From positions 248,001 to 312,000 of the forward strand of contig WHVD01000026.1 in NCBI GenBank assembly GCA_015178975.1: DNA of 64,000 nt, written 5' to 3'. Every line of letters starts with the position of its first letter. Within the stretch, counting starts at the first letter, position 1. Position numbers and translations under genes: made by a program. The DNA is from Hysterangium stoloniferum. Its lineage: Eukaryota; Basidiomycota; Agaricomycetes; Hysterangiales; Hysterangiaceae. The notes below the pieces were generated by a model that was not told the origin of the DNA, made no database searches, and saw only the letters and a program-made list of their open reading frames with translations. Shown here piece by piece: positions 1 to 64,000 of this stretch.

Positions 1-1087
1 AAAGAGGGAAAACTGAAAACTCTCTAACTCATGTGGATAAAAGCTCAGACATCCAATGCCCACTATTGGGAACATAAAGTGAAAGTTTCCCAAGAAAATA
101 TGACAGAGTGCTCTCAAAACAATAACACATCATCTAGCAAGTTGTCAGGGGACCCTCTGTCATAGACCCCAGGGAGCACCATTTTCTCATCTTATTGAAG
201 TCCCAGAGTCCACAGTCCAACCCTATGCCTTTTTGTCACTTTCTCTCTCCTTGTGGATATCAATTACTCTGGCTAATACATGCCTCTGAGGAGTAGGTGA
301 TTAACTTCAGAAGCTCGTAGTGGTAGTGTTCCATTGTGGGAAGGGTCCCTTTTTCTGGATTAGGTAGAGTTAACAACTATTTTTAGACTACTGGGTGCCT
401 ATGGGTCACACCTTGCAGGGGGAATTCCTTAGACTGTTTCTCTTTGGATTCCCTCCTGCTAGGTGAGTTAGGTAGTTGTTTGTACATATCGCAGTTCTAA
501 TATATCTTCAGATTCCCTCCTGCTAGTGTGAATATTAGGTAGTAGGGGTTGTCCTTACACAAGTGTTCCAGCAATAACACTGGCAATAACACTGGCAACA
601 CTGGCAATAATACTGGCAAACCAAATTCTGATTGAAAAAAAGACAAGAAATCCAACAAGGAAAAGCAGTCAACTTCTGATAAACCTGACATTTCCTTTTT
701 GTTGGGTTCTGACAGTAAACTCATCCTGAAGGAGAAACAATGACCCATGGATAATGACCTCTGTCTTTTCTGTGGGAAAGGCAGACACAAAGTTTCTGAT
801 TGCACCATTAAGTCAAGCTCTTCCAAAGCTTGCAAGGCAACTTCCACTATGACTTCAACCTCTAAGGAAAAACCTGCCACAGAGCTGAAAACAGAGTAAG
901 CAACCTCCAGAATCTGCATGGACAGAGGATTGCATTGACTCTCTCCATGTATCTGAGATTATCTGTCTCAATACATCCACTCTCTCTAATCCTGACTCAT
1001 TATTTGTAAAACTCATTTCTGACCTTCTTGGAAATTTAGTGTTCCGAGCTCTGATAGATTCCAGCTCCACACACTGCTTTGTAGATA
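1..1087 (+). pseudogene. Element A gag C-terminus and protease start (degenerate)
   Basis: The reading matches the gag of element E from about its residue 255 onward. The CCHC zinc knuckle (CX2CX4HX4C) is readable near 765-810, followed by the Lys/Ser-rich gag tail ending near 899. Around 1045-1080 the protease active-site segment reads D-S-S instead of the expected D-S-G. In-frame stops (for example near 630 and 740) and the solo LTR at 143-559 break the frame. The stretch ends where a Tc1 element was inserted at 1086-1087. Confidence 0.8.
143..559 (+). mobile_element. Solo LTR, 417 bp, inside element A gag
   Basis: The block starts TGTCAGGGG and ends CCTTACA. It is flanked on both sides by CAAGT (138-142 and 560-564), a 5-bp target duplication. 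Element E shows the uninterrupted gag at this place. No coding sequence is seen. A short repeat ('gattccctcctgctag' followed by 'ttaggtagt') occurs twice near its right end. The family is not recognised. Confidence 0.75.
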
Positions 1088-1469
1088 CAGTGACTCTCAA
1101 AACCTTTTCAATGTTTGACATTTGCATATTGGCAGGCTACTACCAGGGGAGATAAAATAGCAACAAATCTTAAACAAATACAGTATATAGCTAAACATGT
1201 GTAGAATCAGTGTCTAAAATATTATTATGTAATATCCATTTTTGGGTATGCTAAAAATAGTTTATTCAGGCCTGCTCATTGAAAAGGTTTTGATGCTAAT
1301 GATTATGATGCAATATATGCTATATTAACTGGCCAAATCACATGATTTTGTTGATTATATTCAACATGGTCATGTGGCTTGTTGATTTATAGTCAATTCT
1401 GACATTCCTAGCTCTTTTCATTACCAGCAATCCATCATGCACTCCATCTGTGAAGGATAGGTTGCATAG

Positions 1470-2105
1470 GAGTCACGACTAAAGACTCTAAGCCTTACCC
1501 TTTAGCCGCTTTATATTTCCTTTATTTTTTTTATGTTTTATACTTTTATTTCTTTCTTTATCACTCATAAATATGGGCCATATTCCCTTTTTATTAGTTC
1601 GAGAGTCCATGTATGCTTGTGGGCGCTCTAGCCCACAAGAAGTATGTGCATGTCACGGTAGTAGTCACAAGAGAGAATTTTAGACACTTTTCAACCCCGA
1701 CAACCATCACCTGCACATGCAAGTACTGGTTTGGGGTCTTGTCTAAAACAAACTTTCACTCTATCTCTCTTCCTAGATCAGCAGTAACTACACTTTGCAC
1801 TGAAACAGTCAAAGTTAGTTACTACTATTCGACTCAACTTCAAGTTCTTGCTTCGTGTGGTAAGAATATCCATTGTAGCTCACTTTCTTAGGATATTCTC
1901 TCTCTCGCAATATATACTTTCTCTTATTTACTTGGCCATCAGCCCAGCTAGCTACACAGTCGGATCACACCGTAAGGTCGATCCACCCTTGTAATTATCT
2001 ACCGATCGCACCTTAAAGGTCGATCGTAATCTACATCTTGACTACCTAAAACTACTAGTCGATTGTACTTCGCACTATTGTTAGTCGATAATAATCGCAC
2101 ATTGA
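1470..2105. repeat. CpG-rich block inside the Tc1 element, related to the 55.9-56.1 kb repeat end
   Basis: This block retains CpG sites, unlike the decayed sequence around it. Its 1510-1640 part resembles 55865-55985: both have 'atatttccttt', then 'attagttcga', then 'atgtatgc' and 'ttgtgggcgc'. A motif of the form gatc-cacc-taa-ggtcgatc occurs twice (about 1963-1985 and 2004-2026). I could not fix clean ends or a target duplication. An 92-codon open frame at 1613-1891 has no recognisable product. Confidence 0.45.
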
Positions 2106-3135
2106 GTGGTAAACTACTTGACCCTTTACACCATCACACCTGATCAGCAACAATACATTATCTCCCAGCTTGAAGATGGCCATTCCACTCCATACATTGC
2201 CTCAATAACTGGTATTAGCATTAGTACTATCTCCAGACTTCACTATAAATACCTTCCTACCCTCCCAAAATTAACTGGAGGTTGTTTCAAGAAGCTCTCT
2301 CCCACCAATATCTGTCATGCAGTCCACTTGATCACCTCTGGAAAGGCTGAAACTGCAGTTGACATAGCCAAAACACTTCAGACCATCACCAACAACTCAA
2401 TCTCAGCTCATACAGTTCGGAGGAGCTTGAAGAGTGCAGGAATGAAAGCAGTTGTGAAGAAGAAGAAGAAGCCACTTTTGTCCAAGAGACACATGAAGGA
2501 GAGGCTTGACTTTGCTTTGGCCCACCAGATTTGGACTTTAGATGACTGGTTATATGGTCTGATGAGACTAAAATAAATCGCCTTGGATCATATGGGAGGA
2601 AGTGAGCATGGAAAAAGACTGGGGAAGGCCTGAATGAGAGGCTAGTTCAAGGAACAGTGAAGTTTGGTGGAGGGTCTGTCATGGTTTGGGGTGCTTCATG
2701 TGGGAGGGTGTGGGATATGCCACCAGGATTGAGGGTAGAATGGATGGGGAACTTTACAGGAGCATCTTGGATGAAGACCTCCAAAACAGCATCAGGTATT
2801 ACCAGTTGGACCCTGCTAAAATCATCTTTCAGCATGATAATGATCCAAAACATACCTGCAAAAAGGCAAAGGAATAGTTTGAAAATAATGGAATGACTGT
2901 CCTACCATGGCCTGCCCAATCTCCAGACCTCAATCCAATTGAACATCTATGAGATTACTTGAAGAGAAAGCTGGGACAGTATGCCACTGCACCAAGTGGG
3001 ATTCTGGAGTTGTGGGAGAGGATAGAGAAGGAGTGGGAAGATATACCAGCTTCTGAGTGTCAGAAGTTAATTGAAAGCATGCCAAGAAGGATTGAGGCAG
3101 TTATAAAGGCCAAGGGAGGGTACACCAAGTATTAA
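2106..3135 (+). pseudogene. Tc1-family DDE transposase, frameshifted and stop-containing
   Basis: The first 150 residues form two helix-turn-helix segments. The frame then shifts near 2550, just before the first catalytic motif (WSDETKIN). It continues in another frame through the GGGSVMVWG segment, HDNDPKHT (second Asp) and SPDLNPIEHL (catalytic Glu). There are 34 residues between the second Asp and the Glu, i.e. DD34E of the Tc1 family. Stops lie near 2605, 2875 and 2949. It ends with KAKGGYTKY, like the intact copy at 30477-31517. All three catalytic residues are still encoded, so it died by frame damage. Confidence 0.85.
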
Positions 3136-3344
3136 AATATTGCATATATTGCATCATAATCATCAGCATCAAAACCTTTTCAATGGGCAGGCCTGAATAA
3201 ACTATTTTTAGCATATCCAAAAATGGATATTACATAATAATATTCTAGACACTGATTCTACATATGTTTAGCTATATACTGTATTTTTTTTGAGATATTT
3301 TGCTATTTCTTCTCCCCTGGTAGTGGCCTGCCAATATGCAAATG

Positions 3345-3947
3345 TGTTAGGACTGGAAAGCCCACTGGGCTCTGGACCCCATCCTATATGCACCTGACTC
3401 TCTATATTGTACCCAAGGTACATTTACAACCAGAGTTCCTGCTGGAACCTGCACATCACCCTATATGCACCAGTTGCCAGACTCCACCAGACCTGCACCT
3501 CAACCTGTCTATATCTGACACTGTGTCTCACACCAGTCCTTGGACTCCGCTGGACCCGCACATCAACCTGTTTATACCTGACTCTCAGTTCCCATCACCA
3601 GACTCTGACCGGACTCCCAGAACCCCTCTAACAGAGCATAGAACCCTGCTCCTGTTATGGTCTGTCATGTGTCTCATTCCATCAGCTCAAAATATGGACA
3701 CCCGAATGAGTGTACAAGGGCACAGCACATAAGCTGAAGCCAAGTCCATCTCTCAGCAGCATTACCACTTCTCTGGTAATTATTCTGATACACATTCCTT
3801 GTACTACTAATATCCCTGGAAACTCTCCCCAGACTTATCACCTGGGGAGTCCGTGGGACTATTACCCAGAAGAAAGTGTGTTCGGAATATATTACCAGAG
3901 AAATCCCCAGGCTGGACTTCCAGGTCTCTTTGTTCCGGAACTTAACA
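3345..3947 (+). mobile_element. Solo LTR, 603 bp, inside the right TIR of the Tc1 element
   Basis: It starts TGTTAGGACTGG and ends CTTAACA, with AAATG on both sides (3340-3344 and 3948-3952). Removing it restores the mirror image of the left inverted repeat. Start and end resemble the C/G family (TGTTATGACC) and the E family (CTTAACA), so it belongs to the same broad gypsy group. Confidence 0.85.
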
Positions 3948-3985
3948 AAATGTCAAACATTGAAAAGGTTTTGAGAGTCACTGTA

Positions 3986-5760
3986 ACACCTTTGCCACAA
4001 AACATAATCTGAAACTCCATTCTGTTCCTGCAATTTCTTTGCATCTGTTTGATGGCACTAGCAATACAGCAATTACCCAAGCCTGTGACATGTCTATCCA
4101 GTTCCTGTGTGGAACATCCCAGACAGTTACTTTTGTCATAACACAGTTGGACTTTAGCTGTTCGGTCATTCTTGGATACAACTGGCTCACCTGATATAAT
4201 CCATTGATTGACTGGGTATTGGGCAGTAATAATTTCTGGATTCCTGACACTGCTGTTCCTCCTACAGCATCTAATCTGGCCAGAGCCTCTTCAGTCTCAA
4301 CAGCACTTCCAGCTTCTACTGAAACCTCCAAACCTCCAAAAATCTCTCTATCAATGCTGTGGCATTTGTTAGGGTGAATAAACTGGACAGATCACAGTGT
4401 TTTTTGATCAGCTTAAATGTTGATGAAGTATCTGGACATTTTGCAACTCTAGAATTATCTGACCTAAAAGCCGACCTGGAAGGAGTTCCCAAAAAAAACC
4501 ATGATTTTGCAGATATTTTCAGTAAGCAAAAAGCTGACTAGCTTGCACCACATATGCCTTACAATTTAAAAATTGATATTAAGCCCAGTTCACACCCACC
4601 CTTAGGACCTATTTTACCATTGTCCCAATCAGAACTTTCATCTATTTGGGAGTTCTTGGACAAACATCTATTGATAGGTTTTATCTGTCCCTCAAAGTCT
4701 CCATATGGAGCACCCATCCTTTTTGTCAAGAAGAAGGATGATTCCCTCCACCTCTGTGTTGATTTCTGAGGCTTAAATTCCATAACACAGAAAGATAAGT
4801 ACCCACTTCTGCTCATTACCAATTTACTTGATGCCCCACCAAAAGCTTGGATTTACACCAAAATAGACCTTAAACATGCCTATCATTTGGTCCAAATTGC
4901 CAAAGGCAATGAATGGAAGACTGCTTTCCACACCCATATATATAATTCCTTTGAATGGTTGGTTATGCTGTTCAGCCTTACCAATACACCCTCTACTTTG
5001 CAACATTTTGTTAATGATATATTTTCTGATATGCTTGACATATGTGTTATAGTCTATTTGGATGTCATTTTGGTATTTTCCAAAGATCCTGCTCTGAACA
5101 ATGAGCAGGTCCACAAGGTTTTCTGAAGACTCTTAAAAAACAGTCTTTTCACTGATGGTAAAAAATGCTACTTGACATGGACTCTATTGAATATTTAGGT
5201 TTCATTATTTGGCCCAATGGTCTCTCTATGGATGAAACCAAAGTTCAAGTTGTCCACAACTGGCCTGAACCACAGAACGTTAAGGACATCCAGTCATTTA
5301 TAGGTTTCGCAAATTTCTACTGACAATTTATTCAGAACTATTTGGATATTACAATACCACTCACTGACTTACCCATAAATCCCAACCATGGGTTTTTGAT
5401 GAAAAATGATTCCACCTTTCAGAGTTTAAAAAAATGCCTTCACTTCTGCTTGGATCCTTTCTCATTGGAAACCTGATGTTCCAATTATTGTGGAAACTGA
5501 TGCTTCTGATCATGCAGTTGCCACAATTCTTTCCATTCAAGATTCTGATGGCAAAATTCACCTGTTGCATTTCTTTCTCAGACACTTTCAATTTCTGAAC
5601 TCAATTATGACTTTCATGATAAGGAACTTTTGGCAATCTTTGAGGCTTTCAAACATTGGTGGCACTATCTCAAAGGTTCCACAATTCCCATTGACATTGT
5701 TACCAATCACAAAAATTTGGAATATTTTTCAACTACTAAACTTTTGACCTGTTGGCAAGC
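3986..5760 (+). pseudogene. Element A protease end, reverse transcriptase and RNase H (degenerate)
   Basis: Readable in order are the protease tail, the RT fingers ([11 protein letters not shown] near 4710-4745), the first catalytic segment [10 protein letters not shown] (about 4860), the palm motif that should be YLDD but reads YLDV (about 5055-5066), the connection domain, and RNase H with ETDASDHA (about 5490). Stops occur at 4539, 4768 and 5124, plus frameshifts. The loss of the second palm Asp alone would abolish polymerase activity. The frame stops where the 1.7-kb insertion begins at 5761. Confidence 0.85.
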
Positions 5761-7474
5761 TGTGAGGTATCAGCATTACCTCATAAGGTTCTCTTAATTT
5801 TCTTTGAATTATTTAATAATTTATTGTATTTTTATTATGCATACTATGAAAATTAGGGCCTTATTCCTTTCAACTTCACATAATAATAGCATATATGGGT
5901 TTATATTATGCTATTGTTACTTATTCAATTTATTATAATTTTTAACTATTTATTTTGCATTTATCTACTTAGTTATTGCTTTGTGGCACCTTGCTGCACC
6001 CTTGTTTAGTGTCATGTGACTTATTAGATAAGCCTCCGACCTCGGGATATTATACAGTCATGGATGTGACTGTAATGACATACTTGAGTCATTATTTACT
6101 TCTGCTGACTCAGCATTTGATTCCAACCCAGACCTTGGCTTCTGAACCTTCGAGTTCAGACTTACTTAGATCGAAGCCCTTGCCTCAGACTGGGGAGTCA
6201 TAGGTGTTAGTAATCAAGTCTTCGCATAAACCGAAATCGGAATCGAACCTATAATGACGAGTATATGTGCATATATGCACATAAATTGAAGTACCATTAA
6301 AGGGGGAATAACTCCTAATTGCAAATTCCTCCTTAATGATGCAATCGACTAGAAACTTCGAGTATCAAAATTTTCCCCTATTTACTCCCCTAATATCTCT
6401 CCTAAAAATAATTAGAAAGTAGATAAAAAGTCGCGATATTTCACCATATACCTCAGTGAAGTTTACTCACTCACTCACTGAGGTATATGAGCAATCATTC
6501 ATTATTATTCTATTACTCATTAAAATATCTTGTAGTTTCGCAAACAGGTACTATAATACATAGTGAAGTTTACTCACTCACTCACTGAGTTTCGCAAACA
6601 GACTCAATCCTTTTGAAATCTTGTCTACTACTCAACAATAGGATCAAAAAGGGGCAATAAATAGTTAGACATGATATCATTACTCAGTGATGATATCATA
6701 AAATAATTAAATAGTTAAATAATTAGTTATCAAAATGTATATAAGGAGGGCCAGAAATCCACAATAAATAAACTTATCACACACATATTTTACAGCACAG
6801 CTCAGAAGCTTATCTCATCATCCTAAGGACAATAATAGCCTTAGTCTGATACACTAACTGCAAGCACCTACACTTGCAGAATCTAGAACTCTTTGTCAGC
6901 ACTCTTGAACTTAGCTAATCATCTAAGTTCCCCAGCCTCATAGCTACCCTTTAGGCTTATTAAATACATAGTAAACCTAATAAGTATGTATCCTTACTGA
7001 AATCCCTGCCAACACTTAGATTATTCAAGGCCCATCCATAAGTTAGTGAATTAATCAAGTACAAGCACTCAATTAATCCAATACAAATTATTTTCTCTAT
7101 TAATAAAAGATTAAACTCCTTGTTAAATATCTATTAATAGTTAAAAATAAGCATACAAGAAACCGAAGCTCTTATATCAAGTCTCTGCCAAGTTATTGCA
7201 CATATATTCAGCTTCCAGCCCCTATTCTCAAGGTATAGTTCTTTTATTTGCTAAAAGAGTCATATATTGTTCTATTGAACCTTTCAATAATCAAAATAAG
7301 CATTGATTTTAGTTGTTAAGCTTAATAGAGAGTATTTGCAACTAATAGCACAACTAATTAATCTATCAGTATTTAAATTACTGGACCTTTGCTTATTTTA
7401 TTGTTGAAGCTCTGTGACACTATAACATACAGTATATTGAGCTATCTGAGAGAAACCCATAAATACATTACACA
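5761..7474 (+). mobile_element. Long LTR-like insertion (1.7 kb) in element A RNase H
   Basis: The block starts TGTGAGGTAT and ends ATTACACA. AAGC occurs on each side (5757-5760 and 7475-7478), and element A coding sequence resumes directly after it. It has no open frame of note. It contains a TATA-like box (tatataagg, about 6739-6747), AATAAA-type signals just after it, and a partly duplicated segment containing 'gtttactcactcactcact' (about 6461 and 6563). This fits a large solo LTR; the family is unknown. Confidence 0.6.
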
Positions 7475-7478
7475 AAGC

Positions 7479-7918
7479 CCAGTGGTCTGAATTTCCTTCC
7501 ATGATTATCCATTTCCAACCCAGATGTCTTGGTGGAAAACCAGATGCCATGACTTGATAATGGGACATCTATCCTACAGAGGGGGAAAGTAACTATGCTC
7601 TTGTTAATCCCCATAATATGAAACTGGTTTTTACAACACAGCAACTTTCCACATCTATCTAAGCGACTTCTCTCTACCATCCAATTATGTGTAGCATTAT
7701 GATTATGGACATTGAGCAATTATGTACATCAAGATATCCTTTCCACACTTACTTCTGACCTGGCTCTCAAGTCACACCTAGAAGTTCCCGAAGATCCCAA
7801 TCAACCCCAGTGGTCCCAAGACTCTCAAGGTTTCATCCATCTCGATGGATATATCTACATTCCAGATTCCAACAACCTCCAACTCTGTGTACTTCAGTAC
7901 AAATATGATCATCCAATC
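7479..7918 (+). pseudogene. Element A RNase H end and integrase N-terminus
   Basis: Resumes the pol frame after the 5761-7474 insertion. A conserved linker (DI-QDILSTLTSDLALK, about 7712-7780) precedes the integrase N-terminal zinc-binding region, which is cut at 7918 by the TRIM. It continues at 8330-8433 (HHCC region) and 9803-10098 (first catalytic Asp, in MDFIEQLP). Confidence 0.8.
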
Positions 7919-8046
7919 TGTTAGTTTGAGTAATGCTAGCAGTGCTTCCCAGGGTCAGGTGGTGTAATGGTTAACACCCCTGCTATATATGCAGAAGCCC
8001 TGGGTTCAATCCCCAGTCTGGCCATTCATTATCTACACTTTTAACA
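7919..8046 (+). repeat. TRIM 5' LTR (128 bp)
   Basis: Identical to the 3' LTR. It contains a complete tRNA-like cloverleaf (7953-8024) and a T4 run (8039-8042), a minimal pol III terminator, just inside its end. Confidence 0.9.
7953..8024 (+). tRNA. tRNA-like sequence, anticodon position UAU, within TRIM 5' LTR
   Basis: The 72 nt fold into a cloverleaf: 7-bp acceptor stem GGTCAGG/TCTGGCC with two G-T pairs, D stem GTGT/ACAC, anticodon stem of four pairs plus a C-A mismatch, 4-nt variable region, T stem CTGGG/CCCAG with loop TTCAATC, then A as discriminator. TGGTGTAATGG fits the A-box consensus; GGTTCAATCCC fits the B box. The anticodon loop is TATATAT, so position 33 is A rather than the near-universal U, which argues against a working decoding tRNA and for a promoter role or a tRNA-derived relic. 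Confidence 0.75.
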
Positions 8047-8060
8047 GGTTATGGGCCCCG
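8047..8060 (+). promoter_or_regulatory. Primer-binding site complementary to initiator tRNA-Met anticodon arm
   Basis: GGTTATGGGCCCCG lies directly after the 5' LTR. Its complement contains GGGCCCATAACC, the anticodon stem-loop of eukaryotic initiator tRNA-Met. Drosophila copia and yeast Ty5 are known to prime from this internal region with a cleaved half-tRNA. Confidence 0.75.
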
Positions 8061-8201
8061 CTGTGTGCTATAGGGCATGGTTCCTGTGTGTAGAGTGAAC
8101 AGCTATATTTGTGTGTGGTATAGTGGACAAGTCTGGACAAAAGAGCCAGAGAGGACCTATATCTGCTTATAGTATAGTTGAGTGCTAGCATTAAGGGAGT
8201 G

Positions 8202-8329
8202 TGTTAGTTTGAGTAATGCTAGCAGTGCTTCCCAGGGTCAGGTGGTGTAATGGTTAACACCCCTGCTATATATGCAGAAGCCCTGGGTTCAATCCCCAGT
8301 CTGGCCATTCATTATCTACACTTTTAACA
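8202..8329 (+). repeat. TRIM 3' LTR (128 bp)
   Basis: Same 128 bases as the 5' LTR with no difference found by eye, implying recent insertion. Confidence 0.9.
8236..8307 (+). tRNA. tRNA-like sequence within TRIM 3' LTR
   Basis: Exact repeat of 7953-8024, with the same A box, B box and A33 anomaly. A T4 run follows at 8322-8325. Confidence 0.75.
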
Positions 8330-8433
8330 CAATCTCCAGACACTATGGCATTAACAATACTCTTGGATTAATCTGAAGAGAATATACTTGGCCCAACCTC
8401 TGAGATTTCATAACCCAGTTCTGTAAGTCATGC

Positions 8434-9797
8434 TGTCATGTATTTTTTCAATTTTTTCAATTTTTCTCAATTTCCCCAAAACAAAATCACTAACAAAGGT
8501 TCTTTAAATGTACTTATATTGTGATGATAAAATTGTACAATATTCTCTTTATTTATCTTGAAATTATGCAATTTATTTTGTATTTTTTATCTTATAAATT
8601 GAGCAAGCTACAGAATTTCTACCTTTTATTCTTTTTTAACTATACATCTTCACACTGGCACCTAGCGCTTATTACACAATGTGTGGGAATATTTGTATTT
8701 GTCACAGTTGTCACAAACACATGTGACATGCAGTAACCTCACAATGTGCGGAAACATTACATTATCATATATGCTACAATGGAAAGTAGTGGAAACTCCT
8801 GGAATATTCCAGCAGATTTGAGGTATAACAGTTAAAAATAGGTATAAACAATAGATAGAATATTGTAGAATATTCTATAGAGTTCTCAAATGTTCTATTA
8901 TGCCTAGAATATTCTATAATGTCTCAGACTATATAAGGAGCTCTGCTCCCCCATGAAATATAACTTTTTATCAACCCATTTATCACCACATCTGTGTGTC
9001 ACTGCAGCAAGCAGCTTATTCCACCCCAATCTGGACCATTGGACATCTACTTCCACCTCAATCTGAGTTGTTGGAACCCTTGCCACCTCTATCAGAGTTG
9101 TTGGCCCAATCAGATCCCTTGTCACCTCAATCTGAGCTGTTGACTTTTATTTGTTCCCCCTTGCCACCTCTTAGTTGAGTAGTTGAAACCTGTTGCCACC
9201 TCTATTTAAGTTGTTGGCTATCAACTTAAGTAATAAACAATTTTTGTTACATTATTTGAAATTAGAAATATAATTCTAGTTTCTCCCATAAATAAATACT
9301 GAGAATATCCTTGCAAGATCCTTAAGACTACATTAAGATCCTGATAAGTTAGTATCACAGTAGACCCTGTAGGTTAGTGTAAATAAAGCATACAGTATAC
9401 ATAGTAGCCAAATAGTGTTTTATTCTATATCTAATCTTTTGACCTGTTTATAAATATTTTTACTGTTTGATAAATAGTATAAAATATATATAAGCTAGCT
9501 AGAATTGAAGTTGAATCTAGTTTTGGAATCAGTTATTCATACTTTAGTAGTTGTTTTCACAGAAAAAGAACAACTTGCAAAAGCAGCTCTGAAAACCTTC
9601 TTTGTGAAGTACTGTAGGGTGCATATATTCAAGTAAACTCTTGACTTCAGGGGTTCTAAATCTATTTAGGCTGCCACTGATTAATATCAAATACTTAAAT
9701 TATTTTACCTTGCAGTGAATTGAGTATTTGCACATTTTGATAGAGCACTGGATTCCTTTTTCAGAAGATAGTATTAAAATAAGGCTAATACATTACA
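8434..9797 (+). mobile_element. LTR-X, forward copy (solo LTR, 1364 bp) in element A integrase
   Basis: It starts TGTCATGTATTTTTT and ends AATACATTACA. Flanks are CATGC (8429-8433) and CCTGC (9798-9802), a 5-bp duplication with one change. Element A integrase continues on both sides. It contains heat-shock-like GAA/TTC motifs, a TATA box (8930-8936), and a degenerate minisatellite of the type ccacctc-atctgagttgttgg, about five units (9040-9215). The same sequence in reverse orientation forms 10099-20607. Confidence 0.8.
8855..8936 (+). promoter_or_regulatory. LTR-X promoter: heat-shock-element-like repeats and TATA box (forward copy)
   Basis: Alternating nGAAn and nTTCn pentamers occur at 8857-8878 (aGAAt aTTGt aGAAt aTTCt) and 8904-8914 (aGAAtaTTCt), with a further GGAATATTCC at 8801-8810. 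A TATA box (tatataa) follows at 8930-8936. This arrangement fits an HSF-responsive promoter; activity is inferred. Confidence 0.6.
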
Positions 9798-9802
9798 CCT
9801 GC

Positions 9803-10098
9803 ATTACCTGCTTGCTCCAAATCCCAGAGACATAAGCCATATGGCCTTCTTAAGCAACTTCTGATACCAGAAAACCCCTGGAATCCAATTTCCATGGACT
9901 TTATTGAACAACTCCCATCTTCTGAAGGCTATACATCCATTCTCATTGTTGTAGACTGATTCTCAAAACAAGGAATTTTCATACCCACTCATGATACAAT
10001 CACTCCTTGCAACTAGCAGAACTTTTCATCATTCATGTATTTTCCAAACATAGTGTTCCATCCCATGTAACTTCCAATTAAGGTTCCAAGTTCGTTTC
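9803..10098 (+). pseudogene. Element A integrase core fragment between the two LTR-X copies
   Basis: Reads the end of the zinc-binding region, the conserved G-L-L-K-Q-L stretch, MDFIEQLP with the first catalytic Asp, and the segment up to the second catalytic region. Interrupted at 10098 by inverted LTR-X; integrase resumes at 20613. Confidence 0.8.
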
Positions 10099-11719
10099 TG
10101 TGATGTATTAGCCTTATTTTAATACTATTTTCCGAAAAAGGAGTTCAATGCTCTATCAAAATGTGCAAATACTCAATTCACTGCAAGGTAAAATAATTTA
10201 AGTATTTGATATTAATCAGTGGCAGCCTAAATAGACTTAGAACTCCTGAAGTCAAGAGTTTACTTGAATATATGCACCCTACTTTGCAAAGAAGGTTTTG
10301 AGAGCTGCTTGTGCAAGCTTGTTCTTTTTCTGTGACAACAACTATTAAAATAAGAATAACAATTTACTGATTCCAAAGCTAGATTTAACTTCAATTCTAG
10401 CTAGTTTATATATATATTATACTATTTTTCAAACAGTAAAAATATTTATAAACAGGTCAAAAGATTAGATATAGAATAAAACATTATTTGGCTAATATAT
10501 GCTTTATTTACACTAACCTACAAGGTCTACTGTGATACTAACTTATCAGGATCTTAATGTAGTTTTAAGGATCTTGCAAGGATATTCTCAGTATTTTATT
10601 TATGCTCAAACACTTAAAGATATTATGTGAATAATGCTTTACTGATTCACAATAAATGAGCAATGGAACAGGGATTATTTGCAATGTAATAAACAGTCAA
10701 ATTACTCAACTAGAGGTGATTGAAGTCTTAGAGTACAAATAACAATGTAGGGGGATTATTTGCAATGTAATAAACAGTCAAATTACTCAACTAGAGGTGA
10801 CTGAAGTTTTAGATTACAAATAACAATGTAAAGAAAACTAATAATCAGTACTCAATTAAGAGGTGACTATAGTATAAAGGATTAATACCAGAAGCTCAAC
10901 AAGAGGTGGCAGGGAATCCTGATTGGTCAGAAGCTCAACAAGAGGTGACCAGGAGGTAGGACTATTGTCAGAAGCTGTTACGACTGGAAATCCCGCTGGA
11001 CTCCAGGCACTAACTTATATGTACCCGTGCCCTACACGCACTCATTATCAGTTCACTGGAATTCCCACCAGACTCTGTACGTCAGCCTTGTCTACATTCA
11101 TCTTCGTTACATTGTGTTTCAGTCACTGGAAAACCCACTGGACTCCATTGTGTCTATGTCTGACCTTGTCCCACGCATCAGTCACTGGACCCTACTCAGA
11201 AAACCCGTCATCTCTCTAACAGAGCCCCATTCCCATTTTAGTCAAATGACCTGTCATGATTCAGACTCCACTTCTGCTCCATTTCCCATTATGGTTCATG
11301 ATTTGTCACTATTCAGACTCCGCTCCATTCTGTCCCATTCCTAACACCAAATTGGTGTTTACATTTCCCATTTTATGTTTTGCTCGTTCTGTTTCATTAT
11401 TACTGGATTTGGTATGACATTTACTCCACAGTCTATTTAAACTGGCAGATGTTGTACATACAATCCAGTCAGAAAATCAGCTTAGATTCCCCCCAGTAAT
11501 CTAATACATTTTCTGCTCTAAACTCCTACTTGAATTACACCACTTGCACTAGTCGGAGCCCACGGGCTCCGGCGCATCTATCTCTCTCACGACATCTCGA
11601 CTCACAACCCATGACCTCCAACCTATGACCCTTGACCCACGACCCCCACCCAGACTCCCCAGGATTCTCATCTGCCTGTCTGAAATTGGACAACACAATC
11701 TAGCGAGGGCGTAGCCTAT

Positions 11720-12535
11720 TGTTATGACCGGACAATCCCGCTGGACTCCGGGCACTAACTCGTACGCCCCCACACGCTACAAGCACCAATCGTCTGTTTA
11801 TAGGATTTCCCACCCGGACTCCATCCATCAAGACTTGTTACGTTCGACCTCCTTACGACACATATCAGTCACTGGACTTCCCCTGGACTTCGTCTCTGTC
11901 TATGTCCGTCTTCGTCCCACGCATCAGTCACTGGTCCCTGCTTAGAATCCCGTCACCGCTCTAATCGAGCCCCATTCCCATTTTAGTCAAATGACCTGTC
12001 ACGATTTAGGACTCTGCTCCCACTCCATTTCCCGTTATGGGTTATGCTTTGTCACAATTTGGACTCCGCTCCGTTCCGTCCCATTCCTAACACCAAACTT
12101 GGTGTTTACTATTCCCATTTTATGTTTTGTTAGTTTCATTTCGTCATTACTGGATTTGGTATGTCATGCATCCCACGGTCTATATAAACTGGCAGATGTT
12201 GTACATACAATCCAGTCAGAAAATTAGCTTAGATTCCCCCCAGTAATCTAATATATTTTCCACTCTAAAACCCTACTCTTCTCAGACCGCTCGCACTAGT
12301 TGGAGCCCACGGGCTCCAGCACATCTATCTCTCAACTATCTCGACTCATGACTCACGACCTACAACCTACAACCTACAACCCACGAACCCTGCCCGGACT
12401 CCCTGGGATTCCCGTCCGCCTGTTTGAAATTGGACAACACGATCTAGCGAGGGCACAGCCTATAAGGTGAAGCCAAGTCCTACCAGATATCCCGCGGGTT
12501 TCTCCGGAGACCCGCCCTGTGTGTGTATCCTAACA
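11720..12535 (+). repeat. Element C 5' LTR (816 bp)
   Basis: Starts TGTTATGACCGG, ends ATCCTAACA. A TATA box (ctatataaac, about 12180-12189) is conserved among C, D, G and the solo copies at 34261 and 52720. No clear tRNA-complementary primer site follows; the bases after the LTR are gtattttctgac, shared with G. Confidence 0.9.
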
Positions 12536-12571
12536 GTATTTTCTGACTAATACTCGCAGATTGTTTTCATT

Positions 12572-13557
12572 ATGCCACCAAGAAGAAATACATGCGCACA
12601 GGCATCATTACCTGGACTGTTGACTCTTCATTCCCCGTTAACTCTGTATACCAGCCAGACGCTTGCGAACCAGTTGGAACCCACAGAAGAAGCCAGTATC
12701 GAAGAAGTCCCGGAAAACCAGGACGGATCTGAGCATGAGGAAGAACCTGTGGCCCCCGACAAGGGCAAAGGTGTCGAAAATCCTCCGCCTAATGAACGAC
12801 TGCATGTGGCGGATCCTACTTCTGAGTTTTTAGCAGGCACTATAGATAAATTTATGATGCACCTGCTTGAAGAACGAAAGAAAAAGGAACAAGAACCTCC
12901 ACGGTCAAAAGTCAATGCTCCGGAACCCTTCACGGGTTCCAACCCAAACAAACTCTCCACTTTCCTCATGCAATGTCACTTCAATTTCCGCGATCGTGCT
13001 GCTGCATTCTCCATGGACTCCTGAAAAGTCAACTACGCACTTTCATATTTGTCGGGATCTGCGTTGAAATGGTTTGAACCGGCTTTTAGCGGGATTTCTG
13101 AGGAAGAGCCGCTTTGGCTCGAAGATTGGAATGCTTTTGTTGAGGAGCTTGAAACCAACTTTGGCCCATATGACCCGACAGGAGAAGCCGAGAATAGTCT
13201 CACAAATCTTCATATGAAGGACACGCAGCGCATCACGGACTACATCGTCCAATTCAATAATCTCACAGCTCGTTGTCAGTGGGGCGATCCCACTCTCCGC
13301 CACCAATTCTATGCCAGTCTGCCATCCCACCTTAAAGATGAAGTCTCAAAAGGAGAAGATGGCAAGCCAAAAACCCTGTCCCGTATGCACCTCAAGGCTC
13401 AAAATGCAGATGCACGTTATTGGGAACGTCGCGTGGAAGTTGCCTGCGAGACTTCCACCGACAAAGTGAACAAGTCCACGGCCAATAAAAACAACAACAA
13501 CAACTCGTCAACCAGCAACTCCATGCAATCCGACAAGAAGAACGACAAGAAGTCTTC

Positions 13558-13590
<33 letters not shown>

Positions 13591-13858
13591 GGACAAGGAC
13601 AACAACAAGGGTCAACAGTCTGGCAAGCAAGCCAGAAAACCCAACCTCTCAGGCAAACTCGGACCCGATGGCAAATTGACCCCACAAGAAAGACAACATC
13701 GTATGGACAACAACCTCTGTCTATTGTGTGGGAAACCCGGTCATCGAGTCCCGGAATGTCTGCTGGCAAAAGCAAACTCTTCTAAGGGATGAACAGCCAA
13801 GGCCTCCACGGAAACCCCGTCGAAGGACAAACCGGCTTCCGACTCGAAAAAAGAGTGA
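12572..13858 (+). pseudogene. Element C gag polyprotein with two TGA stops
   Basis: Starts at MPPRRNTCAQ, as in element G. The 428-codon frame contains a capsid-like retrotransposon gag region (LSYLSGSALKWFEP and following), an Asn-rich tract from an AAC microsatellite (about 13556-13605), a CCHC zinc knuckle (CLLCGKPGHRVPEC) and a Lys/Glu tail ending SKKE. In-frame TGA codons at 13022-13024 and 13790-13792 are the only interruptions; both look like CpG or point changes compared with G. Pol follows in the -1 frame next to an A6G run at the gag end. Confidence 0.85.
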
Positions 13859-13860
13859 GC

Positions 13861-14352
13861 AACCCTGCAGACTCCGCACGGGTTGGGGGTTGCATTGCCT
13901 CTCTGTGCATTCAAGAGTTTACTCGTCTCAACGCATCCGCTCTCTCACATTCTGATTCATTTTTCGTTAAACTTATGTCTAATATGATCCCGAAATTTGT
14001 TTTTTCAGCTCTCATAGATTCCGGCTCTACTCATTGTTTTTTAGATACAAAATTCATGCAAAAAAATTCTTTGTCAACCTATTCGATAAATCCCGTCGGC
14101 CTCGGCCTCTTCGATGGCACAAGTAATTCGGTTGTTACCCAAGCTTGTGATTTATCCATCAGTTTCCCGTGTGGAACATCTCAATTGGTCACTTTCTATG
14201 TGACCCAGTTAGACTCAAGTTGCTCGGTGGTCCTAGGACATAACTGGCTTACCCGCTACAATCCGTTGATTGACTGGATAGGTAACAGTATAACATTCCG
14301 GACTCCCGTGGCAGCTGAGGATTCGACCCGGCTGTCTCGGCAGCAAACCTGA
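13861..14352 (+). pseudogene. Element C protease, joined by deletion to the RNase H/integrase linker
   Basis: The pol frame (-1 to gag) gives the aspartic protease with the active-site triad D-S-G intact (SALIDSGSTHCFLD, near 14010-14050). It then reads through SITFRTPV and at about 14320 passes directly into the linker before integrase (R-P-G-x-L-x-S-K-P-D-A-L-T-R in another frame). RT and RNase H are absent. Confidence 0.8.
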
Positions 14353-16075
14353 CGCTTTAACTAGACAATGGGACATCTATCTTAAAGAGGGGAGCAACGA
14401 CTATGCAATGGTAAATCCGCACAACCTGAAACCTATTTTCACGAATCAATAACTTACCGCATCGGTCCACGCAACTTTCCTCATCAATCCCATTGTCCAT
14501 GGAATTATCATTATGGATATTGAGAAGTTACATCAAGATATTCTATCGGCAATTCCGCTAGACCTGATTACTAAAGCTCACCTTGACAATCCTGTGGACC
14601 CCAATCAACCTCGGTGGTCTCTTGATCAGCATGGTTTCATTAGACTTGACAATCACATCTATGTACCAGACTCCAACGGCCTCTGCCTCAGGATCCTTCA
14701 ATACACACATGATCATCCACTCTCAGGACATTTCGGGTACAACAAAACTCTATCACTAATAAGAAGAGAATATACTTGGCCCAGACTCTGTGGATTCATT
14801 AAGCACTATTGTAAATCTTGCACTACTTGTCCCCACTCGAAATCTCAGTGACACAAGCTATACGGCCTTTTGAAACAACTCCCGGTACCGGAACACCCAT
14901 GGAATTCTATCTCTATGGATTTCATTGAACACCTACCAGATTCTGAAGGCTTTTCCGACGTTGTTGACAGATTCTCAAAACAAGGTATATTCATCCCTAC
15001 TTATGATGCAATTAACGTCCGTGCAGTTAGCAGAACTTTTCATCATCCACATATTTTCAAGCATGGAGTTCCGTCCCATGTGACTTCCGACAGAGGATCA
15101 GAGTTTGTGTCTCACTTCTTTAGATCCCTCGGAAAATCCTTGGACATGACACTACATTTCACATCCGGACATCACCCGGAAGGCAACGGACAAACTGAAC
15201 GCGTCAATCAGACATTGGAACAATACCTCTGCGTATATTGCAACTATCAACAGGACAATTGGAAATCCTTGTTACCACTTGCAGAGTTTGCTTACAACAA
15301 TGCACCTTTGGCCACTACTGGCGTTTCCCCATTCTTTGCAAATAAAGGATATAATCCAAATATTACAGTACATCCAGAACGAAATATCGCCTCTGCTCAC
15401 GCTCAAGAGTTCACCATGGACCTCCATGAGCTCCACGAGGAACTCCGGACTGCAATAAAGTCTGCCCAAGAGCAATATCAACTTTCAGCGGACAAACACC
15501 AGATCCTGCCACCCAACTTCAAGATAGGTGACCATGTTTATGTCAAAGCTCAATTCTTTAGGACTACCCGTCCATCAAAAAAGCTTGCTGAAAAATATTT
15601 AGGTCCTTTTGAAATTATTGCACAAGTAGGTTCAGTTTCTTGGACCCTACGGCTTCCAGATAGCATGTGCACGGTATACCCGGTATTTCATGTTTCTATG
15701 TTAGAACCTTGTACTGCTAACACTATCCCGGATCGCATGCAATCTTCCCCTCCTCCTGTCATCATTGATGGAGAACCTGAGTTTGAAATCTCACAGATTT
15801 TAGATTCAAAAATTGACAAGCATCGACGCACTTGTAAACTGCTTTACTTGGTCAAGTGGGCGGGTTACGAGGGCACCGATGAAGAAACCTCATGGATTTT
15901 GGCCATGGAACTGGTAATGCCACAGAAATCATTACTGACTTTCATACAGCTTACCCACTCAAACCTGGACCATTATTGTCTCTCTGACCACACTCCGCAG
16001 ACCCCATGTTATGATTGGACTCATTTTCACTATTCCCTGTCACTCTATGTCTCTCTTTGCTTTTACAGGTTCTGA
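14353..16075 (+). pseudogene. Element C integrase with C-terminal chromodomain
   Basis: The frame contains the HHCC zinc-binding region (about 14705-14850), the catalytic core with Asp in MDFIEHLP, Asp in TSDRGSEF and Glu in PEGNGQTERVNQ (DD35E pattern), the GPFEIIA segment, and a chromodomain around 15775-15900 (LLYLVKWAGYEGTDEETSW). A TGA at 14848-14850 splits the zinc region from the core, a TAA lies near 14450, and three residues are missing before VVDRFSKQ. The chromodomain is typical of chromoviruses and is thought to guide integration to modified chromatin. Confidence 0.88.
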
Positions 16076-16188
16076 CATGTCTTGTCAAGTCCTCAAAGCG
16101 GACCTCCCGCGGACTTTGACTTTGACTCTTATTCTTATGTTTTTCACACTTTACTTTTATGTTCAAAAATTGTTAAAACTTTTTATAT

Positions 16189-17201
16189 TTATTCCTCATC
16201 TACATTTATGGGGCTATTCTTTTTCCCCGCCTCCTGTTTCCCCGCCTCAGCCACCTCCTCGGGTAGCTCTGCAACCTCCGTGGGCACCTCATCCTCATCA
16301 GACCCGGCCTCCTCGGAACTTCCGGCCTCCGGCTTCTCATAAATGAAGCCAGCATACTCCACTAGGAACCTATAATGGTCCGCGCGGAGATCATTCGCCA
16401 TGACTATGCTAACCTTGTTGCTCTTCCGGAGCAACTCATTTTGCGCGTCAATCCCGTCAGCGATCTGTCCCAGGGCCTCTTCCAGACCGGAATACCCGTC
16501 CGACCCACCACTCTCCCGTGAACTGGACCCTGTGGCCTGCTCATGAACGAGCAAGCACCTTGCCTTGAGGTGCACGCACTGGTAACATCCCTGGCCCCAG
16601 CTGGACTTCCGATTGCACTCAGTGTTCCAGTCATTGCAACCAGAACACTGCAGGTCGTTCCGAGTTGGTAGGCAGACTGGCACCACCTTCCTTGCTTTCT
16701 GTTGCCATGGTTAGCTCCACGGTATTCCCACGGATCCGAGACTTACTTTGTTGGGGCTTTCTTGCTCCCCCTCGGACTCCGACTCAACCTCTGCCACCTT
16801 GCGCTGAAACGCCAAGTCAAAAAAAAAAAAAAAAAAAAAACAAAAAACAAACACGACAAGTTGATGGGACTTACCTTGCCTGCGACTTCCGCGGCTCGCT
16901 CCGCGGCCACCTGGACTTTCTCTGCTGCCACCTTGGCTTTCTCTGCAGCCACCCACACAGCCTCCTCCTCATCTCTCTGTTTTTGCCTTGCGGCCTCTTC
17001 CTCCGCGGCCACTGCTGCCTGGTACTCCCTGTTTAGGGCCTCCTCGACCTCCTGGGCCTCCTGCTCTGCCTCTTCTCGCTGTCGTCGTTGTTCATCCCGC
17101 TACACCAAGAGTTGGGCAGCGGTGAGCGGTGCCCAGTACTGAACGCCTGTGGAGGGCCCGGCAGTTGGCATTGGCTTATGCGGCGTTGGTTTTGGTCCCA
17201 T
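16189..17201 (-). CDS. Antisense gene of element C: coiled-coil, Zn2Cys6-type cluster protein
   Basis: Three exons on the minus strand: 17201-16875 (109 codons), 16803-16747 (19 codons) and 16698-16189 (169 codons plus stop). The introns are GT-AG: 16804-16874 (71 bp) and 16699-16746 (48 bp), both phase 0. The N-terminus begins MGPKPTPHKP, then a long Glu/Ala/Arg-rich coiled coil. The third exon holds CSGC-X6-C, nine residues, then CYQC-X6-C: CX2CX6CX9CX2CX6C, which fits the fungal Zn2Cys6 spacing. A helical segment and an acidic tail follow. One in-frame TAG (CAG in the G copy) interrupts exon 1. Function is unknown. It lies between chromodomain and 3' LTR, convergent with pol. Confidence 0.75.
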
Positions 17202-17411
17202 GATGACGATGATGGGGGTAATGAAGAAGAAGAAATTTCTATTTTTTCAAAATTTTATATAGGCTCGCCGCGTTTGAACCTTACCTTCCAGATCACATGA
17301 CTCTTTGACACATACGTGTAATCGACATGACTTTTGACACATGCGCGTAGCCGACAAGAACCTTATCTATGCCTAGAGCCTCTTTGGGACTTCGGCATAA
17401 AGGGAGGGTAC

Positions 17412-18229
17412 TGTTATGACCGGACAATCCTGCCAGACTCTGGGCACTAACTTGTACGCCCCCACACGCTACAAGCACCAATCGTCTGTTTATAGGATTT
17501 CCCACCCGGACTCTGTCCATCAAGACTCGTTACATTCGACCTCCTTACGACACATATCAGTCACTGGACTTCCCCCGGACTCCGTCTCTGTCTATGTCCA
17601 TCTTCGTCCCATGCATCAGTCACCGGTCCCCGCTTAGAATCCCGTCACCGCTCTAATCGAGCCCTGTTCCCATTTTAGTCAAATGACCTGTCACAATTTA
17701 GGACTCCGCTCCCGCTCTGTTTCCCGTTATGGGTTATGCTTTGTCACAATTTGGACTCCACTCCATTCCGTCCCATTCCTAACACCAAAATTGGTGTTCA
17801 CTATTCCCGTTTTATGTTTTGTTAGTTTCGTTTCGTCATTACTGGATTTGGTATGTCATGCATTCCACGGTCTATATAAACTGGCAGATGTTGTACATAC
17901 AATCCAGTCAGAAAATTAGCTTAGATTCCCCCCAGTAATCTAATATATTTTCCGCTCTAAAACCCTACTCTTATCAGACCACTCGCACTAGTTGGAGCCC
18001 ACGGGCTCCGGCGCATCTATCTCTCTCAACTATCTCGACTCACGACTCATGACCTACGACCTATGACCTATGACCCACGAACCCTGCCCGGACTTCCTGG
18101 GATTCCCATCCGCCTGTTTGAACTTGGACAACATGATCTAGCAAAGGCACAGCCTATAAGCTGAAGCCAAGTCCTACTGGATATCCCACAGGTTTCTCCG
18201 GAGACCCGCCCTGTGTGTGTATCCTAACA
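17412..18229 (+). repeat. Element C 3' LTR (818 bp)
   Basis: Pairs with 11720-12535. Same start, TATA box (about 17873-17882) and end. Differences from the 5' LTR seen by eye are largely CG versus TG or CA. Confidence 0.9.
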
Positions 18230-18451
18230 CCTATAAGCTGGAGCCAAGTCCTACTGGATATCCCACAGGTTTATCCAGAGACCCGCCCTGTACGTATCCT
18301 AACAGAAGCTCAACAAGAGGTGACAGGGAATCCTAAGTTAGCTTAGGTCAGCAGCTCAACTAGAGGTGACTAAGCATTTGTATTTATTTGTCCAACAGCC
18401 CAACTAGGGGTGGAATAAACTGCTTGCTGCAGTGGCACACTGATGTGGCTG

Positions 18452-18931
18452 TGTCATGAACGTACAAGCTCAAATTTCGATAATATTCAATTTAATATTT
18501 CTTCGACATTCCTTCGACATTCTGACTCAATTTCCGACTCAACTTCTGACTTGACTATTCTTCGACAATATCTTCGACAATATTGAATATCTTTGACTTG
18601 TCTCAGTTTGATGTCATTGATGATTTCACTTTGATATCATATTATCATCATAGGTAAATGATATATAGTATATAAGAGCAATGATAGGAATGAAGGAAGT
18701 CAGTCAGAAAACCTGTACTATATTATATTATTTACTGTATTACATAATCATCGAACTTTTCTGAGTCCTTCTTTGACTTATTTATTCGTGAGCCTCTGTG
18801 TCCTATCTTTGCCTCATGCTTTATCAACAGGACGAATTAATACTTCATCGAATGAGGCATCTTTATTCGATATTGTTGAATATTCTTCAATTGTTTATTC
18901 AACTTTATTGAGTAAAATTCAATTCGTGACA
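18452..18931 (+). mobile_element. Solo LTR of an H-related family (480 bp)
   Basis: Starts TGTCATGAACG and ends CAATTCGTGACA, like the H LTRs. GGCTG flanks both sides (18447-18451 and 18932-18936). It shares blocks such as 'gaaggaagtcagtca' and 'caacaggacgaat' with H. It lies inside inverted LTR-X. Confidence 0.85.
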
Positions 18932-18988
18932 GGCTGATAAAATGTAGTAAAGATGATATGATATTCTATTCAAGGTTGGAGTAGAGCT

Positions 18989-19195
18989 CCTTATAAACAT
19001 TTTAGTCTGAGACATTTAGAAGATTCTAGAAGATTTAATGATGTCATTCTGGGATGAATGATGTCATTTAGAATTTTCTAGAATTTTCTAGAGCATTACA
19101 GAAGGTTCTAACTACCTTTTAAGATATTATAGAATGTTCTTGGCATAAAGAACATTCTAGAATTTTATAGAATATTCTACAATATTCTATCTACT
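18989..19195 (-). promoter_or_regulatory. LTR-X promoter: heat-shock-element array and TATA box (inverted copy)
   Basis: On the minus strand, a TATA-like box (tttataagg, 18989-18997) is preceded by long runs of alternating GAA/TTC pentamers: 19018-19033 (three perfect), 19070-19093 (four perfect plus one partial) and about 19148-19187 (eight consecutive, six perfect). This matches the canonical heat shock element. Confidence 0.65.
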
Positions 19196-20004
19196 TGGGA
19201 GGGTGTTTATGATTACTATAATATCAAATATTTATTAATAAAAGCCTTATTTTTACAAAAATCCATCTTTAAATAGTGACATATCCTCTGAGAGTATTAT
19301 ATTGTTAACCACCAACCATAAGAAACAATTCTTCATATTACATCCTAAATAATTCAGAGTCAATTAATAGGACCTATTGTATATGGTTTTCCAAGTTATG
19401 TAAATACTTGCTAATACTTTTGTTGTTAATTTGTTTTTTAAAAACTAAACTGTAGTTATTTCCTAGTAAAATATATGAGATGTCATTGGAAATTTTTCAT
19501 CCTATGGCCTTCTTTATTAAGTGAAACCACCTATATATTCTAGGTATGTTGAATCAAGTAGAAATATGTTTACATTGACAGATCCATTCCGAAGTAATAT
19601 ATATGTATTTAGAGGTGCCAATGATATACATATGCATGGAATGGACTATTTAAAGTTATCTATTTTTTAAAAGTATTAGTGTTTCAAACTACTAATTTCT
19701 TTTATTGTCTACCCATGTCTGGAAAGATTCTTTAGTTTGTAATGTATGAGAGAGTTTAAAACTTTTTGAAAGTTTTAAAAACCAAATTATGTTTGAATCA
19801 CATCCCAGATGTTTAAATGACCTTTAGAGTATATTAGAATTTGGTATACTTAATAGTTTTCAGATATCCTCCTTGTATATACCTATTTCCTTCTGTTCCT
19901 TTGGAAGCTACTGGAATATTCCAGGAGTTTCTGGGTTTTTTCATTGTAGCATATATGATGACATAATGCTCTCATGCCTGTGCACGTATGACATCCTTCA
20001 CATC

Positions 20005-20185
20005 TTGTGACTGTCACACACCCTTGTGATTGTTGCATGCCTTTGTGACTGTTGCGCGCCTTTGTGACTGTTGTGCACCTTTGTGACTGTTGCGCACCTT
20101 TGTGACTGTTGCGCGCCTTTGTGACTGTTGCGCGCCTTTGTGACTGTTGCACGCCTTTGTGACTGTTGCGCGCCTTTGTGATGAT
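20005..20185. repeat. 19-bp minisatellite in LTR-X
   Basis: About nine copies of a 19-bp unit (gcgcctttgtgactgttgc with variants) in tandem. The open frames across it are repeat artefacts. The forward LTR-X copy has no such array, only related cacaatgtg/tcacag sequence, so it expanded in this copy. Confidence 0.85.
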
Positions 20186-20612
20186 TTTCCCACACATCGT
20201 ATAACAAACGCTAGGTGGCCAGTTTAATATTATTATATAGTTATTATATTTACCTTTAGTTTAATTATAAATATATATATTGCCTTGAATATGTGTGATT
20301 ACTTCACATCATGTTTTGTCCTTGTCGGAGTTTGAAAGATCATGTGAATATCACGTGATCTCTTGCACATTGTGCATAAGCACTGAGTCACTGTGACATG
20401 TTAATCAAAAAAGAATAAAAGATAGAAATTCCGTAGCTCGCTCAATTTATTAGATAGAAATACAAAATAAATTGCATAAATTCAAGATAAATCAAGCGAA
20501 TAGTGTACAATTTTATCGTCACAATATAAATACATTTAAATATTCTTTTTCACAATTTGTTTGGGGAGATTGGTTAAAAATTGGGAAAAACCTAGAAATA
20601 CATAACAGTTTC

Positions 20613-21482
20613 CCATTGCTTCAAGGCTCTCTCAGAAAACCCCTCAATATGAAATTACACTTCACCTCAGAATATAATCCAGAAGGGATGGAGAAAAATG
20701 GAACATGTCAACCAAACTCTGGAACAATACCTCTGCATTTATTGCAACTATCAACAGGACAATTGGAAATCCCTTCTTCCACTCATGAAATTTGCCTACA
20801 ATAACTCTCCAAATGCCACTACCAGCATCTCTCCTTTCTTTCCCAATAAAGGATACAATCCTAATATCCCAATTCATCCCAAACAACATCTTGTGCTTAA
20901 GAATTTATTACTGACCTTGATGAGTTACATCAAGAACTTCAGAAAGCTAATTTTTCCACCCAGGAACATTATCAAGGTTCCACAGATAAAAACAGAATCC
21001 CACCTCCTAACTTTAATATTGGAGATCAGGTTTTTGTAAAAGCTCAATTCTTCCAAACTACCAGACCTTCCAAAAAACTTGCCAAGAAATTCTTAGGTCC
21101 TTTTGAGATTATAACACAAACTGGCTCACTTTCCTGGACTCTCCCACTTCCTGATAGTATGTGAGCAGTTCATCCCATTTTCCACATTTCCATGTCAGAG
21201 CCTTGTGTTCCTTACAACATCCTGGAATGTAACCAACCTCCACCCCCTCCAGTCATCATTGATGGAGAACCCGAATTTGATGTTTCTGAGATTTTGGATT
21301 CTAAAATTGACAATCACTGATGTACTTGTAAACTGCTTTATTTAGTCAAATGGGCAGCCTACAAAGGTACTGACAAAGAAACTTCATGGATATTGGCCAC
21401 AGAACTTGGACATGCTATGGAAATTGTAACTGACTTCCACACTGCTTATCCTAGTAAACCTGGACCTTTATTGGCACTCTGA
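20613..21482 (+). pseudogene. Element A integrase C-terminus and chromodomain
   Basis: Resumes at the core segment (TSEYNPEG, catalytic Glu region near 20690), then the YCNYQQDNW stretch, the IGDQVFVKAQFF region and the chromodomain (about 21270-21415). Several stops and frameshifts are present, including a TGA at about 21162 at the same codon as in element E (50338). Confidence 0.85.
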
Positions 21483-21586
21483 TTTTTTCCATTCTCCCTG
21501 TCTGTTTCTAACACTACATTCTTTCACATAAGATTTCAAGTCACACCAAAACATTTTGTGCAAGTTAAAAAATAATAAAGATACAA

Positions 21587-22770
21587 TCAATTTAGCACTT
21601 CCAGTACTCCGAATCCCTCCTCCACTTCAATTCCCATCTCATTGGCAGCTTCCATCCTAATTTCCACACTCTCCACCATTTCCTGCACCTCCCCATCTTC
21701 ACTTTCTGGTCTTTCTCCTGACACCCACCTTTTCTCAACCATATCTGCCAACAGATCATTCAGCTCATCCTTTTCCTTATCAGTGTACCTTTTGGAAACT
21801 GCAATTATACCAATGCTGACCATTACCTTTCCAAGAACTCATTTTGTTTTCAGAAGTTCCAATTCAATGCCCAGACTCCTTTTTCTTGGACATCATTATG
21901 GTGCTCTAAAGTTTCCTGAACCTTCATCAACTCCATCCCAATGAATACCATCATGTTAACAGTAACCTTGAGGAGTCCAATGTTGGTATCATCATCCATG
22001 CTTGGCACTGCAGTTTCTGTAGGCTTGGTTGTTTCCAATGTTTCTGTGATTGCCATTTTTTCCATCTTCTCTGTTTTTCCACCTTTTTGACCTTTTGAGC
22101 CTTTTTGCCTTTTGGAGTTCATTTGATGGCAAGAGTGCACAGAATCTTGTTCACTGCACAAGGGAGACAAGTTCTGTCCCATTTTACCTTCTGCCTCCAA
22201 TAAGTAATGCCCTGGCTTGCACATTGCTGAGATGGAATTTTGTGGGCAGTCTCCATTCATTCCAGAGCCCTGGTATTTTGTTTCTGTTTTGAATATTAGC
22301 TATATTCTGGAACTTTTACAAAACTACTTACCTTTGGACTCAAAGGCCCAGCCTCTTCCTCCTCATCCACTTCATTGGCTTTCCACTGTTGTTTCCCATT
22401 ATTGGTGACACATGGAACATTACCAGTTCACTCACTTTTCTGTACCATTTCTCTTTTAGCCTCTATTCTTCTGCCTTGGCATCCTGCCATCTCTTCTCCA
22501 CCTCATCCTACAACCTCTGATCCTCTGCTATCTTCTGAAGCCATTCTTTCCTCTGCTCCTCCATCTTTTTCTCCACCTCAATCTGCTCCAACTCCTGTTT
22601 TTCCACCTCTTCCACCTCCCTCAGCTCCCACATTAACTCCCACATTAACTCTTTTGCCTCCTCCTCTTGTTGTCATCTTACCTCCTCCATCCTCTGTCAT
22701 TTTCATTGAAGTGTTCCTCTACCTTTGACATTTCAGCAATTTCAGCAATCTTGGCTTCTGAAATTTCTGG
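21587..22770 (-). pseudogene. Antisense gene of element A (decayed)
   Basis: Same position and strand as in C, E, G and H. The C-terminal exon is open from about 22260 to 21587 (Lys-rich, then acidic, with ESEDGEVQEMVESVEI near the end, closely matching E). Upstream on the minus strand is a Glu/Lys-rich coiled-coil exon (22440-22740). Cysteines of the cluster are partly lost by indels near 22150-22250. Start codon not fixed. Confidence 0.65.
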
Positions 22771-22989
22771 AGTGGTAGTAAATAAAGGATACCAAATGCA
22801 CATGCAAGTCATGGTTAAAGAAAGAAAATAATTAATTTGAATCTTTGGAGGTTTTTATACTCAGATCAGCAGCTGAAACACTCCACTTCCAAACATGTGT
22901 TATTTCATGACACATATGTAATGCATAACTGACAGTGCAATGCTCAGTCCCTAATCACCTCTATGGGACTTCAGCCTAACAGGGGGTAC

Positions 22990-23441
22990 TGTTATGACCC
23001 ATTCCCAGATATTCAATCTTCTGTAATTATCTGACTTTCCACCCTGAATCTCCAATCCAACTCTCCAATTCGACATCTGACCTGACTTCTGACTACAGAA
23101 CATTTACAGTTCCCATACTTCTGGACCCCATCCTTGTTCTGCATTTGGTAACTTGTCAGTTGATGAGTATTCCCTCATTTGCTTGTTGTATTCCCATTTC
23201 AAAATACTCACCTAAATCCATCTTATTATGATCCTAGTGTGTAGTACAATAATGAAAGAACTTATATTAGTTTCTACAAATTTGTACTTTACCCATCTCT
23301 GAAATTAAGGGCATTCTGAGCATTTGCATAGAGGTGCAGCACATAAGCTGAAGTCAACATCCTGAATCTATCCCGAGGTTTCCAAGTTCCCAGACATTTC
23401 CCAATACTTTCTGGAATGAGTTCCCAACATGGCACTTGACA
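22990..23441 (+). repeat. Element A 3' LTR (452 bp)
   Basis: Starts TGTTATGACCCATTCC after a purine tract (agggggtac) and ends GGCACTTGACA. Same family as the 544-bp E LTRs but about 90 bp shorter and AT-shifted. Confidence 0.85.
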
Positions 23442-23574
23442 GCTGTGCAACACTTGTCAGTGAAATCCCATGGAGTTTCCTTATGAGTAAGATGAGTATG
23501 TAGGACAGTGATTCTTTTCTTTTTCTCTTCTCTCCTCATAATTGCTTGTAGTAACTTACATAGAAGAGTCAAAC

Positions 23575-23714
23575 ATTAGAATATGAGTCATAAAAATTGG
23601 CCTTTTGAATAATCACAGATAAACCACCAGTAAAAATTGGCAAACCTGAGTAAAGATTGACTGTCTTGGGTTTGCAGGGTTTGGGCCAATCCCTGATAAC
23701 TTGTACTTTGGCCT
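23575..23714 (-). pseudogene. Gypsy RT connection-domain fragment, reverse orientation
   Basis: The minus strand reads AKVQVIRDWPKPCKPK followed by a damaged FLGFANFY-like segment, the RT-RNase H connection region of these elements. It lies directly against the 5' LTR of G and is not joined to any other gypsy part. The stretch 23442-23574 holds nothing I recognise. Confidence 0.65.
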
Positions 23715-24531
23715 TGTTATGACCAGAAAACCTGCCAGGCTCCAGACCCCACCCTAGATGCACCCAGCTCTCTATACCAAGTTATTGTTAACCAGACAAC
23801 CCACCAGAACCCAGACATCACACTTGTCTATGCCCGACCACTGTCATTGGACTCCACTGGGACCCATGCATGTCAACCTGTCTATCTCTGACTCTGTCCC
23901 ATGCACCATTCACCGGACTCCACCCGGACTACCCATCAGTTCTCTAACTGAGCCCTGTTCCCGTTATGGTCAAATGACCTGTCATGTTTCACACTCCACC
24001 TCCATTCCATTCCGTCCCTACTACCAAGTTTGGTGTTTACTTTTCCGATTCATGATTACTCATTTAGGCTTTCATTATTACTGGATTTGGCATTACACAT
24101 GTATATTTCACAGTCTATATAGTCTAGCTAATGTTATACATACAATCTGGTCAGAAAATCAGCTTAGATTCTCCCAGTAATCTCAGTATTTATTCTGCTC
24201 TATATCTACACCACTCTCTTTGAAACACACTGCTATCAACCTTGTTGGAGCCCGCAGGCTCCAACTCGACTACCACTCAACCTCCAACTATTTGACTGCT
24301 TGACCTCCGGCCTATCACCTTTGACCTATCGACCTCTGTGGGTTTCCCACATCAACTCTCTGACCTCTCAACCATCACCTACTCCTGGACTCCCTGGGTT
24401 TCCTGTCCACCCATCTGAAATTGAACATGATGATCTTGCAAGGGAACAGTCTATAAGCTGAAACCAAGTCCTACCAGAACATCTGCAGGTTTCTCCAGAA
24501 ACCCTCCATTAAGCCTGACCAGCTCTTAACA
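23715..24531 (+). repeat. Element G 5' LTR (817 bp)
   Basis: Starts TGTTATGACCAG, ends CTCTTAACA; followed by gtattttctgac as in C. Confidence 0.88.
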
Positions 24532-25284
24532 GTATTTTCTGACCAGGACTTGCAGATTGTCAATATGCCACCAAGACATAAAGCACCAGTACAGGTTTCA
24601 TTACCTGGACCATCAACTCTACATTCCCCACTTACCTTGTATACCAGTCAGACACTCACAAACCAGCTGGACTCCATGGCTGGACCCCATATTGAAGAAG
24701 TTCCAGATAACCTGGACAATTCAGAGCACAAGGATGAGTCCGTAGCTCCTGACAAGGGCAATGGTGTCAAAAATCCTCTGTCTACCCAGCAACTGCAGCT
24801 TCCAGATCCCACTTCTGAATTCCTAGCAAATTCTTTAGAAACGTTAATGAATCATATGCTAGATGACAAGAAGAAAAAGGATCAAGAACCTCCATGGTCA
24901 AAAGTCAACACTCTGGAACCCTTCACAGGTTCCAACCCCAACAAACTTTCCATCTTCCTCATGCAATGTCACTTCAATTTCCACAATCGATCCACCACAT
25001 TCTCCACAGACTCCCAAAAGGTCAATTACACACTCTCATACCTCTCGGGATCTGCATTGAAATGGTTTGAACCAGCTTTTAGCAGACTTTCCAAGGAAGA
25101 GCCACTCTGGCTTGAAGATTGGAATGCTTTTGTTTTGGAGCTAGAAACCAACTTTTGCCCATATGACCTGACTGAAGAAGCTGAGAATACCCTCACCATT
25201 CTTTGTATGTATGAAGGACAACCAGTGCATCAACTATATTGTCCAATTCAACAATCTTACAGCACATTGTCAATGGGGCAATAC

Positions 25285-25713
25285 TGTCACAACCGTCACA
25301 TGTCACGTATTGTCACAAACATTCAAAGGTAATTTTCGACAACTCTTCGACCTATCGAATTCAACTCGACAAACTGAACATTAATCGACACCATTGAATC
25401 TCTTTCGACATATCTCATTTCGACATCATATATGATTTCATAATTAGTTCATAACATAGTCATAACGATACGACGAAAAGCATAAAAGGGCTACGAAAGA
25501 AGCGAGGGAAGTCAGTCAAAATATCTGTATATTAGTGATATTAGTAATCTACTTTGTCGTAACTTCTTCGACAAATACTTCCGTGAGTTCTCGCAACTGG
25601 TAATAGCCTCTTACTTCATCGACAGGGCGAATATATACTTCATCAAACGAGGCTTTCGAGTTCGATTAGTAGAATATTACTCGACTTTATCGAAGAATAA
25701 TCGATTCGTGACA
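25285..25713 (+). repeat. Element H 5' LTR (429 bp)
   Basis: Starts TGTCACAACCGTC, ends CGATTCGTGACA; contains an A/T-rich TATA-like box (cataaaagg, about 25481). Confidence 0.9.
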
Positions 25714-25737
25714 GTATATTTCGACTATCAACTGTTG

Positions 25738-26992
25738 ATGAAGCCCAGGACGCGATCCGAGACTACCAAAGCATCAAGTTCCACAGCACTTCAATCCGTG
25801 GCTCCTACTCCTTCACCAAGAGTTATTCGGCCATCGCGAATTCCAGTTTCTCCTTTAACCAAAACTAGAAGAACTGCGATGTCTTCAATCCGAGAACCCG
25901 AAGAAGTTCGAGAAGAACCGATCTTGTCAATTCAAGAATCTGAATCCCCTTTACCTCCTTTGCCCGAATCTCCACGACCTGAACCTGTTACGTCTGAGGA
26001 TGAAACAATGTTTCGACATTTTGGAGATGCACTCGGAAAAGTATTGAAGGACCAGATAGTTTCGAAGGAGCATGAAATCACAGTGAATAAGCCCGAAGAG
26101 TTTACTGGAGAAGAACCTTCAATGTTGAAGAATTTTATCGCTCAATGCGAAATGGTCTTTCGATCTCGACCAAAATCGTTTGAATCCGATCAATCGAAAA
26201 TTATGATGGTAACTTCGTATTTCCGGAAAACGGCTCAAGAGTGGTGGCAACCTTTTCTATTAAACCCCCCAATTCCTCCGCCATCTTTCCTTGTGGATTA
26301 TCTCAATTTTCTAGATGAATTATATGCTCAGTTTGGAGAAATTGATGCAGAAGGAGAAGCCGAAGAAAAACTCGACAATCTTCGAATGAAAGCTCATCAT
26401 CATGTTGTGAAGTATTCGATTCAATTTACAAGTCTCGCTGCTCAAACTCGATATGACGAATTCGCTTTACGACGACGATTTTATAAAGGACTTCCGAATC
26501 AAATTAAGGACGAAATAGTGAAGCTTCAAGTTCAGCCCGAAAGTTTTGCCGAACTGCAAACGGCAGCCCTTCGACTCGATTCTTACTATTGGATGTGAGA
26601 GAATGAACGACAATGCGAAACAGAATCAAGTTCAACTCCTCGAAGATTCGAAAGAAGACAATCGACGACGCCTATGACCTATCCTTCGACATCATGAACA
26701 CCTTCGACTTCAAAACTGACAACTTCGACTTTAAGAACATTTAGGCCATCAACTCAAGCGAAACCATCTTCGACAATTCTAGGACCCGATGGACGATTAC
26801 TTCCTGCTGAACGAGACAGAAGATTTAAGGAAGGGTTATGTATATTATGTGGGGAAAAAGGTCATTCGGCAAGGGATTGTCCGAAAAGAAAAACTCGTCA
26901 AATTGCAAAAGGACGAATCATTGAAGTTCAAGATTCGACAACTCAATCCGATCAGTCGAATCAAGCATCGAATGTTAAATCGGAAAATTAAA
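25738..26992 (+). pseudogene. Element H gag with zinc knuckle
   Basis: The first ATG after the LTR is at 25738 (MKPRTRSETTK). The capsid-like region covers about 26080-26590 (KTAQEWWQPF, FGEIDAEGEAEEKLDNL). A TGA at 26596 interrupts it, then the frame reads PDGRLLPAERDRRF and the zinc knuckle CILCGEKGHSARDC (about 26840-26880). It ends at a TAA near 26990. The protease continues in the -1 frame. Confidence 0.85.
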
Positions 26993-29162
26993 AAGGGATA
27001 CTCTTCAGGCATGTGAAGAGTATCGAGGAAGACTCGATCACGCTGAAAAAGATTCCTGTGTAATATTACGAGCAGTAACAATTTCTGATTCTTTAATTAT
27101 TGAACTTAAATTGAAAAAAATTCCGAAAATGAAAGCATTAATTGATTCAGGATCTAGTCATCTGTTTATGGACAAAACGTTTGCACAACAAAACAATCTA
27201 TCTTTCGACCAATTGAAAAATCCGTTATCATTAAAATTAATTGACGGATCAACTCCGACATCAGGACAAATCACATTTATGACTACATTACAAGTTTATT
27301 TTCCATCCGGACAAATTCAAGAATTACAATTCTTTCTAACCAATCTCGACTCGTCTTGTCAAGTGGTATTAGGACTCAACTGGCTGAAGCAATACAATCC
27401 TGTGATTGACTGGTGATCTGGCTGTATATCGTTAGAACCTACTTCGACACCTTCGACAAATCCAAATCCGATTCAACCGTCAACCGAAACGTTATCGGAA
27501 GAGAAGCATGCTTCGACCTCGGCGAGTCATTCATCGACATCTGAGAAAATCCGTGAAGAATCGAAATCCGAGACTGTTAATCCGAATATTAACATAGTCA
27601 ATCAGAAGACTTTCTTACGAGCTGCGAAAGCAAAAGACTCTCAAACCTTTGTGGTCTTCATACGTGATGAATCTTTCAAGACTTGTAAGGCCTCTGGTGC
27701 AAAAACTATGACTTCGACATCATTCGACATACCGAACGTTCCGACCAAATATTCTGACTTCTCGGATGTTTTCGACAAAAAAGAAGCTGAAGCTTTACCT
27801 CAACATCGAAGTTATGATCACGCTATCCCATTAGAAGAAGGAACTATTCCACCTATGGGTCCAACCTATTTGTTATCCGAGAAAGAACTTCAAGTGCTAC
27901 GAGAATATCTCCAAGAGAACCTTTCGAAGAAATTTATTCGATCATTGCAATCTCCCGCTGGCGCACCAATTTTGTTTGTCAAGAAGAAAGACGGAAGCCT
28001 ACGACTTTGCGTCGACTATCGAGGACTTAATAAAATCACATGGAAAAATCGATATCCACTTCCTTTAATTCCAGATCTTTTGGATCGACTTCGAACGGCG
28101 AAATATTTTACAAAAATCAATCTCCGAGGCACTTATAATTTAGTTAGGATTGCTCCAGGAGATGAGTGGAAAACAGCCTTTCGGACTCGATATGGATCTT
28201 TCGAATATTTGGTTATGCCTTTTGGACTATGCAACGCTCCAGCAACCTTTCAACAATTAATGAATGAAATATTTTCAGATTTACTTGATATTTGGGTAAT
28301 TATCTATCTCGACGACATACTAATATTTTCCGACCATCTCGAAGAACATTTACGACAAGTTTGAGAAGTTCTTCAACGGCTTCAACAAAATCGATTATTT
28401 GCAAAATCCAAAAAATGCGAATTTCACAAAACCAGTGTCGAATTTCTAGGATATGTTATTTCTCCTCAAGGCGTATATATGGACAAAGAAAAAATCAAAG
28501 TTATTCAAGACTGGCCTGAACCGCAAAAAGTCCATGACATTCAATCATTTTTAGGATTCGCGAATTTCTATTGAAGATTTATTCCAAGTTATTCTGAAAT
28601 CGTTTTACCGTTGACTCGACTTACTCAAAAAAAGGTTCAATGGCATTTCGATGAAAAATGTCAACATGCATTTAACTATTTGAAAAAAGAATTTATTACA
28701 GCTCCGATTTTAATTCATTGGAATCCAGACTATAAACCTATACTCGAAACTGACACTTCTGATCATGCTATAGCTTCAATATTTTCTATGCAGACTCCCG
28801 ATAATGAAATTCATCCAGTTGCTTATCATTCAAGAACTCTTTCGACCTCCGAAATCAATTACGATACTTATGATAAAGAATTATTGGCAATATTCGAATC
28901 TTTCAAAATTTGGCGACATTATTTCAAAGGAACAAAAGAACCAATTGAAGTTTTAACGGATCACAAGAATCTCGAATATTTTGCGACAACTCGAATTTTA
29001 TCTCGACGACAAGCTCGATGGGCAGAATATTTATCGACCTTTAATTTAATTATTCGATTTCGACCAGGAAAACTAAATTTGAAAACAGATGTTCTTTCCA
29101 GAAGAAACGATGTTTATCCAAATGAACCCGACTATTCGAAAAAGAATCCGACTAATCTTTGA
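26993..29162 (+). pseudogene. Element H protease, reverse transcriptase and RNase H
   Basis: The protease active site ALIDSGSSHLF (about 27133-27165) is intact. RT shows [18 protein letters not shown], then KINLRGTYN where family members have K-I-D, so the first catalytic Asp is replaced by Asn. YLDD is intact near 28305. RNase H shows ETDTSDHA and KELLAIFE and [10 protein letters not shown]. Stops lie at 27415 (after protease), 28362 and 28573. Without the first Asp the RT should be inactive even if stops were absent. Confidence 0.88.
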
Positions 29163-30237
29163 CCGGTATTTACGAATGAGCAAATTCAAGCTTCCTTGCA
29201 TGCAACATATTATCTTCCAATAGCGAGAAAAGCTACTCTTATTATGGATACGGATCAACTATTGAAAGATATATTCAAAGCTCAAAAAGAAGATCAATTT
29301 ACTCTCAACAAGATTTGACAGATTTCCAACGGTACCGAAGAAGACTGGCAAAAGAACGAACAAGACTTTTTATGTTTCCGAAACAGAATTTACGTTCCCG
29401 ATTATCAAACCCTCCGACTTCGAGTTCTTCAAACATGACACGATCATATTACTGCAGGCCATTTTGGTCAAACGAAAACATATCAAACAATATATCGAGA
29501 TTTCTTTTGGCCACGACTCCGACAAAATATTCAAAGTTTTATTCAATCATGTGTAACGTGTACAAAATCGAAAGCTCCACGACATCGACCCGTTGGATTA
29601 CTTAAGCAACTTCCGATCCCTCTTCGACCATGGCATTCGATCTCGATGGACTTTATCGAACAATTACCGACCTCGAATGGTTACGACTCAATACTCGTAA
29701 TCGTCGATCGACTTTCAAAACAAGCAATATTCATTCCAACTTATACTACGATCAATGCTCCCGAACTCACTCGACTTTTCATATTACATGTCTTTTCAAA
29801 ACATGGAGTCCCTAGTCATGTAACTTCCGATCAAGGATCCGAATTTGTGTCGCATTTCTTTCGATCTCTCAGAACAGCACTCGACATGAAATTATATTTC
29901 ACTTCCGGTTATCATCCTGAAGGCGATGGACAAACCGAACGAGTCAATCAAACCCTCGAACAATATTTACGAATATATTCCAATTATCAACAAGACAATT
30001 GGGCCGAATTACTTCCTTTAGCTGAATTCGCTTACAACAATGCACCTTCCGAAACAACTGGTGAAACACCATTTTTTGCTAATAAAGGTTATCATCCATT
30101 GTTAGAAATTCACCCTGAAAAAGATCTAGCTTCCGCTCTAGCTCGCGATTATACGACAGATCTCAAAGCTCTACATAAACATCTCAAATCAAATATCCAG
30201 AAAGCACAAATACATTATCAAAAATATTTCGACATAC

Positions 30238-31831
30238 AGTGACCCAAAAAAGCGTCCGGATGTTTGGTGAAATTGGGAAGATGGGTTTACAGCTCCAGAA
30301 ATAAAATAGATAGAATTCTGAATAAATCAGAGGTAAGAGGTATACATCTGACCTACATGATGACATAAGCATGACATCATATCTTTCCTTATCAGGGAAG
30401 TAGGAAATTAATAATGGACATGGTGCATCCGGACACTTTTTTTGCTCTTGTAATTAATTACTAGTTTTTACCAGTTTCAGTATTTAGTGTATCCCCCCTT
30501 GGCCTTTAGTACTGCAGCAACCCTTCTAGGCATGCTCTTGATCAATTCAAGGCATTTCTCCCTTGGAATACCCTCCCATTCCACCTCCACTCTCTCCCAG
30601 AGCTCCAATATGCTCTTGGGTGCCTCAGGGTATGTTCCAAGCCTTCTCTTCAACTCCCACCATAAGTGTTCTATTGGATTCAGGTCTGGAGACTGTGCAG
30701 GCCAGTCTAAAACCTCCACCTGATGGTCCTTGAACCAATCCTTGGCCAAGTTGCAAGTGTGTTTAGGGACATTGTCCTGCTGGAAGATAAACATTGCCCT
30801 GTCCATCCCATAATACTCCACTGTTTTGAAGATATAGTCCTCCAATATGTCCTTGTACATCTCCCCATCCATCCTCCCATCTATCTTGCATATGTACCCC
30901 ACACCATGTGCTGTCATACATCCCCAAATCATTAGACTCCCCCCTCCAAATTTGATAGTTCCATTGATATGCTGCTGAGTGAGTGCAGAACCTGGTCTTT
31001 TCCATACCCACAACCTCCCATCAGAGCCCAAATGATTGATTTTGGTCTCATCTGAGAAGATAACCCTAAACCAGTCCTCCTCAGTCCAATGCTGGTACTT
31101 GATAGCAAACTCATATTGAGCCTTGATGTGTCGACAGGCAAGAAGAGGTCTTTTGGCCTTCACCACAGCCTTCAAATTCTCTTTCTTCAATGCATTTCTA
31201 ATTGTCTGTGTGCAGACATTGAGGGAGAGGTGGGACTTGGCTTGGGAGGCATTATCAACCTGTCCAGAGGTGATAGAACAAGCCAGGTGGTGATGATCCC
31301 TGGGGGAGAGTTTGGGAGGACAACCTCTGGAAGGTGTTGGAAGTGGACCAGGGAGTTGGGAGTGAATTTCTGATACTGTAGAGTGCCCAATATAAAGTTT
31401 AGAAGCAATTGTTCTGCAGGAGTGACCTTCCTGGAGAAGAGAAATGACAGAGAGCCTTGTTTCAGTAGAGTGCTTCTTCATCATGTGGTGGGGGGGTGAA
31501 TTGAGGCAAAGGTTCATGTAAATGTGTTATTTAAACATGTGGTCACATGACATTGTTGAACCTAACCAGAAATTCCCACAGTTATATGAACCTTAGTTGA
31601 GTTTCATGTATCAGTTGACAGAGCAAAAAAAATGTCCGGATGCACCATGTCTATTGTTCATTTCCTACTTCCCTGATAAGGAAAGCTATGATGTCATGCT
31701 TATGTCATCATGTAGGTCAGATGTATACCTCTTACCTCTGATTTATTCAGAATTTTATCTATTTTATTTCTGGAGCTGTAAACCCATCTTCCCAATTTCA
31801 CCAAACATCTGGACGCTTTTTTGGGTCACTG
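30238..31831 (-). mobile_element. Tc1-family element with intact transposase, nested in element H
   Basis: The element is 1594 bp, with TA on both sides (30236-30237 and 31832-31833), inside the H integrase. Near-identical inverted repeats of about 212 bp (30238-30449 and 31620-31831) start CAGTGACCCAAAAAAGCG. The transposase is the only gene. The two arms differ at only a few bases, so this is the youngest DNA transposon in the window. Confidence 0.95.
30477..31517 (-). CDS. Tc1-family DD34E transposase, intact (346 aa)
   Basis: Cut-and-paste transposase. The N-terminus has two helix-turn-helix segments (about residues 15-55 and 70-115). The catalytic domain has FSDETKIN (first Asp), the GGGSLMIWG strand, FQQDNVPKHT (second Asp) and SPDLNPIEHLWW (Glu) with 34 residues between the last two, the Tc1 signature. 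It ends KAKGGYTKY, as in the dead copy at 2106-3135. Length is normal for the family and there is no stop or frameshift. A start at the MMKK further in (31484) is also possible. It is probably competent in protein terms. Confidence 0.95.
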   Translation of the reverse strand: MNLCLNSPPHHMMKKHSTETRLSVISLLQEGHSCRTIASKLYIGHSTVSEIHSQLPGPLPTPSRGCPPKLSPRDHHHLACSITSGQVDNASQAKSHLSLNVCTQTIRNALKKENLKAVVKAKRPLLACRHIKAQYEFAIKYQHWTEEDWFRVIFSDETKINHLGSDGRLWVWKRPGSALTQQHINGTIKFGGGSLMIWGCMTAHGVGYICKIDGRMDGEMYKDILEDYIFKTVEYYGMDRAMFIFQQDNVPKHTCNLAKDWFKDHQVEVLDWPAQSPDLNPIEHLWWELKRRLGTYPEAPKSILELWERVEVEWEGIPREKCLELIKSMPRRVAAVLKAKGGYTKY

Positions 31832-32414
31832 TACATCGAAAAGAGTCTTTCGACTTTCCGATCCATTCTCAAGTCTTTGTACGATCCGACTTTATTCGAA
31901 TGACTCGACCATCGAAAAAATTATCGGAAAAACTATTAGGCCCATTCGAAATCATTGCTCGACCAGGATCTCATTCATATACATTAAAACTCCCCAATCA
32001 TCTCAAAGGAATTCATCCCGTCTTTCACGTTTCAATGTTAGAACCATTTTATCCCAATACTTTCCCAAATTGAAAACAACCTCCTCCTCCTCCGATTTAT
32101 GTTGAAGAAGAACCCGAATATGAAATTCGAGAAATTTTAGATTCAAAATTTGATAAAAGATATAAGGATTCATTACGATATTTAGTTGCTTGGTTGGGTC
32201 GAAGGAACAGATGAAGAAACTTCGTGGTTAGGCTCTCAAGATCTCGAACATGCTTTCGACCTTATCGAAGAATTTCATCAAAAATATCCAAATCTTCCAC
32301 GACATTAAAAATTTTATCCAACTATCTTTCGACACTTACTTCGACATCTATTCGACAAAATTGAAAAAAAAAAAAAAACATCAAAATGCAAAAAACAATC
32401 AAAATTTTAAGTAT

Positions 32415-33250
32415 CTACAAATCTTCAATTCCTTCCTCTCTCAATTCCTCCATCTTGTCAAACCATGCCCTCCTAAATCTACCACTATTCACACTAATAT
32501 CAGTCTCTTCACTATAATCGCCACTTTTGACCAATTTCTTCGACAAAACCGAAAAATCCCTCCTGAACACTTTCACCTCACCGATTAAATCTTCCATAGT
32601 ATCTTCTAATTTTGACATCCTTTCGCCAATCAATTTTATTTCTTTCTCCAAGTCTTTATCCGACCGGTGTTCCGACCTTCTCGACCATCTAGAAAAATTC
32701 GACATTCTTGATATGACCTTGTGACGATTATTTTTCCTTTGCCCCAGCTTTCGAATTCCTGGACTACTATCTTCGTTATCGTCTTCCGATTCTTCAATGA
32801 CGTTTCAACTCTTTTTTCGATTATGACGCGGTTTTCCGGCTGGCCTATTCACGGTCCAATAACAGGCCCGATGCAATCAGTTGCACCAATCGCAATTCCA
32901 CGACGCGTTACTTTTCTTGCACACGAAATTCGTGTTGAAACACATTGTGCAACTGGGAAAAACGAATTAGCAAAATTCAACAAAAGTTCGATAAAACCGA
33001 AAAATTACACATTATCTGATTTTGCCTCAAATTCCCATTGCATCCCAATTCCTTTACGAGTCGCCTTATTGTACGGTTCTTCGCAATCTTCAATCCGTTT
33101 TTTGGGAATTTCTTATAAAAAATAACTAATTAACTAATTCTAAAGAAATCCCAGAAATGACTTACCAACCGCATCAACAATCTCATTCCTATCCTCAAAA
33201 CCCAAAAACTCGGATCCTGATTCAAATTGATCGACTTCTATATCAGACAT
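32415..33250 (-). pseudogene. Antisense gene of element H: Zn2Cys6-type cluster, coiled coil
   Basis: On the minus strand it starts MSDIEVDQFE at 33250. Two GT-AG introns can be placed: 33112-33165 (54 bp) and 32953-33008 (56 bp). Straight after the second intron the frame reads CTMC-X6-C, eight residues, CDWC-X6-C: CX2CX6CX8CX2CX6C. An acidic linker and a C-terminal charged helical segment (MSNFSRWSRR to EEGIEDL) follow, ending at 32415. Two TGA codons (inside the cluster and shortly after) sit where CGA would restore Arg. Intron positions differ from the C and E copies. Role unknown. Confidence 0.7.
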
Positions 33251-33330
33251 TGCTTGAAAAACACGAAAATAGACGATGAAAAAACTTTTCAAACTCCGAC
33301 CTCGTGGGCTCGGTCACAAAAGGTGGATAC

Positions 33331-33756
33331 TGTCACAACCGTCACATGTCACGTATTGTCACAAACATTCAAAGGTAATTTTCGACAACTCTTCGACCTA
33401 TCGAATTCAACTCAACAAACTGAACATTAATCGACACCATTGAATCTCTTTCGACATGTCTCATTTCGACATCATATATGATTTCATAATTAGTTCATAA
33501 CATAGTCATAACGATATGACGAAAAGCATAAAAGGGCTACGAAAGAAGCGAGGGAAGTCAGTCGAAATATCTGTATATTAGTGATATTAGTAATCTACTT
33601 TGTCGTAACTTCTTCGACAAATACTTCCGTGAGTTCTCGCGACTGGTAGCCTCTTACTTTATCGACAGGGCGAATATATACTTCGTCGAACGAGGCTTTC
33701 GAGTTCGATTAGTAAAATATTACTCGACTTTATCGAAGAATAATCGATTTGTGACA
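33331..33756 (+). repeat. Element H 3' LTR (426 bp)
   Basis: Pairs with 25285-25713; preceded by a purine-rich tract (aaaaggtgga). Confidence 0.9.
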
Positions 33757-34260
33757 AATACCACTCTCCACCACCAGTTCTATGCTGGTCTGCCATCCCA
33801 CCTCAAGAATGAAGTCTCAAAAGGAGAAAATGACAAGCCAAAAACACTGTCCGGTATGTGCCTCAAGGCTCAAAATGCGGATGCACACTATTGGGAATGT
33901 TGCATGGAAGTTGCCCATGAGACCTCCATGGACAAGGTGAACAAGTCTACGGCCAACAAGCCCAACAACAATACCCTATCTACTGGCAACCAAAACTCCA
34001 TGCACTCTGATCAGAAGAATGACAAGAAGCCAACAACAACAAAGGTCAGCAGACTGGCAAGCAAACCAGAAAGCCTGACCTTACAGGCAAGTTTGGACCC
34101 GATGGCAAACTTACCCCACAAGAATGACAACATCATATGGACAATAACCTTTGTCTCTTGTGCAGAAAACCTGGTCATCGAGTTCTGGAATGTCCATTGG
34201 CAAAAGCAAACTCTGTGAAAGGTGGTGTAGCTAAGACTCCCTCCATGGAAACCCTGTTGA

Positions 34261-35443
34261 TGTTACGACCAGACAATCCCTCCGGACTCTGGGCACTAAC
34301 CTGTACACCATCACGCCCTACACACACCATCACGCCCTACACACACTATCACGCCCTACACACACCATCACGCCCTACACACACCATCACGCCCTACACA
34401 CACCATCACGCCCTACACACACCATCACGCCCTACACACACCATCACGCCCTACACACACCATCACGCCCTACACACACCATCACGCCCTACACACACCA
34501 TCACGCCCTACACACACCATCACGCCCTACACACACCATCACGCCCTACACACACCATCACGCCCTACACACACCATCACGCCCTACACACACCATCACG
34601 CCCTACACACACCATCACGCCCTACACACACCATCACGCCCTACACACACCTACACACACCATCACGCCCTACACACACCATCACGCCCTACACACACCA
34701 AATGTCTGTTTATAGCATTTCCCGCCCGGACTCCATTACATCAAGACTTGTTATGTTCGACCTCATTACAACACATATCAGTCACTGGACTTCCCCCGGA
34801 CTCCGTCTCTGTCTATGTCTGTCTTCGTCCCACGCATCAGTCACTGGACCCCACTTAGAATCCCATCACCACTCTAATCGAGCCCCGTTCCCATTTTAGT
34901 CAAATGACCTGTCACGATTTAGGACTCCGCTCCCACTCCATTTCCCGTTATGGGTTATGCTTTGTCACGATTCAGACTCCGCTCCGTTCCGTCCCATTCC
35001 TAACACCAAACTTGGTGTTTACTATTCCCGTTTTATGTTTTGTTAGTTTTGTTTCGCCATTACTGGATTTAATATGTTATTCACTCCATGGTCTATATAA
35101 ACTGGCAGATGTTGTACATACAATCCAGTCAGAAGATTAGCTTATATTCCCCCCAGTAATCTAATCCATTTTCCGCTCTAAACCCTTGCTTGATTCACAT
35201 CGCTCTCACTAGTCGGAGCCCACGGGCTCCGGTGCATCTATCTCTCTCACCAACCTCGACTCACGACTCATGACCCATGACCTACGACCCACGACCCCTG
35301 CCTGGACTCCCCGGGATTCCCATCCGCCTGTCTGAAATTGGACAACACGATCTAGCGAGGGTGCAGCCTATAAGCTGAAGCCAAGTCCTACCGGATATCC
35401 CGTGGGTTTCTCCAGAGACCCGCCCTGTGTGTGTATCCTAACA
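34261..35443 (+). mobile_element. Solo LTR (C/G family) expanded by a minisatellite
   Basis: Starts TGTTACGACCAG, ends ATCCTAACA; GTTGA on both sides (34256-34260 and 35444-35448). The length is 1183 bp instead of about 815 because of the tandem array at 34304-34700. Confidence 0.88.
34304..34700. repeat. 19-bp minisatellite, about 20 copies
   Basis: Near-perfect tandem copies of caccatcacgccctacaca, with one short interruption near 34650. It lies where other LTRs of the family have a single gtacgcccccacacgctac-like stretch. Open frames with His/Thr/Pro repeats across it are not genes. Confidence 0.95.
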
Positions 35444-35448
35444 GTTGA

Positions 35449-37260
35449 AGGACAAATCAGCTTTTGATTCAAAATAACTGGCTTACCCAATATAATCCAT
35501 TGATTGACTGGGTATCAAACAATATAACATTCCAGACACCTGTGGTGCCCAAGATGACTGTATCTGATACGGCCTCCACAGCACCTGCAGCTTCAGTAGC
35601 TCCTGTGATCCTTATGGCACTCCTGGCCTTTCCGCCATCCCCAGCCTTTCTGGCATCCCCAGCCTTCCTGGCACCTGCAGCCTCAGTGGCCCCTGTGATC
35701 CCTACAGCCCATGGCTTCCCCAGAACCCATGGCACCTCCGTCCATTTCTCTTATTAATGCTGCAGCATTTATTAGGGCTACAAAAATGGATGGATCCCAG
35801 GCATTCACTATCAATTTGAAAATTGATGAAGCAACTGGTCATTTTTCAACCCTGGCAGCTGAGCAATCTGCTGACCTAGAAGGTGTCCCCAAGACCATGA
35901 TTTTGTGGATGTTTTTAGTAAGCATATGTAAAGCTGACTGGCTTCTGCCCCACAGAGAGTATGACTTAAAAATCAACCTCAAAGAAGGCACCCAGCCAAC
36001 TTTTGGACATATTTACCCACTCTCCTCCACAGAACCCTCCACAATCCGGGATTCCCTGGATGAACATTTGTCCATAGGTTTTATCAGACTCTTGAAATCT
36101 CCTTTTGGAGCACCTGTTCTGTTTGTTAAGAAGAAGGATGGATCCCTTTGAGACTGTGTTGATTTCAGAGGACTCAATGCTGTCACAAAAAAGGATAAGT
36201 ATCCACTCCCACTTTTATCTGACCTGCTCAATGCTCCATGGAATGCCCAGATTTATACCAAGATAGACCTTAAACATGCCTACCACTTGGTGCAGATCTC
36301 TATGGGAGACAAGTGGAAAACTACTTTCAGGACCTGTTATGGGGCTTTTGAGTGGTTGGTGATGCCCTTTGGGCTCACCAATGCTCTGTCTGTTTTTCAA
36401 TGCTTTATTAATGATATTTTCTCTGACATGCTTGATGTATGTGTCATTGTTTATTTGGATGACATTCTTATCCATTCCAAGGATCCCATGGAACATGACA
36501 AACAGGTCTGTGAAGTTCTCCAAAGACTCAGAAAACATGGTCTATTTGCAAATGGTAAAAATGTACTTTTGACATGGACTCTGTGGAGTATTTAGGGTTC
36601 ATAATGGGACCCAATGGACTTCAAATGGATGAAGCCAAAGTACAAGTCAGCAAAGATTGGCCAGAACCCCAAAAAGTCAAAGACATACAATCTTTCCTTG
36701 GCTTTGCCAATTTTTACCAATGGTATATCCATGGATATTCCAAAATCACAGTTCCCCTTACTTAGCTTACATGCAAGGGTGCTCTGTGGAATTTTGATAA
36801 TAAGTGTCGAAAAGCTTTCAATCTTTTGAAAGATTCTTTTTCTTCAGCTCCAATCCTTCCATATTGGAAACGAGACACTCTGCTCATTGTCAAGATGGAT
36901 GCCTCAGACTATGCACTTGGAGCCATTCTGTCTATCCAGGACTCTGATGGAGAAGTCCACCATGGCTTTTCTGTCCTGGACTTTTTCTGGACCAGAGCTC
37001 AATTATGACATCCATGACATGGAACTCCTAGTGATTTTTTGAGCTTTCAAATTGTGGTGACACTATTTGGAGGGTGTGGGAACTCCAATTGATGTTGTAA
37101 CAGATCACAAAAACCTGGAATATTTTTCAACCACGAAACTTTTGACCCACTGGCAGGCCCACTGGTCTGAATACTTATTAGCTTTCAATATGATCATCCA
37201 TTTTTGACCCAGCCACCTCAACAGCAAACCTGATGCTTTGACTAGATGATGGGATGTCTA
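35449..37260 (+). pseudogene. Element G reverse transcriptase and RNase H; protease deleted
   Basis: The frame jumps from the gag tail straight to the end of the protease (NNWLTQYNPLIDW), so the D-S-G region is missing. An Ala/Pro-rich linker with an internal repeat follows (35575-35710). RT has [19 protein letters not shown] and YLDD (about 36456), so its catalytic residues are intact, but stops occur at 36149 and 36594. RNase H has MDASDYALGA (about 36895) and then further stops. Confidence 0.85.
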
Positions 37261-38760
37261 TCCTAAAGAGGGGAGCAACGACTATGCCACAGTAAACCCG
37301 CACAACTTGAAACCCATTTTCATGAATCAGCAGCTTACCACATCAGCCTGCACAACTTTCCTCATCTATCCCATCATCTGTGGAATTATCACTATGGATA
37401 TTAAGAAGTTACATCAAGATATTCTATCAGCAATTCCACTAGATCTGATAACCAAGCACATCTCGACAATCCTGTGGACCCCAGTCAACCCCTGTGGTCT
37501 CTTGACCAGCATGGTTTCATTAGACTTGACAATTGCATATACAGTATGTACCAGACTCTGATGGCCTCCACCTCAGGATCCTCCAGTATAAACATGACCA
37601 TCCACTCTCAGGACATTTTGGGTACAACAAGACTATCAATTATAAGAAGAGAATACACTTGGCCTGGAATCTGAGATTTCATGAAGCACTATTGTAAATC
37701 TTGCATCACTTGTTTATGCTCCAAATCACAGCATCACAAGCCTTACGGCCTTCTGAAACAACTCCCAGTACCAGAACACCCATGGAATTCCATCTCTATG
37801 GATTTCATTGAACACCTACCAGACTCTGAAGGTTTTTCCACCATCCTAGTTGTTGTTGACAGATTCTCAAAACAAGGTATTTTCATTCCCACACATGACA
37901 CCATCACATCTGTGCAGTTAGTGGAACTTTTTATCATCAATGTATTTTCCAAGCACGGAGTCCCATCCCATGTAACTTCTGATTGAGGATCAGAGTTTGT
38001 ATCTCACTTCTTTAGATCCCTTGGGAAATTCTTGGACATGAAGTTACACTTCACGCCTGGACATCACCTGGAAGGTGACAGACAAACTGAGCATGTCAAT
38101 CAGACATTGGAACAATATCTCCATGTATATTGCCACCATCAACAGGACAACTAGAAATCCTGTTACCACTTGCAGAATTTGCTTATAACAATGCACCCTC
38201 AGCCACTACTGGCATTTCCCCATTCTTTGCAAATAAAGGGTACAATCCAAATATTATGGTACACCCAGAACGGAATCTTGCTTCTGCCTGTGCTCAAGAG
38301 TTCATCATGGACCTCCATGAGCTCCACGAGGAACCCTGGACTGCAATAAAGTCCACCCAAAAGCAATATCAGCATTCAGCAGACAAAAACTTACCACCCA
38401 ACTTCAAAATTGGTGATCATGTTTTTGTCAAAGCCCAATTCTTCCAGACTACCCATCCATCAAAGAAGCTTGCTGAAAAATATGTAGGTCCATTTGAATT
38501 AATAGCACAAGTAGGTTCAGTTTCATGGACCCTACGGCTTCCAGATAGCATGCATGTGGTACACCCAGTATTTCATGTCTCTATGCTAGAACATGTACTG
38601 CTAACACTATCCCAGATGGCATGAAATCTCTGCCCCCTCCAGTCATTATTGACAGAGAACCTGAGTTTGAAATCTCACAAATTTTAGATCAAAAATAGAT
38701 AAGTGTCAATGCACTTGTAAACTGCTTTACTTGGTCAAGTGGGTGGGTTACAAGGGCACT
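37261..38760 (+). pseudogene. Element G integrase and truncated chromodomain
   Basis: Linker and zinc region 37390-37740; core with MDFIEHLP and TSD (followed by a TGA at 37984), then PEG region damaged to H-L-E-G-D-R-Q-T-E, so the catalytic Glu context is altered. The chromodomain starts near 38650 and is cut by a deletion at about 38760 that runs into the antisense gene. Confidence 0.82.
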
Positions 38761-39512
38761 GATGCATACTCTGCCAAGAACTCCTGGAATGCCCTGTGGA
38801 GTCCCTTGAGACTCTCCAACACAGCCCCCTGCACCTGGTTGTTTTCTTTCAGCAGCTCATTCTGCGCCTCTATGCCCACTGCTATCCACCCCAGTGCCTC
38901 CTCCAAGGCCCCTGGCCTTTCCACCAAGCCACCTGCTTCCCTTACCATGGACACTGCAGGTTTGTGCACCAGCAGCCTGGCCCCCACCTGGACTTCCAGT
39001 AACAGTCCATGTGCTGGTCATTACAACTGGAACAATGTGGGTCATTCCTTGCCTCCAAGTGGACTGGAGCCATTTTCCTTGCCTTCTGTTGACTTGGTCA
39101 GTACTTGGATACCTCTGTGGACCTGAAACTTACTTTCTGGGGACTCTCTGGCTCCCCCTCAGACTCCAACTCAACCTCTACCACTTTGAGCTAAAAACAA
39201 AGTCAGTAAAGTTAAATTATGCAAATCGTTGGGACTTACCTTCCCTGTGGAAATGATGGCCACCTGAGCTACCTCCTCCTCATCTTTTTTTCTCTGCTCC
39301 TCAGCCTCTCTCTCTGCAGCCAGCACTGCCTGGTACTCCCTCTCCAATTCCTCCTCAGCCTCTTTGGCCCTCTTCTCTGCCTCCTCCCTCTGTCAATGTT
39401 GCTCCTCATGCTGCACCAAAAGTTGGGCAGCAGTGAGCGGAGCCCAATATGAGGAACCCATGGAGGGCCCAGCAGCAGTGGTTGGTTCGCAAGGCATTGG
39501 CTTTGGACCCAT
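38761..39512 (-). pseudogene. Antisense gene of element G (C-terminus truncated)
   Basis: On the minus strand it starts MGPKPMPCEP at 39512, close to the C gene, and reads an E/A/K-rich coiled coil, an intron with donor GTAAGTCCC, an acidic linker, and CSSC-X6-C near 39030-39000 as the first half of the cluster. The second half has lost spacing (C-W-C). The conserved GALEEALGWIAVGIEAQNELL segment follows. The end is removed by the deletion at 38760. Confidence 0.7.
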
Positions 39513-39698
39513 ATCAAGAAATGATGATAGTGTTTTGAAAGAAGAAAAATTTTATGAAATTCCAATTTTTATATAGGCTCATCACATTTGAACCCTATGT
39601 ACCTTCCAGATCACATGACTCTTTGACACATATGTGCAACTGATGAACTTTATCAAGTTCTAGAGCCTCTATGGGATTTCAGCATAAAGGGAGGGTAC

Positions 39699-40220
39699 TG
39701 TTAGGACCAGAAAACCTGCCAGGCTCCAGACCCCATCTTACTTGTCCCATTTCATGATTACTTGTTTAGGCTTTATTTACTACTGGATTTGGTATTGTAT
39801 ACATTCCACAGTCTATATAGTCTAGCTGATGTTTGTACATAAATCTGGTCAGAAAATCGACTACAATCAACTTAAAATCAACTCTGAACTCCTCCAGTAA
39901 CTTAAGCATATACATATCCCACTCTATATCCCACCTCTTAAAGCACATCATTGTCTCGGGGCCCACAGGCCTTTCCGACTCACCATCGGACCTATTGGCT
40001 GCAGGTTTCCTGTATCAACTCTCCAACCTCCCAACTTATCAACTGTTCAACAACTCGACTTATTGATCACCCGGACTCCCTGGGTCTCCCATCCACCTGT
40101 CTGAAATTGGACACCACGATCTCATGAGAGTGCAGCCTATAAGCTGAAGCCAAGTCCTTCCTGGAATATCCATGGGTTTCTCCAGAAACCCTCCACTAAG
40201 CTCCGCATGCCCCCTTAACA
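39699..40220 (+). repeat. Element G 3' LTR, internally deleted (522 bp)
   Basis: Starts TGTTAGGACCAG after a purine tract (aaagggaggg), ends CCCTTAACA. About 300 bp following 'ggctccagacccca' are missing compared with the 5' LTR. Confidence 0.85.
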
Positions 40221-40689
40221 ATATGGTGCTTTGAACCAACTATAGGGTAACATATTCAAAGAATATCTTAGTCAAAAATATTGAAATAAGTATATTAAAT
40301 GTCTGGGGAAAAGAGGTGTGAGGTGGAGGAAAGATTATACATACCTACTCCCTCACAGTGAGAGTGCAGCACATACACTGAAGCCAAGTCCTTCTGTATT
40401 TCTCATATCATCCCGACAGTTTTGAGATATTCCTGGATATTTGCCTGGTAGACCTGAAACTTCACAGGTTGTCCTAGAAGAATAATACCTATAAAATGAT
40501 AAGTGAGTGTATTTTCAGCAAAGCCATAGGTTCCAGGGCAAGTGCAGACATTGACTCAGAGAAGTATGTAGCAAGAGACAACAAGAATTTAATTTAGGCA
40601 AAAGGATCCTGGGTAGAATCCAGACACAGGTCTTAACACATTCACCTGAGGCTTTTTTGGGTGAGTTTTTCTTGGTCTGAGCCATTCTC
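40221..40689. other. Gene-free stretch with an LTR scrap
   Basis: Contains 'gtgcagcacatacactgaagccaagtcctt' near 40374-40403, a piece of the 3' part of C/E-type LTRs. Otherwise nothing recognised. Confidence 0.5.
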
Positions 40690-41165
40690 TGTGCTGTAAA
40701 TTTAGAGGTAGATGAAATCAATGATACATATGATCTTTGAATTTTCTAGGGATTGGACAAACCTACTACAGTGCAGACAGTGTCAAAGGTGGAGACAATG
40801 AAACATTATATCCTGCTGAGTCCTTAAAATCAATGAGAGGATTATCACTAAGCAAACTGCATCTGAAACCTAGAGTGCCATTGATGCTTCTTCAGAATGT
40901 GAATCCAGGACAAGGTTTGTGTAATGGAGCAAGACTTCAGTTGATACAAATGATATAGTACTTCAAGTGAAGATCATAATGGGACCGTCAGCAGGAGAGT
41001 GACATCCATCCCTCAGATAGCAATTATTCCACCACAAAACCATTTGAATTACATCATCAGCAGTTTCCGCTTTAGTTGGGGTTTGCTATGACTATCAAAA
41101 GTCACAAGGTCAATCTTTAAAAATTGTTGGATTGGATCTGCATACTTGTTCGAACTTGTGGCCAG
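40690..41165 (+). pseudogene. Helitron PIF1-like helicase, C-terminal fragment
   Basis: Readable segments in order are L-E-V-D-E-I-N-D (about 40702-40725), YYSADSVKGGDNETLYPAE, the L-K-P-R-V-P-L-M-L-L stretch ending GLCNGARLQLI, and after several stops YQKSQGQSLKIVGLDL (about 41085-41140), the last helicase motif. This is the C-terminal third of the helicase of Helitron rolling-circle transposons. The Rep domain and Helitron ends are not seen. Confidence 0.75.
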
Positions 41166-42203
41166 AAGCTAATTGGCCCCCAATCCATTCATCCTAGATT
41201 TCCCTTTAATAATTATTTGCATTGTCTCAGACCTCTGTGGGCCTTTGGGCATTTATTGGGCATTTATTTTTGGCCTTGATTATGCTTGTATACTCTACTT
41301 TAGTCTTGTTCACTTCTACTTAGACTGCCTTCAGGCCCTCTGGACAATGTATTAGTGTCCCAATTGGTCCCCAACTTTTATCATTATTAAGATCTTCTCC
41401 TGCATACAGAATTTCGGTGCGTTTGAAAGTTACTACTCCATAGAGTACCGGAAGACTGTTGAATGGGCAATAACGGAATGTGAGCAGTTAGCCAGAACGA
41501 CTTCGTCATGTATGGATACTTACTCAGTACATTTACTATCTTTTGCTGTTTTTCATGTACAATACACTATGTAAAGGAGCCATGACAATGGAAAAGCTGG
41601 GGAAATACATTTATACAACACAAAAGACCCACAAATACAAAGAAAAATTCAGTCCCAAACACTACATATCTCACGGGAGGGTTCCTGAGCGTCTTGCAGC
41701 AGCCTTTCTGACGCATAAAATTAGCCTTTTAGGCATGTTTATATAATGGCGGCGGAATTAGGCAGACAAATACTTGCACAGGAAGATAGCTCAATTCAAG
41801 GATGGATCGTAGAAATGAAAACGTGTAATGGAGAAAAGGAATCAACAAATGCAGCAATCATTGTGGCCTGTGGCAGGAAAATGATGCTAGGATCAGGCGT
41901 GCTTGCACACCCGCGCAGCGCACTTGCGCACCCGTGCGGCGTGCCCACATCCATGCACTGCGCGCACGCAGTTGTGCACCCACGCGGCGCACTTGTGCTC
42001 CCGCGCATTCTACATTCACAGCATCCACCGGCCGTTCCTTAAACAACATCAAATGCCCTGGTGACCTGTGGCAGAAAAACGAGACGAGGATCATGGTGGA
42101 TATGTGTAAATGACAATCACGAGGGTTCGTTCATTAGAACATCCGAATCCGCTGTTTGATCTACCGGATACATCTCATAGGCCTGTCACCGCATTGACAT
42201 TTA
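41166..42203. other. Gene-poor stretch with a GC-rich degenerate repeat
   Basis: An ORF at 41746-42042 (98 aa) has no recognisable domain, and its second half is the GC-rich repeat. Between about 41890 and 42020 lies a degenerate tandem of gcgcacttgcgcacccgtgcggc type. It is bracketed by a direct repeat ('cctgtggcag-aaaa' to 'aggatca' at about 41870-41897 and 42065-42092). Nothing else seen. Confidence 0.4.
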
Positions 42204-43820
42204 TCAATACATAAGGACAACAAGGTAGTAATCACTATTCACCTCGTTCATATTAAACTCAAATTGTTGCTGCTCGTTTTCCTCAAATTCACCGAGTGGC
42301 AGCTCACATGCGTAAACGTTCGTATCCTTCCATCGGCATGTCAGGACCTGGCGATCCCGGGCGGATTCCGCTCCGCGCATGTTTGGGCCTACTATAACCA
42401 GGCGCCACTCGACATCGCGTTTGTGATTCATGATTTTGGAAACCTCGTTGAGGCCCTTGGTCGCAGAGCTATGAGAAGCACTTATGGTGAACTGTAGTGC
42501 CCAAACAATGTTGTCGGAGCGAATGAGAGCATCAACACCTTTGAAATTGGACTCCCGAGGTCGCCAGTAGAAGTTGAACGGCGACTGGATGGTTTGCAGC
42601 GCAGTCGTACCTGATATCACCCTACTGGGGGTGGGAATTGGGTGCGGGTTTGGGTCACCGGGCATATATCCTTGAAGTAATGCGGGATTCGGACCAGAAA
42701 AGCGGACGCGGGCGTAACTTTCAAAGACCCATCCCGCGGCGCTGCGCAGAGACGGATGACCGCTGAGCAACGCGAAGAAACTGTGTTGTTGGGCTGCCGT
42801 CTGCGCAGAAACGGCTACGCCAAGGGTGCTGGCCAAAAATGGCGTCGGGATATACAGAGTAGGCCTTCGGGATATCAAATTCTTAGGCCTGACAGTGAAT
42901 ATCATTGAGGAAATGTTGGAACTGAAATCCAGGCTTTCGAGATCCAAAAAAATTGATGGGAATTGCCCTGCAAGTGTGACGGCCCCCGTTCGCACATCGT
43001 CAAGGTATGTCTCTTCTTCACTTGGCTCGATGAGAATGCGGACGATACTCCTGGGGTTCGGCCCATATTTCTCAGAGAGGGCCATACCAGCCTCAACATC
43101 GAGCCCGGAGACAATGCTGGTCCGAATGTTAGAATGGAATAACATTGTAGATGAGATGATACCACGTACAACAATGTTCGAAGCTCCTCCAACGACCATA
43201 TGTCCATAATGTACCTGCGAGCGGTAAGGCGCTTTACCCATTCCTTCCAACGACGAGAAGACGGCGGGCTCGTGTGTATGACGTGCACTTGTGGACTTTG
43301 GAAGGCGACACAAGGCCCGAGTTGCAGTTCATCTGACGAATCGGAAAGTGCCCAGGCGCCCTCTGGAATGTCATCGGCGGAATATGGACCCTCCGAATGC
43401 CGACTTACACCGTCCTTGCTGAAGAGGACGAAGTCGTTGGCGTTGATCTGGAGAGCGACGGGTTCCTGCTTTTGGAGTCGACGGACCAAAAGGTACAACA
43501 AAAACAATGTTTTTCCTATCGAGTTAGATTGGTTGATGCATCAGGGGGTGGGGTCGATCCGACGCACCGATTCCTGGTTGACCTGTGACTAGAAAAGCAG
43601 ATCTGCGCCGTCCCTCCTTAAGTGTATCTGCGAGAATGGTATCGTAAGCGAGCCTATACTCCTCACGAATGAGGAGGATGTTAGTGGGACGAGAGTTTTG
43701 TGGGATGTTAACGAGTGTGAGGTCGACAGTCGAGTAGCTCTTTCCAGCTACGCTGACGATCTTGACCCTGTCTTGACCCCAAAAGTGTTCGTGAAGGCGT
43801 TTATAGCTTTTGCCAGACAT
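42204..43820 (-). CDS. Crinkler (CRN)-like protein: P-loop NTPase plus nuclease-like domain
   Basis: Three exons on the minus strand, with introns 43516-43567 and 43117-43169 (52 and 53 bp, both with a CTAAC branch sequence). Exon 1 starts MSGKSYKRLHEHFWG and ends in the P-loop GQPGIGKT, completed across intron 1. Exon 2 holds FLLYLLVRRL and W-K-EWV to DIWSLEEL, typical of CRN NTPases. Exon 3 has SEKYGPNPRS and, near the C-terminus, FKGVDALI and ALQFTISASH, resembling the restriction-nuclease-like end of CRN/RHS proteins. No ubiquitin-like header is visible; an upstream ATG at 43978 in another frame is an alternative start through a further intron. These proteins are proposed effectors or conflict proteins; the substrate here is unknown. 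Confidence 0.7.
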
Positions 43821-44027
43821 TGTTGACTGAAGCGGAAGGCGGGAAGAACAAGCTTGGTAAGCAGCAGTTTCCGCCGTAAGTCACTCAACACGGCTGTGAC
43901 CCGTGTGATATGAGGTCTTGCGTAACCTTCTCCTTTGAAATCAAATCTGGCGAAAGGATAGGTGTCGTCGGGGGGCAAGCCCCCACCATGCTACCACCCA
44001 CACCTTTACTCGGTCGCTTCGCGACCT

Positions 44028-44510
44028 GGTGGATTAATAATGTCTTTAAACACTACATCAGCAGTCACATCTGTCTTGGAATAACATTTTCAAATACTTG
44101 ATCAGATAACTTTTGTATTACCTTCTGTCACCATATCATATGAGGGCTTTTGTACATTCCAGCTTCCCATTTATTCTCATTCAGAGACTTATTTTAAAGT
44201 GATTACAGTTTACATTATTCAGAATTATATACATTATATACATTTGTAAATTCACTGAACCTAAAAAACATAAGTCAGTCTCCTTTTGGAACCTTGCTGA
44301 ATACTTACTCATGGATCAATAATAACATCCTTAAATGCTACATATTTGGCTTGGAATAGTATTTTCATTCTTCCTCAATTTGCTTCCCTTGAAGTGTCAG
44401 GTGTTTTGTTCCACATTGGACTTCCAACTTCCCATATGGCTGTGATTGTCCTTCCCATGTCATATTGAGGACTTCTGCAGATTCTAGCTCCCCTATTTAT
44501 TTTCTTTCAT
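44028..44510. repeat. Diverged tandem duplication (about 285 bp unit)
   Basis: 44028-44200 and 44308-44510 share blocks in the same order: 'ggat-aataat', 'taaa-ctacat', 'cttggaata', 'ttttca' and 'catatca-atga-gg'. No coding potential recognised. Confidence 0.5.
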
Positions 44511-44604
44511 ACTCATACCCCACTTTCCTTCCATTCCACTCATATATCTGTCATTGAATCTTTTAGTATAAATTATTGTCTTGTATCCTACTAATCTCCA
44601 GTTC

Positions 44605-45148
44605 TGTTACGACCCATTCCCGGATGTTTCAATATCCGACTCCTGATCTCCAACTACGGAACATCATAGTTACCATATCTTCCGCATTCTTCCCTTGTTC
44701 CACATTTGGTAATTTGTCCGTTGACAAGTATTCACTCGTTTGTCTATTATATTCCCGTTTCAGAATATTGTCTCCCTGATATGTCTTATTGTATTCCCGT
44801 TTAAGAATAACTTCCATTTCCATCTTATTATGGTCTCAGTTTGTAGTACAATAACGAGAAGACTTATATTAGTTTCCGCAAATTTGTACTTTACCTTAGA
44901 TCTGATATCGACTTAGTTTCTTATTCCCTCTCCCGTCTTTCTGTACACTCGATATTCGGAACTCTTCGGAACTCTGAATATCTGTATCTTCCATCGTAAA
45001 TCTCACCTTTGAAATTAAGGACTTTGAGCGTTTGCATAGAGGTGCAGCACATAAGCTGAAGCCAACGTCCTGACCCTATCGGACAGTTCCCAACTTTCTG
45101 GTGACTTCCCAATAGTTCTGGAATAAGTTCCTGACACGGCACTTAACA
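44605..45148 (+). repeat. Element E 5' LTR (544 bp)
   Basis: Starts TGTTACGACCC, ends GCACTTAACA. Differs from the 3' LTR at about 33 positions, 32 of them in CG/TG/CA exchange patterns. Confidence 0.95.
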
Positions 45149-45182
45149 GTATATCAGATCTCAACTCTGCGACTCACTCATC

Positions 45183-46414
45183 ATGGGTCCCAAACGCAAA
45201 GCTGCCGAAGGACCATCCCAACTTCAATCCCCATTGCAACTTTACACCACTCAACCCGAAACCCCAATTCAGCCAGCAACATCAGCTTCAGTCGAAGAAG
45301 CTACCAAGGAAGTTACTGAAGTAACAAAGAATCCCAATATTCCTCACACTTCCGATGACGAAGCAGAGGATCAGCCGGAATCATCAAAAAAGAAGAAATC
45401 TTCCGATGAACTGACTGAAATGCTGTTTATCAACTCCATTGTGAAATTCACTGACTATTTGAAATCCGCTGAGGATAGTAAGGAATCATCCCACACCGGA
45501 GTCAAAGAACCCAAACCATTTACCGGCAAGGATCCGAAAAAAATTGAAGAATTTCCTTCTCCAATGCCATTTCAGTTTCCATGATCGACCCACAGCATTT
45601 AAATCTGACAGTTGAAAAGTCAATTTCGCACTCTCTTATCTCAAGGATACCGCTCAGGATTGGTTCGAACCCGGACTATCTGGAATATCCAACGAGACAC
45701 CCATATGGCTCAATGACTGGGACGCTTTTGTGGAAGAACTGGAAACTAATTTCAGACCTTATGATCAATCTGGCGAAGCGGAAAATGAATTAATGACACT
45801 TAAGATGAAGGACAATCAACGAGTTTCCAATTATCTCATCAAGTTCAATACCCTCACCACATGATGTGGATGGGACGATTCCACCCTCAGGCACCATTTC
45901 TATATGGGACTTCCGTCATGCCTTAAAGACGAAATCTGCAAAGATGGAAAGCCAAAATCTCTCCAACTCATGCGGATTAAAGCTCAAACATCCGATGCCC
46001 GTTATTGGGAATGAAAAGCCGAGGTCTCTCGAGAGAACGATGGAACGTTCTCAGAACAACAAGGTGTCGACTAGCAAGTCTTCTGGCAACAACTCAGGTA
46101 ATAACACTGGCAACTCTGGCACTAATACTGGCAAATATAACTCCGACCAGAAGAAAGACAAGAAATCCAACAAGGAAAAACAGTCAACTTCCGACAAACC
46201 CGACATTTCCCATTTGTTGGGTACCGACGGTAAACTCACTCTGAAGGAGAAACAACGGCGCATGGACAATGACCTCTGCCTTTCCTGTGGGAAAGGCAGA
46301 CACAAGGTTTCCGACTGTACTGTTAAATCTAACTCTTCCAAGGCCCACGTGGCAACTTCCACTATGACTACAACATCTAAGGAAAAACCCACCACGGAGT
46401 CGAAAAAAGAGTAA
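45183..46414 (+). pseudogene. Element E gag
   Basis: MGPKRKAAEG starts 35 bp after the LTR. The capsid-like region contains WFEPGLSGIS and YDQSGEAENE. A one-base shift near 45555 and TGA codons at about 45613 and 45863, then another at 46013, break it. The CCHC knuckle CLSCGKGRHKVSDC (about 46277-46320) and the ending SKKE are intact. As in C, the gag stop sits next to an A6G run and pol continues in the -1 frame. Confidence 0.85.
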
Positions 46415-48849
46415 GCAACCCTCCGGAATCCGCACGGACTGAGGGTTGCATTGACTCTCTCCGTGTCTCCGAGATTATCCGTCTCAACGTGTCAGCTCTC
46501 TCTAACCCTGATTCATTATTTGTAAAACTCATCTCTGACCTTCTTGGAAATTTAGTGTTCTGAGCACTGATATATTCCGGCTCCACACACTGTTGTAGAT
46601 ACCACCTTTGCCACAAAACATAATCTAAAACTCCATTCTGTTCCTGCAATTTCCTTGTGTTTGTTTGACGGCACTAGCAATACGGCAATTACCCAAGCCT
46701 GTGACATGTCTATCCAGTTCCCTTGTGGAACATCCCAGACGGTTACTTTTTTCGTAACACAGTTGGACTCTAGCTGTTTGGTAGTTCTTGGATACAACTG
46801 GCTCACCTGATATAATCCATTGATTGACTGGGTATTTGTTAAGTGCTGTGTCGGGAACTTATTCCGGAACTATCGGGAAGTCACTGGGAAGTCGGAAACT
46901 CGTGGATAGGGTCAGGACGTCGGCTTCAGCTTATGTGCTGCGCCTCTACGCAAATGCTCAATGTCCTTAATTTCGGAAGTGAACTAATGACGGAAGATAT
47001 GGATATTCAGAGTTCCGAAGAGTTCCGAATATCGAGCGTACAGAAAGACGGGAGGAGGAATAAGAAACTAAGTCGATATCAGATCTAAAGTAAAGTACAA
47101 ATTCGCGGAAACTAATATAAGTCTACTCGTTATTGTACTACAAACTGAGACCATAATAAGACGGAAACGGAAGTGTTCTTAAAACGGAAATACAATAAGA
47201 CATATTAGGAAGACAATATTCCGAGACGGGAATACAACAACAAACGAGTGAATACTTGTCAACGGACAAATTACCAAATGCGGAACAAACGAAGAACGCG
47301 GATGATACGGTAACTATGATGTTCCGTAGTCGGATATCGGATATCGAAAGTGGGAGATCGGAAGTCGGATATTGAAACATCCGGGAACGGGTCGTAACAG
47401 TATTGGGCAGTATTAATTTCCGAATTCCCGACACTTCAGTTCCTCCTGCAGCGTCTTTTCCAGCCAACGCCTTTTCGGCATCAACGGCATCAACGGCTTC
47501 TATGGAAACCTCCGCACCTCCAAAAATCTCTCTCATCAACACTTCAGCATTTGTTAGGGCGAGTAAACTGCATGGCTCACAGTGTTTTTCAATCAGCTTA
47601 AAAGTTGATGAAGCATCTGGATGTTTTGGGACTCCAGAACTATCTGAGCTAAAAGCTGACCTGGAAGGAGTTCCCAAAAAATACCATGATTTCGCGGACA
47701 TTTTCAGTAAGCAAAAAGCTGACAGGCTTGCACCACATAGGCCCTACAACTTAAAAATCGATATTGAGCCTGGTTCAAACCCTCTGTTAGGACCTATCTA
47801 CCCATTATCCCAATTGGAACTTTCATCTATTCGGGAGTTCCTGGATGAACATCTGTCGATAGGTTTTATCCATCCCTCAAAGTCTCCATATGGAGCACCC
47901 ATCCTTTTCATCCAAAAAAAGGATGGCTCCCTTCGACTCTGTGTCGATTTCAGAGGATTAAATTCCATCACACGGAAAGATAAGTATATATCCACTTCCA
48001 CTCATTACCGATTTACTCAATGCCCCACGGAAAGCTCAAATTTACACCAAAATAGACCTTAAACACGCCTATCATTTGGTCCGAATTGCCGAGGGTGATG
48101 AATGGAAGACTGCTTTTCGAACTTGCTATGGATCCTTTGAATGGTTGGTTATGCCATTCAGCCTTACCAACCCCCCTTCCGCTTTTCAACATTTTGTTAA
48201 TGGTGTATTTTCCGACATGCTTGACATATCTGTTATAGTCTACTTGGATGACATTTTGGTATTTCCCAAGGATCCCGCTCTTCACAATGAACAGGTCTGT
48301 GAAGTTTTCCAAAGACTCCATAAAAACGGTCTTTTCACCAACAGTAAAAAATGTTACTTTGACATGGATTCTATTGAATACTTAGGTTTCATTATCGGAC
48401 CTGAGGGTCTCTGTATGGACAAAACCAAGGTTCAAGTTGTCCATGATTGGCTTGAACCACGAAAAGTCAAGGACATTCAGTCATTTTTAGGTTTCGCCAA
48501 CTTTTACTGTCGTTTTATTCGGAATTACTTGGATATTACAGTACCACTCACTCATCTTACCCATAAAGCTCAACCATGGGTCTTTGACGATAAATGCCAC
48601 TCTGCTTTCCAGACTTTAAAAAATGCTTTCACTTCTGCCCCAATTCTTTCCCATTGGAAACCTGATGTTCCGATTATTGTGGAAACCGATGCTTCCGATT
48701 ATGCAATTGCTGCGATTCTTTCCATTCAAGATTCCGATGGAGAAATTCATCCGGTTGCATTCCTTTCTCAGACACTGAAAGTGTCCGAACTCAACTACGA
48801 CATTCATGATAAGGAACTTTTGGCGATTTTTGAGGCTTTCAAACATTGA
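46415..48849 (+). pseudogene. Element E protease, reverse transcriptase and RNase H
   Basis: The protease reads ALIYSGSTHC: the catalytic Asp of D-S-G is Tyr, and a 2-base loss follows (about 46590). RT resumes after the solo LTR with [23 protein letters not shown], a small insertion near 47985 shifts the frame, then [17 protein letters not shown] (about 48241) and [12 protein letters not shown]. RNase H has ETDASDYAIAAILS and ends at a TGA (48847) where TGG is expected. Most of RT and RNase H is therefore readable. Confidence 0.9.
46837..47399 (-). mobile_element. Solo LTR of the A/E family inside element E, reversed (563 bp)
   Basis: Starts TGTTAAGTGC and ends GGTCGTAACA, i.e. the complement of an E LTR. 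GTATT on both sides (46832-46836 and 47400-47404); element A has the empty site at 4218. Rich in CpG, so young. Confidence 0.92.
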
Positions 48850-49155
48850 CGTCATTATCTCAAAGGTTCCGCAACTCCCGTTGATGTTGTTACCGATCAC
48901 AAAAATCTCAAATATTTTTCTACCACTAAACTTTTAACCCGCTGGTCCAAATTCCTTTCCACTTTCAACATGATTATCCATTTCCGACCTGGACGTCTTG
49001 GTGGAAAACCAGATGCCGTGACTTGACGATGGGACATCTATCCTAAAGAGGGGGAAAGTAACTATGCCGTTGTTAATCTGCATAACTTGAAACTGGTTTT
49101 TACAACGCAACAACTTTCCACATCTATTTGAGCAACTTCCCTCTACTATCCAATT

Positions 49156-50660
49156 ATGTGTAGCATTATGATTATGGACATTGAACAATTACATCAAGAT
49201 ATCCTTTCCACACTCTCTTCCGATCTGGCTCTCAAGCCACACCTAGAAGTTCCCAATAATCCCGACCAACCCCGATGGTCACAAGACTCTCAAGGTTTTA
49301 TCTGTCTCGATGGATGTATCTACATTCCAGATTCCGACAATCTCCGACTCCGTGTACTTCAGTACAAACACGATCATCCAATCTCCAGACATTACGGCAT
49401 TAACAATACTCTTGGTTTAATCCATAGAGAATATACTTGGCCCAACCTCCAAGATTTCGTAACCCAGTTCTGTAAGTCCTGCACCACCTGCTTACGCTCC
49501 AAGACCCAGAAGCATAAGCCGTATGGCCTTCTCAAGCAACTCCCGATACTGGAAAAGCCCTGGAATTCAATCTCCATGGATTTTATCGAGCAACTCCCAA
49601 CGTCTGAAGGCTTTACATCCATTTTAGTTGTTGTGGATCAATTCTCAAAACAAGGCATTTTCATACCCACTCATGATACTATCACGTCCTTACAATTAGC
49701 GGAACTTTTCATTATTCACATATTTTCCAAACACGGAGTCTTATCTCACATAACTTCCAATCGAGGCTCCAAGTTTGTCTCCCATTTCTTCCAGGCCCTT
49801 GGAAAAGCCCTCAACATGAAACTACACTTCACCTCGGGATATCACCCAGAAGGTGATGGACAAACGGAACGTGTTAATCAAACATTGGAACAATATCTCT
49901 GCATCTATTGCAATTACCAACAGGACAATTGGAAATCCCTTCTTCCGATCACGGAATTTGCCTACAATAACTCTCCAAATGCAACTACCGGCCTCTCTCC
50001 TTTTTTTGCCAACAAAGGCTATAATCCAAATCTCACAGTACATTCCGAACGAGATTTGGCTTCTGTTCGTGCTCAAGAATTTATTACTGGCCTCGACGAA
50101 TTACATCAAGAACTTCGGAAAGCTATTTCTTCCGCACAGGAATATTATCAATGTTCCACAGACAAAAACAGGATCCCACCTTCTAATTTTAAAATTGGTG
50201 ATCAGGTTTTTGTAAAAGCTCAATTCTTCCATACTACCCGACCATCTAAAAAACTCACTGAGAAATTCTTAGGCCCTTTCAAAATTATAGCACAAGCTGG
50301 TTCACTCTCATGGACTCTCCAACTTCCCAATAGTATGTGAGCAGTCCACCCCGTTTTCCACATTTCCATGTTAGAACCCTGTGTTCCTAACAAAATCCCG
50401 GAACATATTCAACCTCCGACCCCTCCGGTCATCATTGACAGAGAACCCGAATTTGAAGTTTCCAAAATTTTGGATTCTAAAATCGACAATCGCCAACATA
50501 CTTGTAAATTGCTCTATTTAGTCAAATGGACAGGTTATGAAGGTACCAACTAGGAAACTTCATGGATATTGGCCACAGAACTTGGACACGCTATGGAAAT
50601 TGTCACTGACTTCCAGACTGCTTATCTGAATAAACCCGGACCTTTATCATCACTTTAACC
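49156..50660 (+). pseudogene. Element E integrase and chromodomain
   Basis: Open from the linker MDIEQLHQDILS through the zinc region (KSCTTCLRSKTQ), [16 protein letters not shown] (second catalytic Asp reads Asn) and PEGDGQTERVNQ to a TGA at 50338 (CGA expected). It continues with VFHISMLEPC and the chromodomain (50450-50580), which has a TAG at 50551. Confidence 0.88.
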
Positions 50661-50742
50661 TTTCCGTTTTCTTTCTGTTCAGTTTCCGTTACTTCCATTA
50701 TCACACTCATTTTGAAATCATACAAGTCAAATTTATTTGCAA

Positions 50743-51806
50743 CTACTTCAAAGTCTCTGACACTCCAAATCCTCCTTCCACTTCTACTCCTGTATCATCC
50801 ACAATCCCCACACTTTCCACCATATCCTGTACCTCTTCATCCTCACTTTCTGGCCCCTTTCCCGACTCCCACCTTTTCTCAACACATTCTGCCAATGGAT
50901 CATTAGGCTGTTCCCGTGCCTTATCAGAAAACCTCTCAGAAGCTGCGATAACACCAATGATAACCATTACCTTCTCCAGGAAATCATTTTGCCTCCAGAA
51001 ATTCTGGATCAACGAACGGAAACCCTTTTCCTGGATATCATTATGGTGATCCAGTGTATCCCGCATTTTCATAACTTCCATCCCGATAAAGACCAATGCA
51101 TCGATGGTGTCCTTGAGGAGCTCAATGCCTGTACTATCCGTGTTCGGCACCTCAGTTTCCACAGCTTTGGCCACTCCCAAACTTTCCACGTCATTGGTTT
51201 TCTGAGCTTTCTCACCTTTCGGAACCCTTTTCGCAGTGAGAGTGCATGGAAGTTTGAGAACCACGCAGGGATAACAAGTTCCACCCCATTTTACCTTCTG
51301 CTTCCAACACATCATATTCCGTATGGAACATCAATAACATGGAGTGTTGTGGACAATTTCCATCTGTTATGGAGCCTTGAACTGTTGCTTCTGTTTTGGA
51401 AGATTAGTCAATTACCAATCTTTTGCAGATGCACTTACTTTAGGACTCAAAGGCCCAGCTTCTCCCTCTACCTCCACCTCCACGGCTTTTTGCTGTACCC
51501 AATAGTTATCAGTTGGAACCACAGAAATTTATGGATTGAACTTACCTTTCCTTCCCTTACCTCCTTACATTTTTCCACTGCCTCCGACTCCGGCTGTAAT
51601 CTTTCTGCCTCTTCCTTCTTCTTCTGATCCTCTGCCATTTTCCGTATCCATGCTTCTTTTTCCACCTTCGCTCACTCCAACTCCCATTTTTCCGCTTCTT
51701 CCGCCTCTTTCAACTCCCACATCAAAATCTTTTCCTCCTCCTCTTGTCACCATTTCATCTCCTCCATCCTCTGCCATTTTTGTTGAAGTTCTGCAACCTT
51801 CGACAT
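50743..51806 (-). pseudogene. Antisense gene of element E: coiled coil, Zn2Cys6-type cluster
   Basis: Three exons as in C: 51806-51546 (87 codons, MSKVAELQQKWQ and a Glu/Lys/Trp-rich coiled coil), 51492-51439 (18 codons) and 51381-50743. Introns 51493-51545 and 51382-51438 are GT-AG and phase 0. The third exon reads C-Y-(stop for Trp)-C-X6-C, ten residues, CYPC-X6-C: CX2CX6CX10CX2CX6C. A Lys-rich segment, a Met/Ile-rich helical region and an acidic tail follow. Four stops of CGA/CAA/TGG-loss type interrupt it. Confidence 0.72.
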
Positions 51807-52062
51807 TTTTTGAAGAATGGAAATTTTGGCGTCTGAATCTTCCCGGGTAGTATTGAATAATGGCCAACGAATCGACATGCAAGTTGTGGATAAAGAAACA
51901 AAAACATTAATTCGAATATTTGGAGGTTTTTATACTCAGAACAACAGCCGAAACTCTCACCTCCATAATTGCGTAAAATTCACGACACATAATAATCAGC
52001 CGTCGCTTCAATCACTCAGTACCTAATTGCCTCTATGGGACTTCAGCCTAACAGGGGGGTAC

Positions 52063-52606
52063 TGTTATGACCCGTTCCCAGATGTTTCAATATCCGACTC
52101 CCGATCTCCAACTACGGAACATCATAGTTACCATATCTTCCACATTCTTCCCTTGTTCCGCATTTGGTAATTTGTCCATTGACAAGTATTCACTCGTTTG
52201 TCTATTATATTCCCATTTCAGAATATTGTCTCCCTGATATGTCTTATTGTATTCCCATTTAAGAATAACTTCTGTTTCCATCTTATTATGGTCTCAGTTT
52301 GTAGTACAATAATGAGAAGACTTATATTAGTTTCCGTGAATTTGTACTTTACCTTAGATCTGATATCGAGTTAGTTTCTTATTCCCTCTCCCATCTTTCT
52401 GTATGCTTGATATTCAGAACTCTTCAGAACTCTGAATATCCATATCTTCCATCGTAAATCTCACCTTTGAAATTAAGGACTTTGAGCATTTGCATAGAGG
52501 CGCAGCACATAAGCTGAAGCCAACGTCCTGACCCTATCAGACAGTTCCTGACTTTCCGGTGACTTCCCGATAGTTCCGGAATAAGTTCCCAACACGGCAC
52601 TTAACA
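52063..52606 (+). repeat. Element E 3' LTR (544 bp)
   Basis: Pairs with 44605-45148; same length. Confidence 0.95.
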
Positions 52607-52719
52607 AGTTCAAACATTGATTTATGTAGAACCTTTCTGTTAAGAACCACATTGTTCAGGCCCCCATGTGTATTTTCAACCTACATACACATACTGTCCT
52701 CTGGCATTGTGATACCCAA

Positions 52720-53497
52720 TGTTATGACCAGAAATCCTGCCGGACTCCGGGCACTAACTTATATGCACCCACACCCTATACGCACCTGTTATCAGTTCAC
52801 TGGAATTCCCACCAGACTCCATATGTCAGACTCATCTACATTCGTCTTCATTACATTGTGTTCCAGTCACCGGAAAACCCACTGGACTCCATCTATGTCT
52901 ATGTCCGACCTCGTCCCATGCATCGGTCGCTGGACCCCGCTCAGAATACCCATCATCCCACAGCTCCATTCCCGTTTTAGTCAAATGACCTGTCACGATT
53001 CAGACTCCACTTCCACTCCATTTCCTGTTATGGTTTATGATTTGTCACTATTTGGACTCCGCTCCATTCCATTCTGTTCCTAACACCAATTTGGTGTTTA
53101 CTATTCCCATTTTACATTTTGCTCGTTTTGTTTCATTATTACTGGATTTGGTATGACATTTACTCCACGGTCTATTTAAACTGGCAGATGTTGTACATAC
53201 AATCCAGTCAGAAAATCGGCTTAGATTCCCCCCAGTAATCTAATACATTTTCCGCTCTAAACTCCTACTTGAATCACACTGCTCACACTAGTCAGAGCCC
53301 ACAGGCTCCGGTGCATCTATCTCTCTCACCAATCTCGACTCTACCCACAACCCCCACCCGGACTCCCCGGGATTCCCGTCTGCCTGTCTGAAATTGGACG
53401 ACACGATCTAGCGAGGGTGCAGCCTATAAGCTGAAGCCAAGTCCTACCGGATATCCCGCAGGTTTCTCCGGAGACCCGCCCTGTATGTATCCTAACA
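52720..53497 (+). mobile_element. Solo LTR, C/G family (778 bp)
   Basis: Starts TGTTATGACCAG, ends ATCCTAACA; CCCAA on both sides (52715-52719 and 53498-53502). The TATA-like box here reads ctatttaaac. Confidence 0.88.
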
Positions 53498-53502
53498 CCC
53501 AA

Positions 53503-54690
53503 CAACACACCCACTTAATGATTTCCTTTTCCAGCCACTCTATCTCAGTTCTTTTCTAATGACATTCCATTAATCCTTGCATCACTTCACCATATCATTT
53601 GCCACCTCAGAATATTTATCTCTTTTCTGTTGTCTTGTATTCCTTTTCTTAATATCCTGTTCAGTTTCCCAATTTCCTTTGGTCTGTTAATATTAAATCT
53701 CCATTTTCAGCCCCATCATGTACGCTACTACTGTATCCTTCAGTTCGAATTTTGATTCAGAATATCCATTTGGATCCCCCTCTCATGTTTAGAAGTGTAT
53801 GTAATTATAGCTTCATTTACCTTTTAAGTGTATTGTTCACACTGCTTAATCCTTTTACTAGTGTCTGGCCAGACTGAGACTTATGACCCTTTTTGACCTT
53901 AGCCTCTGGACCCTCATTTACAGCTAAGTGCCATAATCCATCCTGCATTCATACTCCCCTTCTACTCATCTGTCTGTCATTAAATATTTTAGTATAAATT
54001 ATTGTCTTATATTCTACTAATCTCCAGTTCAAATAGAACCTACAGTACCTGTTAGGAACTATGTCATTTAGGCCCCTATGTGTGTTTTCAACCTATACTC
54101 TGGCATCCTGACATTGGTATTCCTGATGCAACATCTCTGATGACAGTGTACAGACAACTCACCCACTTAATAACTTCATTTTCTAGCCACTCCATCCTGT
54201 TTTCCTTCTGATGGCATTCCATTATTTCTTGCATCACTTCACCACATCATTTGCTACCTCAGAGTATTTATCTTTCTTCTCTTGTCTTGTATTCTCTTTT
54301 TTGACCCTCTGTTCCATTTTCCCAATTTTCTGTGTCCTGTTAATATAAAATCACCATTTTCAGTCCTCCATGCTTTCATTTACATTACTATAAAATCCTA
54401 TCTTGCACACTACTACCCTTCAGTTTAAATACTGATTCAGAATACCCATGTAGAATCCCTCTCTCATTTATAGAAGTTTATGGAATAATCCATATGTACC
54501 TTCATTTATTTTAAAGTATTGTTCATCCTGCTTAATTCTTTTCCTATTGTCTAGCCACACTAAGATTTACTACCTTTGCAACCTTAGCCTCTGGACCACC
54601 AGTTGATACATACATAGCTATGTATATAACTGCCATTATACATCCTGCCACATTCCTCATCTATTCCTTCCACATGGGTCTTTTTATATG
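53503..54690. repeat. Tandem duplication of a 650-700 bp unit; first copy split by element E
   Basis: Copy 1 runs 44505-44604, 52612-52719 and 53503-53947; copy 2 runs about 53948-54640. Both contain, in order, 'tagtataaattattgtctt', 'ctactaatctccagttc', 'tgtgt-ttttcaacctat', 'cccacttaat-a-ttc', 'ttccattatttcttgcatc' and 'tcaccattttcag' (with small changes). A partial third copy is at about 57395-57720. No protein is recognised on either strand. Confidence 0.65.
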
Positions 54691-54759
54691 GTCATTTCTA
54701 GATCCCCATTGAGTTTATTTAATCTCAGTCATTGAACTTTGGGAGCACCTGACATAGAT

Positions 54760-56130
54760 GTGACAATAGGTAAGCACTCATAAGGTCTATGTACCCACAG
54801 GCGTACATAGATTTTCGAACTACAATAAATGTGCATAATCGAAGAATTATAGGATAGGAAAAATAGTAGAAAATAAGAGAAAGTAATGGGGGGTGTAGTC
54901 TAATAGGATAGTTACATTCCCATTGAAAGGATACTTCTCACAGTGCCCCCCAGTTCGAAGAGCTATGTTACATGAAGTCCTGAAGAACATCAGGGACTGC
55001 TCCCCAAGCTTCTCAAGAGGAACCTCCCAGGTTCAGAATGGCTTGGGCCCAATTAGTGTGCTTGACTTGAAATGATGAGAGGATGTCTTGCAGGTCAGCA
55101 CTGTGATTGCCATACGATGGCCCTTGTAGATTATTGATAGCAGAGACCCAACACCTGTAAGCCTTCTGTCTGGTTTGAATCATGAGTTGAATGTCATCAA
55201 CAGGGTCGGTTGTGATTTGAGTGATAAGGGGGGGGGGTACAAGGGTTGGGCCACTGTGTGAGAAGCTGAGGGTGGTGGAGTCCCTGGAGATGGCTGTTGT
55301 AAAGCTGTGATCATACTGGTAGAGGAGTGCTCTCTTATACTCAACTCCATTGCGATCCTCTCGAGCATGTCCACAAAGTCACCAGTGTGGAGTATATCTG
55401 CATCCCTTGAGGGAGTGCTAGTTTGATCCACTAGGAGCCACCAGAACTTTGAGAGTTCAATTTTTCCAATGTCCTCCACTAATTTATCCCTCCCCATGGT
55501 GTCATCGATGAGTAGATACATATCCATCATAGGAGTGACTGTGATGAGTGGTCCACTATAGCCTTTTACACTGCCCTTGAATCACAGACATTGCATCACA
55601 TTCCCCAATAGTGTTAATATGCCCCCCACTGTGAATTGCAGAGAGGGGTAATTGATAGACACACACATCCAACCAGTCAGTGTAATATCCATGTTGGGAA
55701 TTGGAAGCAGTGATGGGGGAGGTAAGTCAGGAATGCTGGTGTGAATTGGAGTTATAGGTAGGCGATCTACCATGATGGTTCTATACGTATGTATCTGGGG
55801 TTATAGCCCTCAATTTCCCTCTCACTTTATCACTCATTTGGGTGACCTGAGGAAATATAGTCTGGATGAGCTCATACTATATTTCCTTTATTATTTGTAC
55901 TTTCTCTCTATTTTATTATACATTTATAATTAGTTCGACAACCTATGTATGCGGTACATCGACTCTTGTGGGCGCATACATGCCAGACTTATGTACTTTA
56001 GCACCCATAGTTACATAAAACTCAGACACACTTTTACCCAAGCACCACCACTCGTAAGACATAAACTAGGTCTACAGCAAGCAGTGATCAGGGTAACGTG
56101 TCAGCTACCACATAGGTAGCATTATCTGAG
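54760..56130. repeat. Inverted-repeat unit with an internal minus-strand ORF
   Basis: The left arm (about 54775-54920), read in reverse, resembles the right arm (about 55862-56000): 'tactttctct-tatttt', 'tagttcga', 'c-atgta-gc' and 'tgtggg'. The arms look roughly 70% alike. The unit could be a non-autonomous DNA transposon or two LTR ends in opposite orientation; exact ends and target duplication were not found. Confidence 0.45.
55180..55773 (-). pseudogene. Unrecognised ORF between inverted repeats, one stop
   Basis: The minus strand reads MVDRLPITPIHTSIPDLPPP from 55773, a TGA at about 55582, then continues in the same frame through KGYSGPLITVTPMMDMYLL and KIELSKFWWLL to a Ser/Pro-rich tail ending at 55180, about 197 codons. 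No known domain. Its position between inverted repeats suggests a transposon-borne protein. Confidence 0.45.
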
Positions 56131-56513
56131 CTATCTAACACTTCAGACCTCAAACTATAGCGGTCGAGGCCTCCAATCAAATCATCATTCTTCCCATTCT
56201 AGTCATTTCTTTGTATATAGAACGGTCAGAACCTCTACCACTCTTCACACCAGATCCTCACTGGGAGCATCTGCCTCCATTGGTTCTTCATGGGGAGGTG
56301 TTACAACTGTGTCGCAACCTGACAATAACTGACAACACTATCACCTCAAGTTATCATCACGTCATCATATCGGCCACCATCGGTAAACCCAACACTGACA
56401 TACACCCTCACGGTGATCAAACCCCGCTAAAGCCCCTGTCAAATTATACTTATACTATCTGGTTATACTCTGATATGTCCCTTTATCCTTTGATGATCCA
56501 TTTATTCTATGTC

Positions 56514-56680
56514 TTGTTAGAATATTGCAAGCCATTGAGAGTGCTCACAGTCCAACTACACTCGACTATTTAGTACTGTACAGTAGCTTAGTCATCACAT
56601 GTATTTCGGTAGGGACTTTGTCATCCCCTCACCCACATGAAATCCCGTCATATATTCTTCTGGGTTATGGGCCCTGCCAG
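56514..56680 (+). promoter_or_regulatory. Possible copia-type LTR end and initiator tRNA-Met primer site
   Basis: GGTTATGGGCCC at 56665-56676 repeats the first 12 bases of the TRIM primer site. A TGTTAG start lies 150 bp upstream (56515), so a short LTR ending near 56660 is possible, but the end lacks a clear CA and no second LTR was found. Confidence 0.4.
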
Positions 56681-56689
56681 TTGCCTCTA

Positions 56690-57998
56690 ATTTGCTTAAC
56701 TACTGCTACTACATCTAAACTATCCTTTTGTCATTGTCAAGCCACTCACCTTTGATCTTTGAGTGCAATGAGAGGTGGACTTACAAAGTGCAGCATTGGG
56801 ACTAGTAATGAAACTGTGGAGTGGCAGCTGTATATGGAGTGTGGTTTATTGGGAATGGACTCACAGATTGCTGTACCTGGTCCAAGTACATCTATGGGTT
56901 TGATGAAGACAACAACATTCAACTTCGAGTTCTGTGAACCGACCTTTGCAAAGTAGGCCTGTTGTCCCACGAGTGGCCAGGCTGAAGTATTCTGTTATTT
57001 GTGGGGACTAGGAGTTATGAGCAGGGCTCTGCAGTCTAGCATTTGAAATCCGGGAGGTTAGGAGGATGTGTACTAGGAATTGTGAGCCAAAGGTACCATT
57101 CAACACTAATGTAGCAGAGGTGTGGTCTGGGAGGTTGGGGGAATGCATTCTAGGAGCAAGGGTCACTCCAAGATTCGATTATTCGACACCAAAAGTACCA
57201 GACAGATTGCATCTAGTGGGCACTCTTCTGTTACTATTCACAACCCTGTTTTCAGGCCTCCATCTCATCTCATCTCATTCTGTCTTCCATCACTAGTTAG
57301 TACAAAGCCTTCTTCTTGTACTTTACTTCCCTTTAGTTTGAATATCAACTTAGGATTTCCTTGTTCTAGTCTCAGTGGCAATTCCTACTCACATATCAGA
57401 CTTGGACCATCTTGACCTTAGACTCTGACCCCCCAGTTATCAGCTAAGTGTTGATTACTTTTGTTTAAAGTGTACTTCTTGCTTGTTTTGAAATACTGAA
57501 GCACCCAGACAGTTTGTGCAAGGGCACAACACATACATAAGTTGAAACCAAGCCCCACTGGACTTTATGAACTGGACCCCCCAGTTGAGTATGTACAGGC
57601 CTTTTGGTCCCCCACTTAGTCTTTCACAGTTCAGATATTGATTTATAACCTTCCTGTTAGGAACTGTGTCATTTACCCACATGTGTGTTTTCAACCCATA
57701 CTGAGCACAGTTGTGTGAGGGTGCAATAGATAAATTGAAGCAATGCTCCACAAGTCCCAAGCCAACTGGAATTGCCAGCTGTTTACATACTAACCTCCTT
57801 GAGTCTTAGTTTGCTCCCTTGGCTGACAGATGTAGAATTGTCTTGCCGTCCCTTGTGCATTAAGTAACTAGACTACAATCACTGGGTATTAGGGAATCGG
57901 GTACGGTACATGCAAGTACAAATAAACAATGCGAATGCTATGATGTGTAGGGTGTCACAAAATGAGTAATAATAAAAAATTAACGCGTATAGGTGGCT
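56690..57998. other. Repeat-derived stretch without recognisable gene
   Basis: An ORF pair at 56746-56970 (open on both strands) has no domain. From about 57230 the sequence is C/T-rich and contains a partial third copy of the 53.5-54.7 kb unit. LTR-like scraps ('gcacaacacatacataagttgaaaccaag') occur at about 57520-57560. Confidence 0.4.
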
Positions 57999-60900
57999 TT
58001 ATAAGAGACGCTGTTCTTCGTAATACTCTCTCACTTGGAACAACAAATCCATCTCCCTCTCCTTCCACCTCCTCTGCACCTCCGCCTTCACCTTCCCCCG
58101 GGCCTCATGGTTAACTTGCTTCGTAGTAACACAAAATGCTCCAGAGATAGGCCGATGATCAGACACGTCTGCCTCATACCGCTTGTAATGCAGACTGCGC
58201 ACTCGCCCTGGCTCACGGCATCGCCACAGTATTCGATCACACCACGCCGGCGCACGCCTTTTCTCCGAGGAGTCGTAAGTGTCAGAGCGGCGATCGTATT
58301 TGTATGTAGGGGCAAATGTAATCGGAGCTTCTGTAAAAGAACGAAGCCGGAAGCCAGGGTTGTTCTTTGCCTGTTTACGAAGCTGATCGTGTTTCAGCAG
58401 ATATTCGAGATCATTGTTTTCCACTGCGGGGATGATTGCGTCGCGCCGTAGATCGATGCGGTAGTTCAGATCTCCATTAAGCTGGAAAGTGTGAGTGTGA
58501 GTTTGAAAATTCAGAACCCCAAAAGCATCGGGGGTGGACATACGAAGCAGATCTCGTGATCCAAGATCATGGAGCCGTCTCCCCCTCCAGCATAAGGCAA
58601 TGCGTCAATAATCTCAGACCTCGGGAATGCCGCCCCTTCCTCCAATATCGCTGCTATATCTCGATTCCTCGCCCGGGTATGTGACTGTCCAGCAGCAAGA
58701 TGGCAATTGATAAAACATAGTGAAGAGTCGTCAACTACGAATCGCGCCACGATCGCGCCCTATAAATACCACATCAACGACAGAACTGTTGGAGCATTTT
58801 ACCAGGCACGAACCTTATTACCATACCGCCCTCCCATTCCCCTCTTGACAAGTTTCATATGCGAATCCCGCAGAAGTGCTTTCTGTTTCTGCCTTACAAA
58901 AATGCAAGAGAAAAGGCCGACGAGGTTGTCGGTGTGCGCAACGACGTACGGGTCGTCAATGGGCATTGCAAGACGCACGGCATGCACTAGTGCATCATGC
59001 CACATCCTGTATGATCGCGATACCTTGTCCGATATAGATCCATCTGCCTTCTTTTGGGCTCCAAGGAGGACAGTTTCTGAAAACGCCAAACAATCAACAA
59101 ATTTGATCGTTTCCATGATTCTCGCCTCCCATCACTTACTTGCTGCCAAACTGCGATTCTCCAGATCGATCAGTTCTTGGAAGCCAAAAGAAATGATATC
59201 GGGTCTGTCTACGCTTCTTAACACTTGCTCCAAGAAGGTAATATTGTCTGGGTTAGATCCGCCAGAGGTGAGCACGTCCGGCTTTTGGGCATCAGTGTTC
59301 CATGAACAGATGAGCACATTGAGTGGGCGGAAAGTGCTGAATTCGGCTTCATGCGATTGGAGCTCAGACTCTGGGTGAAGGAGTTAATAAACACTGTGAC
59401 AAAGCGTCAAGATGGCATTACCAATCCACTCAGCGCTAAGGAACCCGTCCCAGAATCTAAGCACTTCGTCACGACCGACGCTCACAACATGTAGACTTTG
59501 AGACTATCCGCGGTTTGTTATCTGGCGTGGTCATAACACAGAACAGCCACAACTCACCTTCGCAATGCTAAACGGATCCAGCGTAATCCGCGAAACAGGC
59601 AACTCTTCATGCGCCCTCCATGCATTCGTCATACGCCACCCTTCGCTCCTCTCATCACCAGAATCGACGCTATACGCTGTAATCACACCGCTTCTCGATC
59701 CAGTCCACAACTTATCCAGCACACCCTCCAACGCCAACACATCTGAATTCGAAATCTTAACAATCCCAACGTAAACGGGTACAGCTTTTCCGGAGTCGAA
59801 AGTATCCGTGCCCTCTGTCCAAACCGAGACGAAACCACCTTCATGTCCGAGATAGACGCGGTCGGGGTGCGAAGGTAGCACAGCACCGCTTGTCACTGCC
59901 CCTAAGGACTCCGATGGCGTAAGTATCTTCGAGCTGCAATTCGCTGCGAGAATATCATAGACACGTATAAGCGGCCCCTTTGCCGTGACACTAGCGCTGC
60001 TAGAGGATGCGCTGCCACTGCCACTGCCTCCCGACATCCAAAGCACACCTCCGAAGATCCGCACGAAGCCCTGCTTCTCAGATGTCCTTGCCACGCGCGG
60101 TTGTTGAGCACCTGCCGGACCCAAGTCCTCGTAATCCCGCCAGACCAGCATTTTTCCGCTCTCGTCTAAAGTAAGCATCGTACGGCCTTGGCGCATGATA
60201 CGCGTGATGGTATGGCTGTGAGGAAGTGGCCGGAAGCGGCGTACGACGTGATCCACGACGTCGAATTCGAACAGATGACCCTCTTTGGTTCCACACCAAA
60301 GAATACGCGCTTCTTGATCTCTATCGCCGGCTCTAAACTCCATCGCAGTCACCCGAGCTTCCTTCTTGAATTCGATACCCACATCCCTGAGATCAACTGT
60401 ACTGACCCCACTCAAAACACCGCGCGTCATATCGTAGACTTTCAAATCATGTCCTGTAGTAACAATAGCTCTTGCACCGCCTACAATAACGACACTTCCG
60501 GGAGGAACGGGAACTCCACTGCGGAATGCTGATATAGTAGCCAACGGAGGTCGACGTGAACAATGGGTGGCATCGGGAAGCTCCTGGCGAGAGGAGGTTG
60601 CAGGTTCTTCCTCTTCGTCAGACGAGGAGGAAGAGGATCGGCGGCGGGGAGCAACAGGAACTTTGTCGCGGGGTCCCACTGTACGCGTAGGAGGCGGAGG
60701 GATCGAATTGAACGTGCGTGTAGCAGAGGGGTCTGTGCGTGATGGGGGCGGGGGAATGTCATAAATACGCGCAGGAGGTGTCGCATCATGCGTACGCGTC
60801 GGTTTTGTAGCAATTGGTATGGCAGGCGGTGTGTGCATATGTGTTGTTGGATCAAATGAACGACGCGGCAATGGAGGGGGCTCGTCTAATTCATGACTCT

Positions 60901-61858
60901 CAACCCGACGTTGAGGTAATGACGGAGGCAGTGGAGGTATACGTCGATGAGCCACAACAGGAGGGGTTATGCCACGCTCACTCCCACTCCCACTTTCGCT
61001 CGAACTTCGATATAGGTCAGATTGACGTAATTCTCCAGTGTTTCTCGAAGGAAGCGGAGGAGGAATTCTGACGTCATCGTTTGCGGGCGAAGCACCAAGA
61101 GCTCTGGGGCCTGGACTGAATGTTATCGATGATGTTTCATTTTTGAAGCTATTCAAAATAGGGAGAGATGCACGTGGGCCCTTAATGGGAGATCGGCTGC
61201 CTGGACGAGCTGGAAGAGCCGGAGGGGATATAACGGTGGAAATGGACCTTAGAGGAGCTTCAGCTTTGGTAGATGGATAACCACTTCCTAGAAATGCAGT
61301 GTTTTCTCTAGCATGACAAGTATCAAAAAATGTATATTTAGAGAATGTGTAAAATCGTATCACGTACTTGAACTTCGACCTAAGGGATACTACCCCTCCA
61401 GGGGATCCATCGTCTACCTGCGAATCTGGCTGGAGAATTGGTTGCTTAGATGGAGGTGGCGGTGGTGGCGGTCTGCGTGACAATTTTGTCTTGAGGTGTT
61501 CTGCTTGATCAGGATTCGGACTCGCATTCTGGCGGGGAGGCTGCGGAGACGGTGTACGCTTCCCTCTTAGTGGGGGCGGGGTCGCTGATTTGATTTCTCC
61601 ATGGTCTTTCAAATCCGGAGAAGATGTTGATGACTTTAGTATTGGGCCATTTGGCATATCCGATGGACAAGAGAAGACTCGTTTAGGGTCCAGAAGGTCT
61701 TGAGTCTCCTGCTTCAAGTCGACATTAGAACGTTGTCTGGTAGGTCTCCTTGGAACATTGATGGGAAGTGTCGAGGACGATGCTGAAGACGATGTTGCCA
61801 TTTGCTCGAACTTGGAGCGCAATGAGCTCACTGGAGGCGGCGGGGATGTCGAGCTCAT
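57999..61858 (-). CDS. Inositol-polyphosphate 5-phosphatase with N-terminal beta-propeller
   Basis: Hydrolyses the 5-phosphate of inositol lipids or inositol polyphosphates. Seven exons; six GT-AG introns at 61308-61367, 59504-59557, 59371-59421, 59077-59139, 58760-58813 and 58482-58543. The first 400 residues are Pro/Ser-rich and probably disordered, with PxxP runs. A WD40-like propeller follows, ending V-G-R-D-E-V-L-R-F-W-D. The catalytic domain has ICSWNTDAQKP, FGFQELIDL, GGRYGNKGAI across intron 5, FINCHLAAG, LNGDLNYR, APAWCDRILW and SDHRPISG, i.e. all signature motifs of the family. The propeller-phosphatase order resembles plant WD40-type 5-phosphatases. CpG and codon use look like a normal host gene. 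Confidence 0.9.
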
Positions 61859-62950
61859 TGTACATGAAGGCCTAGTCAGAGATATTAAGATTTAAAAATC
61901 GAATAATAGGATATGATCGATATCGCCGATGAAGGCGTGCTCGTCGTGCCCGACAGTGAGCAAGTATGCCAAAGTGGATCGACTTTTGCTATATGGGCTT
62001 AGGTAATTTATGTAAGCGCGCGGACTAATTTTAGGTGAGGCTCTCATGTGGCTTTTCTCCTATCTTATAGCGCTGTTGATGATATACGACCATGAGATAC
62101 TAGACTAGGAAAGACTCGGAATCAAAGGTAGGAAGGCAGAGAAAACTCGGTGAACCTTTGAGACATGAGCCTAAATGCATATAAGATATATTTGAGGATT
62201 AATGTGAAATGCATTCAGAGGATGAGGAGACGCCTGATTTCTTTTTTCTTTATAGGCTGTTATGTAATTCTGAAGTCTACATGGCTGGAATACCAAATCA
62301 TAAGTTCATCAAGAAAGGTTAAAAATATCTCTGTCAGTGGGGCAGTCACATCTATAGATTACTTTGATGATACTAGTAGAAAGAAGTTTGGCAGACCCGA
62401 AGGAACGCTGACAATCTGGGGTGTACCGACAGGGTCGAGGGAAGTTGTGAAGGGATATCATAGCTGGACTGGTAAGCACACAGGAAGCCGTACACTGATA
62501 CAAATTAATACTGATTAGCCATTAGCGGCAAACTGAAAGGCTGTTGATAATCAGCTTCAGTGGATGTAGACAAGATAACGCTCTTGCTGCGAGTAATACA
62601 AGACCTTCGAACAAAGGTCGTGATAATTCTCTAAGTTCACCGAAAGTTAACGGGAAATAGGGCCCGTCTCTGCTTCCGCCTCCATATGGTGGACCCTCTC
62701 TGCCCCCGCCGCCATGTGGCGCCGTTGTAAGCCTCCAGGATTTCACAAACTTCAACTTTCCAGAGCATTTTTATCTGTTCAAGCTCCATGAGTGTTCAAA
62801 AAGCAGTTACCTCAACCCATGCTCTCATGTAAATGTGCAACGAACCATGACCATAACCAGTATCCGATCTCGGGAAATAACTCATGAAATAAAATGTATA
62901 GAAAGTCCTGATTTTTGAATCCTTCGGTACATGCAAACACACTTTATGCG
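61859..62950. other. Intergenic region
   Basis: Between two minus-strand host genes. The ORFs at 62165-62518 (+) and 62522-62755 (-) have no recognisable domain. It should hold the promoter of the phosphatase gene; I see no clear element. Confidence 0.4.
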
Positions 62951-64000
62951 TCACAATTCAATTAGAACCCCCCCACCTGCACTAGACACCATTTTCCCTC
63001 CAGGTAATCTCGCCTCCCAAGGGAGCGAGCCCGCCGGGCCCTTATGAACTGGTGACTGGCCATTTCCAACGTGCCCTATATTCCCTCCCTTCTTGTCGAA
63101 GGTAATCACGTTATCGGCAGCCGAGACGATACGGGTATACGTGTTGCCTGCGAGATCACTATAACTGAATGTGTTGTCGTTCATTCCGTGGCCACCACGT
63201 GTGCCGTTGGGAAAGAAAAGGAGGGAACCGTCTATATGCCGATCAATAAGTGGGTTTTTTTTCCACAAAAATGGGAGCCTCACTGGCGATCTGGTGATTA
63301 TGTATCGTAGACCCAACGATCAAGGGACTGGGCGTTAATTCTCTGTTGTATGAATGGTCGAAAAAGGTTGTCCCTGAGATAATGTATGAATTGACTTGGG
63401 GATGATGTGATACGGCGCTGATAAGAATAAGCTTACATCCAGTGACGTCCCCTGCCGGTAACTCGACGAAATCAAGTTCAAAAGGGAAATCGAATGTCTC
63501 CTGCACGACCGGCCGGCCGTTATGAGTTGACAGCGCAGTCCCACTGCTACTTTGTTTGACAATCTGTGAGATACGAAGTTATATGCGGGGATTCGATCAA
63601 CCATTCCATTTGCTAGGTTACCTGCGTCGTCGCGTTGTTCCGATAAATCTGAAGGTTCGTGTAAGAAAGATCCTGTTCCCAAGTAACACGATTAATGGAT
63701 CCGCTTCCACTGATGACTTCCGCTTGTATCAAAAGATTGTGCGTGGCGTGGACCGCGACATTCACGTCCCCAGTTTTTGCGACGCTCCCTTGCACAGAAG
63801 ATGTTGCGAATGGTGGCACTTTATAGGTGGTGATTTTTCCGGTTGTAGGCATGTTTGAAGAGTCGGTTATCACCTCAGCACGGAATATGATGAGCAAAGG
63901 AGGGATGTTTGTGAAATCATCATGTCTACCTGTACATTCCCGCTGAGAAACCAATTGTCATTTATAGCATGGCTAGTCTCGGCCGAAACAACGTCCAGAG
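62951..64000 (-). CDS. PNGase A-like glycoamidase, C-terminal part (runs off window)
   Basis: Resembles fungal peptide-N4-(N-acetyl-beta-glucosaminyl)asparagine amidase A, which removes N-glycans from glycopeptides. Visible exons read HAINDNWFLSGNVQ, then EVITDSSNM, ITTYKVPPFATSS, NLLIQAEVISGSGS and NRVTWEQDLSYTN, the stretch GRPVVQETFDFPF, DHSYNRELTPSPLIVGSTI and FSYSDLAGNTYTR, ending GGGVLIEL. Introns 63874-63929, 63564-63621 and 63374-63436 are GT-AG. The frame slips at an 8-base T run (63255-63262): one base fewer restores it. This could be a sequencing error or a real mutation. The N-terminus lies beyond 64000. Confidence 0.65.

Follow-up and report, generated by a model that had tools for sequence, protein, structure and literature searches.

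The window analysed here, a 64,000-nucleotide stretch of the Hysterangium stoloniferum genome, contains at 7919–8329 a 411-bp element with a tRNA-like sequence inside each of two identical LTRs, which raises the question of what such an element is, how it is transcribed and which other elements enable it to move. A sequence-only reading had taken it for a TRIM retroelement built around a pol III unit, and for a novelty among fungi. We conclude, with a probability of roughly 0.85, that it is a non-autonomous TRIM of the Helenus type, its LTR amounting to hardly more than a captured tRNA-like unit, and that it would be transcribed by pol III, packaged by a Copia element and primed by a half of tRNA-iMet. 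All relatives compared below come from this one genome, searched as 111 Mb in 554 contigs. The layout of the element is as follows.

7914–7918, plus strand: left copy of the TSD CAATC, with the same letters as 8330–8334
7919–8046, plus strand: 5' LTR (TGTTA...TAACA), 128 bp, 100% identical to 8202–8329
8047–8201, plus strand: internal domain, 155 bp, the stretch between the LTRs
8047–8061, plus strand: primer-binding site GGTTATGGGCCCCGC, complement of the anticodon-arm half of tRNA-iMet, from the match to iMet genes
8193–8199, plus strand: short polypurine tract (PPT) AAGGGAG adjoining the 3' LTR, its role assigned by position alone
8202–8329, plus strand: 3' LTR, 128 bp, 100% identical to 7919–8046
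8330–8334, plus strand: right copy of the TSD CAATC

A 128-bp LTR, a 155-bp internal domain and a second 128-bp LTR thus make up the 411 bp, whose longest stop-free stretch is 56 codons, so that coding sequence is absent. With its paired LTRs, primer-binding site, PPT (by position), length below 1000 bp and lack of coding capacity, the element has the TRIM layout. The sequence-only reading was right about the LTRs, which are identical over all 128 bp and have TG...CA ends, and about the CAATC duplication; the purine tract that it described does precede the 3' LTR, but is short and is followed by TG before the LTR starts.

The same reading had reported an empty site within the window, and this is also found. 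The 5' flank (7500–7919) aligns to 48969–49384 at 88% and the 3' flank (8330–8433) to 49379–49482 at 90%, the two alignments overlapping on the empty-site copy by the TSD plus one base.

48969–49482, plus strand: related retroelement copy with the empty site, 88% and 90% identical to the flanks, with a single CAATC at 49379–49383 and an integrase ORF

Because that ORF (49156–50340) codes for the retroelement integrase domains H2C2, rve and Tf2-1-like SH3, we read the sequence that received the 411-bp element as the remnant of a Gypsy-like retroelement, the Gypsy label being our reading of those domains. Elsewhere in the window, the closest match of a protein encoded at 59531–61858 is from Sphaerobolus stellatus (52% identity over 55% of the query), which makes the host probably an Agaricomycete close to that fungus, on the word of one gene and not of a phylogeny. 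An ORF at 34137–34715 encodes a long HTITPYTH(H)HALHTPSRPT-type repeat, arising from a tandem DNA repeat.

Relatives of the element, which we call family 1, are numerous. The 411-bp query has at least 45 matches in the genome, 43 of them covering the whole query at 98% or more; both figures are lower bounds from the best 40 of 503 candidates, and some matches overlap in tandem arrays. A 26-mer from the tRNA-like unit has 384 matches at three or fewer mismatches (both LTRs of a copy being counted), and its reversed control has none. The 30 loci read from the 411-bp search represent 28 insertions, two pairs of loci being halves of tandem arrays, and an exact 5-bp TSD flanks 26 of the 28: 23 single copies and, judged by their outer flanks, three tandem arrays (L001/L002, GATTC; L018/L015, TCGTG; L024, CTATC). 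The exceptions are L011 (TTATT/TATTA) and L022, an array incomplete on its 5' side. Neighbouring LTRs in these 30 loci differ at 0–2 of 128 sites. Solo LTRs account for 16 of 30 loci drawn from the 26-mer search, in which perfect matches were listed first, and 15 of the 16 have an exact TSD, L087 being the only one without. Two loci are irregular: the solo LTR of L079 lacks its first 12 bp and still has a 5-bp TSD, and the L022 array, flanked by AAGAAT at either end, starts within the internal domain.

These counts answer a doubt that the sequence-only reading had raised against itself, namely that other copies might be missing or might lack LTR pairs and TSDs. By the features of its sequence, the element is a real, recently active miniature LTR retrotransposon; the zero divergence of its LTRs dates the insertion in the window, not the origin of the element type. 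That the structure is a tRNA-derived SINE, or an ordinary tRNA gene with a chance duplication around it, would explain why the unit scores as a tRNA (46.8 bits), but is scarcely credible in view of the TG...CA ends and of the paired LTRs, TSDs, solo LTRs and primer-binding sites that recur in dozens of copies, and we reject it.

Elements of this type have been described before. Kojima (2024; PMC10886601) gives the name Helenus (TRIMp3) to TRIMs with tRNA-like LTRs that are common in rust fungi, with 113 families in Pucciniales, and that also occur in a few Agaricomycetes (Agaricus, Coprinopsis and Amylostereum). This rules out an element type undescribed in fungi and overturns the claim that no fungal case was on record; the 'parallel and apparently recent invention' proposed with it falls as well, since Helenus was already described and LTR identity dates the insertion only. 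According to that paper, Helenus elements have a tRNA-like sequence in short LTRs, a 5-bp TSD, a length below 1 kb, no coding sequence, a PPT and solo LTRs, all of which the window element shares. The anticodon-half iMet primer site of family 1 is the dominant type in fungal Helenus, for which a Copia helper was inferred, and tandem arrays, reported there for a zebrafish family, occur in family 1 too. Having an LTR-borne tRNA-like sequence, the TRIM layout, a 5-bp TSD and an anticodon-arm half-tRNA primer site, the window element is a further Helenus family, placed there by the features that the paper describes. Its Agaricomycete host is absent from the hosts named in the text of PMC10886601, the one paper in which a literature search of limited coverage found the name Helenus. 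The plant TRIM Cassandra (Kalendar 2020; PMC7215508) is like family 1 in having a pol III gene unit in the LTR, the TRIM layout and tandem arrays that share LTRs, and differs in its plant host and in carrying 5S rRNA rather than tRNA; a 5S-based Cassandra is ruled out for the window element, in whose LTR Rfam gives a tRNA and no 5S rRNA.

How the element is transcribed depends on the tRNA-like unit, whose parts are the following.

7953–8024, plus strand: tRNA-like unit of the 5' LTR, a cloverleaf with anticodon-like TAT and A33 (ARAGORN; Rfam RF00005, 46.8 bits)
7960–7971, plus strand: A-box-like stretch TGGTGTAATGGT, from its place in the tRNA model
8003–8014, plus strand: B-box-like stretch GGTTCAATCCCC, from its place in the tRNA model
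8039–8042, plus strand: T4 run, a possible weak pol III terminator, from the sequence
8236–8307, plus strand: tRNA-like unit of the 3' LTR (ARAGORN; Rfam)

TGGTGTAATGGT and GGTTCAATCCCC resemble the consensus of the A and B boxes. ARAGORN and Rfam both recover the 72-nt cloverleaf that had been proposed for each LTR, as a tRNA-Ile(TAT) with an E-value of 7.4e-7. Its anticodon loop is not canonical, since A33 replaces U33, and there is a C27–A43 mismatch. The best predicted fold of the LTR RNA is not the cloverleaf (−35.5 vs −32.3 kcal/mol), and the 72-nt unit folded alone is predicted to form one. A33, together with the fact that the cloverleaf is not the predicted best fold of the LTR RNA, makes a role of the unit in decoding unlikely, and here the sequence-only reading, which argued from A33, was right. 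No parent tRNA was identified among the best 63 of 5384 candidates in an RF00005 search. Elsewhere in the genome, at L092, L093, L094 and C112:0.91–1.22 Mb, lie many tRNA genes of about 94–97 nt in repeats of about 420 bp, which ARAGORN calls suppressor TTA and which are presumably intron-containing tRNA-Lys-CUU; some of those in C112 stand at mirror-image positions, suggesting a large inverted duplication.

By analogy with Helenus and Cassandra, pol III transcription of the element is likely; for Helenus itself, promoter function was left unproven by Kojima (PMC10886601). The competing explanation, in which the LTR drives pol II transcription of the TRIM and carries the tRNA-like unit as a passenger that goes back to an inserted SINE or tRNA, draws on the terminator and on sequence variation. 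The T4 run stands directly before the last four LTR bases, where the sequence-only reading had placed it, and the LTR end containing it, TTTTAACA, is kept in 72 of 75 LTR copies. Such a run is short, fungi usually needing T runs longer than T4 for pol III termination, and at the same time the first T4 run is expected to end part of the transcripts inside the 5' LTR, a point against the pol III model. Depletion of internal T4 runs is not significant as a pol III sign, zero being expected by chance (P(0) = 0.74). As for constraint on the unit, TGGTGTAATGGT is invariant in the 75 copies, some of which were found by a pattern holding TGGTGTAATGGT itself, and GGTTCAATCCCC has six variant cells in 12 sites × 75 copies. 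A first estimate across the 75 made the tRNA part seem less variable, but was biased by copies L061–L090, which were found by the 26-mer inside that part. The tRNA half outside the search pattern has 38 events against 23 outside the unit (p = 0.014), an excess that comes from one 24-site deletion; its lower substitution rate (14/3426 vs 23/3975, leaving out shared variants at LTR positions 7, 27 and 113) is not significant (p = 0.33). These young copies thus give the passenger explanation some room, since no significant constraint is seen. Against it stand the mere 34 bp of LTR upstream of the unit, the recurrence of the same design in Helenus and Cassandra, and a second TRIM family (below) which, like family 1, keeps an ARAGORN-detectable unit near the LTR end. 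On balance we regard transcription by pol II as improbable.

Under the Helenus-type reading that we prefer, pol III would start in the 5' LTR, a short way ahead of the tRNA-like unit, occasionally read through the T4 run there and stop at that of the 3' LTR, so that most of the LTR would be R region. A Copia element would package the RNA, which would be primed by the anticodon half of tRNA-iMet, reverse-transcribed and integrated with a 5-bp TSD.

The primer site itself is well defined. The 15 nt that follow the 5' LTR, GGTTATGGGCCCCGC, have an exact complement inside three iMet genes of this genome, a comparison that bears out the initiator-Met half-tRNA site of the sequence-only reading. A 16-mer joining the LTR end to the primer site, AACAGGTTATGGGCCC, occurs 631 times, and its reversed control not at all. 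Among the first 30 of these 631 loci, five belong to family 1 and three (L056, L057, L060) to a second family with tRNA-like LTRs, while 22 have other upstream sequences, with a second LTR copy within reach in five of the 22. In the 30 loci sampled, the internal domain of family 1 shows no likeness to other elements beyond the primer site. L033, L046, L048, L049 and L058 are small LTR elements with an LTR spacing of 713–1323 bp and the primer site of family 1; no tRNA-like unit was found in the pieces of them that were scanned. A Copia gag is encoded by L032, a relative of three of the five, and frames similar to it occur in L048 and L058.

For fungal Helenus, the available text of PMC10886601 points to helpers through TSD length, a single internal match and the similarity of primer sites, and the autonomous partners of Cassandra are called unknown by Kalendar (2020; PMC7215508). 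Here, candidate helpers are indicated by physical hybrids. The second TRIM family, present at L060 as a tandem array, consists of LTRs of 251 bp (LTR2) and an internal domain of 66 bp (INT2); every LTR2 holds a tRNA-like unit of 75 nt that differs from the one in family 1 and, as there, sits close to the end of the LTR. At C2 (L056, L091, L057) it is joined to a coding element, Copia-C, in the order LTR2, primer site, Copia pol, LTRC, primer site, INT2, LTR2, where LTRC, Copia-C's own LTR, is one in which no tRNA-like unit was found. The Copia-C frames are open in all three pieces read and contain beta-barrel, gag_pre-integrs, rve, SH3-like and RVT_2 domains, and integrase and reverse transcriptase are thus encoded; TTTTT stands on both sides, and the outer LTR2 copies are 99.2% identical.

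C2 has counterparts. Copia-C has at least 40 matches listed, from 73 candidates, and upstream of 20 copies other than C2 stands LTRC in 17 and LTR2 in three. Genome-wide there are six LTR2-to-Copia junctions (C2, C14, C35 twice, C256, C259) and 10 LTRC-to-INT2 junctions, which are not all independent, three sharing one variant letter. Together they mark 13 places, of which C2, C35:1081k and C259 hold one of each kind; the junction patterns were built on the primer site only, and breakpoints elsewhere would escape them. Hybrid loci with Copia-C are L056, L091 and L057 (C2), L098 (C35), L105 (C256), L109 (C259) and L115–L124. At C543:267085–281830, Copia-C 5' internal stretches occur at three places with a constant spacing of 5414 bp, which suggests a tandem array of the coding element.

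Family 1 takes part in similar joins, with other partners. A search for the LTR1 end joined to the primer site, in which one base further on had to differ from that of family 1, found three places. C135 reads GCCAT, LTR_D, primer site, INT1, LTR1 (98.4%), primer site, D start ... D end, LTR_D, GCCAT; its two LTR_D copies differ at 4 of 120 sites, and the D start reads like a Copia gag, D's relative L032 matching PF14223 (E 2e-27). At C24, one strand has LTR_E running into INT1 and the opposite strand has LTR1 (90%) running into element E, and at C141 LTR1 leads into E, which is the element of L040/L044 and in which no gag or pol was identified. The two joins at C24 (L125, C24:162900–163650), LTR_E-PBS-INT1 and LTR1-PBS-E, stand head-to-head and meet near their U3 ends, and look like the products of a reciprocal exchange. 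No LTR1–Copia-C junction was found: all 35 matches to one pattern carry Copia-C's own LTR end, and a second pattern had none. Helper candidates are therefore to be looked for among all elements of this genome that share this primer site, since it is there that several of them have traded LTRs with the TRIMs.

What kind of event made the hybrids can be judged from their ends. Nine were read at both ends, namely eight of the 13 second-family places and C135 (C24 and C141 in part); for those other than C2, order, strand and span rest on match positions, the middles not having been fully read. Matching 5-bp TSDs flank five of the nine: C2 (TTTTT), C35:906k (AGAGA), C59 (TTTAT), C259 (ATCAC) and C135 (GCCAT). 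The first three are of low complexity, AGAGA lying in a GA-rich flank, and the last two of ordinary complexity; a random pair of 5-mers from the window matches with a frequency of 0.0013. C35:906k (LTR2-Copia-LTRC) and C59 (LTRC-INT2-LTR2, with the last LTR2 letters altered) have different LTRs at their two ends, and C259 has the order LTRC-INT2-LTR2-Copia-LTRC.

During LTR retrotransposition, it is the PBS of the plus-strand strong-stop DNA (U3-R-U5-PBS) that anneals to the minus strand. Were one particle to hold two RNAs with a common primer site, the wrong LTR could be transferred at this step, which would give the form LTR_A-PBS-int_B-LTR_B; C35:906k and C59 show this form in two reciprocal directions, and longer arrays would result from additional joining of this type. 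We suggest that co-packaging followed by strand transfer at the primer site is the best explanation of the hybrids, the sharing of particles and integrase between TRIM and Copia being read from integrated DNA. Alternatively, the hybrids may have formed after integration, when one copy recombined with another or cDNA with a copy already in place, or may be assembly errors, and would then have no bearing on co-packaging. The four hybrids without a matching TSD (C14, C256, C35:1081k, C514) fit this explanation, as do the low-complexity TSDs of three others and the unread middles of most hybrids; the arrays at C2, C259 and C135, with the same outer LTR on both sides, could be cDNA recombined into a resident copy. 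Evidence against it comes from C35:906k and C59, where different end LTRs are nevertheless flanked by a matching TSD, from the TSDs of C259 and C135, and from junctions at the shared primer site, where plus-strand transfer takes place, in searches that covered that site alone. We hold recombination or misassembly to be unlikely, if still a serious competitor of co-packaging, recombination above all where a hybrid ends in the same LTR on both sides.

Complexes of a related kind are known from Triticeae (Sabot and Schulman 2007; PMC1950507), in which two elements share an inner LTR and have similar outer LTRs and flanking 5-bp TSDs, as in the hybrids here; flanking TSDs with similar outer LTRs were taken there as a sign of template switching, and the complexes as evidence that two RNAs are packaged. 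As that paper describes them, they involve Angela-, Squiq- and Opie-type elements, whereas one partner here is a TRIM with tRNA-like LTRs; further differences are that the primer site is where the breakpoints were found and that some hybrids end in two different LTRs. A literature search of limited coverage found no paper reporting that Copia and tRNA-LTR TRIMs exchange LTRs, and as fossil evidence for TRIM helpers the hybrids may be new. A broader proposal is that the TRIMs belong, with the Copia-type elements whose LTRs are ordinary, to a single exchange community, in which RNAs would be co-packaged and whole LTRs swapped at the iMet-half site, so that coding Copia elements would gain a tRNA-type promoter and TRIMs would gain other LTRs; C2 would then be a coding retrotransposon between pol III-type LTRs, an arrangement that Kojima argued to be unlikely (PMC10886601). 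We put this forward tentatively, with more doubt than confidence.

One further feature of family 1 surrounds its PPT/U3 junction.

8183–8193, plus strand: left arm of an 11-bp inverted repeat around the PPT/U3 junction, pairing with 8214–8224
8214–8224, plus strand: right arm of the PPT/U3 inverted repeat, pairing with 8183–8193

The repeat is perfect over 11 bp and flanks both the PPT and the start of the LTR (p = 0.002 when compared with other positions of the window; fold z −1.75). Family 2 and Copia-C have the same arrangement in other sequences (9 bp, p = 0.047, and 9 bp, p = 0.048), all three repeats having been noticed by eye before testing. At further loci the p-values are 0.32 (L033), 0.020 (L046), 0.29 (L048), 0.04 (L049) and 0.155 (L058), of which L048, L049 and L058 are related elements, and at 17 LTR/PBS junctions an inverted repeat reaches p < 0.05 at two (L046, 0 of 600; L044, 0.035). 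The available part of PMC10886601 contains no mention that we found of such a repeat in Helenus. A PPT/U3 inverted repeat shared across element families is a lead, not a result.

The window element thus extends the range of Helenus to another Agaricomycete, and family 1, being young and of high copy number, is suited to tests. Hybrids flanked by TSDs and with different end LTRs look like integrated products of mixed reverse transcription, and as such they name candidate helpers and make the co-packaging of pol III-type TRIMs directly testable.
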